NCBI RefSeq assembly: GCF_009362845.1
Contig: NZ_WHNW01000001.1
Span: 207,889-271,888, forward strand
Reading direction: 5' to 3'
Source: Ostreibacterium oceani
GTDB lineage: Bacteria > Pseudomonadota > Gammaproteobacteria > Cardiobacteriales > Ostreibacteriaceae
Length of the DNA stretch: 64,000 nucleotides
The notes under the pieces are model-generated. The model saw nothing but the letters and a program-made list of their open reading frames with translations. It had not been told where the DNA came from and did not search any database. How positions within the stretch are numbered: the first letter of the stretch is position 1; each line of letters begins with the position of its first letter. Position numbers and translations under genes: made by a program. This document shows positions 1-64,000 of this stretch, one piece after another.

Positions 1-35
1 GTAGAATACCTATCCTAAATCAGAGAGGAAACCTT

Positions 36-512
36 ATGAATCCAGAAATTCGATTAACCGAAGGCGATTTTGTTATTGACGATGCACGTTTTGCGATTGT
101 CTGTAGCCGCTTTAACCATTTTATTGTTGATGCCTTGGAAAAAGGTGCGATTGATGCGCTCAAGCGCCACGGCACTGATTACGCCAATATCGAAGTTTTC
201 AAAGCACCAGGGGCTTATGAACTCGCACTCGTCGCCAAACAAGTCGCCGCGACTAACCGATTTGAAGCCGTTATTGTTTTGGGCGCGGTCATTCGCGGTG
301 CGACCGCACATTTTGAGTATGTATCAGGTCCTTGCGCATCTGATATTTCCAAAGTCGCGCTAGACACGGGTATTCCTGTCGTTTTTGGCGTGTTGACCAC
401 CGAGGACATCGAACAAGCAATTGAACGCGCTGGCACCAAGGCCGGCAACAAAGGCGCAGAAGCCGCATTAACGGCAATAGAAATGGTAAGCCTACTGCGA
501 CAAATCAACTAA
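36..512 (+). CDS. ribH: 6,7-dimethyl-8-ribityllumazine synthase
   Basis: Penultimate enzyme of riboflavin synthesis: it condenses 5-amino-6-ribitylamino-uracil with 3,4-dihydroxy-2-butanone 4-phosphate in the cytoplasm. The 158-residue protein has the usual family length. Visible motifs are SRFN at 24-27, PGAYEL at 58-63, and [14 protein letters not shown] at 83-96, which holds the catalytic-type His92. A typical FGVLTTE segment follows near 117-123. An AGAGAGGAA ribosome site precedes the ATG. The stop lies one base before the nusB ATG, so the two are cotranscribed, the common ribH-nusB arrangement. Genes further upstream are outside the window. Confidence 0.96.
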
Positions 513-513
513 C

Positions 514-945
514 ATGCGCGAATTAACGGTTCAACAATTAGCCACGATTCGCAAAGCCCGTGCGAGACGCTTTGCTATGCAAGCGGTTTATTCCCAGCTC
601 ATCTCGACCGAGGGCTTTGACGAAGTTGTCACCCAAACCAAACAACGCATCAGCGACGAAGATTACGACACCGATTTTTTAGATGAGATTTTACAGGGCA
701 TTGCAACCCAGCAAGCCCATTTTGAGTCGCAACTCACGCCGTTTTTAGACCGCTCTATTGCCCAGCTCGGCGTGATAGAACATGCCATTCTACTCGTTGG
801 CGCGTATGAATTAAACGGAAAAGTCACACCGCATAAAGTCGCTATTAACGAAGCCATTGTGCTTGCCAAAAAATTTGGCGCCGAAGACAGTTATAAATAC
901 ATCAACGGCGTACTGGATAAATTATACAAATCCCTGACTGGATAA
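514..945 (+). CDS. nusB: Transcription antitermination factor NusB
   Basis: All-alpha RNA-binding factor that works with NusE (S10) at boxA to form antitermination complexes on rRNA operons. The 143-residue length is normal. Recognisable family segments are ARRFAMQAVYSQL near 17-29 and the C-terminal run with LGVIEHAILLVGAYEL, VAINEAIVLAKKFG and YKYINGVLDKL. It starts one base after the ribH stop. Its own stop is the first base triplet of a degenerate tandem repeat (943-994) that carries further stop codons. Confidence 0.95.
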   Translation: MRELTVQQLATIRKARARRFAMQAVYSQLISTEGFDEVVTQTKQRISDEDYDTDFLDEILQGIATQQAHFESQLTPFLDRSIAQLGVIEHAILLVGAYELNGKVTPHKVAINEAIVLAKKFGAEDSYKYINGVLDKLYKSLTG

Positions 946-994
946 CTGGTCTAAATAATCAGTCTAGGTAACAATCAGTCTAGATAACCGATAC
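943..994 (+). repeat. Tandem iteration starting at the nusB stop
   Basis: Three or four imperfect units of about 13-16 bp, each opening with TAA: TAACTGGTCTAAA, TAATCAGTCTAGG, TAACAATCAGTCTAGA, TAACCGATAC. The first TAA is the nusB stop codon. Confidence 0.7.
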
Positions 995-1020
995 TTTTAG
1001 GATAATTTTAGGAGAGTCTT

Positions 1021-2052
1021 ATGCCAATAGCAACCACTGAACAGTACACTCAAATGCTTGATAACGCAAGAAAGGGCGGATTTGCTTACCCAGCCATTAA
1101 TGTGGTCGGGCTAGAGGGGCTTAATGCCGTGATGCAAGCCTTTGCCGAAGCCAAAACCGATGGCATTATCCAAGTCTCTACCGGCGGCGGCAAACATGCC
1201 TCAGGCGGCATTGATGAGGCATTAGGCGCTATGATTATTGCCGAGGCAGCGCATGTCATCGCCGAACAATACCCCGTGTTAATCGCGTTACACACCGACC
1301 ATTGCGTCCCTGAAAAGGTCGATAGTTTTATGATTCCTCTAATCGAAGCGTCTGAAAAACGCGTTGCCGCAGGACAAAAGCCGCTATTCAACTCACTGAT
1401 GTTCGATGGCTCAGTCTTACCGCTTGCCGAGAATATGCGTATTGGCAAAGCATTACACGAACGCATGACGAAAATCGGCATGTTGATTGAAGTCGAGACA
1501 GGCGTTGTGGGCGGTGAAGAAGACGGCATTGATAACTCGGATGCCAAATCGGAGGAACTCTACACGTCACCCGAAGAGATGGTCTATGTGTACGAACAAT
1601 TGGCAGACATTGGGCCTTTTATGTACGCGGCGACTTTCGGCAACGTACATGGCGTTTACAAACCCGGCAATGTCAAACTCAAGCCAAGCATCCTGCACGA
1701 TGGACAGTTGGCAGTTTGTAGCAAACATGCAACGGACAAAAATCCGCTTAATCTTGTCTTTCACGGTGGCTCAGGCTCGAGTAAAGACGAAATTGCTGAA
1801 ACCTTGCATTATGGCGTCGTTAAAATGAATGTCGATACCGATACCCAATATGCCTTTACCCGCCCAATCGTCGATCACCTACTAAAAAATTATGACGGCA
1901 TCCTGCGAATTGACGGCGAAGTCGGCAATAAAAAGGTCTACGACCCCCGTGCCTATCTCAAAAAAGGCACTGACAACATGAAACAACGCGTTATCGAAGC
2001 CGTTAACGACTTAAATGGTGCTGGTACCAGTTTGCTAAATACGTCGCGCTAA
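1021..2052 (+). CDS. fba: Fructose-bisphosphate aldolase, class II (class IIA, FbaA type)
   Basis: Zinc-dependent aldolase that reversibly cleaves fructose-1,6-bisphosphate to DHAP and glyceraldehyde-3-phosphate (glycolysis/gluconeogenesis). The 343-residue protein reads through the E. coli FbaA pattern: HTDHC at 91-95 (metal ligand and catalytic Asp), GGEEDG at 164-169, GNVHGVYKPG at 207-216, FHGGSGS at 247-253 and KMNVDTDTQ at 268-276, which binds phosphate and sodium. The ribosome site is AGGAGAG, about 7 bp before the ATG. It stands alone between nusB and a strong terminator, with the protease gene converging from the other side. Confidence 0.96.
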   Translation: MPIATTEQYTQMLDNARKGGFAYPAINVVGLEGLNAVMQAFAEAKTDGIIQVSTGGGKHASGGIDEALGAMIIAEAAHVIAEQYPVLIALHTDHCVPEKVDSFMIPLIEASEKRVAAGQKPLFNSLMFDGSVLPLAENMRIGKALHERMTKIGMLIEVETGVVGGEEDGIDNSDAKSEELYTSPEEMVYVYEQLADIGPFMYAATFGNVHGVYKPGNVKLKPSILHDGQLAVCSKHATDKNPLNLVFHGGSGSSKDEIAETLHYGVVKMNVDTDTQYAFTRPIVDHLLKNYDGILRIDGEVGNKKVYDPRAYLKKGTDNMKQRVIEAVNDLNGAGTSLLNTSR

Positions 2053-2101
2053 CCTAATCTAACGACAACATCACAACAACATTAAAAAACTGATTAATCA
2101 A

Positions 2102-2137
2102 CCAATAAAGCCGACCTGCGTCGGCTTTATTGGTTGT
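2102..2137 (+). terminator. Rho-independent (probably bidirectional) terminator after fba
   Basis: A perfect 14-bp inverted repeat (arms 2102-2115 and 2120-2133) with a CTGC loop sits between the convergent fba and protease genes. T-rich sequence follows on the plus strand. Confidence 0.85.
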
Positions 2138-2153
2138 ATTTTGCTGTTATGAA

Positions 2154-3533
2154 TTACAGTGGGATAAACAGTGTTCTGCCATTACGATTAACCAATACGG
2201 CCGCCGGTTTATCGGCTTTTAATTCGCCTATTGCGGATTTAAACGCCTTGATACTGTCAATCCGTTTGTCATTAATTTGCAAAATCACATCATTGACAAA
2301 AAAACCTGCCGTTGCGGCGCGTGATTCTGGCGCAACATGCGTCACTAAAACCCCGTGTGTCAACGACAAATTCGCTTTGTCAGCATCACTCAGCTCGGTC
2401 ACTTGAAACCCTTCGTTGGTCTCCTTGCTGGATTGAAGTGGTGCATTGTCACGTTCTTCTTCTAATTCACCAATATCAACGCGTAATTTTTGTGCCTTGC
2501 CTTGGCGCATCAATTCAACCTCGACGGTTGTGCCTGCGGCAACATCACCGACTAATGGTGGCAAATCAGACGATTTTTCAATTGATTGCTCGTTAAATGT
2601 CAAAATAATATCGCCAGGCTGGATGCCGGCTTCTTGCGCGGGGCTGTCTTTGACAACATCAGAGACCAGCGCCCCTTTGGGTTTATCAAGACCAAAGGAC
2701 GAGGCCAAATCTTGATTAACGCTTTGGATAGCAACACCCAACCAACCACGACTGACATAACCCGCGTCTCGTAACTGATTGGCAATATTCATGGCTGTGT
2801 TGATTGGAATTGCAAATGCCAATCCGTTAAAAGACCCTGTATTAGAATAAATTTGTGAATTAACCCCAATAACTTGGCCTTGTAAATTAAACAATGGGCC
2901 ACCCGAATTACCTGGGTTAACCGCCGCATCGGTTTGGATGAAGGGCACATAAGCCCCGTCAGGCAAGCTACGCGAAGTGGCAGATACAATACCTTTGGTG
3001 GCTGTATGGTCAAACCCAAATGGGTTGCCAATCGCCAACACCCAATTGCCGACCTCTACTGCATCGGAATCGCCAATTTTTGCGGCGGGCGTTTTTTTAA
3101 CATCAATCTTTAACAACGCAATATCGGTCCGTTCATCCATACCGATTAATTCGGCTTGGTACTCTTTTTGGTCTTTGGTTCTCACGGTGATTTCATCACC
3201 CCCTTTGACCACGTGTGCATTGGTTATAATGTAACCACTCTCATCAATAAAAAACCCCGAACCTTGGGATTGGCGTGGTCTTGCGCGCGGTTCTATGCGA
3301 GGAAACCCACCCGGTCCTTCAAAAAAATAACGCAATAAATCATCTGGGTTCATCGGGTCATAGCCTCGGCGCTGCGTATTGACTGACGTGCTCGATTTGC
3401 TTTCGATTTGCACGACCACGGGGGCGTTTTCTTTTATTAGGCTAGTAAAGTCGGGCAATTCGTTGGCAAAGGCTGGCTTTAACAAAAAACCTAACAACAA
3501 TAACAACATCACCACTGGTTTCTTACACTTCAT
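2154..3533 (-). CDS. degP: Do-family periplasmic serine endopeptidase (DegP/MucD type)
   Basis: Envelope quality-control protease and chaperone. The 459-residue precursor starts with a clear Sec signal (MKCKKP, a Leu-rich core, cleavage near AFA-NE at 23-24). The trypsin-like domain carries the triad His107 (TNAHVV), Asp137 (ERTDIALL) and Ser210 (NPGNSGGP). Two PDZ domains follow at about 255-345 and 370-455, giving the S1C-PDZ-PDZ layout of DegP/DegQ/MucD. The ribosome site on the minus strand is AAGAGGTG. It is divergent from a two-component system, which may, as an inference, share its envelope-stress role. Confidence 0.93.
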   Translation of the reverse strand: MKCKKPVVMLLLLLGFLLKPAFANELPDFTSLIKENAPVVVQIESKSSTSVNTQRRGYDPMNPDDLLRYFFEGPGGFPRIEPRARPRQSQGSGFFIDESGYIITNAHVVKGGDEITVRTKDQKEYQAELIGMDERTDIALLKIDVKKTPAAKIGDSDAVEVGNWVLAIGNPFGFDHTATKGIVSATSRSLPDGAYVPFIQTDAAVNPGNSGGPLFNLQGQVIGVNSQIYSNTGSFNGLAFAIPINTAMNIANQLRDAGYVSRGWLGVAIQSVNQDLASSFGLDKPKGALVSDVVKDSPAQEAGIQPGDIILTFNEQSIEKSSDLPPLVGDVAAGTTVEVELMRQGKAQKLRVDIGELEEERDNAPLQSSKETNEGFQVTELSDADKANLSLTHGVLVTHVAPESRAATAGFFVNDVILQINDKRIDSIKAFKSAIGELKADKPAAVLVNRNGRTLFIPL

Positions 3534-3663
3534 TTGTCACCTCTTATGCTAAGTTAACGTTATGTTTCATTTTATTTATTTAATCCGAATGTATCTATTT
3601 AATAGTGTCAAGGCTGTAACTTTTCAATTACAATAGTCTATAGGATTAATTAGAGGACGCATT

Positions 3664-4341
3664 ATGAAAATTCTCATCATCGAAGATGATAAGCCCGTTG
3701 CCGAAAATTTGGTCAAAGGATTTTCAGAAAAAGGGTTCGAAGCCGATGTTGCCCATGATGGTATCTCAGGCCTCGCACAAGCATTAAGCCACGATTATCA
3801 CGTGATTATTGTCGATAGGATGCTGCCGGGTTTAGACGGGCTAACCGTCATCCGACAACTGCGCGCCCAACAAAACGAAACGCCTGCTATTATGCTAACG
3901 GCGCTGGGAGAAGTTGATGACAAGGTTGAAGGGCTAGAGGCAGGTAGCGATGATTACTTGGCTAAGCCGTTTGTCTTTGCCGAGCTGCTGGCACGAGTCA
4001 AAGCACTGGCAAAGCGCAATCTCGCTGCGCAAGCACAAGAAACCACCTTAATCGTTGGGCCCGTTGTTATCGACAAAATCACCCGAGAGGTCACATACCA
4101 AGGAAAGTCTATCGCGCTACAACCCCGAGAATTTGATTTGCTCGTTTATATGGCCAGCAACGCTGGCGAGGTCATCACCCGAGAAATGTTATTAAAAAAC
4201 GTGTGGGGCTATGAATTTAACCCCCAAACAAATATTGTCGATGTGCATATCTCACGCTTACGCAATAAATTAGATAAAAGCACCAAAAAACCCCTAATCA
4301 AAACGCTACGCGGCGTTGGTTATGTCTTTGATGCGGCCTAA
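3664..4341 (+). CDS. OmpR/PhoB-family response regulator
   Basis: DNA-binding response regulator of 225 residues. The receiver domain has the acidic pair E7/D8-D9, phosphoacceptor Asp51 (IIVDRMLPG) and Lys101 (YLAKPF). A linker leads to a winged-helix effector at about 130-222 with REFDLLVYM and VDVHISRLRNKLD. The ribosome site AGAGGA precedes the ATG. The partner kinase starts 82 bp downstream. It resembles the QseB/CusR/PmrA group, but the target genes cannot be told from sequence. The stop codon begins a run of tandem repeats (4339-4410). Confidence 0.92.
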   Translation: MKILIIEDDKPVAENLVKGFSEKGFEADVAHDGISGLAQALSHDYHVIIVDRMLPGLDGLTVIRQLRAQQNETPAIMLTALGEVDDKVEGLEAGSDDYLAKPFVFAELLARVKALAKRNLAAQAQETTLIVGPVVIDKITREVTYQGKSIALQPREFDLLVYMASNAGEVITREMLLKNVWGYEFNPQTNIVDVHISRLRNKLDKSTKKPLIKTLRGVGYVFDAA

Positions 4342-4410
4342 TGCACAATCTAAATGCACAATCTAAATGCACAACCTAATGCACGGCCTAATACACAATC
4401 CAATGCACAC
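4339..4410 (+). repeat. Tandem 12-13 bp repeats starting at the response regulator stop
   Basis: Five imperfect units and a partial sixth with consensus TAAATGCACAATC fill most of the space to the kinase gene: 4339-4350, 4351-4363, 4364-4376, 4377-4388, 4389-4401. The stop codon is the first triplet of unit 1, and every full unit repeats a TAA. Confidence 0.85.
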
Positions 4411-4423
4411 AAACTAACTAACG

Positions 4424-5836
4424 ATGCCCAGTCAAATTGTCGACACACTACCCTTTAGATACACACTGGCCTTTGCCTTTTTTATTATGGTTGCGGTTAT
4501 TTTTGGTCTAGGTCATGTTTATCTATTTACCTATCAGGCGTTAGAGACACAGGCAAAAAATCAAATTGCCGCTGAAATAGCCATTTTCCGCGATAATCCA
4601 ACACTCGCTAACCAACAAGCTAACCAACAAGCTGGCCAACAAACAGGTCAACAGGTTGGTGCAACGACGCTAAAAATTTGGGCGCACGATTTATCCAAGC
4701 CATTGCCAGACTCGCTGCGCCAACAGCTATTAAACCACCCCCAAAAGCTCTATCAACCCCATGATTTTTTTACCACGCCCCAACACACAAACATCAAGCC
4801 GGGTATGATTGTCGGCGCCGTCTCATTGCCTGTTGCCCCCGATGCGGGATACACTGCACACACCGCGCCTCACCACACAGAATCTTTATTACTGATTGCC
4901 CTGCCTGTCGACAACAAGCCTTTATTGCGCACTTTGCTTTATACGCTTTTTTACTTGGTTATTTCGATTTTTCTGCTGATGGTGGTTTATAGCTATATGA
5001 TTGGCTTGCGTAGCCAACAAAAAATCAAAACCATCGACAGCGCGGCGCGCGACATTATGGCTGGCAATCTCGATAAACGCATCCCGATTTATCGCCATGA
5101 CCGCGATGAGTACAGCCAACTCGCCAAAACCTTAAATGCGATGCTAGACAAAATTTCGGCCCTGATGAAAAGCACCAAACAAGTCAACAACCATATTGCC
5201 CATGATTTGCGCTCACCGCTCAATCGCTTGCGTAGTCGCATGGAAATTGCGCTACTCAATGTTCGTGACCCCGTTGATTATCAAAACGCACTAGCCGACT
5301 CGATTGCTGACTGCGATTCACTACTACAAACTTTCAACGCCCTATTGCTCATTGGGAATCTAGAGTCTGGCGCGCGGCACTATCATTTAAAACCGCTTGA
5401 TTTACACCCTTTGCTACAGGATTTAGCTGACCTTTACAGCGCGGTTGCCGAAGAAAAAAACCACCAATTTAGCGACCAAATATCGCCCCACCTCACGGTA
5501 CTTGGGCATCCTGATTTGCTGGCCCAAGCCATTGGTAATCTACTGGAAAACGCCATGAAATACACCCCAGAGGGCGGGGAGATTAGCCTGCAAGCGCTAC
5601 CGCGCGGAGAATTCGCACTGATTCGCATCACCGACAATGGACCGGGTATCCCCGCGCAAATGCGCGACAACGTATTTGACAGTTTCACCCGCCTAGATGA
5701 GGCACGGAGCTTGCCTGGCACAGGGCTTGGCATGAGTATCGTCCGTGCCGTTATCCAAGCCCATCATGCCAGCATTCAATTAAGTGATAACCAACCTGGG
5801 CTTTGCGTTGAAATTCGACTTCGCCTGCGCCATTAA
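4424..5836 (+). CDS. Two-component sensor histidine kinase (HAMP domain)
   Basis: Inner-membrane kinase of 470 residues, partner of the regulator just upstream. It has TM1 at about 12-37, a periplasmic sensor segment to about 165, TM2 at about 167-193, HAMP at about 193-245, and a HisKA box with His260 in NNHIAHDLRSPLNR. The ATPase domain has the N box (GNLLENAMKYTP), G1 (DNGPGIP) and G2 (GTGLGMSIVRAV). The periplasmic loop contains a short Gln-rich iteration of (N/G)QQA-type units at about 63-78, matched by tandem DNA repeats at about 4608-4656. The signal sensed is not evident. Confidence 0.92.
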   Translation: MPSQIVDTLPFRYTLAFAFFIMVAVIFGLGHVYLFTYQALETQAKNQIAAEIAIFRDNPTLANQQANQQAGQQTGQQVGATTLKIWAHDLSKPLPDSLRQQLLNHPQKLYQPHDFFTTPQHTNIKPGMIVGAVSLPVAPDAGYTAHTAPHHTESLLLIALPVDNKPLLRTLLYTLFYLVISIFLLMVVYSYMIGLRSQQKIKTIDSAARDIMAGNLDKRIPIYRHDRDEYSQLAKTLNAMLDKISALMKSTKQVNNHIAHDLRSPLNRLRSRMEIALLNVRDPVDYQNALADSIADCDSLLQTFNALLLIGNLESGARHYHLKPLDLHPLLQDLADLYSAVAEEKNHQFSDQISPHLTVLGHPDLLAQAIGNLLENAMKYTPEGGEISLQALPRGEFALIRITDNGPGIPAQMRDNVFDSFTRLDEARSLPGTGLGMSIVRAVIQAHHASIQLSDNQPGLCVEIRLRLRH

Positions 5837-5909
5837 GCTGTATTTTGGCTTAATTACAATGCATTCTAGCTCATTCTAGCGGTTTTTAACCGATATTGTC
5901 GGATAAACA

Positions 5910-5937
5910 TTGACTTTGTTTGATATCCTGCGATAAT
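5910..5937 (+). promoter_or_regulatory. Probable sigma-70 promoter of deaD
   Basis: TTGACT at 5910-5915 and GATAAT at 5932-5937, spacing 16 bp. The -10 hexamer lies inside the first of two GCGATAATCGC palindromes. It would give a leader of about 150 nt before the helicase ATG. Confidence 0.6.
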
Positions 5938-5976
5938 CGCCTAGCAATTTATATTAATCAGGCGATAATCGCCTAG
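5930..5976 (+). promoter_or_regulatory. Twin palindromic operator-like sites upstream of deaD
   Basis: The 15-bp direct repeat GCGATAATCGCCTAG occurs at 5930-5944 and 5962-5976. Each copy contains the perfect dyad GCGAT-A-ATCGC, and the second extends to the 15-bp palindrome AGGCGAT-A-ATCGCCT (5960-5974). The centres are 32 bp apart, close to three helical turns, so both lie on the same DNA face. The first overlaps the predicted -10. Confidence 0.7.
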
Positions 5977-6094
5977 TCAATCAGCACTTCGAAAGATTTA
6001 GTTCTGTCTCTCCTCTAGTAGCTAACACGCTACCACACGGGTTATCGTCTTTTATCTCATTCGCGGTCGGTATTGACGCTACTGGGAAAACAAA

Positions 6095-7813
6095 ATGACC
6101 AATACAAATCATGGCTTTGATGAGCTAGGGCTTAATGACGCTTTTTTACAGGCATTAGCAGACGCGGGCTACACCACGCCTTCACCAATTCAAACACAGA
6201 CGATTCCGCTCGTTTTAGCGGGTAACGATATTTTAGGCCAAGCGCAAACTGGCACAGGCAAAACCGCCGCCTTCGCTTTACCTACGCTGCAACACATTGA
6301 AACAAAGGTTAACCACACCCAAGTCTTAGTCCTCGCGCCGACCCGCGAGCTCGCGCTTCAGGTTGCGGAGTCTTATAAAACTTACGGCAAATACTTGCCC
6401 AATATTCGGATTGCGCCAATTTATGGCGGCGCCGCGTATGGCACACAAATCAACGCCCTAGAAAAAGGTGCGCATATCGTGGTCGGTACGCCTGGGCGAA
6501 TTATGGATCACATTAAACGTGGCACGCTCAAACTCAATCATTTGAAGTCACTAGTCCTTGATGAAGCAGACGAAATGCTGCGCATGGGCTTTATTGATGA
6601 TGTCGAATGGATTTTATCCAAATCACCCAAGCAAAAACAAATCGCGCTATTCTCAGCGACCATGCCGAGAGCCATACAAACGCTTAGCCAAAAATACCTC
6701 AATAACGAAGTCGTCGTCAAAGTCGCGGCAACACGAGAAACCGCATCTACCATTACACAATCATACTTGGCAGTCGCGCACAAGCAAAAAACCCAAGCCC
6801 TGCATCAATTATTAGAAGCTGAAGCCCCTGATGCGGCTATTATTTTTGTCAATACCAAAGCCGCAACCGAAGAACTCGCGCAGTCGCTCGCCAAAAAAAA
6901 TCACCGCGTAGCGGCATTAAATGGCGACCTGCAACAAAAACAACGTGAGCGAGTCATCAGCCAGATTAAATCGCACGATATCGACATCATTCTAGCAACC
7001 GACGTGGCTGCAAGAGGATTAGATGTTGATCGCATCACGCACGTCATTAACTATGACTTGCCACGCGATAGCGAGTCTTACACCCACCGTATCGGACGCA
7101 CAGGCCGTGCAGGTCGAGAAGGCAAAGCCATTTGCATTTTAAGCCCCAAAGACAAGCGCAATCTACAACAGATTCAACGCGCCACCAAAACAGAAATCAC
7201 GCCATACGCCATGCCCAGCATTGATGACATCAACCGCCAGCGCATGGAAAAATTCACCGCCGCGCTTGCCGATAAAATTGAGCACGCACATTTGGTTCCT
7301 TTGCGTGACATGTTGGCAGACATTGATAAGCAACTCGATACTGACATGCTAACTGTTGCGGCGGCATTGATGAGTTTATACCAAGGTAAAACCCCTTTAT
7401 TACTCAGCAAACGTGATGTGCTGGCGCCCGTCGACTTAAATAGCCGAGATACCACCAGCCATTCACGCAGCGCTGATAGCAAAAATCCGCGTAAAAAGCG
7501 TACACCTTTGGCTGAAAATGCGCGCAAAGTCGCCAGAAAGCCTCGTAAAGGCGAGCTTGCACCCGCTGAGATGGAAGCCTTCACCTTAGCCGTCGGTCAT
7601 GCTGACAAGGTCAAGCCCGGGCATATTGTTGGCGCAATCGCCAATGAAGCAGGCATAGAAGGCCGCCACATTGGCGCGATTGAAATTTATGAGTCGCATA
7701 CTCAGGTCTTTTTACCCAAAGGTATGCCCAAAGCGATTTTCAATAGCCTGAAAAAAACCCACGTCATGGGCAAACCGCTTAATATCAGCAAAAGTAACGC
7801 CGCAAGCGTGTAA
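6095..7813 (+). CDS. deaD: DEAD-box ATP-dependent RNA helicase (DeaD/CsdA type)
   Basis: RNA helicase used in ribosome assembly and mRNA turnover, often cold-induced. The 572 residues include the Q motif (FDELGLNDAFLQAL), Walker A AQTGTGKT, PTRELALQ, DEAD, SAT and HRIGRTGRAG. A basic linker (KNPRKKR, RKPRKGE) leads to a C-terminal DbpA-like RNA-binding domain from about 495 (FTLAVGHADKVKPGHIVGAI). It is somewhat shorter than E. coli DeaD. A long leader, twin palindromes around the promoter and a strong terminator mark it as a separately controlled single gene. Start chosen at the ATG after GGGAAAAC; no stronger ribosome site is visible. Confidence 0.94.
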   Translation: MTNTNHGFDELGLNDAFLQALADAGYTTPSPIQTQTIPLVLAGNDILGQAQTGTGKTAAFALPTLQHIETKVNHTQVLVLAPTRELALQVAESYKTYGKYLPNIRIAPIYGGAAYGTQINALEKGAHIVVGTPGRIMDHIKRGTLKLNHLKSLVLDEADEMLRMGFIDDVEWILSKSPKQKQIALFSATMPRAIQTLSQKYLNNEVVVKVAATRETASTITQSYLAVAHKQKTQALHQLLEAEAPDAAIIFVNTKAATEELAQSLAKKNHRVAALNGDLQQKQRERVISQIKSHDIDIILATDVAARGLDVDRITHVINYDLPRDSESYTHRIGRTGRAGREGKAICILSPKDKRNLQQIQRATKTEITPYAMPSIDDINRQRMEKFTAALADKIEHAHLVPLRDMLADIDKQLDTDMLTVAAALMSLYQGKTPLLLSKRDVLAPVDLNSRDTTSHSRSADSKNPRKKRTPLAENARKVARKPRKGELAPAEMEAFTLAVGHADKVKPGHIVGAIANEAGIEGRHIGAIEIYESHTQVFLPKGMPKAIFNSLKKTHVMGKPLNISKSNAASV

Positions 7814-7877
7814 AATACACGTCTAAGAAAGACCCAAACCCAATCGCTATTTTTCAAATAGCCAGTCAAGGGCTGAC

Positions 7878-7915
7878 AAAGGCTATCCGCATCACGTAGC
7901 GGATAGCCTTTTTTT
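7878..7915 (+). terminator. Rho-independent terminator after deaD
   Basis: A 13-bp stem (7878-7890 with 7899-7911), 8-nt loop, and a T run at 7909-7915. Confidence 0.9.
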
Positions 7916-8050
7916 AATTGATTATACAAAGATGAAACATCCAAATAATGCCCAGTTAAACCCGAGCCAGCTAAAACTAAATTTATTTGACTTCATTAGA
8001 AAAGCAACTAAAATATAAAACAAATAATAACAATAAGAAAGCCTCTATCC

Positions 8051-8887
8051 ATGATTAGCCCATACAAATTAATTCAGCGCCCTGTTAACAATTTATTACA
8101 TCCGCTTTTTATTGTTCTATTGCTGACCATGTCCATGCTCAACACGTCAGCGCAAGCACAAAGCCTCACGGTAGATTTCGATGGGACAGAAAGCACGCAA
8201 CTAGAAAAGCTCGCCACACAGCCTGATGAACAAACCAATATCACCGCTTTTGGGCGCGACACGACTTTTTATGCAGGTGTTTCTGATGCTGCTACGCCAT
8301 TTATTTTCAACAATGCAACCGCTAATTTGTCCGCGGGCGATAGTATTGATATTACCGTCACAGTTTACGCCCGTGATAACACTGCCGCTCATAACGAAGC
8401 CTACATTTGGCTAGGCCCTGACCCCATGGGAAACAACACTATAAATCGACTTCCTGTCAGCACCAGACAGGGGGTTACGGCTGGTTTTGCTACTCACCTT
8501 GGCACAATCTACACAAATAATGACAGTATGTCTGGTGTAATCACGTTAAGCTCTGATACGACAGCAATTTTTAACCGTTGGGTGGATATGCGTATCCGCT
8601 ACGAAGTCATCGCGGGTAATTTAGTCATGTCAATTTTCTATGACGGTGTCCCTGTCGTCACTAATGAAATTATCGCCCCCGCAACCGACTTTAGTTGGTT
8701 AGACAACGCGCATATGGGATTTGTGATTGACGATACAGTAGATGGCGTGGTGTTGTCTGGACCCGCACTACAAATTAATTCACCTAGCAGCGTCCCTTCG
8801 CTATCAATGCTCAGCTTCCTCGTATTGGTCACCCTCGTATTCGCCAGCGGACTAACCAGGGCTCGTAGGCGTATTAAGCGTGCTTAG
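8051..8887 (+). CDS. Secreted protein with an IPTL-CTERM-like C-terminal anchor
   Basis: Unrecognised exported protein of 278 residues. A long N-terminal signal (hydrophobic core near 18-33, cleavage near SAQAQ) is followed by a Thr/Asp/Asn-rich body likely to be beta-sandwich. The body contains a LamG-like hint in the stretch RWVDMRIRYEV. The tail has the three-part layout of an exosortase-type sorting signal: a Pro-Ser linker with VPSLS, a hydrophobic helix (FLVLVTLVFASGL), then RARRRIKR. This resembles the IPTL-CTERM class. The processing enzyme is not in the window. It is a single gene ending at a hairpin terminator, facing dnaN. Confidence 0.7.
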   Translation: MISPYKLIQRPVNNLLHPLFIVLLLTMSMLNTSAQAQSLTVDFDGTESTQLEKLATQPDEQTNITAFGRDTTFYAGVSDAATPFIFNNATANLSAGDSIDITVTVYARDNTAAHNEAYIWLGPDPMGNNTINRLPVSTRQGVTAGFATHLGTIYTNNDSMSGVITLSSDTTAIFNRWVDMRIRYEVIAGNLVMSIFYDGVPVVTNEIIAPATDFSWLDNAHMGFVIDDTVDGVVLSGPALQINSPSSVPSLSMLSFLVLVTLVFASGLTRARRRIKRA

Positions 8888-8896
8888 TGGCATGTT

Positions 8897-8932
8897 GCCA
8901 AGGTGTTTCTCTGTGATAAACGCCTTGGCTTT
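8897..8932 (+). terminator. Hairpin terminator after the IPTL-CTERM-like gene
   Basis: A 12-bp stem with one G-U pair (8897-8908 with 8918-8929) and a 9-nt loop, followed by a short T run. It lies between convergent genes. Confidence 0.6.
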
Positions 8933-8942
8933 ACCTATCTAA

Positions 8943-8974
8943 CCTAAGCGTCAAATCGCCTAAGCGTTAAATCA
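8943..8974 (-). repeat. Tandem 16-bp repeat downstream of the dnaN stop
   Basis: CCTAAGCGTCAAATCG at 8943-8958 followed by CCTAAGCGTTAAATCA at 8959-8974, about 27 bp past the dnaN stop. Confidence 0.7.
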
Positions 8975-9000
8975 AATTAGGCAACAACAAATTAGCTAAT

Positions 9001-10098
9001 TTAAATATTCATCGGCATCAACACATACCGTGCGTTGTCATTTTCGGTATCGTAAATCAAGCTACTGCTTTGGCTATCTGTCACCGACATGGTGACGTTG
9101 TCATGGCTTAGTGCATCCAAAATATCAACCAAATAATTAATATTAAATGCAATTCTCATATTTTCGCCATCGTAATTCATGTCGATTTTATCCTCGGCCA
9201 TTTCGTTATCCATATTTTTGGCAGACAAATGCAACGTCCAAGGAGAAAAAGACAATGACACACCAGAGCCATACTCATTCGACAAGATTTTAGCGCGTTG
9301 TAGTGCGGTTTTTAGGGTCGCTTTGGGAATAATTGCTGGATTCTCTGACAAACTCGGAATCACGGATTCATAGGCGGGGTACTCGGCGTTAATCAACGCT
9401 GATGTCATTTCAACCTGCTGATAACAAAACTGAATGTGCGTATCCGACAATTCAATTTTTAACGAATCAGATTCACCCGATAACCAGTTGATGATTTCTC
9501 CGATGGCTTTTTTGGGGATAATCACCTTTCTATCGGTGATATCTGAGTTATTTTCAATCTCTGCAATCGATAATCGATGGCCGTCTGTTGACACCGCAAT
9601 AATCGCCGAGGGGGTAAAGTGCAACAAAAGTCCGTTGAGGTAATGGCGAACATCATTGGTCGCCATCGAAAACTTAACGCGGCTCAACAAATCAACCAAC
9701 TGCACCGCTGGCAATTCAAACTGTTGCTCAAATTCATAACGCTCTGGTAAAGGGTAATCTTCGACGGGCAACGTCACCAACTGAAACTTACTGCTGCCTG
9801 CCTGTACATAGAGCACATTATCTGTTTGGTGAAAGACCACATCCGTCTCGCTAGATAGTGAGCGGACAATATCAAATAACTTTTGCGCGGTGACGGTCGT
9901 TTCACCATTTTCCTCAACCGTTGCAGCAACCGAGCCTGCAATCGTCATTTCGTTGTCGAATCCCACCAATTCAATACGGTCGTCAACCGCACGAATCAAT
10001 ACATTGGTGCGGATTTTTTGTGGGCTTTTTTTCTCGACAATATTATTGACGCGACTCAATAAAGCAAATAATTCTGATTTTTTACTGCTAAATCTCAT
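9001..10098 (-). CDS. dnaN: DNA polymerase III beta subunit (sliding clamp)
   Basis: Processivity clamp that encircles DNA at the replication fork. The 365 residues are essentially the E. coli length. It starts MRFSSKKSELFALLSRVNNI, has three clamp repeats (about 1-120, 128-245, 246-365), and ends with the YVLMPMNI tail typical of the family. The ribosome site GGAAAA precedes the ATG. It lies 200 bp downstream of dnaA on the same strand, the conserved dnaA-dnaN order. No recF or gyrB follows; instead a gene on the opposite strand converges on it. Confidence 0.96.
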   Translation of the reverse strand: MRFSSKKSELFALLSRVNNIVEKKSPQKIRTNVLIRAVDDRIELVGFDNEMTIAGSVAATVEENGETTVTAQKLFDIVRSLSSETDVVFHQTDNVLYVQAGSSKFQLVTLPVEDYPLPERYEFEQQFELPAVQLVDLLSRVKFSMATNDVRHYLNGLLLHFTPSAIIAVSTDGHRLSIAEIENNSDITDRKVIIPKKAIGEIINWLSGESDSLKIELSDTHIQFCYQQVEMTSALINAEYPAYESVIPSLSENPAIIPKATLKTALQRAKILSNEYGSGVSLSFSPWTLHLSAKNMDNEMAEDKIDMNYDGENMRIAFNINYLVDILDALSHDNVTMSVTDSQSSSLIYDTENDNARYVLMPMNI

Positions 10099-10273
10099 GG
10101 TAGTTTTCCTAAAATAATCATTGTTGCTGTGTAGTGTATCGTAAAAACACCATCAAATAAACGGGTTAATGGTCGATTTTATTAATACATTTCTAATGGG
10201 TTGGTAATGGGTCAATAATGGGCTGCCAATGGGCTACTAGTGAGCTACTAGCGGGTTGCGGCGTGTCACTCAG

Positions 10274-10307
10274 CCTTTGCTAACTGGTCACCTTTGCTAA
10301 CTGGTCA
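10274..10307 (-). repeat. Exact tandem 17-bp duplication spanning the dnaA stop
   Basis: CCTTTGCTAACTGGTCA occurs at 10274-10290 and again at 10291-10307 with no mismatch. The dnaA stop (TAG on the minus strand, 10297-10299) lies in one copy, so the other supplies a second TAG just downstream. Confidence 0.9.
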
Positions 10308-11598
10308 ACGTGGTAATCAAATTTGTCATATCTTCGCGGATGCGCGGGTCAGAATTTTTCATTTCATCAATTTTTTTCACCGCGTGCATCACAGTAGTGT
10401 GATCGCGGTCAAAGGCATCACCAATGTCAGGTAACGACAAATTCGTCAGCTGCTTGGCAATCGCCATCGCCACTTGCCTTGGTCTAGCGACCGAGGCTTT
10501 GCGGCTCTTAGATTTGATGTCTGATACCTTGATATGGTAATAATTAGCCACTGTTTTTTGAATATTATCAACGCTAATCTGGCGTTGCTGCGCATTTAAG
10601 ATATCGCGCAATGCCATCTTGGCCAAATCAATAGTCGCAGGTTGGTTATTAAATTGTGACAAGGCGAACACGCTATTTAGCGCCCCTTCTAAATCCCGCA
10701 CGTGTGAACGCACTTTTTCGGCGATGAAAAACGCCACTTTGTCATCTAGTTCAAAGGCAATCATCGCGGCTTTCTTTTTCAAAATCGCCACTCGCGTTTC
10801 TAGATCGGGGGGTTCGACCGCAACGGAAAGCCCAGCACCAAACCGAGATTTAAGCCTTTCTTCGAGGTTTTCAACGTCCTTGGGGTATTTGTCGCACGTC
10901 AGTACGACTTGGCTACGCGAACTCAATAGCGTATTAAACAGATGGAAAAACTCCTCTTGGGACTTTTCTTTGCCAGCAATAAACTGCACATCGTCAACCA
11001 GCAATACATCGACTGCACGGTAGTGTTTTTTAAAGGCATCTATCTTGCCCTGTGAAATGGCATTAACCATTTCTGCCACGAATTGTTCAGCCGTTTGGTA
11101 AACGACTTTTTTCTTGGGGTTAATCGATTTGATTTGGTTACCGATGGCATGCATCAAATGCGACTTGCCTAACCCTGTCGAGCCATAAATCAATAGCGGA
11201 TTGAAACTGCCATTCGGGTTATTGGCGACGCCCAAAGCAGATTTCGCCGCGATTTGGTTCGATGCACCTTCGACATAGCTATCAAAGGTAAACGTTGGGT
11301 TTAATGCACTGATGTACTTATCTTCGGCTTTACTCTGGCGTGGCGCGTCAAACAGCGTCGCTGGCGAGCCCAGTTTTACCGTAATCGTGACCTGCGAATC
11401 GATTTTTTTTGCGACTAACTCAATCGTCTGAATAAATCGCTTGTTGACTTCATCACAAACAAATTTATTGGGTGCATAAAGGATTAGTTCATTTTGCTTA
11501 CTCAGCGCTTCTAGGGGCATGAGCCACCGAGAAACATCCTCTTCGTTTACGACAGTCGTTAGATTTTCCAGACAACTATCCCACAATGCATCAGACAT
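10297..11598 (-). CDS. dnaA: Chromosomal replication initiator DnaA
   Basis: AAA+ initiator that binds DnaA boxes and melts oriC. The 433 residues comprise domain I (1-85), a short linker, AAA+ domain III with Walker A GSTGLGKS at 139-146 and Walker B VLLVDD near 198-203 followed by QFIAGKEKSQEEFFHLFN, and domain IV with the DnaA signature FDRDHTTVMHAVKKI. It is somewhat shorter than E. coli DnaA (467) because the linker is compact. dnaN follows downstream and sucD lies upstream. No cluster of TTATCCACA-type boxes is visible either side. Confidence 0.96.
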   Translation of the reverse strand: MSDALWDSCLENLTTVVNEEDVSRWLMPLEALSKQNELILYAPNKFVCDEVNKRFIQTIELVAKKIDSQVTITVKLGSPATLFDAPRQSKAEDKYISALNPTFTFDSYVEGASNQIAAKSALGVANNPNGSFNPLLIYGSTGLGKSHLMHAIGNQIKSINPKKKVVYQTAEQFVAEMVNAISQGKIDAFKKHYRAVDVLLVDDVQFIAGKEKSQEEFFHLFNTLLSSRSQVVLTCDKYPKDVENLEERLKSRFGAGLSVAVEPPDLETRVAILKKKAAMIAFELDDKVAFFIAEKVRSHVRDLEGALNSVFALSQFNNQPATIDLAKMALRDILNAQQRQISVDNIQKTVANYYHIKVSDIKSKSRKASVARPRQVAMAIAKQLTNLSLPDIGDAFDRDHTTVMHAVKKIDEMKNSDPRIREDMTNLITTLTS

Positions 11599-11995
11599 AT
11601 ATTTTCCTAAAATTGATTTATCTTACGCCGGCTCTTGGCTGGCGATGCAATACGATGGGGTGATATTGATTTATTATAATGAGTAGTGGTACCCTACGGT
11701 TAGTGGTAGGGAGCGTTATTATAACGAGTCAACGCTTGGCTGACTATTGTTAATTGCATTAAATCGTCGATTGGGTACCTGCCAGTCATTGAGCGACGTC
11801 ATTGAGCGCAGTCATTTAGTAAAGTCATTTAGCAAAGCAATCACCAAAACATGACGCTAACAACAAAGCCATCGACAACAAAGCCACCAATAATAAGCCG
11901 ATTAAGGGTAACGATTAAAGGGCAAAAACTAAGGGTAAAGGCTAAGGGCAATCTTCGGCACGCACGGGGCGCACGCGCCGAAAATTAACGAGACG
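11599..11995. other. Intergenic region upstream of dnaA, no gene seen
   Basis: About 400 bp between dnaA and the sucD stop. It holds A+T-rich sequence next to dnaA, the inverted repeat ACCCTACGG/TTAGTGGTAGGG near 11690-11712, and imperfect iterations of AGTCATT(G/T)AGC near 11784-11836. AAGGGTAA/AAGGGCAA-type words recur at 11905-11950. A GC-rich partial hairpin near 11953-11985 may end sucD transcription. I see no good DnaA-box cluster, so it is not called as oriC. Confidence 0.5.
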
Positions 11996-12868
11996 TTAAT
12001 TGCCTGAGGCTTCCTTAATGGCTTGTCCCAAATCAGCGGGTGAACGAACGGTTCGTACACCAGCAGCCTCTAACGCTTTAAATTTATCTGCCGCTGTTCC
12101 TTTACCACCAGCGATAATCGCACCGGCATGCCCCATACGCTTTCCTGGGGGCGCGGTCACGCCCGCAATATAAGCGACGACGGGTTTGGTCACGTTAGAT
12201 TGAATAAACTCAGCCGCTTGTTCTTCGGCTGACCCACCAATCTCACCCACCATGATGATGGATTTTGTCGCCTCATCGTTTTGAAACGCGGATAACACAT
12301 CGATAAAGTTGGTGCCATTAATTGGATCACCACCGATGCCGACACAGGTGGATTGCCCCAAACCAATACTCGTTGTTTGGTGAACCGCTTCATACGTCAA
12401 CGTGCCTGAGCGAGAAACAATCCCGACAGAGCCTTTCAAATGGATATGGCCTGGCATAATACCGATTTTACATTCGTCTGGCGTAATCACGCCAGGGCAG
12501 TTCGGCCCGACTAAGCGAACGCCTGTACCCCGTAGCGCACTTTTGACCTTCATCATATCCAGCACAGGGATGCCTTCGGTAATACAGATAACCATCTCAA
12601 TGCCTGCATCGGCGGCTTCTAGGATTGAATCCGCCGCAAACGGCGGTGGTACAAAAATGACCGAAGCATTCGCGCCAGTTGCTGAAACCGCCTCGGCGCA
12701 ACTATTGAAAACAGGTCGGTCTAGGTGAACTTGTCCGCCTTTACCGGGGGTGACACCACCGACAATTTGCGTGCCATAGGCGATACATTGCTCGGCATGA
12801 AACGTACCCTGAGAGCCTGTAAAACCCTGTACAATGACCTTTGTATCTTTGTTGATATAAATACTCAT
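11996..12868 (-). CDS. sucD: Succinyl-CoA synthetase alpha subunit
   Basis: Alpha subunit of the TCA-cycle enzyme that couples succinyl-CoA cleavage to nucleotide phosphorylation. The 290-residue length is standard. It has the N-terminal CoA-binding Rossmann domain ([17 protein letters not shown]), GPNCPG at 121-126, and the phosphohistidine loop GHAGAI with His247. It starts 14 bp after sucC on the minus strand, so the pair forms one operon. The 2-oxoglutarate dehydrogenase genes often next to sucCD are not here. Confidence 0.96.
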
Positions 12869-12882
12869 GATAGCTCCTCAGA

Positions 12883-14046
12883 TTATTGGTTGGCTGCCGC
12901 AACGACAGCTTGCGCGGCTTTGGTTAGATTTTCTTCGGCCTGAATATTAAGCCCTGATTGTGCAATCATTTCACGCCCTTTTTCGACATTTGTCCCTTGC
13001 AGGCGCACGACTACTGGCACTGACAGTCCGACTTCTTTCGCGGCGGTAATGATGCCCTCGGCAATCAAGTCACAGCGCACGATACCACCAAAAATATTGA
13101 CAAAAATTGCATTCACTTTATCCGATGACAAAATGAGTTTAAAGGCTTTGGTGACGCGTTCTGCCGTTGCACCACCACCCACATCAAGGAAATTAGCGGG
13201 GTCGCCACCGTGTAGCTTCACAATATCCATCGTCGCCATCGCAAGCCCTGCGCCGTTGACCATACAACCAATCGTGCCATCTAGGGCAACATAGTTTAGC
13301 TCGGCTTCTGCCGCTTCTGCTTCACGGCTGTCTTCTTGAGACGCATCGCGCATTTCAGCGATATCAGGATGGCGATATAGTGCGTTGCCATCGATGCCTA
13401 CTTTGCCGTCCAGCGCCAATAAATTGCCTTCGCCCGTGACAATCAAGGGGTTAATTTCAATTAGCTCAAAATCTTTGGCCAAAAACAACTGATACAAGCC
13501 ATTCATGACCTTGACTAAATGTGAGGTTTGCGCCTTGTCCAGCCCCATTGCAAAACCTAAACGGCGACCAATATACGGCTGAAAACCAGACGCCACAGGC
13601 ACATGCACAGTAATGATTTTTTCTGGTGTTTTTTCAGCGACCTCTTCGATATCCATGCCGCCCTCAGACGACCCGATAAACGTAACGGATTGGCTTTCGC
13701 GGTCGACGACTGCCGACAAGTAAAGCTCGTTCGCAATGTCTAGCCCCTCTTCGATCAACACTGAATTAATGGGCAAAGCAACGCCACCCGACTGAAAGGT
13801 CGTCAAGGTATGTCCAAGCATTCCCTCGGCAAATGTCTTGACCTCATCAAGCGATTTTGCCACTTTGACACCGCCTGCTTTGCCTCGGCCACCTGCGTGG
13901 ACCTGCGCTTTGACTACGGCAATTTCGCCACCGAGTTCTTTGGCTGCAGCGACGGCCTCATCAACCGTTGTTGCGACGATACCGCGTGGTGTTGGCACAC
14001 CATATGAACGAAAAAGTGATTTCGCTTGATATTCATGAACATTCAT
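12883..14046 (-). CDS. sucC: Succinyl-CoA synthetase beta subunit (ADP-forming)
   Basis: Beta subunit that binds nucleotide and succinate. The 387 residues match the family. It opens [20 protein letters not shown], has an ATP-grasp fold with [17 protein letters not shown] at about 45-61, [10 protein letters not shown] and [12 protein letters not shown]-type segments, and the C-terminal flavodoxin-like domain with [16 protein letters not shown]. First gene of the sucCD operon, facing away from a 409-bp spacer shared with the FAD oxidoreductase. Confidence 0.96.
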
Positions 14047-14455
14047 CAGTAATTCCTGCCTATGTTTTAGTGTTAATTAAATTGTTTAATTCAAGATGCC
14101 TTGTATTGACCTTTGTTGTATTAGATGGCTGTTTTTTTGCTACTGCTTTTTTGCTACTTTTTGTTGCAGTCTATGCTAAATGTGCCGCAATCCCCCACGA
14201 TAAACCTACGATACCACCTTGGCTAATGAGCCAATAGATGACTTAACAGCCAGTTAACAACAGGTTAATTTAACAGATTAATTTGGCGCGAAAATACGGT
14301 AAAAATGCGACATTAACCTGGCAATAGCCTGACAATACCAGAGCAATTTTAGCACAAAATAGTCTTTTTTTAGCAGTAAATCTTTTGTGTGTGTCCTTGC
14401 TGACTATGTGTGATTAGCCCTATAATACGGGTTTTATGCTTTTGGGAGCCGCCTT
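14047..14455. other. Divergent spacer between sucC and the FAD oxidoreductase
   Basis: About 409 bp, rich in A+T, without a convincing gene. It should hold the sucCD promoter on the minus strand and does hold a near-consensus plus-strand promoter at 14397-14426. Short iterations (TTTTTTGCTACT, CAGTTAACAACAGGTTAA) are present. Confidence 0.6.
14397..14426 (+). promoter_or_regulatory. Sigma-70 promoter of the FAD oxidoreductase gene
   Basis: TTGCTG at 14397-14402 and a perfect TATAAT at 14421-14426, spacing 18 bp. The expected start near 14433 leaves a leader of about 23 nt. Confidence 0.75.
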
Positions 14456-15502
14456 GTGCACGTGGATTATTTGATTATTGGCCAAGGAATTGCAGGTAGT
14501 TTGTTTGCACACGAGCTCAACCAACACAACCAAACGTTTATTGTCATCGACCAAGGCGCGCACAATGCCAGCAAAACCGCAGCGGGCATCTACAACCCTG
14601 TCGTACTCAAGCGGTTTACGCCCGTATGGCACGCGCAGCAACAAATCCAAGTCGCCCAAAATACCTTTGCCCAGCTATCACAAGCGTTAAACCTGACGCT
14701 AGACTACCCAACGCCAATTTGTCGTATTTTTCACGATGCGATGGAAAAATCCACTTGGTTAGACAAATCCACTCGGCCCGACCTTGCGCCCTATTTGGGC
14801 AAAACACACCCTGCGGGCGCTGCCGCATTGCACACCCCCAACGGCGTTGGCGAGGTCAAATTAAGCGGACGCATTGATGTCAAAGGCTCTTTATCTGCCA
14901 TGAAAGCAACGCTGATGACAAACGCCCAATTACGCATTGCATCATTTGACTACGCTGCATTAACACCAATAGCACAGGGCTGGCGTTATCATGATATCAC
15001 CGCACAGCACGTCGTGTTTTGTGAGGGCTTTGGGCTCAAAGACAATCCATTTTTCAACACGCTACCGCTACAGGGCAATAAAGGCGAAGTGCTACGCATT
15101 TACGCACCCAAATTAAGCCTGACCACGATTGCAAAAGGTGGGGTTTTTATCGCGCCACTACCCGAGGTCGATACCGCAACGTATTTTGTTGGCGCGACCT
15201 ATAACTGGACCGACAAAGATGAGGCGCCTAGCGCTAGCGCCAAAGAAACACTACAACAAAAACTAAACACGCTGATTAAAGTACCATATGAGGTGGTTTC
15301 GCAGACAGCAGGTATCCGCCCAACGGTGATTGACCGCCGCCCACTGCTTGGCGAACACCCAACCCAGCGCGGACTATACGTACTAAACGGACTGGGTACG
15401 CGCGGTGTCATGCTCGGCGCAACGATGGCACAACAGCTCTATGCACATATTCAAAACAAAACCCCGCTGGATAACGCGGTATCGATTGCGCGGTTTTATT
15501 GA
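14456..15502 (+). CDS. FAD-dependent oxidoreductase, DAO/glycine-oxidase-like fold
   Basis: Flavoprotein of 348 residues. It has an N-terminal Rossmann site (YLIIGQGIAGSLFAHEL, residues 4-20), an AAGIYNPVVLKRFTP segment after it, and a C-terminal FAD-contact stretch TAGIRPTVIDRRPLLGEHP ending in GLGTRGVMLGATMAQQL. These are features of the DAO superfamily that includes ThiO and the MnmC C-terminal domain. The substrate cannot be assigned. The start codon is GTG at 14456, in frame with a GTG two codons later; the upstream GGGAG is a reasonable ribosome site. A near-consensus promoter precedes it. Tandem repeats follow the stop. Confidence 0.85.
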   Translation: MHVDYLIIGQGIAGSLFAHELNQHNQTFIVIDQGAHNASKTAAGIYNPVVLKRFTPVWHAQQQIQVAQNTFAQLSQALNLTLDYPTPICRIFHDAMEKSTWLDKSTRPDLAPYLGKTHPAGAAALHTPNGVGEVKLSGRIDVKGSLSAMKATLMTNAQLRIASFDYAALTPIAQGWRYHDITAQHVVFCEGFGLKDNPFFNTLPLQGNKGEVLRIYAPKLSLTTIAKGGVFIAPLPEVDTATYFVGATYNWTDKDEAPSASAKETLQQKLNTLIKVPYEVVSQTAGIRPTVIDRRPLLGEHPTQRGLYVLNGLGTRGVMLGATMAQQLYAHIQNKTPLDNAVSIARFY

Positions 15503-15503
15503 G

Positions 15504-15545
15504 CGCTGTACAGAAGTCGCCGTACAGAAGCCGCCGTATAGAACC
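15504..15545 (+). repeat. Three 14-bp tandem units after the FAD oxidoreductase stop
   Basis: CGCTGTACAGAAGT, CGCCGTACAGAAGC and CGCCGTATAGAACC follow directly on one another, starting two bases after the TGA. Confidence 0.8.
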
Positions 15546-15645
15546 CTCCGTGCCGCCACATAAAAAATTTCTGTTATTCATTGTTATTTTGGCAAAAATT
15601 CGCTACGCTTTACCTCTAGAAAATAAAACCCATTCGGAGACCATA

Positions 15646-16173
15646 ATGAACCAAGAAAACCCACAAAATCCACAAAATCCCTATGAAACACCGCAGACAG
15701 AAGGGATTAACACCAATCACTTCTCAGCTGACCACGACATGGAGCTCGCCAGTCGCTGGGCGCGTCTAGGTGGTGCAATTATTGATTCGCTTTTACTTGG
15801 TGTTATCTCTATGGCGATTTTTATTCCTTTGGGATTAATTTCATTTGACCCTAACAAGCCTGCCAATCTAGTGGCAACACTTTTTACTTTTATTATTAGC
15901 TTCATACTCTTTGTTTTATTACAAGGTTATTTCCTTAAAAACGAAGGCAAAACCATCGGCAAAAAACTACTAGGCATGAAAATCGTGACGATGGATGGCG
16001 AGTTACCCGATTTTCTGCCACTAATTGGTAAGCGCTATGCCGTATTTTGGGTGGCGTCAATGATTCCTTTCATTGGCGGGTTAATTAGTCTAGTCAATGC
16101 GCTATTCATTTTCCGTGAAGATAAACGCTGTTTACATGACTTACTTGCGGGTACACAGGTCGTCAAAGACTAA
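15646..16173 (+). CDS. RDD-family membrane protein
   Basis: Small inner-membrane protein of 175 residues with the RDD signature ASRWARLGGAIIDSLLLG near 34-51. That helix and others near 45-65, 76-97 and 130-155 give three or four membrane spans. The soluble N-terminus contains repeats of NPQNP. RDD proteins are mostly uncharacterised, and some may act in ion exchange. The open frame extends upstream to 15499, but ATG 15646 has the better ribosome site (CGGAGA) and makes a normal RDD length. A terminator at 16291-16329 follows. Confidence 0.85.
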   Translation: MNQENPQNPQNPYETPQTEGINTNHFSADHDMELASRWARLGGAIIDSLLLGVISMAIFIPLGLISFDPNKPANLVATLFTFIISFILFVLLQGYFLKNEGKTIGKKLLGMKIVTMDGELPDFLPLIGKRYAVFWVASMIPFIGGLISLVNALFIFREDKRCLHDLLAGTQVVKD

Positions 16174-16290
16174 ACGGTAAACAATAAACAAAGCAAACAT
16201 AAAACCCTAAATAATAGTCCTAGTAATCGCGCCTAACAACGCCGTCAACAACAACCGAATAAGCCGCGAGCTAACTATTTCACTTTGATT

Positions 16291-16329
16291 AAATCGCTGG
16301 AAATCATCGGATTTCAAGCGATTTTTTTT
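16291..16329 (+). terminator. Rho-independent terminator upstream of ftsK
   Basis: The stem AAATCGCT..GAAATC pairs with GATTTC..AGCGATTT (one mismatch), with a 4-nt loop and eight Ts at 16322-16329. It ends RDD gene transcription. Confidence 0.85.
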
Positions 16330-16441
16330 GTTTTTTGAGGCAAAAAATGGGATAATCCTCGTCATGCAAAACACCACCTCATTCATTGGTATCTCTCGCA
16401 GTTACCCGCAATAACACACAGACTCACACAGACTAATAACC

Positions 16442-19396
16442 ATGTCGAACAAACCAACCAGTCATCTCGCATCCGCCGTCGTTTTAGCCGGGGCGCTTAT
16501 CGCGGCCGTTGTTGCCGTTTTTTTATTCATTGCCTTAATGACTTACCACCCAAATGACTCTGCTTGGAGCCATAGCGGCAGTGGTCCTGTGCAAAATGCT
16601 TTTGGGGTTTTGGGCGCTTGGTATAGTGATTTTTCTTTTTCATGGATTGGCAAGCTAAGTTATTTAGTGCCCATTGCCTTGCTGGCGTTTTGTGTTCAAG
16701 CGTGGCTGGAAAAGGGCATAGACAAAGAAATTTTATCTTGGCGCTTATGTACGCTGACAACCGCCATTGCTTCGGGCTGTATCCTATGGGCAAAACACGA
16801 CCCCAGCGCAATCAATAGCGTTGCCTTAACGGGGGGCGGGGCTTTGGGGGCGTGGTTGGCGATTGGCTTAGAAAAGAGCATCGGCTCTGTCTCAATTATT
16901 ATGGCGCTATCCACCGCTATTTTCCTCATTTCACTCAGCGTGTTATTCAATATTCCTTGGCTAAAAATCAGCGAAGGCATTGGCGCGGGGATTTATCGTT
17001 TTGTCGCCACCCTGATTCATAAATTACGTGCCGAAAAATCCACAGCTAATGCCCCTAAAAAATCCCATGCAATCGCCGACACAGACGATAACGCATTACA
17101 AGAAAAAATTCGCATATTGAATAAGTTTGCTGAGAAAAAACGACAAACCAGCGAACCCAACGAAGCCAGCGAACCGCGCCGACATTTTACCATCAGCGAT
17201 TACCATCACGGTCATGCTAACGGTCATGCTAACCGTCACGAAACCACAGAGCAAAGTCCGCAACAGACAGCAGCGCCAACAATGGCAGCCAACACCGCAC
17301 AAACCGATTCTGATTTATCCAATGCCCCTGCGCACGAAAAGTCAGAGCCGACTTTTTTTAATTTTGATGCACTACCCGATAATCACTCGCCAAGTGATGA
17401 CGGCACGTTTGACGCGATTGATACCTATTTTGACCCCCGTACTTTATCCGAGAATTCATTGCCCGAGAACTCGTTATACAAAAACACAGCACCCGACACT
17501 GCCTATCACGATGATGAGGATGCCCACACGCAACCCGTTAGCACCGACAGTATAGATGCTGAACCCTTTGTTTTTGATCGTTTTTCATCGCGCACTGATG
17601 CGTCTGATTTGGTCGAGCCTAGCCCCGCGCTAGCTAAATCTTGGCAAGAACCCGCCACCACCGATAACCCAGCACATTGGGATGACCCGATAACGGCTTT
17701 CGCAACCGAATCCGATGCCACGCCCAATGCAACGCCTAAAGCTGAACCCAATACAGCATCAAATACGACGGCCGCCACCCAACAAAAAGTCAGTATCGGT
17801 AAAGCCTACGAAGCCAATACCGCAATGACCGATAAAGTAAACGGCAAAATACGCGACAAAGCACGCGGTAACGACAGCCCAAGCCCATCCCGTCAGCCCG
17901 AGCGCCCTTATCAATTTCCGCCGGCCAGCTTACTCGATGAGCCACCTGCCCAAAAAAACGCCTATACCGAAGACACACTCGCCGACATGGCCGGCATTTT
18001 GGAACGAACGCTAAAGCAATTTAATGTAGAAGCCACCGTCATGCACGTCTCCCCTGGGCCTGTGATTACTCGATTTGAAGTCGATTTAGCGCCAGGCGTA
18101 CAGGCTAGAAAAATCACCGCACTATCTACCGATTTGGCGCGCGCCTTGGCAGTCAATGGTGTTCGAGTTGAAGAGGTCATTCCAGGTAGCTCCTACGTCG
18201 GCTTAGAAGTACCCAATAAACAACGACAAATCGTTTATTTCAAAGACGCCATACGCTCTGCCCCTTTCCAAGACAGTCAATCGCCACTTACCCTCTCGCT
18301 TGGCGCTGATATTTCAGGCAAGCCCGTCGTCGCTGATCTAATGAAAATGCCACATCTACTGGTTGCAGGCACAACAGGCTCAGGCAAATCGGTGTGTATC
18401 AACACCATGTTGCTGTCTATGCTTTACAAAGCATCACCCAAAGACCTGCGGCTGATTTTGGTTGACCCCAAAATGCTAGAAATGTCGATGTACGCAGACA
18501 TTCCACACCTACTTACCCCTGTCATCACCGACATGAACGAAGCAGAAAATGCACTCACGTGGGCCGTCGGTGAAATGGAACGGCGCTATCAGCTAATGGC
18601 AGCCATGAAAGTGCGTAAAATTGATGCATTTAACCAGCTGGTTGATGATGCCACCGCGCGTGGTGAAACAATCAAAGATCCGCTGTGGGAGCCTAACGAA
18701 GGCACTGGCTACACACACCACCCTGATTTAGCGCGCTTACCCTTTATCGTTATCGTTATCGATGAACTCGCTGATATGATGATGGTAGTCGGGAAACAAG
18801 TCGAGCAGCTCATTGCAAGACTCACACAAAAAGCCCGCGCCGCTGGCATTCATGTGATTCTCGCGACCCAGCGCCCTTCGGTTGATGTCTTGACAGGGCT
18901 GATTAAGGCCAATGTCCCCACACGTATTGCCTTTCAAGTATCTTCTAAAGTCGATTCACGCACGATTATTGACGGCCAAGGCGCTGAGTACTTATTAGGC
19001 CATGGTGATATGCTTTATGTGCCACCTGGCGTATCGCATCCACAACGCTTGCATGGTGCCTTTGTTGACGATGCCGAAACCGATCGTGTCACGGATTTTA
19101 TCCGAGCCCAAGCCGAGCCCAACTATATCAACAGCATCACGGCGAAACAAGACCCTGCCAGCCTAGGCGCATTTGGCGCCAGCGAAGCAGCTGATAAAGA
19201 AGACGCAGACCCTTTGTATCCTGAGGCCATTGAAATTGTGTTAACCTCAGGAAAGGCTTCGATTTCTAGTGTGCAACGCCAATTGCGTATCGGCTATAAT
19301 CGCGCAGCGCGTATGATTGAGGATATGCAGGCACAGGGTATTGTCAGCGAACCCGTCAACGGCGTCAGAAAGGTCCTCGGGCCGCCACAAAATTAG
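16442..19396 (+). CDS. ftsK: DNA translocase FtsK
   Basis: Septum-located DNA pump that clears chromosome dimers and activates XerCD at dif. The 984 residues include an N-terminal membrane domain with four to five spans (to about 180), a variable acidic linker (about 200-490) rich in short repeats such as HANGHAN and ENSLPENSL, and a RecA-like motor with Walker A GTTGSGKSV and the DPKMLEMSMY segment. The C-terminal gamma winged helix (LYPEAIEIVLTSGKAS, QRQLRIGYNRAARMIEDM) reads KOPS. The last five codons with the stop are exactly duplicated downstream. Confidence 0.96.
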   Translation: MSNKPTSHLASAVVLAGALIAAVVAVFLFIALMTYHPNDSAWSHSGSGPVQNAFGVLGAWYSDFSFSWIGKLSYLVPIALLAFCVQAWLEKGIDKEILSWRLCTLTTAIASGCILWAKHDPSAINSVALTGGGALGAWLAIGLEKSIGSVSIIMALSTAIFLISLSVLFNIPWLKISEGIGAGIYRFVATLIHKLRAEKSTANAPKKSHAIADTDDNALQEKIRILNKFAEKKRQTSEPNEASEPRRHFTISDYHHGHANGHANRHETTEQSPQQTAAPTMAANTAQTDSDLSNAPAHEKSEPTFFNFDALPDNHSPSDDGTFDAIDTYFDPRTLSENSLPENSLYKNTAPDTAYHDDEDAHTQPVSTDSIDAEPFVFDRFSSRTDASDLVEPSPALAKSWQEPATTDNPAHWDDPITAFATESDATPNATPKAEPNTASNTTAATQQKVSIGKAYEANTAMTDKVNGKIRDKARGNDSPSPSRQPERPYQFPPASLLDEPPAQKNAYTEDTLADMAGILERTLKQFNVEATVMHVSPGPVITRFEVDLAPGVQARKITALSTDLARALAVNGVRVEEVIPGSSYVGLEVPNKQRQIVYFKDAIRSAPFQDSQSPLTLSLGADISGKPVVADLMKMPHLLVAGTTGSGKSVCINTMLLSMLYKASPKDLRLILVDPKMLEMSMYADIPHLLTPVITDMNEAENALTWAVGEMERRYQLMAAMKVRKIDAFNQLVDDATARGETIKDPLWEPNEGTGYTHHPDLARLPFIVIVIDELADMMMVVGKQVEQLIARLTQKARAAGIHVILATQRPSVDVLTGLIKANVPTRIAFQVSSKVDSRTIIDGQGAEYLLGHGDMLYVPPGVSHPQRLHGAFVDDAETDRVTDFIRAQAEPNYINSITAKQDPASLGAFGASEAADKEDADPLYPEAIEIVLTSGKASISSVQRQLRIGYNRAARMIEDMQAQGIVSEPVNGVRKVLGPPQN

Positions 19397-19411
19397 CCGC
19401 CACAAAATTAG
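19382..19411 (+). repeat. Exact in-frame 15-bp duplication of the ftsK 3' end
   Basis: CCGCCACAAAATTAG at 19382-19396 encodes Pro-Pro-Gln-Asn-stop and is repeated without change at 19397-19411, in the same frame. A looser iteration built on CCGCTAAAAGCAA lies further on at about 19485-19524. Confidence 0.92.
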
Positions 19412-19537
19412 CGTCCAAATCAAACAAAGCGGGCTGAAAACAACGCAACGCAATGAAAAACAATGAAGAACAAAGGAAAACAGCCCGCTAAAAGCAACCC
19501 CCTAAAAGCAAACCGCTAAAAAGCATTAATCACGCCA

Positions 19538-19960
19538 ATGTCCATCAATCAACCCATCGCTAGTCGCCAATTACTAACCGAAGACGGCAATGTCATCACG
19601 GTGACGATTGGACAACCTGAAATCGTTGCTGATAATGCTGCTGATAGCATTGCTGATAGCGACAAAGACTGGTCGTGTCCATTCACCATCACAGGGTTTG
19701 CCACAGATATTGACGGACAAGCCTACGGCGTTGATGCGCTACAAGCCGTGCAGTTAGTTTCGTCTGCCATACGACAAGCACTGGAAAAAACAAACGAGAC
19801 GCTATACTGGCACGAAAATGCATTTTGGCAGGCTGGCTTTCCTTATCTAATCGAATCATTTGGCGATGCCAACATCGAATCAGAAATCCTTTTGGAAATG
19901 CACCAGCGCTTAACCAAAAATAACCCACTGAATGTGTCGCTGAATAAACCATCAAAATAG
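19538..19960 (+). CDS. Small cytoplasmic protein, DUF6968-like
   Basis: 140 residues, no signal or membrane segment. The central part (WSCPFTITGF, YGVDALQAVQLVSSAIRQAL) resembles the DUF6968 family as I remember it, a small domain of unknown function. The N-terminal part has an Ala-Asp-Ser iteration (ADNAADSIADSD). It has its own hairpin terminator downstream. The family call is from memory and tentative. Confidence 0.65.
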   Translation: MSINQPIASRQLLTEDGNVITVTIGQPEIVADNAADSIADSDKDWSCPFTITGFATDIDGQAYGVDALQAVQLVSSAIRQALEKTNETLYWHENAFWQAGFPYLIESFGDANIESEILLEMHQRLTKNNPLNVSLNKPSK

Positions 19961-19965
19961 AGAAC

Positions 19966-20004
19966 AATACCGCCTCAAATTGCGTTAATGAGGCGGTGTT
20001 TATT
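19966..20004 (+). terminator. Hairpin terminator after the DUF6968-like gene
   Basis: ACCGCCTCA at 19969-19977 pairs with TGAGGCGGT at 19989-19997, flanked by A- and T-rich sequence. It could serve both convergent genes. Confidence 0.65.
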
Positions 20005-20073
20005 ACTTGTGGAGTAACAATAGACTAAGGGAGAATGCGCTAACCGTGCAACAATTCGATTTGCCGTACGTCG

Positions 20074-20664
20074 CTATCGATTGATTATACGCACTGAACT
20101 CAGCAAACTTTGAAACGTTGCAATAGACTGTTGATAATAATATTGATTCACGGCTTTATACGTAAATTGATAAAAGTAGTTAGAATCCATCGGTATTAAT
20201 AAGCTATTTACACGATACTTGAGCCCATCAGAATCGACAATAATACGCTCAAGAGCAACCGCTGATGCCCCGTCTTGAGTCGTCGTCTGTTGTTGTGATA
20301 TCAGCTCATATCTAAGCGGAGACGTCTGTGCAATCAATTCTTTTTCATGCTCTATAAATTGATTTGCTAGGGCAAATAAATCCCCATCGGGCCTAAACGT
20401 ATTATCATCTTCGGTTATGTCCGAATAACGAATTTTAGTTATACGAATCGAATCTACCGATGGGCTGGTAAATACATATTCGTAAGCGTCTGCACCATTG
20501 ATTTTACTAGTGTGTTTGCGCCAATCTTTATTAGGTTCTGTGAATTCAACACGGCTCTTGCTGCTACCAATTGATGACACTTCACCCGCACTATCTTTCC
20601 AAGCAACACAGCCTGCTAACAAGGATAATAAAAAAACAACTGATATTTTTTTCAATGTATTCAT
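20074..20664 (-). CDS. Predicted lipoprotein, function unknown
   Basis: 196 residues with a lipoprotein signal: MNTLKKISVVFLLSLLAGC, lipobox LLAGC, Cys19. The mature part is a soluble alpha/beta chain rich in Tyr, Gln and Ser with no motif I recognise. It overlaps the upstream lipoprotein gene by 4 bp (ATGA-type), so the two are translationally coupled and probably act together in the envelope. Confidence 0.75.
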   Translation of the reverse strand: MNTLKKISVVFLLSLLAGCVAWKDSAGEVSSIGSSKSRVEFTEPNKDWRKHTSKINGADAYEYVFTSPSVDSIRITKIRYSDITEDDNTFRPDGDLFALANQFIEHEKELIAQTSPLRYELISQQQTTTQDGASAVALERIIVDSDGLKYRVNSLLIPMDSNYFYQFTYKAVNQYYYQQSIATFQSLLSSVRIINR

Positions 20665-21431
20665 CGTGCTTCTCTGTCAAGTGGTACTAAAAAATCTGTG
20701 AATAATCGGCGCATTCGCAAATTACCCTCTCTATTTGAATGATCAAAATCACTTGAGCCACTATGATTTCTTGCGGCATCTGCTGGCTTATCCAGTCCGC
20801 TTGCTCCACTATAGCCGTTGACCCATGCAACATCTCCTGTATTGACATTGATGACTGCCGCACCTAAATACGAACTACCAAAACCAATCGTTATCGGAAC
20901 GCCAGCTACGCCACCAGCCGTGGCTAAAAGTGCGTTCAAAAAAATTCGTCCACCCGTTGAATTTGCCTCACCACCATACAAAAAGAGTACATGCGTTACA
21001 CCAGCTTGCTGAGCCGCAGGCAATGAATAAGGTAGCTTAATTGGATTTTTTTCGTAATAGGCTTTCCAGACTGGAGTCGGACGAAGTTTAAATTCATTGT
21101 AGTCAAACAGTAATGCTTTATAGGTTGCTATTGCTTGCTGCATTACTTCGTCGTCTATCGCCAAGGGTCGCACGTCAAATCCTTGTTCGGTTAGCGCGTT
21201 AATAGCTTCTTCTTGGATCACGCGATTCGCACTTTCTGATTGACTAGGGACAAATTTTATCTCATTAACGCCATAACTAAATATACTCACATTAGCAGGA
21301 GGAGCAGCTAATGCGAGGTTGCTTGACTCAGGTAGTGTTTCTGTCACCAGCGTTGCGTTGCGATAAGGACTTGAAACACATCCTGCTAATAGCGCACTCG
21401 CCAATATAGGGGTAATTATATGTAATTTCAT
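20661..21431 (-). CDS. Predicted lipoprotein, function unknown
   Basis: 256 residues from the ATG at 21431; an in-frame TTG at 21455 is possible but adds an atypical N-terminus. The lipobox is LLAGC with Cys near 18. The mature protein has a flexible Ala/Ser-rich start, then an alpha/beta domain with HVLFLYGGEANSTGG and a Gly/Ala-rich hydrophobic stretch (LLATAGGVAGVPITIGFG), then GAAVINVNTGDVAWVNGY. The layout recalls GNA1162/CsgG-like envelope lipoproteins, but this is weak. It follows etfA after 26 bp, so readthrough from the etf genes is likely. Confidence 0.7.
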   Translation of the reverse strand: MKLHIITPILASALLAGCVSSPYRNATLVTETLPESSNLALAAPPANVSIFSYGVNEIKFVPSQSESANRVIQEEAINALTEQGFDVRPLAIDDEVMQQAIATYKALLFDYNEFKLRPTPVWKAYYEKNPIKLPYSLPAAQQAGVTHVLFLYGGEANSTGGRIFLNALLATAGGVAGVPITIGFGSSYLGAAVINVNTGDVAWVNGYSGASGLDKPADAARNHSGSSDFDHSNREGNLRMRRLFTDFLVPLDREAR

Positions 21432-21457
21432 CAACGTACTTTTTTGTAAGTTCAAAG

Positions 21458-22405
21458 TTATGACAACGCAAAAACCAATGCAGGTATCGCTTCATTCAAG
21501 TCCGCAACTAACCCATAATCAGCGATTTGGAAAATCGGCGCATCGGGGTCATTATTTATCGCGACAATGACTTTGGAATCTTTCATACCTGCTTGGTGCT
21601 GAATTGCACCCGAAATACCAATGGCAATATACAAATCAGGAGCAATCACTTTGCCTGTTTGACCGACTTGGTGGTCGTTGGGGCAAAATCCTGAATCCAC
21701 CGCTGCACGGCTAGCACCCAGCGCGGCATTCAATTTTTCAGCAAGCGGTGTCAACTGCCCAAAATAATTCTCTTTCGAGCCCATACCGCGACCGCCTGAG
21801 ACGACAATGCTGGCTGTGGCCAATTCAGGACCTGCGTTGTCTGCTAGCTTGGCTTCGACAAACTGAGACAATCCGCTGTCACTACCCGCCGCAATCCCTG
21901 CCGTAATCGAGACAATCTCAGCACTACCGCCCGAAGCAGGTGCAGAATCGAATTTGGTGGCACGAACCGTGATGACTTTTTTCGGGTCATTGCTGCGGAC
22001 TTCAACAATCGCGTTGCCAGCGTATATCAAGCGCTCAAATACTTCATCAGACTTAACCGCTGAAATTTCAGATAGTTGCATGACATCGAGTAGCGCCGCA
22101 ATCCGCGGCATGATATTTTTGCCTTGGGTTGTCGCGTTTCCTAGAATATGCGTGTAGTCGCCTGCGATAGCCACAACAGCTGGTGCGATATTTTCGGCTA
22201 ATGCGTGCGCAAACGCCGCATTTTCACCCGTCAATACTTTATCAACCCCTGCAATAGCCGCTGCTTTTTCAGCAACGCTTGATACGCCATCCCCCAAAAC
22301 GAGCGCATGCAACTCACCGCCAATCTGCGACGCTGCCGTGATGGTATTCAACGATGCGGCGTTAATTTCTTGATTATCGTGTTCGATTAATACTAAAACA
22401 GCCAT
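21458..22405 (-). CDS. etfA: Electron transfer flavoprotein alpha subunit
   Basis: FAD-binding subunit of ETF, which accepts electrons from dehydrogenases and passes them to ETF-quinone oxidoreductase. 315 residues with the C-terminal FAD site: SGGRGMGSKENY, AVDSGFCPNDHQVGQTGKVI (trimmed ETF alpha signature), then LYIAIGISGAIQHQAGMKDS and VAINNDPDAPIF. It starts one base after etfB. The upstream dehydrogenase is its likely electron donor. Confidence 0.96.
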   Translation of the reverse strand: MAVLVLIEHDNQEINAASLNTITAASQIGGELHALVLGDGVSSVAEKAAAIAGVDKVLTGENAAFAHALAENIAPAVVAIAGDYTHILGNATTQGKNIMPRIAALLDVMQLSEISAVKSDEVFERLIYAGNAIVEVRSNDPKKVITVRATKFDSAPASGGSAEIVSITAGIAAGSDSGLSQFVEAKLADNAGPELATASIVVSGGRGMGSKENYFGQLTPLAEKLNAALGASRAAVDSGFCPNDHQVGQTGKVIAPDLYIAIGISGAIQHQAGMKDSKVIVAINNDPDAPIFQIADYGLVADLNEAIPALVFALS

Positions 22406-22406
22406 T

Positions 22407-23156
22407 TTAAATTACCTTTGCTTCGTTTTTAAGTTTATCGACCAGCGCCTCAACGCTGTCTACCAAAATCCCTGCTTGACGTTTTTCTGGCTCACGAATT
22501 GAGACCAAAGCCAACCGTGGTGTCAAATCAATCGACAACTCAGCAGCTGTTGTTTTGTCTACTGGTTTTTTCTTTGCTTTCATGATGTTAGGCAGTGACG
22601 CAAAGCGTGGCTCATTGAGACGCAAATCCGTGGTAATGACGCTAGGTAACGTCACGGCAAGCGTCTCCAATCCACCATCGATTTCACGCGTAACATTCGC
22701 GCCACTATCAGTCAATTCGACCTTGGACGCAAACGTTGCTTGAGACCAACCCAGCAAGGCGGATACCATCTGCCCCGTCTGATTGGCGTCATCGTCAATG
22801 GCCTGTTTGCCCAAAATCATCAACTGCGCGTTTTCTTTTTCGGCAATGGCTTTGAGTACTTTGGCAACGCCTAGCGATTCGACTTCCCCGTCGTGCTCGA
22901 CCAAAATACCGCGATCAGCACCCATCGCGAGCGCTGTGCGAATGGTTTCTTCGGATTTAGCAGGCCCAATCGAGACAGCGATAACTTCGTCGGCTTTGCC
23001 TGCTTCTTTCAGACGCACCGCTTCTTCTACGGCAATTTCATCAAAGGGGTTCATTGACATTTTCACATTGGCGGTTTCAACGCCTGTGCCATCTGCTTTT
23101 AACCTAATATTGACGTTATAGTCAATTACGCGTTTTACGCCTACTATGATTTTCAT
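22407..23156 (-). CDS. etfB: Electron transfer flavoprotein beta subunit
   Basis: 249 residues, normal for ETF beta. It starts [20 protein letters not shown], has the [17 protein letters not shown] segment, [10 protein letters not shown] (AMP site) and [22 protein letters not shown], a lysine-rich recognition loop near the partner interface. It precedes etfA with a one-base gap and follows the dehydrogenase after 92 bp on the same strand. Confidence 0.96.
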
Positions 23157-23218
23157 ATATTTACCTTATATTCAATTAAATCAGTTAGTTGATTTCTTCG
23201 TCTTTTTTTGCTTTTATG

Positions 23219-23257
23219 CGCATTATTCGTTCGCATTATTCGTGCGCATTACTGGCG
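23219..23257 (-). repeat. Three 13-bp tandem units spanning the dehydrogenase stop
   Basis: CGCATTATTCGTT, CGCATTATTCGTG and CGCATTACTGGCG (plus-strand reading). The minus-strand stop TAA lies in the last, and each other copy carries a further TAA on that strand. Confidence 0.85.
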
Positions 23258-25780
23258 CAGCTTTTCATTTTCTTTATCGTACGGCGAAGCAGGAATAACG
23301 GTGGCGCTGTAGTCTTCACCAAGAATTCTTACCTTAACTTCGGTACCCACCTTAGTCAACTCTGGTGGTAACATCGCGAGTGCTAATGATTTTTCTACGC
23401 GAAAACCATAGCCGCCTGAGGTAATTCGACCAACGACTTGACCTGCTTTGTAAACCGCCTCAGAACCGCGTGCATCGGCATCTTTAACGCCGTGTATTTC
23501 CAAGGTTACCAGCTTATTTTTAAGCCCCTTTTCTTTCCAATCAAGCAAGCCCTTTTTGCCGACAAATTCTTTGTCCGTTTTGATAAAAAAGCCCAAGCCC
23601 GATTCGTATGCGGCGTATTCTATCGACATTTCGGTGCCCACCAAGCAATACGATTTTTCCAAACGCATACTATTCATGGCATAGATACCAAACGGCTTAA
23701 TATCAAATTCAGCACCCGCTGCGAGCACTTTGTCTAGGATATACGCCTGCATTTCGATTGGGTGGTGAAGCTCCCAGCCATATTCGCCCACAAAGTTAAC
23801 GCGAATCGCCTCGGCTGTCGCCGCGCCAACATTAATTGTTTTGCCTGATAGCCACGGGAAAGCAGGCGTCGATAAATCAGCATCGGTTAATTTTTCTAGC
23901 ACCTTACGAGAATTCGGCCCTGCTAACACCAGCACCCCCATTTGGGTGGTGATTTTTTGCAAATTGACACTGCCGTCTTTGGGGACTGCTTTTAACAAGT
24001 AATCCCAATCGTGGGCCTCTTGTGCGCCCGCTGAAACCAGATAATAGTCTTGCTCCCCGCGCTTATACACCGTAAATTCAGCTAATACACCGCCTTGCTC
24101 TGTCAACAGATACGTTAGTGCAATACGGCCTTTTTTCTTAGGGATGGTATTCGTCGTTAGACTATTTAACCACGCTTCGGCGCCTGGGCCTGTACACGTA
24201 AACTTAGAAAACGCCGACATGTCTAATACACCGACATTATTCATCACGTTTCGGCATTCTGCACCAACACAATCAAAATAGTTCGACCGTCGGAAAGACC
24301 ATTTCTCAACAATTGCCTCGACGGCATCGGTGTCGCCTTTATTGGGATTTGCGTAGTTTTTATCCCACAGAACATCGCCTGTTGATTGTTCGTTTTCAGG
24401 CAAAGTGTAGTCAAGCGAAGGCTTAAACCAATGCGCTCTCTCCCAACCGAACGTATCGCCAAACACACCGCCCAAAGCTTTTAATCGTGGGTAACTCGGG
24501 TGGGTGCGGAGTGGGCGTGCGGCTTCGCGTTGCTCATCGGGGTAATGCGTCTTAAACACGTGGTCATAGGCTTCCTCGCATTTTTTGACCAAAAAGCCGC
24601 GCGTCGCATAATCACCAAAGCGACGGGGATCAACGCCTAACATATCAATGGTTGGCTCGCCGTCTATAATCCATTCTGCCAACTGCCAGCCTGCGCCGCC
24701 TGCCGCTGTAATGCCAAAAGAATGGCCTTCGTTTAGCCAGAAATTTTTCAAGCCATGACCAGCAGGGCCAATAATGGGATTCCCGTCTGGTGTATAGGCG
24801 ATTGCGCCGTTGTAGACTTCTTTAACCCCTGCTTCACCAAAGTACGGCACGCGCTCAATCGCCGTTTCAATATGCGGCATGAGTCGGTCTAAATCACCAT
24901 CAAATAATTCGTATTTTGTGCCCTCTGCTGGGCCGTCAACATAACAAGCAGGTGCGCCTTCTTCGTATGGCCCTAGCAATAAACCACCCGCCTCTTCGCG
25001 CATATACCAACCCGAATCTGATTCGCGTAATACGCATAATTCTGGCTGGCCATCTTGTTTGCGCTTTAATAGGTCGGGATGCGGCTCAGTCACAATAAAC
25101 TGGTGCTCAACTGGCATCACGGGGATGTTTATGCCAACCATCTCGCCTGTTTTTCTGGCATAAGACCCTGTGCAAGAAACGACGTGCTCTGCAAGAATAT
25201 CACCCTTGTCGGTTTGCACTAGCCACTTACCATCAGCTTGTTGAACAATCCCTGTCACACTGGTGTGTTCGTAAATTTTACCACCGTTGTTGCGCGCGCC
25301 TTTTGCTAGCGCTTGCGTCAAATCCGCTGGCTGGATATAACCATCCTCGGTATGCTGAATCGCACCTAATAAGCCATCTGTATTGACATAATCCCATTTG
25401 GCCTTAATGTCTTCTGGCGTTAGCCATTTAACATCGATGCCGATGGTTTTAGCGACGCCTTCGTAGTACAAATATTCATCCATACGGTCTTTTGTTTTGG
25501 CCAAACGGACATTTGATACCACAGAAAGCCCTGCGTGCATTCCAGTCTCTTCGTCTAAGCGATTGTATAAATCAACTGAATATTTATGAATTTTGCCGAC
25601 AGAATAACTCATATTAAACAAAGGCAAAAGACCTGCAGCATGCCATGTAGACCCTGATGTCAAGTCATGTTTTTCTAGCAGGACGCTGTCTTCTCCCCAG
25701 CCTTTTTTAGCGAGGTGATACAGGGTTGAAACGCCAACAACACCGCCACCGATAACGACTACTTTTGCCTCTGTTTTCAT
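23249..25780 (-). CDS. ETF-linked dimethylglycine/sarcosine dehydrogenase family protein
   Basis: Large flavoprotein of 843 residues that should oxidatively demethylate an N-methylated glycine and pass the one-carbon unit to tetrahydrofolate. The DAO domain starts VVVIGGGVVGVSTLYHL. STWHAAGLLP holds His47, the residue that covalently binds FAD in mammalian DMGDH and SARDH. A middle FAO_M-type region leads to a C-terminal GCV_T/aminomethyltransferase domain (VLAGPNSRKVLEKLTD, GEYGWELHHP, YAMNSMRLEKSY). Local wording is closer to DMGDH than SARDH. The ATG at 25780 has a clear GAGGAAT ribosome site; the open frame runs 20 codons further. The adjacent etf genes support the ETF link. Confidence 0.9.
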   Translation of the reverse strand: MKTEAKVVVIGGGVVGVSTLYHLAKKGWGEDSVLLEKHDLTSGSTWHAAGLLPLFNMSYSVGKIHKYSVDLYNRLDEETGMHAGLSVVSNVRLAKTKDRMDEYLYYEGVAKTIGIDVKWLTPEDIKAKWDYVNTDGLLGAIQHTEDGYIQPADLTQALAKGARNNGGKIYEHTSVTGIVQQADGKWLVQTDKGDILAEHVVSCTGSYARKTGEMVGINIPVMPVEHQFIVTEPHPDLLKRKQDGQPELCVLRESDSGWYMREEAGGLLLGPYEEGAPACYVDGPAEGTKYELFDGDLDRLMPHIETAIERVPYFGEAGVKEVYNGAIAYTPDGNPIIGPAGHGLKNFWLNEGHSFGITAAGGAGWQLAEWIIDGEPTIDMLGVDPRRFGDYATRGFLVKKCEEAYDHVFKTHYPDEQREAARPLRTHPSYPRLKALGGVFGDTFGWERAHWFKPSLDYTLPENEQSTGDVLWDKNYANPNKGDTDAVEAIVEKWSFRRSNYFDCVGAECRNVMNNVGVLDMSAFSKFTCTGPGAEAWLNSLTTNTIPKKKGRIALTYLLTEQGGVLAEFTVYKRGEQDYYLVSAGAQEAHDWDYLLKAVPKDGSVNLQKITTQMGVLVLAGPNSRKVLEKLTDADLSTPAFPWLSGKTINVGAATAEAIRVNFVGEYGWELHHPIEMQAYILDKVLAAGAEFDIKPFGIYAMNSMRLEKSYCLVGTEMSIEYAAYESGLGFFIKTDKEFVGKKGLLDWKEKGLKNKLVTLEIHGVKDADARGSEAVYKAGQVVGRITSGGYGFRVEKSLALAMLPPELTKVGTEVKVRILGEDYSATVIPASPYDKENEKLRQ

Positions 25781-25805
25781 ATTAATTCCTCTTATCTCTT
25801 GGACA

Positions 25806-25846
25806 GCAACAAGGGTCGCATAAAATGATACGACCCTCAAAGTTGC
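25806..25846 (-). promoter_or_regulatory. Stable two-part hairpin in the dehydrogenase leader
   Basis: The outer arms GCAAC/GTTGC enclose the inner arms AGGGTCG (25812-25818) and CGACCCT (25831-25837), with a 12-nt A+T-rich loop. It lies 26-66 bp upstream of the ATG. No T run follows on the minus strand, so it is a structured leader rather than a plain terminator. Confidence 0.5.
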
Positions 25847-25982
25847 CAGTGGTTTGTTTATTTTTATTTACTTTAAACGGCCTATAGAATAACGCGCCCT
25901 TTCACGAAATTCAAACGCTGCGCTAACAAATGTCGTTTTAGCAACACAGAAACGCAGCGGTTTATTGTCGCCTAAAAGTCGC

Positions 25983-26651
25983 TTAAAAAATTTCAGAAGA
26001 TAAAATTAGGTTAATCATTCGTGATTTTGATGGGTAGTCTTTTTCTTCATCGACATCTTGATAGCGGTAACCTTCATGAATTTTGATTGCTTGGCAAATC
26101 TCATCGAGCTTGCCTTGGAAGTACGCCAAGGTTTTATCTGAGTACAAGTCATCTTCTGACAAGCTGTAATTAACGGCAATATGCCCATTGCGCGTCAAAA
26201 TGATACGATTTAGTGTCCGATTAATCACTTTTTGATAAAAGTCTTTTAGCGCAATGCCAAACTCAAGCATCTGTTTATCCGCTTGATACGCAGGTCGTGG
26301 CCACCAGTCATCAAAAAATATCGACTCTTCGGCACCCCAGCGCGCTTCTCGATTAATAATTTCTAAATCAATTTCAATTTGTTTTTTCGCCTCGACAATA
26401 TCGATGGCCTCCTGTGGATCAATCACATAGCCATGATCGATGTAAGCAATGGTGACGAATGAAAAAAAATCAAACGTCTCATCAATGTTTTTATCGATGA
26501 AAAGCGCATGATAGTGAGGCAAATCAATCGCCTCTACCGTCCATATTTCGGCCAAGCGGTCGCGTGCCTGCGCCTCGTAAACCCCATTGAAACTGGTCAA
26601 TTGGCTTTCATCAATGCTGAGCGCCAAACGCGCTGTGTGAATCTCTATCAT
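25983..26651 (-). CDS. Protein of unknown function
   Basis: 222 residues, acidic, no signal peptide or membrane span. Features are a Trp/Pro-rich stretch FFDDWWPRPAYQADKQML near 113-130 followed by NRIILTRNGHIAVNYSL. This faintly recalls the DUF2167 pattern of a Trp-Pro-Tyr motif before a conserved asparagine-rich strand, without its usual signal and anchor. It is a single gene with its own upstream spacer; function is open. Confidence 0.65.
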   Translation of the reverse strand: MIEIHTARLALSIDESQLTSFNGVYEAQARDRLAEIWTVEAIDLPHYHALFIDKNIDETFDFFSFVTIAYIDHGYVIDPQEAIDIVEAKKQIEIDLEIINREARWGAEESIFFDDWWPRPAYQADKQMLEFGIALKDFYQKVINRTLNRIILTRNGHIAVNYSLSEDDLYSDKTLAYFQGKLDEICQAIKIHEGYRYQDVDEEKDYPSKSRMINLILSSEIF

Positions 26652-26721
26652 GCGTTTATTATACAGATTATCGGTTGTTTCACTGACTTTTTATTATCCA
26701 TTTGCTATGACACGCTGATTG

Positions 26722-27696
26722 CTACTCGGATTTGCTCGCCTCAGCAGCCTCTGTAGCCTCAGCAGCCTCAGTGGCATCATTAGCATTTGTACCATCATTG
26801 GCAGGGGCTTTTGGCTTGACGCCTGTCAATTCCTCGAACAGTGCATCGAGTTTTTCACGGTCAAATGTCAGCCCTTCAGGCCCCTGAAAACTGGCACGCG
26901 CATTGCTGATTACCGTGCCGCTATACTGGTCTTCTAAGCCCTCGATAATCTGGTTTTCTAACGTTTTGTTATAAGGAATCAACCCGCCTGGGTGGCGCTT
27001 GGCAATGCTAACAATATGATAGCCGGTTTTATCATCGATGATTTCAGAGACCTCGCCGACCTCTAGTTCGCGGATGATATCTCGAATTTCTCGGGTTAAA
27101 CGCGATGGGTTTGCTTTGGGAACAATGCCCTCGCTATTGGTTCCGTTGATTGCTGTACGGTATTTTTTAGCAGCCTCGGCAATGGTCATCTCACCTGATT
27201 TAATGGCGTTTAGCACGGCTTCTGCCTGCGCTTTGCCGTCGGCAACCGCCTCGGGGTTGTCGTAGCGTACAAAAAGAAGATGATAAAAATCAACTAATTC
27301 GTCTGCTTTGTACTTGTCAGGGTTTGCATCGTACTCTTGTCTGGCGGCAACCGACAAATCACCAACCTCAGCAAGCCGTGCTTTGACTTTTTCTTTTAGG
27401 TAATAGTTGATATAAAATCGATTTAGCGTCATATCTTTGATTATTTCAAAGTGTTCATTTTGATCGATATTTTCCAAAACGTTCTTTGCCATGTATTTAT
27501 TGTCAAATAGATTTTCTATAAACTTAGTCAGGTTTTCAGGATTTCGATTAAAACTGTCTATCTGTAATTTTGACAAATCAGCGATTGCCGCACGGATTTC
27601 TGCTTCGGATAAGCTGACGCCATTTCTTTCCATCAATGCATCCGAAGCTTGCCCCAAACTGGCAACAAATAATAAGCTGAGTAACGTTTTTTTCAT
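26722..27696 (-). CDS. Periplasmic peptidyl-prolyl isomerase (parvulin/SurA-PrsA type)
   Basis: Secreted folding factor of 324 residues. The signal peptide MKKTLLSLLFVASLGQA is followed by a helical chaperone part (about 20-145) and a parvulin domain at about 137-235 (FYHLLFVRYDNPEAV, FAEAAKKY-like AEAAKKYRTA, LEVGEVSEIIDDKTGYHIV). A short tail and an Ala/Glu/Thr low-complexity end (ATEAAEATEAAEASKSE) close it. One parvulin domain and a long N-terminal region suggest a PrsA/PpiD-like chaperone for outer-membrane or secreted proteins. Confidence 0.85.
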   Translation of the reverse strand: MKKTLLSLLFVASLGQASDALMERNGVSLSEAEIRAAIADLSKLQIDSFNRNPENLTKFIENLFDNKYMAKNVLENIDQNEHFEIIKDMTLNRFYINYYLKEKVKARLAEVGDLSVAARQEYDANPDKYKADELVDFYHLLFVRYDNPEAVADGKAQAEAVLNAIKSGEMTIAEAAKKYRTAINGTNSEGIVPKANPSRLTREIRDIIRELEVGEVSEIIDDKTGYHIVSIAKRHPGGLIPYNKTLENQIIEGLEDQYSGTVISNARASFQGPEGLTFDREKLDALFEELTGVKPKAPANDGTNANDATEAAEATEAAEASKSE

Positions 27697-27780
27697 TCTA
27701 ATTTTCCCCTGTTTTTAAATTTATAATCTATTGATTGCTGAAAATATTTGAGCCAATTGCTATGGATATACATCGATATA

Positions 27781-27804
27781 CTCGCTTAACGACTTGGCTA
27801 ACGA
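27781..27804 (-). repeat. Two 12-bp units over the gspF-like stop
   Basis: On the minus strand TCGTTAGCCAAG is followed by TCGTTAAGCGAG. The first contains the stop TAG and the second an in-frame TAA. Confidence 0.75.
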
Positions 27805-29000
27805 TTGATGGTTTCGTTCAAATCAAATATTGGCAATAAAATAGCTAACACAATCAAAAAAATCAACCCACCCATAATTAAAATCATGACAGGTGCTAAC
27901 AGCGCCGTCAATGTTTTTATACGAGACTGGCTTTGGTGCTGATAAATCTGACCTGCTTTGCCTAGCATTTCTGCTAACCTAGCACTACGCTCGCCACTGT
28001 CAATCAATTCTATCAACATGCCTGGAAAAACGTGTTTCTCAGTCATTAAGGATTGTGCCAGTGATTTGCCTTTTTGGACTTCTTGATACGCATTGTCTGC
28101 GACGGCTTTCATCGCTGCATTGGCGAGTGATTGATTGGCAATTTTTAATGCATCAACGAGTCGCACGCCTGCATTTAGCAGCATAGACAAGGTCAGGCTA
28201 TAGTTTGCTGCATGATAGGATTTTATAATCGGTGACAATAGGGGTAATTTCAGCCACAAAGCATGCCATGCGCGTTGATTATCCGCTTTATTGACGTAGC
28301 GTTTCACCAAAAAAATCAACACCACCAATGCGCCAAAAAAAATCAGTCCATACTGGCGAATCAGTTCGCTCAATGCCAGCAAAGCATTCGTCATGAGCGG
28401 CAGTGATTGGCCGCTGCGGTTAAACACATTAACCACATCTGGCACGACATTAATCAACAAATAAGCAATCATCAGAGTTGCCACTACAAATAAAATAATC
28501 GGGTAAATCAGGGCTTGTTTGACGCTATCTTTTAACTGATTTGCACCCTCGGCATAGTCCGCCAAGCGCTCCAATATCGTTGCAAAATGCCCTGATTCTT
28601 CCCCTGCAGACACGGTGGCACAAAATGTTTTATCAAAAATTTTAGGGTACTCTCCTAGCGCCCGATAAAATGGAATCCCTTCACTCACCCGTGCATACAA
28701 TGCTTGGCTCAGTGTTTGTATTTTGGCTGACTGGCTTTGTCGTGCACAAGACTGTAACGCTTTTTCTAGCGTATAGCCCGCCCCCAGCAACGTCGCCAGC
28801 TGCCGAATAAACAAGGCCTTTTCCGCAGTCGCAAGGGTGATACGGGTTTTGTGACGCGAGGATTTTAGCTCGGTTATCTCAAATACCGTCAGATCGGATT
28901 GACTGAGTTTTTTCTTGGCAGCCAATGCATTTTCTGCATTGATTTTTCCTGAAATCGTTTTCCCTGTTTCGTTAATCGCCTGATAGCGAAATAATGCCAT
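27798..29000 (-). CDS. gspF: Type II secretion/type IV pilus inner-membrane protein (GspF/PilC family)
   Basis: 400-residue platform protein. The N-terminal ALFRYQAINETGKTISGKINAEN segment is typical of GspF/PilC. Two T2SF cytoplasmic domains (about 68-190 and 270-392) each end in membrane helices (ALIYPIILFVVATLMIAYLLI, LLAPVMILIMGGLIFLIVLAIL), with a third hydrophobic span near 215-240. Conserved GEESGHFATILERLA and DSGERSARLAEMLGKAG repeat the family motif. It stands alone, with no other gsp or pil genes next to it, so GspF and PilC cannot be told apart from context. Confidence 0.88.
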   Translation of the reverse strand: MALFRYQAINETGKTISGKINAENALAAKKKLSQSDLTVFEITELKSSRHKTRITLATAEKALFIRQLATLLGAGYTLEKALQSCARQSQSAKIQTLSQALYARVSEGIPFYRALGEYPKIFDKTFCATVSAGEESGHFATILERLADYAEGANQLKDSVKQALIYPIILFVVATLMIAYLLINVVPDVVNVFNRSGQSLPLMTNALLALSELIRQYGLIFFGALVVLIFLVKRYVNKADNQRAWHALWLKLPLLSPIIKSYHAANYSLTLSMLLNAGVRLVDALKIANQSLANAAMKAVADNAYQEVQKGKSLAQSLMTEKHVFPGMLIELIDSGERSARLAEMLGKAGQIYQHQSQSRIKTLTALLAPVMILIMGGLIFLIVLAILLPIFDLNETINR

Positions 29001-29340
29001 TGATTTGCCTATGAATTATTGCTGGTTTTGCTTGGGCTGTGTTGTTTTCGCTACGTTATCAAGCAAAGTTACTTGGCACGTTACTTGGCTACGTTTTGCA
29101 CAAATACGTGTGATTTGTACGATTAGTGATTTGTACGATTAGCCATACCAACTACCATACCAACCACGACGCCAGCCACAATACCGACCACGATGCCACA
29201 ACTCAACTATCGCAGTCAGTCGCATTATAGCATTATCGAGCAAGGATAAGCCAGCCACCTCACCATCAAACAATTTATTAACGCGGGTTACGCGGTTACG
29301 TCGAATTAAATGTCGAATTAAATGCCGAATTAAATCAGAA
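29001..29340. other. Spacer between gspF-like gene and anti-sigma gene
   Basis: About 340 bp with iterated short words (GATTTGTACGATTAGT twice near 29111-29142; CATACCAACTAC/CATACCAACCAC near 29145-29168; GACGCCAGCCAC, CGACCACGATGCC) and the repeat array ending at the anti-sigma stop. An open frame on the minus strand here has repeat-derived composition and is not called. Confidence 0.6.
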
Positions 29341-29346
29341 CTAAAT
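29300..29346 (-). repeat. Four 11-12 bp tandem units starting at the anti-sigma stop
   Basis: Minus-strand units ATTTAGTTCTG, ATTTAATTCGGC, ATTTAATTCGAC, ATTTAATTCGAC. The first holds the stop TAG, and each later one a TAA. Confidence 0.9.
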
Positions 29347-30078
29347 CGGCTCGAGTGTGGCCATATTGGGTGGCATATTCTCCAAAGCGGCTTGTGTGCG
29401 ACTATCAACCATATAGATAACGACACTATCGCCCGCTGTCAACGCCAAACTCGGTGGAACAGGTAGCCGTTTTTTGGCGTTACTCCCTGTATCAGGCACC
29501 TGACCTAATCGTACTTTTTCACCCGTTTTGCGCTGAATCCACGCCACACAATCCATTCCATCTACACTAATATCTTTGACGCTGACAAAGGTAATGTTGC
29601 TATCGTTTGCCGCGACTTGCCAGACGACTTCGGTCGCATCCGTTGACATAATGTCGGCGCGCAAGTCAGGCTGAACGTGATAGTAAAAACTCACCATAAA
29701 GGCGACGACCAGGGTCGCAAAAGCGGGGACAAGATAGTGCCAAAATCCACCATTTTTTCGCCCCCCTTTTTTGGGTTTTGCTGGGGCTGCGTTTGTTGCG
29801 TTTGAAGTTTTTGACGCTTCTGAAGCTTCTGAAGCGGCAGGTTTTAGCGTGTTTTCTGTATCAAACGCCAACTGTGAGGCAATAGACTGCCAAACCCGCT
29901 CAGGCGGTGTCACAGGCGTTGTTTTTTCGTCTAATTGCGCAAAGACTTGCTGCCATTGCAGCAACCGTTGCTGCAATGCCGTGTCTGTATCCAATGCCGT
30001 TTCGATTGCATGACGATCCCCTGCTGGCAATAAATGCAGAATATAGTGGATTAATTGTTCGTCATTGATTTTTTTCAT
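29341..30078 (-). CDS. Anti-sigma factor, RskA type
   Basis: Membrane anti-sigma protein of 245 residues. The cytoplasmic N-terminal sigma-binding part has LIHYILHLLPAGDRHAIETAL, without a zinc His-Cys-Cys motif. A basic spacer KPKKGGRKNGG comes before one membrane span at about 115-137 (LVPAFATLVVAFMVSFYYHV). The periplasmic RskA domain has VVWQVAANDSNITFV and the closing PPNMATLEP. An Ala/Ser/Glu iteration (SEASEASKTSNAT) sits before the span. It is encoded 38 bp after the ECF sigma gene, so the two form a regulator pair. Confidence 0.9.
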   Translation of the reverse strand: MKKINDEQLIHYILHLLPAGDRHAIETALDTDTALQQRLLQWQQVFAQLDEKTTPVTPPERVWQSIASQLAFDTENTLKPAASEASEASKTSNATNAAPAKPKKGGRKNGGFWHYLVPAFATLVVAFMVSFYYHVQPDLRADIMSTDATEVVWQVAANDSNITFVSVKDISVDGMDCVAWIQRKTGEKVRLGQVPDTGSNAKKRLPVPPSLALTAGDSVVIYMVDSRTQAALENMPPNMATLEPI

Positions 30079-30116
30079 TTGTTCATTCTGTTTTAATGTC
30101 TAGCCAGCGCTTTTGG

Positions 30117-30722
30117 TTACCGTTTATCTCGACTGGGCTTTTCTCGTTTTTGCAAACAAGCGCGTAAATGCTTAATACCACGATGAAGCCATGTTTTAAT
30201 CGTCCCTATCGGCTGCTGAATCTGTTCAGCAATTTCTTGGTGCGTATAACCTTCTAAATAAGCTAATAAAATCACATCACGGTAATTGTCTCCAATTGAT
30301 GCTAAGCAGTCATGTACCGAGGCCATCTGATCATCATTTAAGGCCAGTACCTCTGGATTGTCGTTGTCGTATACGGTCTCAATATCAGCCACCCCATCGT
30401 CATATTCGTCATGACTCTCAACGTGTCTTGCATTTTTACGAACAATATCAATCGACTTATTGCGAATAATTGCACCCATCCAAGTCATTGCTTGCGATTT
30501 ATCAGGGTCATAATATCTGGCATTTTCCCAAATTTTAACGAAACCTTCTTGTAAGGCTTCTTCTGATAGTCGCGCTTGTTTAGTTATACGCAATGAAATC
30601 GCAAATAGTTTCGCGGAGGTTAATTCGTATGTCTCTCGAAAGGCCTGTTGATCAGATAATGAAACCCGACCCAGCAAAGCGGCTAAATACGCACTGTCCT
30701 TACTCGTATTATCCTTACTCAT
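30117..30722 (-). CDS. ECF-type RNA polymerase sigma factor
   Basis: 201 residues from the ATG at 30722, which is preceded by an AGGA ribosome site. Region 2 is at about 29-95 (ETYELTSAKLFAISLRITKQ, SEEALQEGFVKIWENA, MTWMGAIIRNKSIDIVRK), an acidic linker follows, and region 4 is at about 140-190 (YRDVILLAYLEGYTHQEIA, GTIKTWLHRGIKHLRACL). This fits the SigK-like ECF group that pairs with RskA proteins. It overlaps the end of nth by 8 bp, which is an unusual coupling. Confidence 0.92.
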   Translation of the reverse strand: MSKDNTSKDSAYLAALLGRVSLSDQQAFRETYELTSAKLFAISLRITKQARLSEEALQEGFVKIWENARYYDPDKSQAMTWMGAIIRNKSIDIVRKNARHVESHDEYDDGVADIETVYDNDNPEVLALNDDQMASVHDCLASIGDNYRDVILLAYLEGYTHQEIAEQIQQPIGTIKTWLHRGIKHLRACLQKREKPSRDKR

Positions 30723-31350
30723 ATTGTTTATCCTGATATTCACAAAGGTCTTCGATAATACAACTACCGCAACGTGGTTTACGGGCAACACAGGTATATC
30801 GACCTAATAAAATTAACCAATGGTGGGCATCTAGCAAAAAAGGTGTGGGTATTTTTTTCATTAGCTGGTCTTCAACCTCGCGAACCGTCTTGCCTGGTGC
30901 AATTTTGGTGCGATTACTCACGCGAAAAATATGGGTGTCAACCGCCATCACGGGTTGGCGAAACGCCGTATTCAATACGACATTTGCTGTTTTACGGCCG
31001 ACACCGGGTAATTTTTCGAGTGCAACACGGTTGTCAGGCACTTGTCCTTGGTGCTCGGTTAACAGTTGCTGGCATAACCGAATGATATTTTCTGCTTTGG
31101 TATGATACAACCCAATGGTTTTAATATACGTTTTAAGCCCATCGACACCCAGTGCTTTAATTTGTGCAGGCGTATTTGCCACGGCAAATAATTTTTCGGT
31201 GGCCTTATTCACCCCTTTGTCAGTCGCCTGTGCAGACAACACAACGGCAATCAACAGCTCAAACGTGGACTGATAATTCAGCTCTGTTTTCGGGTGCGGG
31301 TTGGCTGCCTGTAGGCGCGCAAATAGTTGCTTTCGTTTGGCTAGATTCAT
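30715..31350 (-). CDS. nth: Endonuclease III
   Basis: DNA N-glycosylase/AP lyase that removes oxidised pyrimidines. At 211 residues it aligns with E. coli Nth position by position: the helix-hairpin-helix LPGVGRKTA holds the Schiff-base Lys120, VDTH holds Asp138, and the 4Fe-4S ligands are Cys187, Cys194, Cys197 and Cys203 (spacing 6-2-5). First gene of a probable nth-sigma-anti-sigma unit. Confidence 0.96.
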   Translation of the reverse strand: MNLAKRKQLFARLQAANPHPKTELNYQSTFELLIAVVLSAQATDKGVNKATEKLFAVANTPAQIKALGVDGLKTYIKTIGLYHTKAENIIRLCQQLLTEHQGQVPDNRVALEKLPGVGRKTANVVLNTAFRQPVMAVDTHIFRVSNRTKIAPGKTVREVEDQLMKKIPTPFLLDAHHWLILLGRYTCVARKPRCGSCIIEDLCEYQDKQYE

Positions 31351-31567
31351 GGCTAACGTCTATTAATGATGGCATTAGTATATGACAACTTTCAGTCTTC
31401 ACAAAACGTTAGACCATTAACGATGAATGAATTTGGTTAACTTCATGATGGCAATGCCCATAACAGGCATTCGCTCATCCATCCAGCCACCCATTCGTCA
31501 TCCATTCGCAACACACTGACGATACAAGAAAAATACATCAAAAGCACATCAAAAACGCATCAACTAA
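31351..31567. other. Spacer upstream of nth, no gene seen
   Basis: Holds the nth promoter region and a patch of CCAT/CCATTCG-type iterations (about 31477-31515). It leads into transposase debris from 31568. Confidence 0.5.
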
Positions 31568-31775
31568 ATAGCCCAAACGGTTACGCCCAGCAATTTACAT
31601 AATTCACAAGCCCGCGATGTTTTATTGTTAGGTGATGAAGTTGCCTTGTACGCGGATGCGGCATACGCCTCTAACGAAACCCGAGAGACGTTAGCGCGTT
31701 TAGGGATTGACGATCAAGCGAATCGTAGCAAGCCGTTATCAAGCGCCGACTTGCTTCGCAATAAGCGCATTGCGC
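31568..31775 (+). pseudogene. IS5-family transposase fragment
   Basis: One open frame without a proper start reads VTPSNLHNSQARDVLLLGDE, then VALYADAAYASNETRETL and ARLGIDD. This is the catalytic-core part of IS5-group DDE transposases (second Asp in YADAAY). Both ends of the gene are gone, and the similarity stops near NKRIA at about 31770, where another transposase sequence begins in a different frame. No terminal inverted repeats found. Confidence 0.75.
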
Positions 31776-31779
31776 TCAC

Positions 31780-31977
31780 CGCTTCAACGGCAAAGCAGAA
31801 CGCGTTATCCGCACTATTATGAAAATGTAGCACGCAAAACAATTGTTTAAAGGTGATGCGAATAGACGATTAGAATTAACTCGATTCATCAATTTTTACA
31901 ATTCCGTCAAACCGCACAAAAGTTTGAACAACGCAACACCTTATGAGATACTTAGTCAGCACTTTGGGTTAACCTAA
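31780..31977 (+). pseudogene. Integrase-core (IS481/IS3-like) transposase C-terminal fragment
   Basis: The frame from 31780 reads RFNGKAERVIRTIMKM, then an amber codon at 31828-31830, then HAKQLFKGDANRRLE, FINFYNSVKPHKSLNNATP and YEILSQHF, ending TAA at 31975-31977. NGKAER and FYN..KPHKSLNN..P are hallmarks of the rve-core C-terminus of IS481-like elements. The family normally has Trp where the amber is, so TGG to TAG is the likely change. The N-terminal two thirds are missing. Confidence 0.8.
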
Positions 31978-32005
31978 CTGTAAACAAAGCGAGGGTTTAT
32001 TACAT

Positions 32006-33595
32006 TTAATCTTCTATTATTGATTTGCCTAGAATACGCATCACTCTATAAGTTATAGGATTTAATCTTGGATCATTATTGTTGATTGCATTATTGTGAC
32101 AATATGATCCATTGAGCTCCCCAGAACCTTGGGGCCATTTATACCATGGAGTAAAAGCTAATACAGCAGAAATATCATTTTTTGCAGCATAGTTATGAAA
32201 TCCCCAGGTTATTTCAGCAAGTTCAGGGTCTGAATTTGCTGCGCCTGCATATAGACATTTTGTTGCTGCTGGTACGACATAATAATTGTCAATATCTGGA
32301 AATTTAGCTTTTAACTTCCCAGTCATCTTCTTCAAGCGGTACGAATAATGCGTAGAGGTATTGGGTGTGCCAACTGAGAAGTATTCATTGACACCAATGT
32401 AATCCAAGTATGGTGACAAGATTGCATTTGAATTAACTGGCGCGCTGTCTAACCCAGGATGTGAAAGAACAATCATCGTAGGCATTCCCGTCGCTTCTTT
32501 TAAGTCCTTAAGACGAGCTTTGATTTCTGTATTATCTCTGTCACGCCAATAGGGTTCATCAAAAGCATACAAAGCGATAAATAAAGCTTTATATTTTATA
32601 CTGTAGCCAGGGATATTTTGATTTAATTGATCATTTATACTAATGCCTGCCTGCTGGCCATGTCCCCATTCGGTACTAAGAATACATTTTTTAGGGTAGC
32701 ATTTTCTATACGCATCATAACCTGAACCCAAAGAGTATATATCTTTAACATGATTAAAATTTGTGAAATTTTTTGTAATTAATGCACCTCCTATTGTGCC
32801 AGAGCCAAAAGGATTGCCTTCCGCGAAATAATATCCGTAGTGTTTTAATTTTTTGTTTGAGCTTGCAGCTGTTTTAATAATAAAATCATCGAAACTGGTA
32901 ACGTGACTAGCAGAAGTTATATAAGAACCTAAATAAGCATAGGTTGCCGATGGAATCGATCGGCTTAAATAGCCTGAGCAAGCTCGACGACCATTAACTG
33001 TAATGTTATAAAGCCTATTTGTAATATCAATGTTAACTTTATATGTATTACTCGATGGCACCCTACAGTTTGGGTGATAATTGCCTCGCTCCAAAATTTG
33101 AATTCCGCCATCTGAGGTAATTAAAAAACCAAACTCTACAGTTGAGTCTGCAACCCACCCTTTCCCAAATCTATTATCATCAAGCATGAAAGATGCCCAA
33201 TTGGAACTAAATCTATCTCTTTTTATAGGATCTACTGTAAAAGAAATATTATAATTTCTATTATACCCTGACGAAATTGGTTTATTAAGCCTTACTGCAT
33301 TAGGCTCTACAAAAAAAGATAGACTGTTTCTGTTGTAGGGGTGGTTGACTTGTGAATATGAAACATTAGGTGCCACAGATGTGTACCATTTCCCGCTAAC
33401 CCTAGACCAATCGCCACCATTTATGCCATCTAAATAAAGCTGTCTTTGGCGTAACTCAGTATTTAAACCATAATTTGTAGCTTGATGAGAGCTGACTGAG
33501 GTATCAAAATTGTCATAATACTTAAACTCATAGTCTTTTCCAGCAAAAGAAAAGAATGGCAAAATTCCAAAAATTAAAACAGCAAATCTCTTCAT
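32006..33595 (-). CDS. Secreted two-domain protein, possible carbohydrate-active enzyme
   Basis: 529-residue precursor with Sec signal MKRFAVLIFGILPFFSFA. The first half (about 20-285) looks like a concanavalin/LamG-type beta-sandwich (NYNISFTVDP, VEFGFLITSDGGIQIL, DDFIIKTA). The second half (about 290-525) reads like a TIM barrel: ALFIALYAFDEPYW supplies a DEP acid at a strand end, then MIVLSHPG, LDYIGVNEYF, YYVVPAATKC and AVLAFTPWYKW. That layout suggests a secreted glycoside hydrolase, but I cannot assign a family. Composition is clearly more A+T-rich than the neighbours, and it lies next to transposase debris. Confidence 0.7.
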   Translation of the reverse strand: MKRFAVLIFGILPFFSFAGKDYEFKYYDNFDTSVSSHQATNYGLNTELRQRQLYLDGINGGDWSRVSGKWYTSVAPNVSYSQVNHPYNRNSLSFFVEPNAVRLNKPISSGYNRNYNISFTVDPIKRDRFSSNWASFMLDDNRFGKGWVADSTVEFGFLITSDGGIQILERGNYHPNCRVPSSNTYKVNIDITNRLYNITVNGRRACSGYLSRSIPSATYAYLGSYITSASHVTSFDDFIIKTAASSNKKLKHYGYYFAEGNPFGSGTIGGALITKNFTNFNHVKDIYSLGSGYDAYRKCYPKKCILSTEWGHGQQAGISINDQLNQNIPGYSIKYKALFIALYAFDEPYWRDRDNTEIKARLKDLKEATGMPTMIVLSHPGLDSAPVNSNAILSPYLDYIGVNEYFSVGTPNTSTHYSYRLKKMTGKLKAKFPDIDNYYVVPAATKCLYAGAANSDPELAEITWGFHNYAAKNDISAVLAFTPWYKWPQGSGELNGSYCHNNAINNNDPRLNPITYRVMRILGKSIIED

Positions 33596-33637
33596 GTGTA
33601 CAGCCCTCAGTTTTAGTTGAATTTAATTGGTTAGTAT

Positions 33638-33655
33638 GCGTGTCGTTGCACTTGC
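33638..33655 (+). promoter_or_regulatory. CGTTGCACTTGC element upstream of the 32006-33595 gene
   Basis: CGTTGCACTTGC at 33644-33655, preceded by GTGT, lies about 49 bp before the start of that gene. The same 12-mer recurs at 34850-34861 upstream of the neighbouring secreted-protein gene. Confidence 0.5.
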
Positions 33656-33692
33656 CTACTTTTACAAAGGATAATCCAAATAATGAATCACT

Positions 33693-34757
33693 CTAATTTC
33701 TGTTGTACCGATATATGCCCAAACCAGAGCCACTAATTCCCATTGACATAGCATCAAACCCATCAAATTGATCGAAAACTTCATGCAAAATTGCAACATC
33801 AGTTAATTTGAAGTTCGTCCACCTTGGGTCGCTGGCACTTAAAGAGGGAATTGATATTTTCTTAGAGCAATTATTATAAGTTGGACGCGCGGCACAAAAA
33901 CTATTTATATCTTTCAGCATGTTAATAAATTTTTGCCTAGTAATTTGTACCCTAAAGCTTTTACTAAAAGTTGAAAGCCCCCCTTGAGTAGGTGAAAAAC
34001 CAAAATGCAAAGGAGAATTCATGTATTTATTATCAGAATTAATGCTTGCGCTTGTAAAGGGAATACCTCTGCTGGTCGGAATATTACCCCCATCATGCAT
34101 TACCCGAGTATACTTAATATCCGTCCGCATCCTGTTATCATATATTAAAAATAGGGTAGCGAAGGTTTGGTTTGTCACAATGTCTTTAAAGTAAGCATAC
34201 ATTACAACCTGTCCAACACCAGAGCCACCCGCCGTATAAATTTGATTCATCTTGAGATTATTGATTTGCAACCATAATTCATCATAGACATTATCAAATA
34301 CTGTTTTCGGAGTTGACAGAACATACGAATATACCGTGTTATGGCCTCCTCCATTCACGTCATTTGCTTCATTATCGAGTGCGTAGCGGTTTATAAATGA
34401 ACCGAATTTACCACAATCAACCTGAAATGCAGAATAATTGTTTATTGAATCAGGCAACCAAGGATAGCCACCAGTTTTTTTGGTTGCTGAATTACGAGAG
34501 AGCAGCATACCTGTACCTTGAGAATAAGTACTATGAGACTGGGTGCTAAGCAGATCATATAAGGTCCCACTTGTCTCATACATCCTCACACGCAAACCTA
34601 CCTTACCGGGAGTTTCATTAAATCCTTTTATAATTTTACTCTCATGGTAGGTGCGATTACCACAATCATTAGTAGACAAAAAGACTGTATCCACCCTACT
34701 TTGAGATACCCCAATTATCAGAAATGAGATAGCACTAAACACGATTTTTTTGTACAT
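33693..34757 (-). CDS. Secreted protein of unknown function
   Basis: 354 residues from the ATG at 34757, chosen because GAGGG precedes it and MYKKIVFSAISFLIIGVSQS is a good signal peptide; the open frame continues upstream without such features. The mature protein is rich in Asn, Ser, Thr, Tyr and Gly and probably beta-sandwich (VGLRVRMYET, ELWLQINNLKMNQ, GVGQVVMYAYFKD, LHFGFSPTQGG), with Cys pairs (CAARPTYNNC). No family recognised. It shares A+T-rich composition, export and an upstream DNA element with the next gene, so the two likely form one functional islet. Confidence 0.65.
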   Translation of the reverse strand: MYKKIVFSAISFLIIGVSQSRVDTVFLSTNDCGNRTYHESKIIKGFNETPGKVGLRVRMYETSGTLYDLLSTQSHSTYSQGTGMLLSRNSATKKTGGYPWLPDSINNYSAFQVDCGKFGSFINRYALDNEANDVNGGGHNTVYSYVLSTPKTVFDNVYDELWLQINNLKMNQIYTAGGSGVGQVVMYAYFKDIVTNQTFATLFLIYDNRMRTDIKYTRVMHDGGNIPTSRGIPFTSASINSDNKYMNSPLHFGFSPTQGGLSTFSKSFRVQITRQKFINMLKDINSFCAARPTYNNCSKKISIPSLSASDPRWTNFKLTDVAILHEVFDQFDGFDAMSMGISGSGLGIYRYNRN

Positions 34758-34803
34758 TAGAAACCCTCTATATTCGAAATAAAATAATTCTTGAATTCTA
34801 TTT

Positions 34804-34861
34804 GTAAGTGCAACGATATAGATGTTGCATAAAAAAGTAAGATGTGTATCGTTGCACTTGC
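34804..34861 (-). promoter_or_regulatory. Inverted-repeat element upstream of the 33693-34757 gene
   Basis: AAGTGCAACGATA (34806-34818) is the exact inverse of TATCGTTGCACTT (34847-34859). A further GTTGCA at 34824-34829 makes a second dyad with TGCAAC at 34809-34814. The block lies 47-104 bp before the start, and one arm is shared with the neighbouring gene (33644-33655). Operator or looped regulatory site is an inference. Confidence 0.6.
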
Positions 34862-34983
34862 AAGTAGAATCCACCATTAAAAACACGCTTAAGAAGTTAC
34901 TTTACCTAGGTATTGGTGAATGTCAAGTGTCATTGTTCGCTTTTGGGTATTTACTGTGATAAATAGCCCAACCTAAGCCCCGC

Positions 34984-36270
34984 TTATGCAGTACCCGTGA
35001 CCGCCTTTAGCGAATTGGCTAGCAGGGTAATGCCCTCTTGTAGTATCGCGTCACTCACAGTCAACGGCACCATAATTCGAATCGTATTACCATACAGTCC
35101 GCACGACAATAGTAATAGCCCATTCTGTTGTGCATGCCAAAGCAATGATTTGGTTTTTTGTGCATCAGGGCTGCCTTGGCTGTCAAGCAAGTCAAACGCG
35201 AACATCGCGCCTTTGTGACGAATATCGCCAATCCCCAGTGCTGGGAGCGTTGATTTTAACTCAATCAAGGCGCACGCCAATTCCTCTCCAATCGCTTGGC
35301 TTCGTGCCAATAACTGAGATTGCTCAATAACTTCAATAACCGCCAAGGCGGCAGCGCAAGCCACAGGACTGCCGCTATAAGTCCCACCTAGACCGCCGGG
35401 GTTTGGCGCATCCATAATCGCTGCTTTGCCGATGACTGCAGATAACGGATAACCCCCCGCAAGACTTTTAGCAGCCGTAATCAAATCTGGTTCAATACCA
35501 ATCTGCTCACTCGCAAATAACGTGCCGGTACGACCAAAACACGTTTGCACTTCATCGCAAACCAAACAAATCCCGTGGTCATCACAAAGCGTCCGCAGTG
35601 ATTGAAAAAATTCACGACTAGCGGCATGAAAACCGCCTTCTCCCTGAACGGGTTCGATAACAATCGCCGCAACACTCTCTGGGCTAATGCTCGCTTTAAA
35701 TAGCTGCGACAGCGCCTTTAGGCTGTCTGACTCGCTCACGCCATAGGTTGCTGCAGGAAAAGGAACGTGAAAAATCTCACCAGGAAACGGACCAAAGCCT
35801 GTTTTATAAGGTTCATTTTTGCCCGTCATCCCCGAGGTGAAAATTGTCCGTCCATGAAAACCGCCGATAAAGCTAATCACATTAGGGCGCTGCGTGTGCG
35901 CTCGACTGATTTTGACCGCATTCTCTAAGGCTTCAGCACCCGTCGATAAAAAAATGGTTTTTTTAGGTGTGGGGCCTGGTGCGAGCTTATTGAGCTTTTC
36001 AGCCAACTCAATATACGCTTCATAAGCAACCACCTGAAACGCTGTATGCGAAAATTTTTCTATTTGCTGAGACACCGCTTGGTTAATCGCTGGATGGCTA
36101 TGTCCGGTGTTAAGCACTGAAATTCCACCGACAAAATCAATATAGCGATTACCCTCAACATCCCACAATTCACTGTTTTTGGCGTGTTCCGCAAAAATTG
36201 GGTAAGCCGTCGCAACGCCTCTGGGTACAGCCTGCTCGCGTCGTTTTAGTAATTCGTTATTCGTCATCAT
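34984..36270 (-). CDS. gabT: 4-aminobutyrate aminotransferase
   Basis: PLP enzyme that moves the amino group of GABA to 2-oxoglutarate, making succinate semialdehyde. 428 residues, class III aminotransferase: FLSTGAEALENAVKISRAHT, GGFHGRT, EPVQGEGGFH, CDEVQTCFGRTG, and the PLP lysine in ITAAKSLAGGYPLSAV. It lies 32 bp after gabD on the minus strand. Together they convert GABA to succinate. Confidence 0.93.
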   Translation of the reverse strand: MMTNNELLKRREQAVPRGVATAYPIFAEHAKNSELWDVEGNRYIDFVGGISVLNTGHSHPAINQAVSQQIEKFSHTAFQVVAYEAYIELAEKLNKLAPGPTPKKTIFLSTGAEALENAVKISRAHTQRPNVISFIGGFHGRTIFTSGMTGKNEPYKTGFGPFPGEIFHVPFPAATYGVSESDSLKALSQLFKASISPESVAAIVIEPVQGEGGFHAASREFFQSLRTLCDDHGICLVCDEVQTCFGRTGTLFASEQIGIEPDLITAAKSLAGGYPLSAVIGKAAIMDAPNPGGLGGTYSGSPVACAAALAVIEVIEQSQLLARSQAIGEELACALIELKSTLPALGIGDIRHKGAMFAFDLLDSQGSPDAQKTKSLLWHAQQNGLLLLSCGLYGNTIRIMVPLTVSDAILQEGITLLANSLKAVTGTA

Positions 36271-36302
36271 GATTACCTGTTATTACTGTTAGCGTAATTG
36301 CG

Positions 36303-37754
36303 TTAATTAATATCCATACAAATGTATTTTATTTCAACAAAATCGTCCATGCCATATTTAGAGCCTTCACGGCCAATCCCTGATTCTTTGATACCGCCAA
36401 ATGGGGCGACTTCTGTTGAAATCAACCCGGTGTTAACGCCAACCATGCCTGCCTCTATGGCTTCCGCAACCCGCCATACACGCCCTAAATCACGTGCATA
36501 AAAGTACGCTGCCAATCCAAATGGCGTGTCGTTGGCCATTTCAATCACTTCGGCTTCGCTGGTAAACTGAAAAATCGGGGCAAGCGGTCCAAACGTCTCC
36601 TCTTGTGCAACCTGCATCGACGCGTTGACTTGCGTGAGTAAGGTCGGGGTCAAAAACGTCCCGCCTAATTCGTTAACCGTGCCCCCTGTCACCAGTTTTG
36701 CGCCTTTATCTAAGGCATCATCGAGATGTTGTTTTACTTTATCAACGGCCGCTTGGTTAATCAGTGGTCCAATTTGCACCCCTGAATCCAAGCCATTGCC
36801 AACATTCAACGACTGAATTTTTTGCGCAAATTTTTCGACAAACGCATCGTGTATACCTGCTTGTACGTAGATGCGGTTTGCACAAACACAGGTTTGACCG
36901 GCATTGCGAAACTTGCTTATTATTGCGCCTGCAACCGCCGCATCAACGTCGGCATCATCAAACACGATAAACGGCGCATTTCCGCCTAATTCTAAAGACA
37001 CTTTTTTAACGCTGTCCGCGCACTGGCGCATTAATTGCTTGCCAACTGCCGTTGAGCCAGTAAAGGAAATTTTTCTTACCTTTTCATGGCCAGTCAACAC
37101 CCCACCAATAGCCTTTGCATCGCCCGTGATAACGCTAAAAATTCCAGCGGGAATGCCCGCTTCTTCTGCCAATACCGCGAGCGCAAGCGCAGAGAACGGC
37201 GTGTCTGGTGCTGGTTTGACGATAAACGGACAACCCGCCCCCATCGCAGGTGCCGCTTTGCGTGTAATCATTGCATTCGGAAAATTCCACGGCGTGATTG
37301 CGCCAACAACACCGATGCCTTGCTTAATCACAACCACTCGCTTGTCTGGCAAATGCCCTGGGATGACATCGCCATAAATACGCTTAGTTTCTTCGGCGAA
37401 CCACTCAATATAACTCGCACCATAGGCCACTTCGCCCTTTGCTTCGTCGAATGGTTTGCCCTGCTCACATGTGAGCAGCGTTGCCAAGTCGTCTTGATTG
37501 GCCATGATTAATTCATACCATTTCCGCAAAATCACTGCACGACTTTTGGCCGACTGTTTTTTCCATGCATCCCAAGCATGATGCGCGTGGGTTATTGCAG
37601 ATAAGGTCTCGGCCTCACCCATTTGCGGAACACAGCCGATGACCTCACCCGTTGCAGGATTGGTGATTTCAACAACCGATTTATCATTGGCATCAAGCCA
37701 CTGCCCGCCAATATACGCCTGCTGTCTAAATAAGTCCGAATGGTTTAGTTGCAT
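36303..37754 (-). CDS. gabD: Succinate-semialdehyde dehydrogenase, NAD(P)+
   Basis: Aldehyde dehydrogenase of 483 residues, the GabD length. It has TPWNFPNAMITRKAAPA, the NAD(P)-site FTGSTAVGKQLM, the general base Glu in LELGGNAPFIVFDDAD, and the catalytic Cys in NAGQTCVCANRIYV. A second Cys two residues after the nucleophile, as in some GabD, may allow disulfide control. First gene of the gabD-gabT operon. Confidence 0.94.
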   Translation of the reverse strand: MQLNHSDLFRQQAYIGGQWLDANDKSVVEITNPATGEVIGCVPQMGEAETLSAITHAHHAWDAWKKQSAKSRAVILRKWYELIMANQDDLATLLTCEQGKPFDEAKGEVAYGASYIEWFAEETKRIYGDVIPGHLPDKRVVVIKQGIGVVGAITPWNFPNAMITRKAAPAMGAGCPFIVKPAPDTPFSALALAVLAEEAGIPAGIFSVITGDAKAIGGVLTGHEKVRKISFTGSTAVGKQLMRQCADSVKKVSLELGGNAPFIVFDDADVDAAVAGAIISKFRNAGQTCVCANRIYVQAGIHDAFVEKFAQKIQSLNVGNGLDSGVQIGPLINQAAVDKVKQHLDDALDKGAKLVTGGTVNELGGTFLTPTLLTQVNASMQVAQEETFGPLAPIFQFTSEAEVIEMANDTPFGLAAYFYARDLGRVWRVAEAIEAGMVGVNTGLISTEVAPFGGIKESGIGREGSKYGMDDFVEIKYICMDIN

Positions 37755-38104
37755 GAATACCCTCGCTATGTCCTTTTAATCAATATAAAATGAAGCATAA
37801 TTAGCTGCTTATTTACCGAATATAGTCATATAGTATGGTTTTTTCTAACAAAGCACAACCAAAATACACCCGCGTCCTATATAATGAAAAACACTATCAA
37901 ATAACCAAAACTTATTTGCACTTTGGTGCGCAACGCGAATAATGGATAAGCAGAAAATTAAGTCGCTCAATAAAGATTGGGGCGCTCGATAAATACCAAC
38001 TCGATAAAGACTGACTCGCTACAGCAAACGAGTTGACGGCGTTGTGCCGACCAAATAGTCAATTAAACTAACAGCCAACTAACTAATCGCCATGAGGAAA
38101 CACA
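37755..38104. other. Divergent spacer between gabD and metY
   Basis: 350 bp, A+T-rich near gabD, containing CCTATATAATG (TATAAT at about 37880) as a possible -10 for metY. Iterated CTCGATAAA/CTCAATAAAGA words lie near 37968-38010. No riboswitch fold recognised and no gene. Confidence 0.5.
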
Positions 38105-39388
38105 ATGAATAACCAATGGAAACTCGATACACTCGCCGTCCACGCTGGCTACTCGCCAGATCCAACCACCAACGCGGTTGCGGTGCCAATTTATCAAACG
38201 GTTGCCTATTCCTTTGATAGCGCCCAGCACGGCGCGGATTTGTTTGACCTAAAAGTCACAGGCAATATTTATTCGCGCATCATGAACCCCACCAATGACG
38301 TGCTTGAAAACCGCGTGGCGGCGCTTGAAGGCGGTATTGCTGGATTAGCGCTCGCCTCAGGGCAGGCGGCAATTACTTATGCCATCCAAACCATTGCAGA
38401 GACTGGCGACAACATTATTTCAGCGGCAACACTATACGGCGGCACCTATAATCTGTTTGCACATACGTTTCCACAGTTTGGTATCGAGGCACGTTTTGCC
38501 GATGCTGACCAGCCGCATACTTTTGCCGATTTAATTGATGACAAAACCAAGTGTATTTTTGTCGAGTCTATTGGTAACCCACTCGGAAATATTGTCGATA
38601 TTGCCGCGATTGCAGATATTGCGCATCAACACGGTATTCCGTTGATTGTCGATAATACAGTTGCCACACCGTATTTACTACGCCCGATTGAGCACGGTGC
38701 TGATATCGTCGTGCATTCTGCAACAAAATACTTAGGCGGTCACGGTAATAGTGTCGCTGGCGTTATCGTGGATTCGGGCAAATTCCCCTGGGCAAAGCAC
38801 AAAGCACGCTTTAAACGCCTAAACGAACCCGATGTCAGCTATCACGGTGTCGTCTATACCGAAGCATTGGGCGAAGCCGCCTATATTGGCCGCGCACGGG
38901 TTGTCCCACTGAGAAATACAGGCGCTGCCTTGTCGCCATTCAATGCCTTTTTAATTCTACAAGGCATTGAAACGCTAGGCCTTAGAATGGATCGCATCAA
39001 CCAAAACACCTTAGCTGTCGCCCAGTTTTTACAGCAACACGCCAAAGTCGAATGGGTCAGTTATGCAGGGCTTGCCGACCATCCGCACCATGCGCTTGCC
39101 AAACGTTATCTAAATGGCACCGCGTCAGGGGTCATGACATTCGGGGTCAACGGTGGCCGCGCGGCGGGTGAGCGTTTCCTTGATGCCTTGCAGCTTTTTA
39201 CACGCCTCGTCAACATTGGTGATGCCAAATCACTGGCCACGCATCCCGCATCAACGACCCATCGTCAACTCAATGCCGATGAGCTCGCCAAAGCAGGCGT
39301 CAAAGAAGAAACCGTGCGTCTCTCAATCGGTATCGAGGCCATTGATGACTTGATTGCAGATTTAAGCCAAGCATTAGCGGCTGTTTAA
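38105..39388 (+). CDS. metY: O-acetylhomoserine aminocarboxypropyltransferase/sulfhydrylase
   Basis: PLP enzyme of the Cys/Met metabolism family that makes homocysteine from O-acetylhomoserine and sulfide. 427 residues, the longer MetY length. It opens [26 protein letters not shown], has [22 protein letters not shown], the PLP lysine in [11 protein letters not shown], and the closing [17 protein letters not shown]. The ribosome site ATGAGGAAAC precedes the ATG. It is a single gene. Its stop starts a four-unit tandem repeat. Confidence 0.94.
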
Positions 39389-39429
39389 TTTACGCTTAAT
39401 TTACGCTTAATTTACGCTTAGTTTACGTT
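39386..39429 (+). repeat. Four 11-bp tandem units starting at the metY stop
   Basis: TAATTTACGCT three times (39386-39396, 39397-39407, 39408-39418), then TAGTTTACGTT (39419-39429). The first TAA is the stop codon, and every unit begins with a stop triplet. Confidence 0.92.
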
Positions 39430-39550
39430 TTATGCGCAAAAGCACACAGAGGGCAGAGGGCATCGTATTTGGCGACAACGACGCTGCCCGCTGTGTTTGA
39501 TGGTTGGCGGCTCGCTTGAGGTAAACGCAGTTCATTCGCCACAATTCATT

Positions 39551-39578
39551 CAACGCAGTCCATTCAACGCAGTCCATT
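39551..39578 (-). repeat. Exact 14-bp duplication downstream of the HIRAN gene
   Basis: CAACGCAGTCCATT at 39551-39564 and 39565-39578, with looser copies of the same word in 39524-39550. It lies about 22 bp past the HIRAN gene stop. Confidence 0.8.
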
Positions 39579-39599
39579 CGCTCGTTAAGTCAATGTCGT

Positions 39600-39974
39600 T
39601 CAAAACGATGGCCGCGCCATATAAATCGTCACCGTAATCGGTTCATAAGCGGTCGTTAGTATATAATCAATGTGCGCAAAAACAGGCACGCGTTGATCCA
39701 TCAAGGCCGCAATCACACGGTTGTGTTTTTTAGGTATATAACCAAGTTTTTGCCGATTGGCTGTCAGCACTTCGATGGCATGCGTGTCAAATTCATTGCT
39801 GGGTTCACGCCTTAGCCTGAGTGCTTGCCCAACAAATAGCTGCTCCGACTGGATTAATGCTAAGGCACGGTAGTAGCGGCTGCCATGGATTTGACACGTC
39901 AGCAAAATCACTTCACGAGGTCTTTTTTTCCCGCTAATATAGTACCAAAACGCAGTAAGCCAATGGCGTCTCAT
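39600..39974 (-). CDS. Stand-alone HIRAN-domain protein
   Basis: 124 residues. After a basic/hydrophobic start (MRRHWLTAFWYYISGKKRPRE) comes a HIRAN domain at about 24-115: CQIHGSRYYRALAL, LRLRREPSNEFDTHAIEVL, LGYIPKKHNRVIAALM. In eukaryotic Rad5/HLTF HIRAN binds 3' DNA ends; free-standing bacterial copies are little studied. The stretch W5-Y13 could be a short membrane anchor or part of the fold. Single gene. Confidence 0.85.
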   Translation of the reverse strand: MRRHWLTAFWYYISGKKRPREVILLTCQIHGSRYYRALALIQSEQLFVGQALRLRREPSNEFDTHAIEVLTANRQKLGYIPKKHNRVIAALMDQRVPVFAHIDYILTTAYEPITVTIYMARPSF

Positions 39975-40048
39975 CGATTCAAAACCAGTTAATTACACTA
40001 ATCAATTGTGTTGACCACCTTACTCGCACAAGGCGCTCACCGTGTATT

Positions 40049-40086
40049 ATACGTCAAAAAATACGTCATAAAGATACGCCATAAAG
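40049..40086 (-). repeat. Three 12-13 bp units spanning the glutamine amidotransferase stop
   Basis: Plus-strand reading ATACGTCAAAAA, ATACGTCATAAAG, ATACGCCATAAAG. The minus-strand stop TGA is at 40066-40068 in the middle unit, and the outer unit gives another TGA. Confidence 0.85.
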
Positions 40087-40920
40087 ACGTTCCACTTTCA
40101 CCCCACCCGTCTGCGTGACCGTCAAAAAGCTATTGTCAGCAATCGCATCCCACGCCGCACGATTTTTGGATAATGGCTCTGACACCACCACCAACGCGTT
40201 ACTCGGTAGCTTGATACCCGCATCGGCATCGGCTAATAATAGCTGCTCGTTGTTAATGTAAAGTGATTTTTGATGCCCGTGGCTGGCATAGCGGATCGCA
40301 TAAAGCTGCTGTCCATCAGACAAACACGCCGTCAGCGTAAAAGGTGCGCTAATGTGATGTTGCGCACGTAAATTTTCGACAAATTGAATGCCTTTTTCTA
40401 CTGCGGTTTTGGGGTGTTCGGTTAGCCCAAAACTGAGCAACAAATAGAAAAAATACTCGGTATCGGTTGTGCCTTGGATCAAGGGAAACAAATCTGGCGC
40501 AATCGCCAACGCAATATCGCGCTTTATACGCAAAAAATCATTGATTTCGCCATTGTGTTGAAATAACCAATTTTGGTATCGAAAGGGGTGACAGTTGGTG
40601 CGTTGCACCAGTCCTTGGTAAGCCGCACGCATGTGCGCCATAAACAACCCCGATTTGACTTGCCCAGCGAGTGATAAATAATTGTAATCATTCCATGCTG
40701 GACGCAAATCTCGATAAACACCAGGGAAAGGGCGTTCTCCATACCACCCCATACCAAAGCCATCATCATTACTGGGAAACGGTCCATCAGGAATCACTGG
40801 ATTACCCACCACGATGTTCTCTTCGGCAAATCGGCTTTGCCGCAGTAGTGAATGAACTGGCTTAACCAAAACGTCCTCTAAAAAAATAGGATCCCCTGCA
40901 TACGCTAACCAACGGCACAT
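40066..40920 (-). CDS. Class II glutamine amidotransferase (YafJ/EgtC type)
   Basis: 284 residues. MCRWLAYAGDP gives the N-terminal nucleophile Cys2. Family signatures include DGFGMGWYG, HMRAAYQGLVQRTNCHPF, NWLFQHNGEI and GTTDTEYFFYLLLSFGL. These are the Ntn-hydrolase glutaminase domains of YafJ, EgtC and DUG3. The amide acceptor is unknown; no ergothioneine genes are nearby. The ribosome site AGGAGAA precedes the ATG. Confidence 0.9.
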   Translation of the reverse strand: MCRWLAYAGDPIFLEDVLVKPVHSLLRQSRFAEENIVVGNPVIPDGPFPSNDDGFGMGWYGERPFPGVYRDLRPAWNDYNYLSLAGQVKSGLFMAHMRAAYQGLVQRTNCHPFRYQNWLFQHNGEINDFLRIKRDIALAIAPDLFPLIQGTTDTEYFFYLLLSFGLTEHPKTAVEKGIQFVENLRAQHHISAPFTLTACLSDGQQLYAIRYASHGHQKSLYINNEQLLLADADAGIKLPSNALVVVSEPLSKNRAAWDAIADNSFLTVTQTGGVKVERLYGVSL

Positions 40921-41165
40921 AATTTTTCTCCTGTTATATTTTTGTTGCTATAAATCAACCACTAAAGCTACGTTTATGGTTAAATTTATGGCAACATTTG
41001 ATTGCACTTTCGTCTGTCGCGCAACACGCCATCAAAACCAAATCGCATCATACGGCAAGTCATATTTATTTTCAATTTAATGACAAATACGGATAAAATC
41101 CTTTTGTCGCTTAGTTTTGTTGCAATTTTCAGTTAGAATACTACACAATTTTACGATTAACGACT
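40921..41165. other. Spacer before the methyltransferase remnant and galU
   Basis: About 245 bp of A+T-rich sequence with no gene. TAGAAT at 41134-41139 is a possible -10, but no well-spaced -35 is seen. Confidence 0.5.
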
Positions 41166-41327
41166 ATGAAAATCTATCAACGCAATTTTAATCTTAGTGC
41201 CAATGACTCGCTTGCCTACATAGCCCATGCGATTGAATCCAATGTTCGCGTGCTTGATGTTGGCTGTGGCGCGGGTGATTTGGGTGCCTATTTGCGCAAT
41301 GAAAAGCAATTATTAGCACAGGCCTAA
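41166..41327 (+). pseudogene. Truncated SAM methyltransferase, N-terminal remnant
   Basis: A 53-codon frame reads MKIYQRNFNLSANDSLAYIA then VRVLDVGCGAGDLGAYL and stops one base before the galU ATG. VLDVGCGAGDLG is motif I of class I methyltransferases. The piece matches the start of the full-length methyltransferase at 46124-47554 (KVYQRQFDPKD, RVLDIGCGVGELGRYL). Everything after motif I is missing. It may still be translated and couple ribosomes to galU. Confidence 0.8.
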
Positions 41328-41328
41328 C

Positions 41329-42228
41329 ATGAAAATCATCCGAAAAGCGGTAATACCTGTTGCTGGTTTAGGCACAAGAATGTTACCAGCAACTAAAGCG
41401 ATTCCCAAAGAAATGCTACCAGTCGTCGATAAGCCCATGATTCAATACATTGTCGAGGAATGCGCAGCAGCCGGGCTAAATGAAATTATTTTGGTGACTC
41501 ATTCCAGTAAGAACGCCATTGAAAATCATTTTGACACTAGCTATGAACTAGAGTCTATGTTAGAAAAACGTGTTAAACGCCAACAACTGACTGAAGTGCA
41601 GAGTATCACCCCACCTGGCGTGACAATAATGCACGTCCGGCAAGGTCACGCCAAAGGGTTAGGGCATGCCATTTTGTGCGCTTATCCACTCATTGGAGAT
41701 GAGCCATTTGCCGTCGTGTTACCCGATGTATTAATTGACCACAAAGCCAGTGACCTAACGACTGATAACTTAGGGTATATGCTAAATGCCTATAAAAAAA
41801 ATCAGCATAGTCAAATTATGGTTGAAGCAGTGCCTGAGTCTAAAGTTAGTCAATATGGAATCGTTGACTTAAAACAAGCAACACTGTTACCCAGTCAGTC
41901 CGTAGCAATTCATAGTGTCATTGAAAAACCTATGATTAGCCAAGCCCCCTCACAGCTGGCCATTGTAGGACGATATGTATTTTCTCCGCACATTTGGCAA
42001 TGCCTAAAAAAAACATTGCCTGGTGTTGGTGGAGAGGTTCAGCTAACTGACGCTATTGATATTTTAATAAAAGATGAGACGGTAGAGGCGACATTGATTC
42101 ATGGGCAAAGCCATGATTGTGGTTCAAAAATAGGCTACCTAAAAACCAACCTAATCTACGCGCTAAGAGATCCGCTATACCAAACCGAAATTAAACAAGT
42201 CATCGCAACAATCAAAGAATCTATTTGA
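41329..42228 (+). CDS. galU: UTP-glucose-1-phosphate uridylyltransferase
   Basis: Makes UDP-glucose for surface glycans. 299 residues of the normal bacterial type: the nucleotide-binding start [20 protein letters not shown] followed by [18 protein letters not shown]. Later segments are [30 protein letters not shown] and [12 protein letters not shown]. It starts one base after the truncated methyltransferase and probably shares its promoter. It faces the glycan genes on the other strand. Confidence 0.95.
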
Positions 42229-42339
42229 TAGGAATTATCGCAAAGACCTTTACAGAGTCAGTGGGTTTTGAATAAATTTTTCCTTCTAAATCTTAATTCC
42301 CATCACGCTTTCATCGCACTAACAACGACATAAATTTGA

Positions 42340-44544
42340 CTACTTATCATGTTTTTTAACTAAGTCATGTATTGGCTGCCTTGATAGTAATCGTTTTACC
42401 GCACGCCTCACACTAAAAGGAATAACATAGTTAACCCATCGCATCTTAGGGTGTGTATATATTTTCCAAAGCCATACGGCAGATTTTTCTCCTGATTTCA
42501 ATATAAATTTAGGTTTAGCATCAATATTAAATAATTGCTCAGGAATAATATTCAAACTAGATTTAGGCGAAAGAGACAGCGATAAATAGTTTGTTTGATA
42601 AAAATTAGCTTGGACAGTAGACGTATCTATTGTATCTACCTGCCCCCCTGACTGAATAAAGTGCCATAAAGCATCTGCTGTATTTTCTGGTGCGCCCAAA
42701 TAATTAAATAATTGTGTCCAATCGCGACCCGATAGTCTTTCAGGAAAGGCCCCTACGTTTGGCGCAAAAATAGGTAGTTGTGCATGTAGCGCGTAGCTCA
42801 AGGTGTAGCTATAAGTTTCAGGCCAGCGCGCAGGAAAGAAAATCATATCAATATCATGGTGCTGCATCAATTGCAACAGTTCATCTCGCACATAAGGACC
42901 TGTTGTATTGACATTTTTCAACGTTTTATACCCATACCCTAAGATAATAAAGTCTATCGGGTACTGTGATTTCTTAGCGTATACTGCCACCGCTTCTAGG
43001 AAATCCGCTCCTTTCTCACGGCTAACCGCGCCTAAAATACCCACTTGGTAGCGAGTTTTTTTCATGATAGGCTTCACCGATTGCGTAACTTTTCTTTCTG
43101 GTTCAGCGTGATAAGCAATTATTACGTGGGGTAGATGATAGATGTCTCCAAAAATTTGTCGTGCCGCTTGTGACGGAAAAATCACCCGATCAGCCTGCTC
43201 AAGTAATTCACGGTGGGTTGCACGAAATGATTCGCGCGTCATATTTTTAGGGTATGGATACAAGGGGTTTTCAAGGGTTTCATCAAAATAGCCAGGATAA
43301 ACACCTGTTTCATCAGAAAGCGTTGGGTTACCCCCTAATAAATAATAATCGTGTATCGTAATTTGATACGGTAAATCCAATATTTTAGGTAAAACAAATA
43401 AATCTGAACTACATTGAAACGTATGATGATAGTGAATCAAAGTAATACCCAACTGACGTAAAATTTCGTGCAGGTTGTCTATTTGTTCGGGCAGCTGAAA
43501 ATATAGACGATCAGCTTGTCGAGAGGTTGATAAACTCAGAGTAGCGCCGCCCTTATCGTCATGGGGGACTAATAACAAATGGGCAGCGTCAGTTGATAAT
43601 ATTGCTGAAAGCTCTTCTATATGCTGATCGACACCGCCGCCCATGCCATGAGAGATATGTAAAACTTTGGGTAGATCGAATGACGCGATTAATTTGGCCA
43701 TTTGATAAAGTCGCGCTGGACGTAATGGGTCTGCTGCAATAAATTTTTGCACATCGGCATGATAGCTGGGATATCGCTGATCAATTATCTTGCAGGCATT
43801 TTCTATTAACTGTTGCTTTTCCTCACCAAAACTAACGCCTCCTTGATGGTAAACATACAAGTTCGGTGTGATGTAATTTACAAGCCCTTGCGCAATGGCG
43901 CGTTGGCAAAAATCATTTTCCTCGCCATAGCCTCTACCAAAAGCCGCTTCATCAAAATAGCCTACAGCATTTAACGCGCTACGTTTTATGTACATACAAA
44001 AACCAACACCTGTTGGTGCATCAACGCAAGCATAGGTGCTTGTGGCGAAAACCGCGTCAATTTGCGCGACAGACAAATCAAACGGAATAACATTATCTTG
44101 TAAAAAATCCGGAAAAGTACAGATTGTCGTATTATTACTTAGCGGTGTCATTGTTGCTGCATTTTCATATCGGTATATTTCGCGCTGCAAGCGCTCCAAC
44201 CAATCATTAGCTACTATCACGTCACTATTCAATAAAACAACATCATGTGTCACTTGATATTGCATACCACGGTTAACACTGCCGACAAACCCCAAATTTT
44301 GTTCATTCGTTAATAAAACCACATGTTCAGGGTAACGCGCTACTATTTGTGCAAGTGTCGTTGCCATATCGGCTTCTGGACTCGCATCATTAACCAACAC
44401 CAATATCGCATGCGGATGTGCGATGATATTTGGCAAGGCCGATTCAATACAAGCAATCGTCATTGCTGTATCTGTGTAAATGGGCAAAACAACACTGATA
44501 GTGGGACGTGTGGGATAAGGCTTAAATGTTATAGCGTCAGTCAT
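42340..44544 (-). CDS. Two-domain glycosyltransferase (GT2 + GT4)
   Basis: 734 residues. The N-terminal GT2 domain (about 14-270) has SVVLPIYTD, VNDASPEADM, NEQNLGFVGSVNRGM and LLNSDVIVANDWL, where NSD is the DXD-like metal site. This is similar to rhamnosyl-type GT2 enzymes. The C-terminal GT4/GT1-like domain (about 290-660) has HISHGMGGGVDQHIEELS, YQVGILGAVSREKGADFLE and FFPARWPETYSYTLSYAL. One chain could add two sugars in O-antigen or capsule assembly. A basic C-terminal tail (RRAVKRLLSRQP) suggests membrane association. Confidence 0.88.
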   Translation of the reverse strand: MTDAITFKPYPTRPTISVVLPIYTDTAMTIACIESALPNIIAHPHAILVLVNDASPEADMATTLAQIVARYPEHVVLLTNEQNLGFVGSVNRGMQYQVTHDVVLLNSDVIVANDWLERLQREIYRYENAATMTPLSNNTTICTFPDFLQDNVIPFDLSVAQIDAVFATSTYACVDAPTGVGFCMYIKRSALNAVGYFDEAAFGRGYGEENDFCQRAIAQGLVNYITPNLYVYHQGGVSFGEEKQQLIENACKIIDQRYPSYHADVQKFIAADPLRPARLYQMAKLIASFDLPKVLHISHGMGGGVDQHIEELSAILSTDAAHLLLVPHDDKGGATLSLSTSRQADRLYFQLPEQIDNLHEILRQLGITLIHYHHTFQCSSDLFVLPKILDLPYQITIHDYYLLGGNPTLSDETGVYPGYFDETLENPLYPYPKNMTRESFRATHRELLEQADRVIFPSQAARQIFGDIYHLPHVIIAYHAEPERKVTQSVKPIMKKTRYQVGILGAVSREKGADFLEAVAVYAKKSQYPIDFIILGYGYKTLKNVNTTGPYVRDELLQLMQHHDIDMIFFPARWPETYSYTLSYALHAQLPIFAPNVGAFPERLSGRDWTQLFNYLGAPENTADALWHFIQSGGQVDTIDTSTVQANFYQTNYLSLSLSPKSSLNIIPEQLFNIDAKPKFILKSGEKSAVWLWKIYTHPKMRWVNYVIPFSVRRAVKRLLSRQPIHDLVKKHDK

Positions 44545-44580
44545 AAATAGGTTAGATAAGATGAAAAATAAAAAAGTAAA

Positions 44581-46038
44581 TTAGCGAATCCATTTTTTTA
44601 GCCACCTTAATGGCTTGGTGACACGCCAACTCAATGAATTTTCGTAAGCTTGGATCATTTGAATCGCTTCTTCATGATGCGTTTTCCAATCTTTAACGTC
44701 TTGGATTAATGTTTTAATATATTGATATTGTTCTTGTAGTTGGCCTTGTTGCTGTTTTAGCTCTGCAATATCGACTTCTCGCTGGTGCTTAAGCTGTTCA
44801 ACGCCTTGTGAAAGCACATAATTTTGTCTTACTAGCGTTGCCATTTCCCACTTGACCAGTCTCTCATCGATATGGTCAGATAAATGCGCCTGCATTTCTT
44901 CGGCGGATAGCGTCGTTTCAATAATTGATTCGATAGGGTGCTCATGGTAGAAAGATTCTGTTTTTATTGTCATTTCTTCGATTCCTATTGATTCATATTG
45001 CGGTATGAACGGGGTTTGCAATGTATTGTAAACATGGTGCTGTAATTCGTTAGCTACCGTTTTTACGGGGTAAGTCGCCCCAAGATGTTGTTTTTTAACG
45101 CGCTCTGCCAATGCACCTATGTCTGGGACCAACACAGGAACATGCGCATGAATATCTGATAAGGCATAACAAAAAGACTCAGGTACACCAGGAAAAAATA
45201 TCACAATATCGACATGATAACCGTCCAATAATGCAAGCACCTCATCGTGATGATAGCACCCATGTTGAATCTTTGCCAACTCTGCTTTTGCCTTGTAGGT
45301 TTCAGGCGTAAATCCAATACAAACAAATTGTTCAGTCTCTGTATTCAGTGTCTGTAGCCATGTTTGTAAATACTGTGCACCTTTGTCAGTGCCAATTGCC
45401 CCCACGGCAGCGATAGTCCGTTTATTGTCTTTCCACTGTGCATCCTGTTTTAGTTTTTGGATAAATGCCAGTGTCTCGTCATCTAACTGTATTTGCGGTA
45501 ATTCGACGGCGTGTGGTAGTACCTCTGTTTTTATATTAGGAATATATTGCTGAAAAACTTGCTGTAAATAATTTGATGGCGTAATAATCGTTTGGCAGCG
45601 ATGGATGCGTTTTTTTAGCCGCTGAATATGTGCCTCATCTGGATGAAGATAATAGTCTGCCTCAAATGGCTGCTGCCCCAAGCAACAATGATCATGCGCT
45701 GTCATCACAAAAGTATGATCGCCTATTAGTGCAAGTAAGCAATCAAAGGCATCACCAACGAAACTATGCCCATGTATAGCCAAGGACTGCACTGACGCAT
45801 CAATCAGTGACCGCAAAATAGCAAATCGCCACTGCTTATCTTGGTAGAGTTTAATGCCATGATATTGTTTATTTTGTGCATCATAGAAAACACACTGGCA
45901 CTTTGTAACCGTTAGTACATACGGACGATAGCGGCTCGCTTTGCTATTGACTAGATCATCAATATAGCGCTGGGTGCCTCCCCTGACTGGATTAACAATG
46001 TGCAGTACTGCTTGATGAATACTCATATTATCTGTCAT
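44581..46038 (-). CDS. Glycosyltransferase (GT4-like) with C-terminal coiled coil
   Basis: 485 residues. The GT-B fold has HIVNPVRGGTQRYIDDLV at the N-terminus, TAHDHCCLGQQPFEADYY mid-domain, AAVGAIGTDKGAQYL for the donor domain and FFPGVPESFCYALSDI at the acceptor-side loop. After about 395 comes a predicted coiled coil (QREVDIAELKQQQGQLQEQ), then ENSLSWRVTKPLRWLKKWI, a basic amphipathic tail. Met5 is an alternative start; neither has a clear ribosome site. It lies 36 bp upstream of the GT2+GT4 gene on the same strand, so an operon is likely. Confidence 0.82.
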   Translation of the reverse strand: MTDNMSIHQAVLHIVNPVRGGTQRYIDDLVNSKASRYRPYVLTVTKCQCVFYDAQNKQYHGIKLYQDKQWRFAILRSLIDASVQSLAIHGHSFVGDAFDCLLALIGDHTFVMTAHDHCCLGQQPFEADYYLHPDEAHIQRLKKRIHRCQTIITPSNYLQQVFQQYIPNIKTEVLPHAVELPQIQLDDETLAFIQKLKQDAQWKDNKRTIAAVGAIGTDKGAQYLQTWLQTLNTETEQFVCIGFTPETYKAKAELAKIQHGCYHHDEVLALLDGYHVDIVIFFPGVPESFCYALSDIHAHVPVLVPDIGALAERVKKQHLGATYPVKTVANELQHHVYNTLQTPFIPQYESIGIEEMTIKTESFYHEHPIESIIETTLSAEEMQAHLSDHIDERLVKWEMATLVRQNYVLSQGVEQLKHQREVDIAELKQQQGQLQEQYQYIKTLIQDVKDWKTHHEEAIQMIQAYENSLSWRVTKPLRWLKKWIR

Positions 46039-46123
46039 TCAACCAACACACTAAGGGGCTGCCACACTTTTTTATCTGTAATATCTAGCACATCAATGCA
46101 AAGTGCTTTTTGAGGAAAGCCGT

Positions 46124-47554
46124 TCATGAGGACCTGCGAATATAACGAATAAAGTTTCTGATAGGTACGGTATAACGCCAGCTAGCTGACTGATGTATGC
46201 GATTAATGTCTGTCTTATACTGTTGTCTTTCAACATCCCATTGTTTTTCCTGCCGTTGATGAGCGTTAACCTGTTGCTGCATGGCTATGATTTTTTTCTC
46301 TAGCGACTGAATTCGCTGACAATTATTCTCTAACTGGTTTTTTGTGGATGCGTATTGCTCGCACATTTCTCGGTAGGCAGAAATCGGCACAGCATCATAA
46401 AATGCCGTATTTAATTCGCTGATAGGCGAAGATATTTCTATAACAATGCGTAAGTGGTCTTGTACTGTCGCAATAGGGTGCTCTGGCTTCATCAGCAAAA
46501 AAGCTTGTGCACTGTTGGCTAACACCCGCATGGGTAATGAATCCTGACTATCTGTAACTGCCTCATGAAGCGCAGTAGTGTATGGTGATTGTGTGCATGA
46601 CCACAGTAACTCACCATCAGTTTGGTAAACACGAAGGTTTTTTATGAAATAAACTCCTTTTCTATCAGCAAAATCAATTCGCCACTTCGCTAACTGGTCA
46701 GTCGGCAAATCAAAAGACAAACGATTGATTTCTCCCATCATCCCACGTTGTAGCTGGGTGTTTGATTCAGTGAACTCAGACTCATTGTTAGGTTGCCAAT
46801 AGAGTTTGACGATGTGCTGAATGCTCATTGGTGGAGCAGGTTCTGCTTTCGTCCAATTCACCGTCTGTGTATTCGGCCTAGCTTCTATAATGAATTGGTA
46901 AGTTGAGCCTTCTGGTTTTGCTAATAGCCAATTACGTACCGCATCCGCCTGAGAGTCAATGCGCTGCGTAAACTCGCTATCTAATAAATCTCTGCTCACT
47001 CGATCACAGATTTGTTGCTGAAAACCCGTTTCGTCTAACAAGGCAGCAATCGTTTTCTGGGTATAAAATCGAATGTGCGTACGGTCTAAAATCCCCTCCT
47101 CTCGGTAGTGCCAGCTATCATCATACAAACCAATTAATGCGCCTACGTAGCCAGCATTAGGTATGGATATTAGCAGCTTACCACTGTCACTTAGCAGCGA
47201 CTTCGCCGACTCTAACACCCGCTCTGGCGAATAAATATGTTCTAACACATCGGCGATAACGATAACATCAAACTCTGTTGCCTGAACATCAAATAAATTT
47301 GATTCTAACCTATCCTTATTTAGGTCTAGCATGACGGCTTTATCGAGTTTTTGCGTGGCTATCTGGATACTTTCTTGGCTATACTCGATGCCTACCACAT
47401 AACAGTCTTTAACCTCTTTTAGATAGCGCCCAAGCTCACCTACGCCGCAGCCAATATCCAGTACACGGCTGCCTTTAGGAATGTGCTTAGCAATTAAAGC
47501 CAACGAGCTATTTTTATCTTTTGGGTCAAATTGGCGTTGATAGACTTTTCCCAC
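46124..47554 (-). CDS. Class I SAM methyltransferase with C-terminal coiled coil
   Basis: 476 residues. The N-terminal methyltransferase domain (about 15-190) has SRVLDIGCGVGELGRYL (motif I), FDVIVIADVLEHIYSPE and LLISIPNAGYVGAL. A central beta-rich part of unknown role (about 230-390) follows. The C-terminal coiled coil is at about 400-455, ending SASWRYTVPIRNFIRYIRR. The tail motif matches that of the adjacent glycosyltransferase, suggesting a shared membrane or complex partner. Start is GTG at 47554, preceded by AGGAATA. First gene of the three-gene glycan block. Confidence 0.84.
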   Translation of the reverse strand: MGKVYQRQFDPKDKNSSLALIAKHIPKGSRVLDIGCGVGELGRYLKEVKDCYVVGIEYSQESIQIATQKLDKAVMLDLNKDRLESNLFDVQATEFDVIVIADVLEHIYSPERVLESAKSLLSDSGKLLISIPNAGYVGALIGLYDDSWHYREEGILDRTHIRFYTQKTIAALLDETGFQQQICDRVSRDLLDSEFTQRIDSQADAVRNWLLAKPEGSTYQFIIEARPNTQTVNWTKAEPAPPMSIQHIVKLYWQPNNESEFTESNTQLQRGMMGEINRLSFDLPTDQLAKWRIDFADRKGVYFIKNLRVYQTDGELLWSCTQSPYTTALHEAVTDSQDSLPMRVLANSAQAFLLMKPEHPIATVQDHLRIVIEISSPISELNTAFYDAVPISAYREMCEQYASTKNQLENNCQRIQSLEKKIIAMQQQVNAHQRQEKQWDVERQQYKTDINRIHQSASWRYTVPIRNFIRYIRRSS

Positions 47555-47895
47555 GCGTGAGTATTCCTACGTAAAATAAGTTGCTATTCTAACAGAAAAG
47601 CTATCGATATACACTCACCCTTCATAGCGTTCACAGCCTCGGTAGATTTTAGTCATTCACGCTAATAACTCACTGGGTATTATCCTGCGTGGTATAAAGT
47701 TGATACAAACTCGATAAAAAACAATTAAAACAGATAATACTGGATTATCAACGAGTAGAAATGTTATTATCGCGCTTAATAATAAAAACATTATGTGTAA
47801 AAACCAAATTCGTTAGGAAGCACCAAAACTACCGTACTAACACCCGACAATTAAACACATTTATCGCAAACTAAAATTTTGGTAAAATACTTTTT
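47555..47895. other. Divergent spacer between methyltransferase and serine hydrolase
   Basis: 341 bp, A+T-rich, no gene. TAAAAT at 47883-47888 lies only 7 bp before the serine hydrolase ATG. Confidence 0.5.
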
Positions 47896-48777
47896 ATGCC
47901 AATCAATCGAAGAAAATTCATTCAATATGCTACGTTAAGCCTTGCGAGTACCTCGCCAGTATTCGCGCAATCGATTACTGCGTCGGCTTCGACGAGCAAC
48001 GAGCTGCAACAGCAAGTCAACGCCCTAGTCAAAAGTCACCGGCGGGCAGGGCGCGTCAGTAGCAATGAACGCACCGCCTGGTCTGTCTATGATTTTCAAA
48101 CGCAAAATAAATTCGTTTCTATCAATGAGCAAACCCCTTTGCAAGCCGCGAGCATGATGAAGCTGTTTGTTGCTTTGGCTTACTTTTATCTGCATCAGCA
48201 AGCACCCAATAAATATACGTACTATGCTGAGACCAAAGACCTCATGACAAAAATGATTGTGAATAGCTCTAATACGGCAACCAATACCTTAATGAAACGC
48301 TGCGGTGGGCCTACCAATGTAAAGCGCCTGTGTCAAAAAGCCACAGGTAGTCTATTTAACCAATTAAGTCTCGTCGAATATATCCCTGCTAACGGGCGCA
48401 CGTATCGCAATCGTGCTTCTGCCCATGACTATAGTAAATTGCTTTATGCGTTATGGCATGACCGCCTACCCAGCAGCCGAGAAATAAAGCGCATTATGTC
48501 ATTACCTAGTGGTAACCGAATGCTGACAAGCCAAATGCCAGACCAATTAACAATCTATAATAAAACGGGATCAACGGCTATGCTATGTGGTGATGTTGGC
48601 ATTATCCAAACACAAACTGGACAAGCCTATACATTTATTGGGATTATTGAAAAAAATCGTCGAACACAAAATTATTCCCAGTGGATTCGTAGCCGAGGCG
48701 ACGTCATGCGCGAAGTCTCAGAATTAGTGTACGGCTTTATGCAATCACGCCATCAGCTACTCAATAGCCTTGGGTGA
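47896..48777 (+). CDS. Tat-exported serine hydrolase, class A beta-lactamase fold
   Basis: 293 residues. The signal has twin arginines (NRRKFIQYA), then a hydrophobic core and cleavage near VFAQ. Penicillin-binding motifs are present: S86-M-M-K89, S124-S-N126 and K223-T-G225. The omega-loop Glu-x-x-Leu-Asn of true class A beta-lactamases is not evident, so a role in peptidoglycan or another ester/amide substrate is more likely than drug resistance. No ribosome site is visible and the -10-like TAAAAT is very close, so the mRNA may be leaderless. Confidence 0.85.
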   Translation: MPINRRKFIQYATLSLASTSPVFAQSITASASTSNELQQQVNALVKSHRRAGRVSSNERTAWSVYDFQTQNKFVSINEQTPLQAASMMKLFVALAYFYLHQQAPNKYTYYAETKDLMTKMIVNSSNTATNTLMKRCGGPTNVKRLCQKATGSLFNQLSLVEYIPANGRTYRNRASAHDYSKLLYALWHDRLPSSREIKRIMSLPSGNRMLTSQMPDQLTIYNKTGSTAMLCGDVGIIQTQTGQAYTFIGIIEKNRRTQNYSQWIRSRGDVMREVSELVYGFMQSRHQLLNSLG

Positions 48778-48779
48778 TT

Positions 48780-48804
48780 TGTCAGTTTTTTACAAAAACA
48801 GACA
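48780..48804 (+). terminator. Hairpin between convergent serine hydrolase and acyltransferase genes
   Basis: TGTCAGTTTTT (48780-48790) pairs with AAAAACAGACA (48794-48804) with one mismatch and a 3-nt loop. It has T runs in both directions. Confidence 0.5.
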
Positions 48805-48831
48805 GTTACAGCATATTAACGTTTTTATCTT

Positions 48832-49958
48832 TTATACCTTTCTATAAATCGCTGAGAAAAGGTTGCGTAACCCTACCTTTGAATAACGCCAAATCTCATA
48901 GATGATGATAGCGGCAACAAATGCGCCAGTCAGTGATACAAAAACATAAAACCATCCTGACAAATTAGTTAAATAAGGTCTATCGAAGTACGCCAAAAAA
49001 AGGCGAGGAATAAACAAAAAGGTAAAATTATGCGTTAAAAAAAGCGTAAACGAGTATTTCGATAACAATCTTAACATATCAGCCAATAGTTTAGGCTGGC
49101 ATAACATGCTCATAAGGCAAAGGGCACTAATTCCCCCACCTAACTTAATTAAAAATTTCAACCATAAAAATAAATGTGGATATTCTGATTGATTTAAAAT
49201 TAATAAAGGATATGCCATTATCAAACAAAAAAACAAATATGAGATAATTATTTTTACATTCAACTTATTGTTATTTAATGTTATATCTTTTCCATGATGA
49301 TATAGCATCATTCCCACATAGAACGCGAATAAAATGTCTATACGGAAAAACTCCAAGGGAGCAAATGGTACGATAAGCGTCGTTTTTACATAAATGACCT
49401 TGTAGAGTAACCATGCTGCAAATAAAATATTTATATAGCGTAACTTCGCCAATCCAAACAATAAGGGTAGCAGCAAAAAACACAAGAAAAGGTCTTTCAA
49501 AAAATATAGCGGCGGATTTGCTGGCAACACATTAATTGCAAACATGGCTTGGAGCCAACCGACTAAATTGAAAGGATAAAGGCTTAAATCCGCACGATAA
49601 CTCGGGTTTGATACTTGCGCATGATAACTAAATACTAGAATAAATAACAGATTAAACAACGCAAGTGGTATTAAAAGCCGCTTAGCTTTATTGACAATCA
49701 TTCTACAATATCCATGTTTTAGGTAGCTAGTAAGTGCCAAATAGCCTGAAATAAGACTCAAAAAAGGAACAGCCCCTCTAGCAAAGGTGTCTTTTAAAAA
49801 AATCATCAAAAAACCATTTAGCTGCCATTCGTTGGCGCTAATAATCAATGAGCTGCTACTAAATATCGGCAAATGTGCTATTGTGATTAGAGTATTAATA
49901 CCGGACGAATGGCCTTTACACCATCTGATAAGTTGCTTGTTATTTGGTTTTGATTCAT
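48832..49958 (-). pseudogene. Acyltransferase family 3 membrane protein, frameshifted near the N-terminus
   Basis: OafA-type integral membrane O-acyltransferase with about nine spans (ARGAVPFLSLISGYLAL, LIPLALFNLLFILVFS, YVFVSLTGAFVAAIIIYEI). The long frame starts only at TTG 49872 and lacks the first helix. Another frame opens with ATG at 49958 and reads SDGVKAIRPVLIL before a TAA at 49889. Shifting by one base near 49890 joins it to ITIAHLPIFSSSS, giving the expected first helix. No homopolymer is present at the site. A one-base loss, or a sequencing error, is the simplest reading. Confidence 0.75.
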
Positions 49959-50273
49959 GATATGTCGGCGTTTTGATCTAGGCGTTAAGTCTCTGATTTT
50001 TTTGAATGTAATCAAGGTGTCTGCTAGCGCGACTAGGGAAAGCCCAACCTGAGCTCAGCCTGAGATGAGCCTAAGCCTAACCTAAGCATTTCTCCTGCTA
50101 AATTTGTTTCCCTGTAACACTTTTTTCCATCAGCGCTCTGCCGTTTACAGGTTTTGGCTTGATGTGTTTGCTTAGTATCATACTTTAAGGGACATTCGTC
50201 AAGGTCTACCTATAACCATAAGACATTGTGGCGATTTACTTACAGGAACTATTTATAAGTAATACTTATGCGA
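49959..50273. other. Spacer between acyltransferase and ntrX, no gene seen
   Basis: About 315 bp downstream of ntrX and upstream of the acyltransferase. It contains CCTGAGCT/CCTGAGAT/GCCTAAGCC/ACCTAAGC-type iterations at about 50049-50090. No terminator recognised. Confidence 0.5.
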
Positions 50274-51629
50274 CTATTTATATTGAATATCTAGCGATTT
50301 AAGTTTACGGTAAAGGTTCGTTCGTTCTAATCCTGACCGTTCAGCCAACTTGGCGACATTGCCCTCACAATGTGCTAATTGTTTGATAAAATAGGCTCTT
50401 TCAAATTGCTCTCTCGCCTCACGGATAGGGAGATCTATCGGAATAGAATCGTCACTGTCAAGACTGGCTTGATGGTTGATTTGCATCAGACTTTGCACCG
50501 TCTCTACGTCAATTTCGTCCGATTCAGCCAAAACCAACGCACGCTGAACAAAGTTTTTTAACTCTCTTACGTTACCCGTCCAAGGGCATTGGCGCAGAAA
50601 ATTAAGCGCTTGCATCGTAAACTGTCGAAAGGGTAAGTCTTCCTGATCAACAAACTCATAAATAAAGTGATTAATGAGCTCTGGAATATCGTCTTGGTAT
50701 GTTTGTAAATTCGGTAAAAAAATAGCAATTGATTTGATTTGATAATAAAAATCAGGTTTTATTGACCCTTGTTCTATTAGTGTGTCAGGGTGGTATTGAC
50801 TACCAAAACACAATCTAGCGGTGATAGGTTCATTAACCTTTGACTGTGGGCGTTTGACTGTTTTTTCTTCGATTAGCTGGGTAAAAAGCGCCTGTGTCTC
50901 TGGCGTTAAATCCATCATTTCATCGATATATAATGTCCCACTGCCCGCTTGTTGAATTAGCCCTTGTGTTTCGCCACTGCCAAAAATTTCAACCAGTTGA
51001 TTTGTCCGTGAAAGTGCTGCAGCATTGACTGAGATAAAAGGCTCTGATGCTTTATCTGGCGTTATTTGGTGTAAGTAACGGCTATAAAACTGCTTACCTG
51101 TGCCTGATTTTCCCCAAAAACTAACTGGTAACTCGTTGGTTTTTAATAATTCTAATTGATTTTTTATTTCTTTTATTGAATCACTTTTACCAACAATTTT
51201 AATCGGTGGGTTAATGGTGCTCAACAAGGCGGCGTTTTTTTTCTCTAACTTGATTTTTTTAGCGGCATTCTCTAACGTAATCAATAATTTTGCGGTAGAA
51301 ATCGGTTTTTCAACAAAATCAAATGCGCCGTGTTTTGTTGCTTGTACCGCTGTTTCAATCGTCCCGTGTCCAGACATCATAATGATTTCACAGCGCAGGG
51401 TTTTTTCTTGCCATCGTTTTAATAAAGAAATACCGTCTTCATCAGGCATCCATATATCTAGCAGTGCAATATCAATGGGTTGGTTGATATTTTGATAGAT
51501 TTCATCCGCTTGATTCGCATTGGCTGCCGTTATCACTGCATAGCCTTCGTCTTCTAGAATATCTTTGAGTAATTCGCAGATATCTGGTTCATCATCTATA
51601 ATTAAAATGGTCGTTGGTTGTAAATTCAT
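50274..51629 (-). CDS. ntrX: NtrX-family response regulator with degenerate AAA+ domain
   Basis: 451 residues: receiver at 1-120 with D12-D13 and phosphoacceptor Asp58, Lys108 in VEKP; AAA+ domain with Walker A GKSGTGK (173-179) and Walker B GTLYIDEM (231-238); Fis-type helix-turn-helix at the end (VAKLAERSGLERTNLYRKLK). The GAFTGA loop that contacts sigma-54 is absent: IFGSGETQ runs straight into GLIQQAGSGT. The arginine-finger region reads KPDFYYQ in place of REDLYYR. Loss of GAFTGA is known in other NtrX proteins, so a sigma-54-independent repressor or activator is likely. It overlaps ntrY by 4 bp. Confidence 0.9.
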   Translation of the reverse strand: MNLQPTTILIIDDEPDICELLKDILEDEGYAVITAANANQADEIYQNINQPIDIALLDIWMPDEDGISLLKRWQEKTLRCEIIMMSGHGTIETAVQATKHGAFDFVEKPISTAKLLITLENAAKKIKLEKKNAALLSTINPPIKIVGKSDSIKEIKNQLELLKTNELPVSFWGKSGTGKQFYSRYLHQITPDKASEPFISVNAAALSRTNQLVEIFGSGETQGLIQQAGSGTLYIDEMMDLTPETQALFTQLIEEKTVKRPQSKVNEPITARLCFGSQYHPDTLIEQGSIKPDFYYQIKSIAIFLPNLQTYQDDIPELINHFIYEFVDQEDLPFRQFTMQALNFLRQCPWTGNVRELKNFVQRALVLAESDEIDVETVQSLMQINHQASLDSDDSIPIDLPIREAREQFERAYFIKQLAHCEGNVAKLAERSGLERTNLYRKLKSLDIQYK

Positions 51630-53791
51630 GGTGTTGGTTCTTGGGGTATTGGTAAAGTTAAAATCGCAACTGCGCCTGATTGGGTTGTCCGATTGCGTAG
51701 CTGAATGTTACCATGATGCTCATCAATGATTTTTTTCACTATCGCGAGTCCCAACCCTGTGCCTTTTTCTTTGGTCGTGATATAGGGGTCAAATAATTTT
51801 TGAAAGTCTTCAGGCAGGCCTTTACCGTTGTCAGAGACTTCTACATTTAGCTGATTATCTGTGTTACTGGTTGTTATTGTTATTTCTCCATTACTTTGTT
51901 TGTCACAGGATTCTATCGCATTTTTAATTAGGTTATGAAAGACTTGGCGTAATGCACTTTCATTGCCTAATACGGTATCGCACGCCGCATTTAACGCGCA
52001 AGTTAATTGAATATTTTTATAATAATCTTTGTATAATTCGTTGATTTCTTGAATCAATGAATGAATTATAACTGGTGTTTTTTGTGTTTTGACGGGTTTG
52101 GCAAAATCACTAAAATCGTTCACCATGTTTTTTAACGATTTAACTTGATTGGTAATCACTTCTATCGATCGATTTAGAACCGCAACCTCGTTTTCATCAA
52201 GCTTATCCTGTAATTTATATTGTAACCGTTCAGCGGCTAATAAAATCGGCGTTAGCGGATTTTTTATTTCGTGTGCAAGGCGTTTGGCAACCTCTTCCCA
52301 GGCTGCTTGTTTTTGTTTTTCCCAATACTTGGTTAAATCATCAAATATGACAACAAATCCGCCTTGACGATGGTGATTGGCAGGCAACGCCGTAATTCGC
52401 GCTATAAATTGTTGTTGGTTTTTGTTGATAGTTAATGTGATTTCGCTTTCTTGGGTTTTTGTCGTCATCGATTCGATGTTTAATTGTGATATAAACTGAA
52501 AATAAACCGCAAATGTGTCAGTTAATGCGAGTAATGGAGTAAATACAATAGATGATAAATCACTGTCTAATAATTTTTCCGCGTATTCATTGTAAGTAAG
52601 CAGTTTTTTTTCATCGTCCAAAGTAATCACTGCCGATGTCATATTATTAATAACCGTCGCTAAATAAGCCCGCTCATTTTCAACTTTGAGGCGATTCATT
52701 TCTGCCTCATTGGTGGCTTTTTTTAACGAACTGGTCATTAAATTAAATGAATTAACTAATGTACCAAAATCATCCTTTCTATCCAAGGCGAGTTGCTGAG
52801 AAAAATCGCCTTGTGACACTTTTTTAGTGCCACGGATTAAATCCCGAATAGGTCGCGCCATATGATTGGCAAAATTAATCGCAGATAAAATCAAAAAGAG
52901 TGACGCTAATGATAAAACAAGACCAAGTACATAAATAAAACTACTGCTTATTTTAGGTTTTAAATAATTAAATTTATCACGCTCTGCAATGGTTTGACTG
53001 ACTTGATCAGTTAAATCTGATATCGTATCAGGGATATGAAAAATCGCTTGCAAATAATAGTTTGGCGCACCGGGTTTGTTAATAATGGTTAGTGTCCGTA
53101 TTTGAAACTGTAAATTTTGGGTTTCAATACTAAACAATCCGCCCTCATTTTCTACCCGCAAAAAATTATCATGATTGGGAATATTAGGCACTATGACTTG
53201 CCTGTTTTCGCCAGAAAACGCTTGAATAAATCCTTTTTCATCAAACACGGTTAATTCGTATGCCCCAATATTATTGCGTATTCCTTCGAGTTCGGATTGT
53301 AGTCGAATATATTCAAAAGGCGCAATAATAATGGCAGCGGCATTCGTATCTCTCAATGCTTGCAATGCACGATTGTCTAACGCTTTTTGGCTAAGAATTA
53401 ACGAATTATTTAATGCACTATCAATCCCCTCATCAAAACTGGTTTGAAAATCATAGCTTAAAAATTTAAAAGCAAAAAAAGCCAAAAATAATAAAGGAAT
53501 AATTGCAAGTAATAAGGTCCGCCATAAAATCGTTAGCGATAACGACGCACCTGGTATGGATTTTTTATAATTACTGAGTAATTTAACCGAATAAATGCTA
53601 ACGATGATAAATAAACAAAAAATTCCCATGCCAATCGTAATCAATAAGGCATAGTAATTTTTTTCGAACTGTTGGCTACCTTCGGTCGATTGCGCTAATA
53701 AATAAATCGATACCAGCGTAATAATGGCGACGAGATAACCCAGTCCTAAAATTCTATTTTTAGACTTTAAGGAAAAGACCATTTTTCCCAT
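51626..53791 (-). CDS. ntrY: NtrY-type sensor histidine kinase
   Basis: 721 residues, inner membrane. There are spans near 13-33, 42-66 and 88-109, a periplasmic sensor loop, and a further span near 285-308. HAMP follows (MARPIRDLIRGTKKVSQGDF), then PAS (ATVINNMTSAVITLDDEK), HisKA with RLAHEIKNPLTPILLAAERL and HATPase (NLIKNAIES, DNGKGLP, GTGLGLAIVKKIIDEH). In other bacteria NtrYX responds to nitrogen or redox/oxygen state and affects envelope genes. It overlaps the DUF4390 gene by 25 bp; Met4 (53782) is an alternative start. Confidence 0.93.
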   Translation of the reverse strand: MGKMVFSLKSKNRILGLGYLVAIITLVSIYLLAQSTEGSQQFEKNYYALLITIGMGIFCLFIIVSIYSVKLLSNYKKSIPGASLSLTILWRTLLLAIIPLLFLAFFAFKFLSYDFQTSFDEGIDSALNNSLILSQKALDNRALQALRDTNAAAIIIAPFEYIRLQSELEGIRNNIGAYELTVFDEKGFIQAFSGENRQVIVPNIPNHDNFLRVENEGGLFSIETQNLQFQIRTLTIINKPGAPNYYLQAIFHIPDTISDLTDQVSQTIAERDKFNYLKPKISSSFIYVLGLVLSLASLFLILSAINFANHMARPIRDLIRGTKKVSQGDFSQQLALDRKDDFGTLVNSFNLMTSSLKKATNEAEMNRLKVENERAYLATVINNMTSAVITLDDEKKLLTYNEYAEKLLDSDLSSIVFTPLLALTDTFAVYFQFISQLNIESMTTKTQESEITLTINKNQQQFIARITALPANHHRQGGFVVIFDDLTKYWEKQKQAAWEEVAKRLAHEIKNPLTPILLAAERLQYKLQDKLDENEVAVLNRSIEVITNQVKSLKNMVNDFSDFAKPVKTQKTPVIIHSLIQEINELYKDYYKNIQLTCALNAACDTVLGNESALRQVFHNLIKNAIESCDKQSNGEITITTSNTDNQLNVEVSDNGKGLPEDFQKLFDPYITTKEKGTGLGLAIVKKIIDEHHGNIQLRNRTTQSGAVAILTLPIPQEPTP

Positions 53792-54372
53792 TCGCTATTG
53801 ATTTTCCAATAATCAGAAAATAACGTTTTTAATTTCATATGATTCGGTAAATCTGTTTCGTCAATAATAAACCGTACTGATAATTCATAGGGCGTATCTT
53901 TTAATAAATTGGCATGAATTAAAGGAAATTGTTTTACTGATGCTATTTGTTCGATGGCGTCTTTTGCATTGTTATAAATAGCGACCTCATAAGTAAGTGG
54001 ATTTTTAACATGGTATTGTTTTGTTACGTTATGATAAAACAACCAGTACGATTTTTTTAAGGTTGCTAACGGTTTTATTCGATACCACCTGTCTGTTTTT
54101 ATCACAAATTCATACGAAAATTTTAGGGTAATACCGTTTTTTAGTGCTTCTAATACCGTTTCATTAAGCGCAATATCGCTGTCAACATCAACATAAATAG
54201 TGCCTTCTTGTTGGTATGTTTTATGTTGGGTTATTTTTGTTTGGGCTTGTAGGTAACAAGGCAACGCAAAGACGATGAATAGAAACCATCGGTAGTCTAA
54301 CTTTATTTCTTTTCTTTTTCTATTTATTAAAAGATTTATTATTAGTGCGCTTATTTTGTGATTAAAATACAT
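53767..54372 (-). CDS. DUF4390-domain exported protein
   Basis: 201 residues. A basic N-terminus leads to a signal-like helix (WFLFIVFALPCYLQAQ at about 29-44), then a beta-rich domain (GTIYVDVDSDIALNETVLEAL, LKFSYEFVIK, YEVAIYNN, PYELSVRFIID). This matches DUF4390, which in many beta- and gammaproteobacteria lies directly before ntrY. The gene order here is the same, with a 25-bp overlap. A later start would shorten the N-terminus. Function unknown; its position suggests an input or accessory role for NtrY. Confidence 0.85.
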   Translation of the reverse strand: MYFNHKISALIINLLINRKRKEIKLDYRWFLFIVFALPCYLQAQTKITQHKTYQQEGTIYVDVDSDIALNETVLEALKNGITLKFSYEFVIKTDRWYRIKPLATLKKSYWLFYHNVTKQYHVKNPLTYEVAIYNNAKDAIEQIASVKQFPLIHANLLKDTPYELSVRFIIDETDLPNHMKLKTLFSDYWKINSEWEKWSFP

Positions 54373-54512
54373 ATCACATTATTTTAGTTAGGGTTAGTTA
54401 GTGTTATACAATAGGATAACTTTGTGGTTAACTTGAGGACAAAAATAGAATTATGGTTATACACAGGTTATTATCACGCTATACCGAATTTATTAACAGG
54501 CGTTTCTTTTTA

Positions 54513-55940
54513 TTATTGGAAATCCGCAAAGCCAGCTCTACGGTGGTCTCCTACAGGGGGTTCTGTGTTACTGACAATATGAACACCACCAAAGTACATG
54601 TCTCTTGTATCCCAATAAGTAGCATCTGGTAATACTGGATCAAACCCAGGTTCGCACTGTAGACGCTCTCCGTCAAAGTGTAGTCTTGGCTGGTTAATAA
54701 TAGCATGCAACGGCTGCTTTTCTTTCATTAATTGCCATAAAATTTGTGTCATCACATCGCGAATACGTTTACTACCGCCGCTGCCGAGTGCAAACCGACG
54801 ACCATCTTGATGAAAGGCAAGCGTTGGACTCATCATTGAGGATATTCGCGAACCAGCGGGTTCGGCATAATAACCATGGGGATGCAAATCATCCTCGCCC
54901 ATCATATTATTGAGCATAATCCCAGCATCGGCAATTGTATAGCCTGCGCCTTCACCATTAGAGGTTGTCATGGATGCGCAATTACCCAACCGATCAATGA
55001 CGCTGACATGGGTTGTACCGCGAGAAAAAAGCCGCTGTTTTTCTATCGATTTACGCCACGCTTCCGTGCTTTTAAAATGACTTAACCAACAGTTTTGGCT
55101 GTCTTTGTCGGTGTCACCTGAGGGCGGTTTTTTTTCGATTTCAGAGAGAAGCTTGGCAATTAACTGCCCACCTGAGGCCGGTGGTGGATTGGTAAATATA
55201 GTCCAGTCTTCAAAGGAATGTGTGGTAGGTTTTCTGATAATAGTTTGATAATTTTCTAAATCTTGAGTCGTTAAAAATCCGCCTTGATTTTGTACGTCAT
55301 TGACTAGCGTTTGTGCAACTTCACCGCGATAGAATAAGTCAGGCCCTTCGATGGCAATAGCGTCTAAAAAATCGGCTAAGGCGGGATTGGTTATTTTTTC
55401 CCCAACAGGGATGAGCTGGTCGTTTTGGGTAAATATTTTGCGGCTATTTTTATCGCTAAAAATAATATGAGTGAGTAATTGATGGACATAGTATTGGAAT
55501 TCTGTCACGCTGACGCCATTTTTAGCCAGCTCAATTGTCGGTTGAATAACATCACGAATCGGCAATCGACCGAGTTTTTTATGCGCATAAAAATAACCAT
55601 GTAAACAGCCTGGCGTTGCAATAGACGCGGCGCCCGATTCAAAATGTTGCGTTGAACCTGGGAAATTGACAGCAACCGATAAAAATTTCGGGTTAATGGA
55701 ACCAGGAAAATGTAACCCTGAGTGATTCGTAAAAAAATCAAAAAGCTGGGTTTTATTTTGCTGATGTGTGAGTAAAAAACCACCGCCACCAAGACTGCTT
55801 AACATCGGTTCGCATACGCTACTAGCAAAACCGCAGGCAATAATCGCATCAAAGGCATTTCCACCAGCGCGCAGGATTTCTAGACCGACTTCCGTGACAG
55901 TTTTATGCCCTGATGCAACCGCACCGTATTGATACTTCAT
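54513..55940 (-). CDS. ggt: Gamma-glutamyltransferase family protein
   Basis: Ntn hydrolase of 475 residues, shorter than the usual 550-590. It opens GHKTVTEVGLEILRAGGNAFD, keeps GGGGFLL and ATPGCLHG, and has the self-cleavage site GTTHVSVIDRLGNCASMT. By analogy with E. coli Thr391 the nucleophile is Thr309. The small subunit includes GSRISSMMSPTLAF and LGSGGSKRI. No signal peptide is seen, so unlike classical Ggt it may be cytoplasmic. The substrate may be glutathione or another gamma-glutamyl compound. Confidence 0.88.
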   Translation of the reverse strand: MKYQYGAVASGHKTVTEVGLEILRAGGNAFDAIIACGFASSVCEPMLSSLGGGGFLLTHQQNKTQLFDFFTNHSGLHFPGSINPKFLSVAVNFPGSTQHFESGAASIATPGCLHGYFYAHKKLGRLPIRDVIQPTIELAKNGVSVTEFQYYVHQLLTHIIFSDKNSRKIFTQNDQLIPVGEKITNPALADFLDAIAIEGPDLFYRGEVAQTLVNDVQNQGGFLTTQDLENYQTIIRKPTTHSFEDWTIFTNPPPASGGQLIAKLLSEIEKKPPSGDTDKDSQNCWLSHFKSTEAWRKSIEKQRLFSRGTTHVSVIDRLGNCASMTTSNGEGAGYTIADAGIMLNNMMGEDDLHPHGYYAEPAGSRISSMMSPTLAFHQDGRRFALGSGGSKRIRDVMTQILWQLMKEKQPLHAIINQPRLHFDGERLQCEPGFDPVLPDATYWDTRDMYFGGVHIVSNTEPPVGDHRRAGFADFQ

Positions 55941-55962
55941 AAATTAACCCTATGTTAAAAAA

Positions 55963-56952
55963 CTAATCAATTTTAGCATGAATAATAACACGATAAGGCG
56001 CAGGATGACCTTCGACAGTCAATGCGTCATTATGTTTGTCTAAAAATTGATTCAAAGAATAAAAATCCATCCACGGCGTTTGGCGTTGTTCATCCAGTGT
56101 TGTTTTACAGAGTGGACTATGCTGGATGACTGAAAAGCCAGTCTTTAAGAGCCAATCGATTAATACCGATACGCTGGGTATCATCCACACATTACGCATG
56201 CCTGCATAGCGGTCTTTGGGCGTTAATAAGGTATTTTGTCGGTCGGGCAAGACAATGGTTTCTAAAATCAATTCGCCATTGGGCTTGAGTAATTGTTTGA
56301 TGTGTAACAAATGATCAAGCGGTGATTTTCGATGATAAAGCACCCCCATAGATAGCACGGTATCAAATAGCGCAAGGGTGGGTATTTGCTCTATGCCTAG
56401 CGGTAAAAAAGCAATAGATGGGCATTTAGCATAACGCTGAAACACCATGAATTGATGATAAAACAACCACATTGGATCAATGCCGACAACGCATTTGGCT
56501 TTTTTTTCGGCAATTGGCCACAAAAAAGCACCATTACCGCAGCCAATATCCAAAACTGTTTTATTATTAAAATCAATATCTAAATCAAGGATTCGTTGCC
56601 ACTTTGCCAGACTATCCCATTCGGTGTCGATGTCAATCTCTAAAAAGCGAAACGGTCCCTTGCGCCAAGGTTTAAAGGCCATCAATTTCTCGCGTAACTC
56701 GGTGGTGCTGGTTTGCGACGCGCCTGTTAAATTGATGGCGTTATCGGTGACTTTAAGCCATGCCTGATTGATTGAGGGTAGGTCATTTAAGGCCTGTTGC
56801 CAGCGTGGTAAATCACCGTGTTGGCGTTGGCATTTTTCGTGTAGCGCAGCTAAAATCAAACGACTGGCATGGTTTAATCGGTGGCGATTAAAAAAATCGC
56901 TTAAGTAAGTAAAGTCAATAGGGTTTGATGGTGACATAAGTTGATTCGTCAT
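55963..56952 (-). CDS. cmoB: tRNA U34 carboxymethyltransferase CmoB
   Basis: Transfers a carboxymethyl group from carboxy-SAM to 5-hydroxyuridine 34, giving cmo5U. It follows E. coli CmoB through FKPWRKGPF, DIDTEWDSLAKWQRIL, VLDIGCGNGAFLWPI, LPLGIEQIP, SMGVLYHRKSPLDHL, DRYAGMRNVWMIPS and VEGHPAPYR. The start is uncertain: ATG 56952 (329 residues) or ATG 56937 are both better than the open-frame limit at 57015, which would overlap cmoA by 34 bp. No clear ribosome site. A 16-bp tandem repeat overlaps this start region. Confidence 0.93.
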   Translation of the reverse strand: MTNQLMSPSNPIDFTYLSDFFNRHRLNHASRLILAALHEKCQRQHGDLPRWQQALNDLPSINQAWLKVTDNAINLTGASQTSTTELREKLMAFKPWRKGPFRFLEIDIDTEWDSLAKWQRILDLDIDFNNKTVLDIGCGNGAFLWPIAEKKAKCVVGIDPMWLFYHQFMVFQRYAKCPSIAFLPLGIEQIPTLALFDTVLSMGVLYHRKSPLDHLLHIKQLLKPNGELILETIVLPDRQNTLLTPKDRYAGMRNVWMIPSVSVLIDWLLKTGFSVIQHSPLCKTTLDEQRQTPWMDFYSLNQFLDKHNDALTVEGHPAPYRVIIHAKID

Positions 56953-56971
56953 TGGGTTGATTCGCCATTGA
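56940..56971 (-). repeat. Two 16-bp units between cmoA stop and cmoB start
   Basis: GTTGATTCGTCATTGG (56940-56955) and GTTGATTCGCCATTGA (56956-56971), 10 bp past the cmoA stop. The repeat covers the possible cmoB ATG at 56952, so it also shapes that gene's translation start. Confidence 0.75.
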
Positions 56972-56981
56972 GTTAATACGA

Positions 56982-57722
56982 CTATGCGGCTGTGGTCTTT
57001 TTTTGCATCACCCAACCTTGAAAACCAAGGGCGTTAAAAACAGGCGTTATTTGACAAAACCCGACACTTTTAGCGCGTGACACGATGGTTGTATCGTCAT
57101 CTATTTGCATGATTTTCTCTACCGCGAGACGTTTTTTTGCGATTTCTAATTCAGAGTACCCATTGTTGCGTTTAAATTGTTCGTGAAATGCCTGGGTGTT
57201 TTCAGACTGTCTTGTTTTTTCAGCAACAAAGCAGATGCCGTGGGGTTTTAGCGCATCAAAACAGCGTTGAAGCATTAACTGGCGTGATTCAGGCGGTAAA
57301 AACTGCAATATAAAGTTCAAACAAATGGCATCACAGTCTAGTAGGTTCATTTGTGTGATATCGGCCTGTATCGGCTCGACGCGCTCGTTTAGATTTGCTT
57401 GGCGTATTGCATCGCGATAGCGAATTAGCATTTGCGCAGCATTATCAACGCCAATAAAGCGGCTATCTGCAGGCAAAACATGCGCCAAGGCGAGCGTGAC
57501 GCCCCCCACAGAGCATCCCAAATCATAAACAAGGGGTTGGGGTGTGTTTTTAAAATAATGCCGAAAAACTGCTTGCATGACGGTTAATAGCGTGGCATAA
57601 CCTGGGATAGACCGATGCACCATATCGGGGAAAACGCGCGCAACGTTCTCATCGAATGCAAAATCGGTAACGGTATCGACACCGTTTTGGTAAAGGTTGT
57701 CTTTTTGAAAGGGTTGGGGCAT
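56982..57722 (-). CDS. cmoA: Carboxy-SAM synthase CmoA
   Basis: Makes carboxy-S-adenosylmethionine from SAM and prephenate for CmoB. 246 residues with FDENVARVFPDMVHRSIPGY, LVYDLGCSVGGVTLAL (motif I), FIGVDNAAQMLIRYR and LNFILQFLPPESR, all typical of CmoA. It precedes cmoB on the minus strand, the usual order. Confidence 0.95.
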   Translation of the reverse strand: MPQPFQKDNLYQNGVDTVTDFAFDENVARVFPDMVHRSIPGYATLLTVMQAVFRHYFKNTPQPLVYDLGCSVGGVTLALAHVLPADSRFIGVDNAAQMLIRYRDAIRQANLNERVEPIQADITQMNLLDCDAICLNFILQFLPPESRQLMLQRCFDALKPHGICFVAEKTRQSENTQAFHEQFKRNNGYSELEIAKKRLAVEKIMQIDDDTTIVSRAKSVGFCQITPVFNALGFQGWVMQKKTTAA

Positions 57723-57840
57723 GAATATTTACGGGTTAATTCATTATGGGTTAATTCAAAACTAATATAGTCAATGTAGTCAATCTGGGTAATCTGGGCA
57801 AGATGAGCTGGCTTGAAAGCAGTTTTAGGTGCCTTTAGTC

Positions 57841-57879
57841 AGCATTACCCGCCAGTATTACCCGCCAGCATTACTTGCC
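57841..57879 (-). repeat. Three 13-bp units downstream of the queF stop
   Basis: Plus-strand reading AGCATTACCCGCC, AGTATTACCCGCC and AGCATTACTTGCC. The same word appears across the queF stop itself at 57901-57913 (GATTACCCGCG), so the minus strand carries GGGTAA repeatedly. Confidence 0.8.
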
Positions 57880-57905
57880 GTTATTGTAGCGACCACTACT
57901 CGTGA

Positions 57906-58364
57906 TTACCCGCGACCACGATAAGTCGGTACGCCTTGATCAGGAATAAAAACGCCTTTGGGCGGCTCGCCAGTTTGATAAAAGACATCAATCGGGATGC
58001 CGCCACGCGGATACCAATAACCACCGATGCGTAACCATTTTGGCTGAATCTCATCAATTAAGCGCTTAGCAATCGATACAGTACAGTCTTCGTGAAAGGC
58101 ACCATGATTGCGAAAACTACCCAAAAATAATTTAAGCGATTTGCTTTCTACCAGTTTTTGATCGGGCACGTAGTCGATGACAATATGCGCAAAGTCGGGC
58201 TGTCCAGTGATGGGGCATAATGAGGTAAATTCAGGAGCGGTAAAGCGGACAACGTAATCCATTGTTGCCTGTGGGTTTGGTACGGCTTCTAGCACCGCAG
58301 TTTCTGGCGATTGCGGTAATTGGGTTTCTCCACCCAGCTGTGTTAATGATTCGTAAATATTCAT
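57906..58364 (-). CDS. queF: NADPH-dependent 7-cyano-7-deazaguanine reductase (short QueF)
   Basis: Reduces preQ0 to preQ1, the last step before queuosine is inserted into tRNA. At 152 residues it is the single-domain (B. subtilis type) Que[17 protein letters not shown] holds nucleophile Cys50 and Asp57, followed by [21 protein letters not shown], the substrate and NADPH motif. It follows queE after about 62 bp. Confidence 0.95.
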
Positions 58365-58426
58365 AGCGGTTTGCGTTAAATGTTATGGTTTATGGGTTAT
58401 GGGTTATGGTTGAGTAATCGATGTAC

Positions 58427-59137
58427 TCACACGCCCCGCTCGTTTTGCCAAAGCATAACGTGTAATTGGGGTAGTAGTTTTACATTATACCATTCATCGG
58501 CGATGGTTTTTGCCAGTAGCCACTTGAGGCGTTCATTTAACTGCTCAAGGTTGACCGTCGGCTCATGTGCAAATGGATTACAAGGCTGGAGCGTCATCGC
58601 AATGTGTGGGTATTGTTGGTGTATTGATTTTGCAAACGCATAATCCGCAGCATCGGCCACGACAATTTTTAATTGCGGACTGGGGTGCGAAGCCAATGTT
58701 TTTTCAAGTAGTTGAGAGGCTTTTTCAGCATCTATATTAACCTTTGCGGATGGCGGTTTGGGGCTGACAATTAAATAATCGAGCAGGCGAAAATAATCTT
58801 TGACGATGCTGCCTTGTGTTTCCATGGCAAAATGAAACCCTGCCTTTTGACCAAGGTCGATTAAGGTGGAAAAATCAAAAATCGCAGGATTTCCCCCAGA
58901 TAAAGTCACCAAAATGGGTTGGTTATTGGTCAGGGCGTTGATGCGGGCAAAAATCGTCTCGCTATCTAGGCGTTCCCAGCTGGGTCGATGAACCGCATCG
59001 ACCGCATAGAGGCTATCGCACCACTGACAACGAAAATCACAGCCACCGACACGGACAAAGACGGTGGGTTTACCAATCAGATGCCCTTCGCCTTGAATCG
59101 TTGGGCCAAAAATTTCACTGATGTAGATGTCGGTCAT
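58427..59137 (-). CDS. queE: 7-carboxy-7-deazaguanine synthase
   Basis: Radical-SAM enzyme that converts 6-carboxytetrahydropterin to CDG. 236 residues: EIFGPTIQGEGHLIGKPTVF, then the cluster motif GGCDFRCQWCDS with Cys33, Cys37 and Cys40 (CX3CX2C), and LSGGNPAIFDF for SAM binding. It is the third gene of queC-queD-queE and starts 21 bp after the queD stop, just beyond the queD 3' duplication. Confidence 0.94.
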   Translation of the reverse strand: MTDIYISEIFGPTIQGEGHLIGKPTVFVRVGGCDFRCQWCDSLYAVDAVHRPSWERLDSETIFARINALTNNQPILVTLSGGNPAIFDFSTLIDLGQKAGFHFAMETQGSIVKDYFRLLDYLIVSPKPPSAKVNIDAEKASQLLEKTLASHPSPQLKIVVADAADYAFAKSIHQQYPHIAMTLQPCNPFAHEPTVNLEQLNERLKWLLAKTIADEWYNVKLLPQLHVMLWQNERGV

Positions 59138-59143
59138 TGGTTG

Positions 59144-59173
59144 TTATTGGGTGGGTTGTTACTGGGTGGGTTG
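59144..59173 (-). repeat. In-frame 15-bp duplication of the queD 3' end
   Basis: Minus-strand CAACCCACCCAGTAA (59173-59159, Gln-Pro-Thr-Gln-stop) is followed by CAACCCACCCAATAA (59158-59144), the same codons and stop with one silent change. Confidence 0.92.
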
Positions 59174-59530
59174 TTTGGGGCGATATTCGGCAAACGTTTT
59201 GGGTGTTTCCATGACACTAACGGCAACGACCTCTGGCCAACGAGCATGACACCATTCGTATAAGTGCTTTGCGATTAATTCTGCGGTCACGCAATCATCT
59301 CCAAGCACGTCATTCAAGTGACGGTGGTCTAGTGAGTTATCAATATAGGCTTTGAAATCACTAAGCGCTAGGTAGTCTTTGACAAACCCTTTGTCGTCTA
59401 GTGTTTCGCTTTGTAGCTCAATGCAGACTTCATAGTTATGTCCGTGTAATCGACGGCAGGGATGAGTTTCAGCTACTTGTTTTAACTGATGCGAGGCGGA
59501 AAAATGAAACGCTTTTTTAATAGTAAACAT
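59159..59530 (-). CDS. queD: 6-carboxy-5,6,7,8-tetrahydropterin synthase
   Basis: Converts dihydroneopterin triphosphate to CPH4. 123 residues with zinc ligands His14 (SASHQL), His29 and His31 (HGHNY), and catalytic Cys25. It starts 4 bp after the queC stop, so the two are translationally linked. Confidence 0.94.
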   Translation of the reverse strand: MFTIKKAFHFSASHQLKQVAETHPCRRLHGHNYEVCIELQSETLDDKGFVKDYLALSDFKAYIDNSLDHRHLNDVLGDDCVTAELIAKHLYEWCHARWPEVVAVSVMETPKTFAEYRPKQPTQ

Positions 59531-59534
59531 AAGG

Positions 59535-60278
59535 CTATTGGTCAGCTAAGGGTTGGTTTTTTTGTGTTGCTTGGTGCCAAAACGTCGTGTCGGCATAGGT
59601 GGTTTGATCCGTAATCCCCGCGTGGTGGACGGCTTCTAGTCGTTCAACGCAAGTGCCGCAACGACCACAATGGATGTCGCCACCGTTGTAGCACGACCAA
59701 GTTTCGTGAATGGGTACAGACAGCTCACCTGCAATAGCCGCAATATCGCCTTTGTTGATAGTCAAGTAAGGTGCAAAGAGGGTTATTGCGGGTGTTTTCC
59801 CTAGCGCGTATTGCTGCATGGTGGCAAAAGCCTCAATGAATTCAGGGCGACAATCGGGATAAATAAAGTGGTCGCCACCGTGTACGGCAATGGCGACTTG
59901 GGTTGCGCCGATGCTATCGGCAAACCCAAAGGCAATTGTCAGCATAATGGCGTTGCGATTAGGGACGACGGTGCTTGCCATGTTGTCAGCAGCATAATGC
60001 CCCTCGGGGATGGCTTCATCGTGACTCGTCAGGGCTGATTGTAGCGATTGACCTAGCGTTGAGATATCAATGAGATGGTGGGGCACATTGAGGCGCTGGG
60101 CACAAGCGATAGCGCAATCAATTTCTTTGCGGTGGCGTTGCCCGTAGTTAAACGTCAACAGTCCCATTAGTTCCTGGGCCTGTTTTTGGGCCTGTTGCTG
60201 GGTGCTTTGGTGTGCGATGTGGTGCGCGAGCGTCACCGAATCTAGTCCGCCTGAGCAGACAACGAGTGTTTTATTCAT
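59535..60278 (-). CDS. queC: 7-cyano-7-deazaguanine synthase
   Basis: ATP-dependent ligase that makes preQ0 from CDG. 247 residues with the PP-loop SGGLDSVTLAHH at 9-20, LLTFNYGQRHRKE, VPNRNAIMLTIA and the C-terminal zinc site WSCYNGGDIHCGRCGTCVER. First gene of the que operon. Its ribosome site AAGGA (60285-60289) is the 3' edge of the preQ1 riboswitch. Confidence 0.95.
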   Translation of the reverse strand: MNKTLVVCSGGLDSVTLAHHIAHQSTQQQAQKQAQELMGLLTFNYGQRHRKEIDCAIACAQRLNVPHHLIDISTLGQSLQSALTSHDEAIPEGHYAADNMASTVVPNRNAIMLTIAFGFADSIGATQVAIAVHGGDHFIYPDCRPEFIEAFATMQQYALGKTPAITLFAPYLTINKGDIAAIAGELSVPIHETWSCYNGGDIHCGRCGTCVERLEAVHHAGITDQTTYADTTFWHQATQKNQPLADQ

Positions 60279-60284
60279 AAGGTA

Positions 60285-60332
60285 TCCTTGTTTTTTATGC
60301 CGAAAAATAGGCGCTGGGTAGGCTGCGACCAG
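60285..60332 (-). ncRNA. preQ1-I riboswitch with an insertion before the A-rich tail
   Basis: On the minus strand CUGG (60332-60329) pairs with CCAG (60317-60314) as P1. The loop begins UCGCAG (60328-60323) and continues CCUAC. The tail is AUAAAAAACAAGG. The P1/UCGCAG/ACAAGG words agree with the Thermoanaerobacter tengcongensis preQ1-I aptamer as I remember it. The expected ligand cytosine is the C before CCAG. Between P1 and the A-rich tail lies an extra segment (60313-60299) that could form a 3-bp hairpin. The tail overlaps the queC ribosome site, so ligand should block translation. Confidence 0.8.
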
Positions 60333-60344
60333 TACTTAGCCCGT

Positions 60345-60373
60345 ATTATACGTTATTTATTGATGCCGATAAA
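60345..60373 (-). promoter_or_regulatory. Sigma-70 promoter of queC-queD-queE
   Basis: TTTATC (60373-60368) and a perfect TATAAT (60350-60345) on the minus strand, spacing 17 bp. The transcript would start near 60338, about six bases before riboswitch P1. Confidence 0.75.
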
Positions 60374-60402
60374 GTATCGCCCTGTAATTAATTCGATTTA
60401 AT

Positions 60403-60432
60403 TACCATTATTGGGTTGGTTTTCGGTATAAT
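60403..60432 (+). promoter_or_regulatory. Sigma-70 promoter of the 60496-61023 gene
   Basis: TTACCA (60403-60408) and TATAAT (60427-60432), spacing 18 bp. Confidence 0.65.
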
Positions 60433-60495
60433 TTTGCAAATTTTAAGGTGTCGCCTTATTTCGTCTAATTAATTGCAACAAAGAGGTATTCATCA

Positions 60496-61023
60496 ATGAC
60501 AGCAAACTCAATTCGTGTAGTTGGTCCCGTTCATGCTAATACAGACCATGGTAGCGCTATCACAGAACAAGAAATACTCGCAACCCAACAATCCTGGGCC
60601 GAAGGCTTATTGCAAGTTGGTCGAGATTACTCGGCAGGTGGGATAACACAGGCGACTGCGACCGCCGATGCGTTGATTCAGCAAGTTTATGGGTATAACC
60701 TAGGCCCTGTCTTATTTAAACCGACGCTAGCGAATGGCGAATCCACTTTTCGTTTGACTCACGAGGGCGCACTATCCTATTTCGTCGGTAACAATCCAAA
60801 CTATCAGGATAATGGCTTTGCGCTGATGGGCTGGGAACGCTATGAATTTAACAATGCGGGTGTTTATATTAATGGTGATATGGCATTGACGATGGCGCAT
60901 GCCAAATTTTTTAACCAACAAGGCGAAGCGACGCTGGTCGAAAAAACCTGGGGGTTTAAAAAAGACACCGCAGGTCAAGTTAGGATTATTTTACACCACT
61001 CGTCTATCCCGTTTGCAAGCTAG
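60496..61023 (+). CDS. Small soluble protein, SnoaL/NTF2-like
   Basis: 175 residues, no signal. The start is set by AGAGGTAT before the ATG. The chain has helices first (EQEILATQQSWAEGLLQVGR), then strands with GVYINGDMALTMAHAKFFN, VEKTWGFKKD and VRIILHHSSIPF. This order fits a cone-shaped NTF2/SnoaL-like domain, in which the closing LHHSS strand is common. Enzymatic role unknown. It has its own promoter, divergent from the que operon. Confidence 0.7.
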   Translation: MTANSIRVVGPVHANTDHGSAITEQEILATQQSWAEGLLQVGRDYSAGGITQATATADALIQQVYGYNLGPVLFKPTLANGESTFRLTHEGALSYFVGNNPNYQDNGFALMGWERYEFNNAGVYINGDMALTMAHAKFFNQQGEATLVEKTWGFKKDTAGQVRIILHHSSIPFAS

Positions 61024-61032
61024 CCGGTTTTT

Positions 61033-61060
61033 TATTGTTGATAGCGTATTGTTGATAGCG
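61033..61060 (+). repeat. Exact 14-bp duplication after the 60496-61023 gene
   Basis: TATTGTTGATAGCG at 61033-61046 and 61047-61060, starting nine bases after the stop codon. Confidence 0.85.
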
Positions 61061-61072
61061 GTAAGCGTCTCG

Positions 61073-62272
61073 TTACAGAATTTCAATTAAGCCTGCAGCG
61101 CCTTGTCCGCCACCGATACACATCGTGACGACGGCATATTTGGCGCCTTTTTCCTGCGCGGTTAAAATGGCAGTGCCGCTTAGGCGCGCGCCAGTCATGC
61201 CGTATGGATGCCCCAACGCAATCGCACCACCATTAATGTTGACTTTGTTTTTGTCGAGTCCGAGTTGATTGATACAGTATAAGGCTTGTGACGCAAAGGC
61301 TTCATTTAGTTCCCAAAGACCAATATCACCAATCCCAAGCCCAAAACGATTGAGTAATTTGGGGACGGCATAGATTGGACCAACGCCCATTTCATCGGGC
61401 TCACAGCCTGCCACGCTGACACCATGAAAGATGGCCAATGGTTTGAGTTGGTGCTTGGCCACCGCTTGTTCGCTAGCGAAAACCAAAGCGGCAGCGCCAT
61501 CGGCAAATCCGCAGGCATTACCCGCCGTGACACTGCTATTAGCGGTGTCCATCACTGGCGTTAATTGCGCCAATCCGTCAAGCGTGGTGGTTGGTCTCGG
61601 GTTTTCATCTACGCAGAGCCCTTCATTCACGCTGAGCCCTTCATCGGCGGGTGCGCTGGGGCTAAACTGACTTAAAAATGCGGCGCTTATTGGCGCGATT
61701 TCTTGTTGGCGAATAGCTTTTGATTGCGCGCTAGCGGCACGCTGCTGGCTAAGCAATGCCAATTCATCTTGGGCATGTCGACTAATGCCGTAGCGCTTTG
61801 CCACAATTTCTGCGGTTTCTAGCATAGATAAATAACTGGCAGGCAATCTTTTTTTTAAGATATTGTCTTCGCGGTGGCTCTGGTTCATGTGGGCATTTTG
61901 TACTAGCGATAATTGTTCACCACCGCCAGCAACGACGGTATGGCTTTGCCCAGTTTGAACTTGCATGGCGGCAATCGCTTGTGCCATGAGGCCAGAGGCA
62001 CACTGCCTATCAACGGTCATACCAGGTACTTGGACGGGTAATCCAGCGGCCATCGCGGATAATCGCCCAATATTGTAATACTGAGTGCCCTCTGGCAGGG
62101 CGCAGCCCATAATGACATCATCAATGGATTCGGCTTGTAAGCCACTACGCGACACCGCATGTGTAATGGCATGACCAAAAAGGCTGGGCGCGGTAATATG
62201 TTGTAATCTGCCTTTGTAAGCGCGTCCCATCGGGGTTCGCGCATAAGCGACAATGTAGGCAGGTGATGACAT
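61073..62272 (-). CDS. Acetyl-CoA C-acyltransferase (thiolase)
   Basis: 399 residues from ATG 62272, which has AAGGAGT and shares one base with the upstream stop (TAATG). Thiolase residues: Cys91 in VDRQCASGLMAQA, NEAFASQAL, the His of ALGHPYGMTGARLSG and the second Cys in VVTMCIGGGQGAAGLIE. It can cleave 3-ketoacyl-CoA or condense acetyl-CoA. The neighbouring CoA-transferase suggests it finishes degradation of a 3-oxoacid to acetyl-CoA. Confidence 0.92.
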   Translation of the reverse strand: MSSPAYIVAYARTPMGRAYKGRLQHITAPSLFGHAITHAVSRSGLQAESIDDVIMGCALPEGTQYYNIGRLSAMAAGLPVQVPGMTVDRQCASGLMAQAIAAMQVQTGQSHTVVAGGGEQLSLVQNAHMNQSHREDNILKKRLPASYLSMLETAEIVAKRYGISRHAQDELALLSQQRAASAQSKAIRQQEIAPISAAFLSQFSPSAPADEGLSVNEGLCVDENPRPTTTLDGLAQLTPVMDTANSSVTAGNACGFADGAAALVFASEQAVAKHQLKPLAIFHGVSVAGCEPDEMGVGPIYAVPKLLNRFGLGIGDIGLWELNEAFASQALYCINQLGLDKNKVNINGGAIALGHPYGMTGARLSGTAILTAQEKGAKYAVVTMCIGGGQGAAGLIEIL

Positions 62273-63537
62273 TATTGACTCCTTGGCGTTAAACCGCACC
62301 AGTTTTCGATAAATCGTGCGTATACTTTGGTAATGTTGCGCAGAGACGCCAGTTCAACATATTCATCAAAGCCATGATAGCCTTGGCCTTTGGGACCATA
62401 AACTAACGTTGGTGTTTGCTGATAAAGCCCATAAAAACGGGCGTCCGTTGTCGCAGTGATGGGGCCTTTTTTCAGTGAGTCATTAAAGACCAGCTGGTGT
62501 GCTGCTGCGAGCACTTTTTCGGCATCAGTGTGTCGTGGCAAACGATAACCTTCGGCTAAAAAACCATGATAACTCAATTCTGGTTGGGCACGCCCTACCA
62601 AGTCGTTGTCTTTTTCTAATTGCTGTAAGACCGCAGCAATTTCGGTTTGTCTTGCTGATAAGTCATCGCCTGGATACATTGCGATGCGCAGATTTAACAC
62701 CGCCCATGAAGGCACCGAAGAGGTCCAGTCACCTGCGTTAAATTGTGCCACATTGAGGTTAATCGGATGCGAATGCTTGGCATAAGCTGCGTGGCTGTGT
62801 TTTTGTGCATTCCATTTTTCTTCAAGCTGTCGATAAGCGGCAATGACTGGCAACATGGCCTCGATGGCATTGACACCAGCGGTTGCTTGCTCGGCATGAA
62901 CAGGCAATCCTTTTAATTTAATCTGGAACCAAATGACGCCCAGTTGTTCTGTGACTAACACCTCATTAAATGGTTCACCAATAATCACCGCGTCGGCTTG
63001 ATAACCCGCGGCCAAACACGCTAATGCGCCATTACCAGTGCATTCTTCCTCGACAACGGATTGTAGGTAGACGGGTGCATCGGGTTGCATGCCTGCGGCA
63101 TGGATAGCCCGTAGCGCGTAAAGCGACGCCACTAAGCCTGCTTTCATATCAGAGCTGCCGCGCCCATATAATTTCCCTTGCTTTACTTCACCGCCATACG
63201 GATCGACCGACCAGCCGGCAAGCGGACCTTCAGGCACTACATCAATATGCCCATTAAAAATTAATGAGCGACCTTTTCCTGTTTGGTTGCCATAATGTCC
63301 AATACGATTAAACATACCGTCATAGGATACGGTCGCTGGTGAAAAGCCACGTAAGTGTGAAATGTTATTTAATTCAATGGGAAGTACATCGACTTGTTGG
63401 GCATCTTTTTGCATTGCCTCGTGCATCATTTTTTGTGCAGTCTCTTCGAGGCCACGCGTTGACTTTGTCGCCACCAAGCTTGATAAAAAGGTAGTTTGCG
63501 CTTCAAATAAATCATCAACCCATTGATCTAAATTCAT
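62272..63537 (-). CDS. M20-family deacylase (ArgE/DapE type)
   Basis: 421 residues, metal-dependent amidohydrolase. Metal ligands are visible in FNGHIDVVPEGPLAGW (His, Asp), GRGSSDMKAGLVASLYAL (bridging Asp) and VVEEECTGNGAL (catalytic and ligand Glu), with HGFDEYVEL near the end. The dimerisation lid lies between about 195 and 310. The substrate is an N-acyl amino acid. Coupling to thiolase by a TAATG overlap and to a CoA-transferase gene upstream resembles the Bacillus yodQ-yodR context, so N-acetyl-beta-lysine is one candidate substrate. Confidence 0.88.
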   Translation of the reverse strand: MNLDQWVDDLFEAQTTFLSSLVATKSTRGLEETAQKMMHEAMQKDAQQVDVLPIELNNISHLRGFSPATVSYDGMFNRIGHYGNQTGKGRSLIFNGHIDVVPEGPLAGWSVDPYGGEVKQGKLYGRGSSDMKAGLVASLYALRAIHAAGMQPDAPVYLQSVVEEECTGNGALACLAAGYQADAVIIGEPFNEVLVTEQLGVIWFQIKLKGLPVHAEQATAGVNAIEAMLPVIAAYRQLEEKWNAQKHSHAAYAKHSHPINLNVAQFNAGDWTSSVPSWAVLNLRIAMYPGDDLSARQTEIAAVLQQLEKDNDLVGRAQPELSYHGFLAEGYRLPRHTDAEKVLAAAHQLVFNDSLKKGPITATTDARFYGLYQQTPTLVYGPKGQGYHGFDEYVELASLRNITKVYARFIENWCGLTPRSQ

Positions 63538-63549
63538 TAAAACCTCCTA

Positions 63550-64000
63550 CTAGGTTAAATCAGGTGCCAATCGAAAGGGTGCTTCAGTGTTGGCTTTGAT
63601 TGCTTCAACGCAATAGCCAGCGAGCGTTTCACGTAATATCAATCCGTCTTTATCAATATCAAAAACCGCTTGCTCGGTGATAATGCGATTAACACAGCGG
63701 TGACTGGTTAGTGGAAAGGTGCAGTGTGACAAAATTTTGGCACGGCCTTGTTTGTCTTGGTGACGCATTAAGACGACGAGTTTTTTGGCACAGCTTGCAA
63801 TTTCAAGCGCCCCGCCCATGCCCGTTTTTTTTGCCCCAGGGACATGCCAATTCGCCAAATCGCCAAATTGTGAGACTTGGAATGCGCCCAAAAACGCCAA
63901 ATCGACATAGCCGCCGCGAATTAAACCAAAAGACAGGGCACTATCAACAAACGAGGCGCCTGGCACCACGTCGACATACGCCCCACCAGCATCCATACAA
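63550..64000 (-). CDS. 3-oxoacid CoA-transferase beta subunit (partial, 5' end outside window)
   Basis: About 149 C-terminal residues, of about 215 expected; the gene continues beyond base 64000. Family segments are VDVVPGASFVDSALSFGLIRGGYVDL split over the start, LGAFQVSQFGDLANWHVPG, KTGMGGALEIASCAKKLVV, HCTFPLT and RIITEQAVFDI. The catalytic Glu lies in the missing part. It ends 12 bp before the deacylase gene, so the three genes form an operon. Confidence 0.9.
   Translation of the reverse strand, partial: CMDAGGAYVDVVPGASFVDSALSFGLIRGGYVDLAFLGAFQVSQFGDLANWHVPGAKKTGMGGALEIASCAKKLVVLMRHQDKQGRAKILSHCTFPLTSHRCVNRIITEQAVFDIDKDGLILRETLAGYCVEAIKANTEAPFRLAPDLT

Follow-up and report, generated by a model that had tools for sequence, protein, structure and literature searches.

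On the minus strand of the window, by which we mean the whole 64,000-nt stretch of DNA that was analysed, a four-gene operon of the queuosine pathway lies downstream of a short RNA element that is very probably a translational preQ1-I riboswitch. The genes of the operon are the following:

queC, 59535 to 60278, minus strand, 7-cyano-7-deazaguanine synthase and the first gene predicted to be regulated (TIGR00364, 187 bits, cut-off 150)
queD, 59159 to 59530, minus strand (TIGR03367, 86.8 bits, just below the cut-off of 89.25)
queE, 58427 to 59137, minus strand (TIGR03365, 289 bits, cut-off 206)
queF, 57906 to 58364, minus strand, preQ1 synthase, which makes the ligand (TIGR03139, QueF-II, 160.8 bits, cut-off 86.9)

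An earlier sequence-only reading of this stretch had proposed control of queC-queD-queE by preQ1. Control at the ribosome site is supported by homology, covariation and operon content, but the operon is queC-queD-queE-queF, and queF had been missed. Since queF is part of the operon, preQ1 is the product of the operon itself. The tgt gene is located elsewhere in the genome. A divergent gene (60496-61023, plus strand) resembles a metal-independent carbonic anhydrase, but with NF047901 it reaches 180 bits where the cut-off is 350.

Inspection of the sequence shows that the element, read on the minus strand from 60332 to 60285, has a length of 48 nt and the layout CUGG-UCGCAG-CCUAC-CCAG-(CGCCUAUUUUUCGGCAU)-AAAAAACAAGGA, with the insert in parentheses, and that a gap of 6 nt separates it from the queC ATG (60278-60276). 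Its parts, together with the upstream hexamer, are:

TATAAT, 60345 to 60350, minus strand, a -10-like hexamer
CUGG, 60329 to 60332, minus strand, 5' strand of P1, supported by covariation in 15 leaders
UCGCAG-CCUAC, 60318 to 60328, minus strand, the loop, with UCGCAG (60328-60323) identical to the word of the Thermoanaerobacter tengcongensis (Tte) riboswitch and CCUAC at 60322-60318
CCAG, 60314 to 60317, minus strand, 3' strand of P1, supported by the P1 covariation
CGCCUAUUUUUCGGCAU, 60297 to 60313, minus strand, the inserted linker of 17 nt, delimited by comparison with relatives
GCC (60312-60310) and GGC (60301-60299), minus strand, a predicted 3-bp hairpin within the linker (-4.1 kcal/mol)
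AAAAAACAAGGA, 60285 to 60296, minus strand, A-rich L3 tail, 3' strand of P2 and Shine-Dalgarno sequence (AAAAAAC, 60296-60290; AAGGA, 60289-60285)

UCGCAG is the anti-Shine-Dalgarno word of the loop, the last C of CCUAC (C60318) is, by analogy, the predicted ligand-pairing cytosine, and the 3' strand of P2 coincides in part with the queC ribosome site. The TATAAT hexamer had been read as a promoter; the hexamer is indeed present, but a good -35 was not found and the site is not among the entries of the promoter scan. Taken from this hexamer, the transcript would start about 5-10 nt upstream of P1. No terminator-like site was seen between the aptamer and the queC start, and transcription termination was therefore rejected as the mechanism. 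The sequence AAGG-AUA-CCUU (60289-60279, minus strand) would allow the Shine-Dalgarno sequence to pair with CCUU as a 4-bp hairpin ahead of the start codon, which could possibly reduce the basal translation of queC.

The presence of AC immediately before the 3' strand of P1 has been described as the mark of type II preQ1-I riboswitches (PMC11625349), and in the window AC precedes this strand (CCUAC followed by CCAG). The type II construct of Tte, CUGGGUCGCAGUAACCCCAGUUAACAAAACAAGGG (PMC10639078), shares with the element UCGCAG as the loop word and AAAACAAGG as a tail that overlaps the Shine-Dalgarno sequence, as well as AC before the P1 3' strand and CUGG/CCAG within P1. The elements of the Tte aptamer recognized in the sequence-only reading are thus all present at 60332-60285. 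The two RNAs differ in that P1 has 4 bp in the window and 5 bp in Tte, and in that L2 is one base longer in the window (CCUAC versus UAAC). We also considered membership of type III, which was rejected: the loop of the window, UCGCAGCCUAC, is not the short pyrimidine-rich loop of that type, and there is no UU after CUGG, where type III RNAs have UU flanking the 5' strand of P1. The type III riboswitch of E. coli yhhQ resembles the element in its variable linker between P1 and the A-run and in its translational control (PMC10622847), but it has a shorter pyrimidine-rich loop, precedes yhhQ instead of queC, and has an 8-nt linker for which no hairpin has been reported.

The Rfam model RF00522 (PreQ1) aligned over its whole length with the element, placing an insertion of 14 nt after P1 and ahead of the A-rich tail. 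The score, 21.4 bits, is below the gathering cut-off of 39 and corresponds to an E-value of only 0.2 in a 2-kb search; nevertheless, this was the top match in the 2.18-Mb genome, the runner-up scoring 17 bits. Uninterrupted relatives likewise fall below the cut-off (L039, 22.1 bits; L043, 26.0 bits), and the alphaproteobacterial queC leaders L040, L045, L055, L063, L090 and L099 were not listed by RF00522 up to an E-value of 5; of these, L040, L090 and L099 are uninterrupted as well. This model thus appears to under-detect the alphaproteobacterial queC-leader group. We built our own covariance model from 39 queC leaders, leaving out the window and the members that bear hairpins. It gave 33.9 bits on the window, with E-values of 1.5e-6 for 64 kb and 5.2e-5 for the genome, and the next genomic match scored 16 bits. 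The model had no match in 31 further genomes from the order of the window. For a strict pattern (4-bp P1, UCGCAG, C and AAAACAAGG within 40 nt) the expected number per window is 1.8e-5; the pattern was observed once, and occurred in none of 200 Markov-simulated windows; among 369 gammaproteobacterial genomes, a pattern search found the window only.

Comparative analysis supports the identity of the element. By homology to the QueC protein of the window we obtained 80 queC loci with 53-65% identity, of which about 74 have the same leader directly before queC, typically CCGGUCGCAGCCUACCCGGUCAAAACAAGGA. These loci belong mainly to Alphaproteobacteria, and some to Gammaproteobacteria. The leaders, a group missed by RF00522, agree with the element in loop, L2, tail, position and gene. 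In 15 diverse leaders, the covariation score of P1 was 0.413, versus 0.163 +/- 0.047 in shuffled alignments, none of 500 shuffles reaching the observed value; 93% of cells were paired, and three of the five pairs had changed on both sides (10 such cells). The outer positions of P1 appear as CG, UA and GC pairs, and the window has UA as its second pair in common with L039, the nearest QueC relative, which has the same CUGG/CCAG stem. The P2 words UCGCAG and ACAAGG are those of Tte and are invariant in the relatives, so that P2 offers no covariation. AAAAC is present in nearly all relatives, and in the window the A-rich L3 before P2 reads AAAAAAC. The queC leader of Rhizobium sp. Leaf371 (L042:2903-2990, plus strand) contains two consecutive weak model matches, which suggests a degenerate or tandem aptamer.

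The idea that an A-rich leader, a Shine-Dalgarno sequence and a fortuitous short helix have combined to mimic an aptamer might draw on the poor Rfam E-value and on the folding of the longer leader. Unconstrained folding of the latter gave a competing structure, the aptamer fold was not the one of minimum energy, and the z-score against shuffled sequences was unremarkable. Such a result is expected for a pseudoknot, however, and P1 does form in the predicted fold when the RNA begins near P1. The low expected frequency of the strict pattern, the E-value of the independent model, and the fact that orthologous operons carry this motif at the corresponding position leave chance resemblance hardly any probability, and we regard it as refuted by the comparative evidence.

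What sets the element of the window apart is the segment between P1 and the tail. About 15 nt had been estimated for this segment; it is the 17-nt linker CGCCUAUUUUUCGGCAU. Taken as the distance between the 3' strand of P1 and AAAAC, the spacer measures 19 nt, against 5 nt in Tte, that is, 14 nt extra. In the relatives the spacer is 2 nt (50 leaders), 4-6 nt (13 leaders), 8 nt (32 leaders) or 10 nt (2 leaders); spacers longer than that of the window were found in a phage leader (L171, 26 nt) and in the Roseibium family (30-36 nt). The length of the leaders varies only at the P1-to-L3 junction and in L2. The sequence-only reading had held that in known aptamers the tail directly follows P1. This does not stand as a general rule, given these spacers and the fact that the linker of type III preQ1-I RNAs is variable in length and sequence (PMC10622847). 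The GCC/GGC hairpin that had been considered possible is favoured by predicted energy, its -4.1 kcal/mol being reached by 0.8% of shuffled inserts. Its pairing probability is 0.97 if P1 is in place and the tail is kept from pairing, and the short leader, folded freely, also contains it in the structure of minimum energy. No other genome, including the 31 others of the order, shares the insert, and a search of 295 genomes from the order to which L040 belongs revealed no insert. Thus, covariation cannot bear on the hairpin, and its prediction comes from energy. The insert would have arisen after the split from L039, or else L039 lost it.

Although the insert itself was seen in a single genome, the window is not alone in having an extension between P1 and L3. 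The Roseibium family includes both species whose spacer has 8 nt and species in which a hairpin such as GACGGGCGUUUCAACGAACGUCCACAGCG occupies exactly this junction (L055, L066, L091, L139, L177, L178 and L082). These leaders differ from that of the window in having an 8-bp hairpin with compensatory changes, and in a separate origin of the extra segment. In six distinct sequences of this hairpin 92% of cells are paired, three of the eight pairs have changed on both sides, and the register outperforms every slid one; the observed paired percentage, covariation score and number of double-sided pairs were reached in 56-77 of 500 shuffles, so that the covariation from these few sequences is suggestive, not decisive. 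Since unrelated bacteria carry longer hairpins there, the preQ1-I RNA would seem to tolerate additions at the P1-to-L3 loop.

This comparison bears on whether the riboswitch of the window is still functional. The insertion might have broken the connection between P1 and L3, so that the response to preQ1 has been lost and the Shine-Dalgarno sequence alone is left. The insert is absent from every other genome examined and may for this reason be recent and mildly damaging; P1 has merely 4 bp; and in the E. coli type III RNA a shorter linker increased affinity by as much as about 4-fold, which implies that a long linker may weaken the binding of preQ1 (PMC10622847). On the other hand, all core positions conserved in the family are intact in the window, even though its QueC is only 65% identical to that of the nearest relative, and many species of the Roseibium family keep an unchanged core with 20-30 nt extra at the same site. 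Hence, we consider decay very unlikely. We also judge it unlikely that the insert takes an active role in switching, in which case its five uridines would pair with the A-run (UUUUU/AAAAA) in an anti-aptamer helix, and this helix would leave the ribosome site accessible as long as preQ1 is not bound. By inspection, UAUUUUU and AUAAAAAA are complementary over 5 pairs, and neither the GCC/GGC stem nor L3 could form together with this pairing. Folding, however, favours the GCC/GGC hairpin under the conditions given above, and the U-tract is found in no relative, which leaves no covariation to compare.

We therefore favour the view that the element is very probably a Tte-like type II riboswitch that exerts translational feedback on its own pathway, its core being left intact by the insert. 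Translational repression by preQ1 is the best explanation, because no terminator-like site was seen, the ribosome site lies partly within the 3' strand of P2, and preQ1 is the product of the operon. When preQ1 is scarce, AAGGA, 6 nt before the queC start, would be free and queC-queD-queE-queF would be translated. When it is abundant, preQ1 would pair with the cytosine before the 3' strand of P1, UCGCAG would pair with ACAAGG to form P2, burying the ribosome site, and the A-run would lie in the minor groove of P1 as L3. The 17-nt insert, situated at the P1-to-L3 turn, would most likely form a small hairpin that hangs from P1, perhaps stacked under it, and leaves the pocket intact. Ligand binding, P2 pairing and the direction of control are predicted by analogy with the Tte and E. 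coli riboswitches (PMC11625349, PMC10622847); the L3 contacts and the hairpin in the insert are likewise predictions.

Regarding the origin of the system, the QueC tree places the window inside a mostly alphaproteobacterial clade (support 100/100), grouped with L039 (98/92). Members of the same order (L029, L030, L034 and L038) have ordinary type I preQ1-I switches, detected by RF00522, near a different QueC subfamily; these share ligand class and pathway with the element of the window, but differ in loop sequence. For these reasons, the operon and switch of the window look jointly acquired or replaced, and thus xenologous to those of its order relatives. Two unrelated pairings of queC with a preQ1 switch therefore occur inside one order.

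The ligand class, the subtype and the mechanism are already known, as are the variable linkers of type III (PMC10622847). As far as the literature shows, the extension of a type II RNA by 14 nt, the hairpins grafted independently at the P1-to-L3 junction in the Roseibium family, and the broad queC-leader group that scores under RF00522 are apparently new. McCown et al. 2014 reportedly describes the preQ1-I subtypes, and that study may already list any of these. It is possible, and we propose it tentatively, that the P1-to-L3 turn is an open graft site at which separate lineages (the window, the Roseibium family and the phage leader) inserted helices that could modulate ligand affinity, the speed of folding or the access of ribosomes, constituting an extended preQ1-I form that current models do not detect. 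PreQ1-I is a standard model of the smallest riboswitch fold, and natural insertions at this turn show where extension spares the core; this helps to understand the tuning of linkers and can guide the engineering of riboswitches. Since a large group of queC leaders scores below the Rfam model, preQ1 control would be under-annotated in Alphaproteobacteria.

Finally, several contigs classed as viral carry related leaders. In the viral contig IMGVR_UViG_3300032516_000995, a preQ1-I-like leader (L171:8180-8231, plus strand) precedes a YhhQ-like transporter gene; its spacer resembles a second aptamer (AAGGUCGCAGUCGACCCUU ... UAGUCGCAGACCCUACAAAACAAGGA), making a tandem preQ1-I arrangement possible. 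A type II motif precedes a QueT-like transporter in another such contig (L170:2496-2528, plus strand), and in two more (L173 and L175) the type II motif lies upstream of queC.
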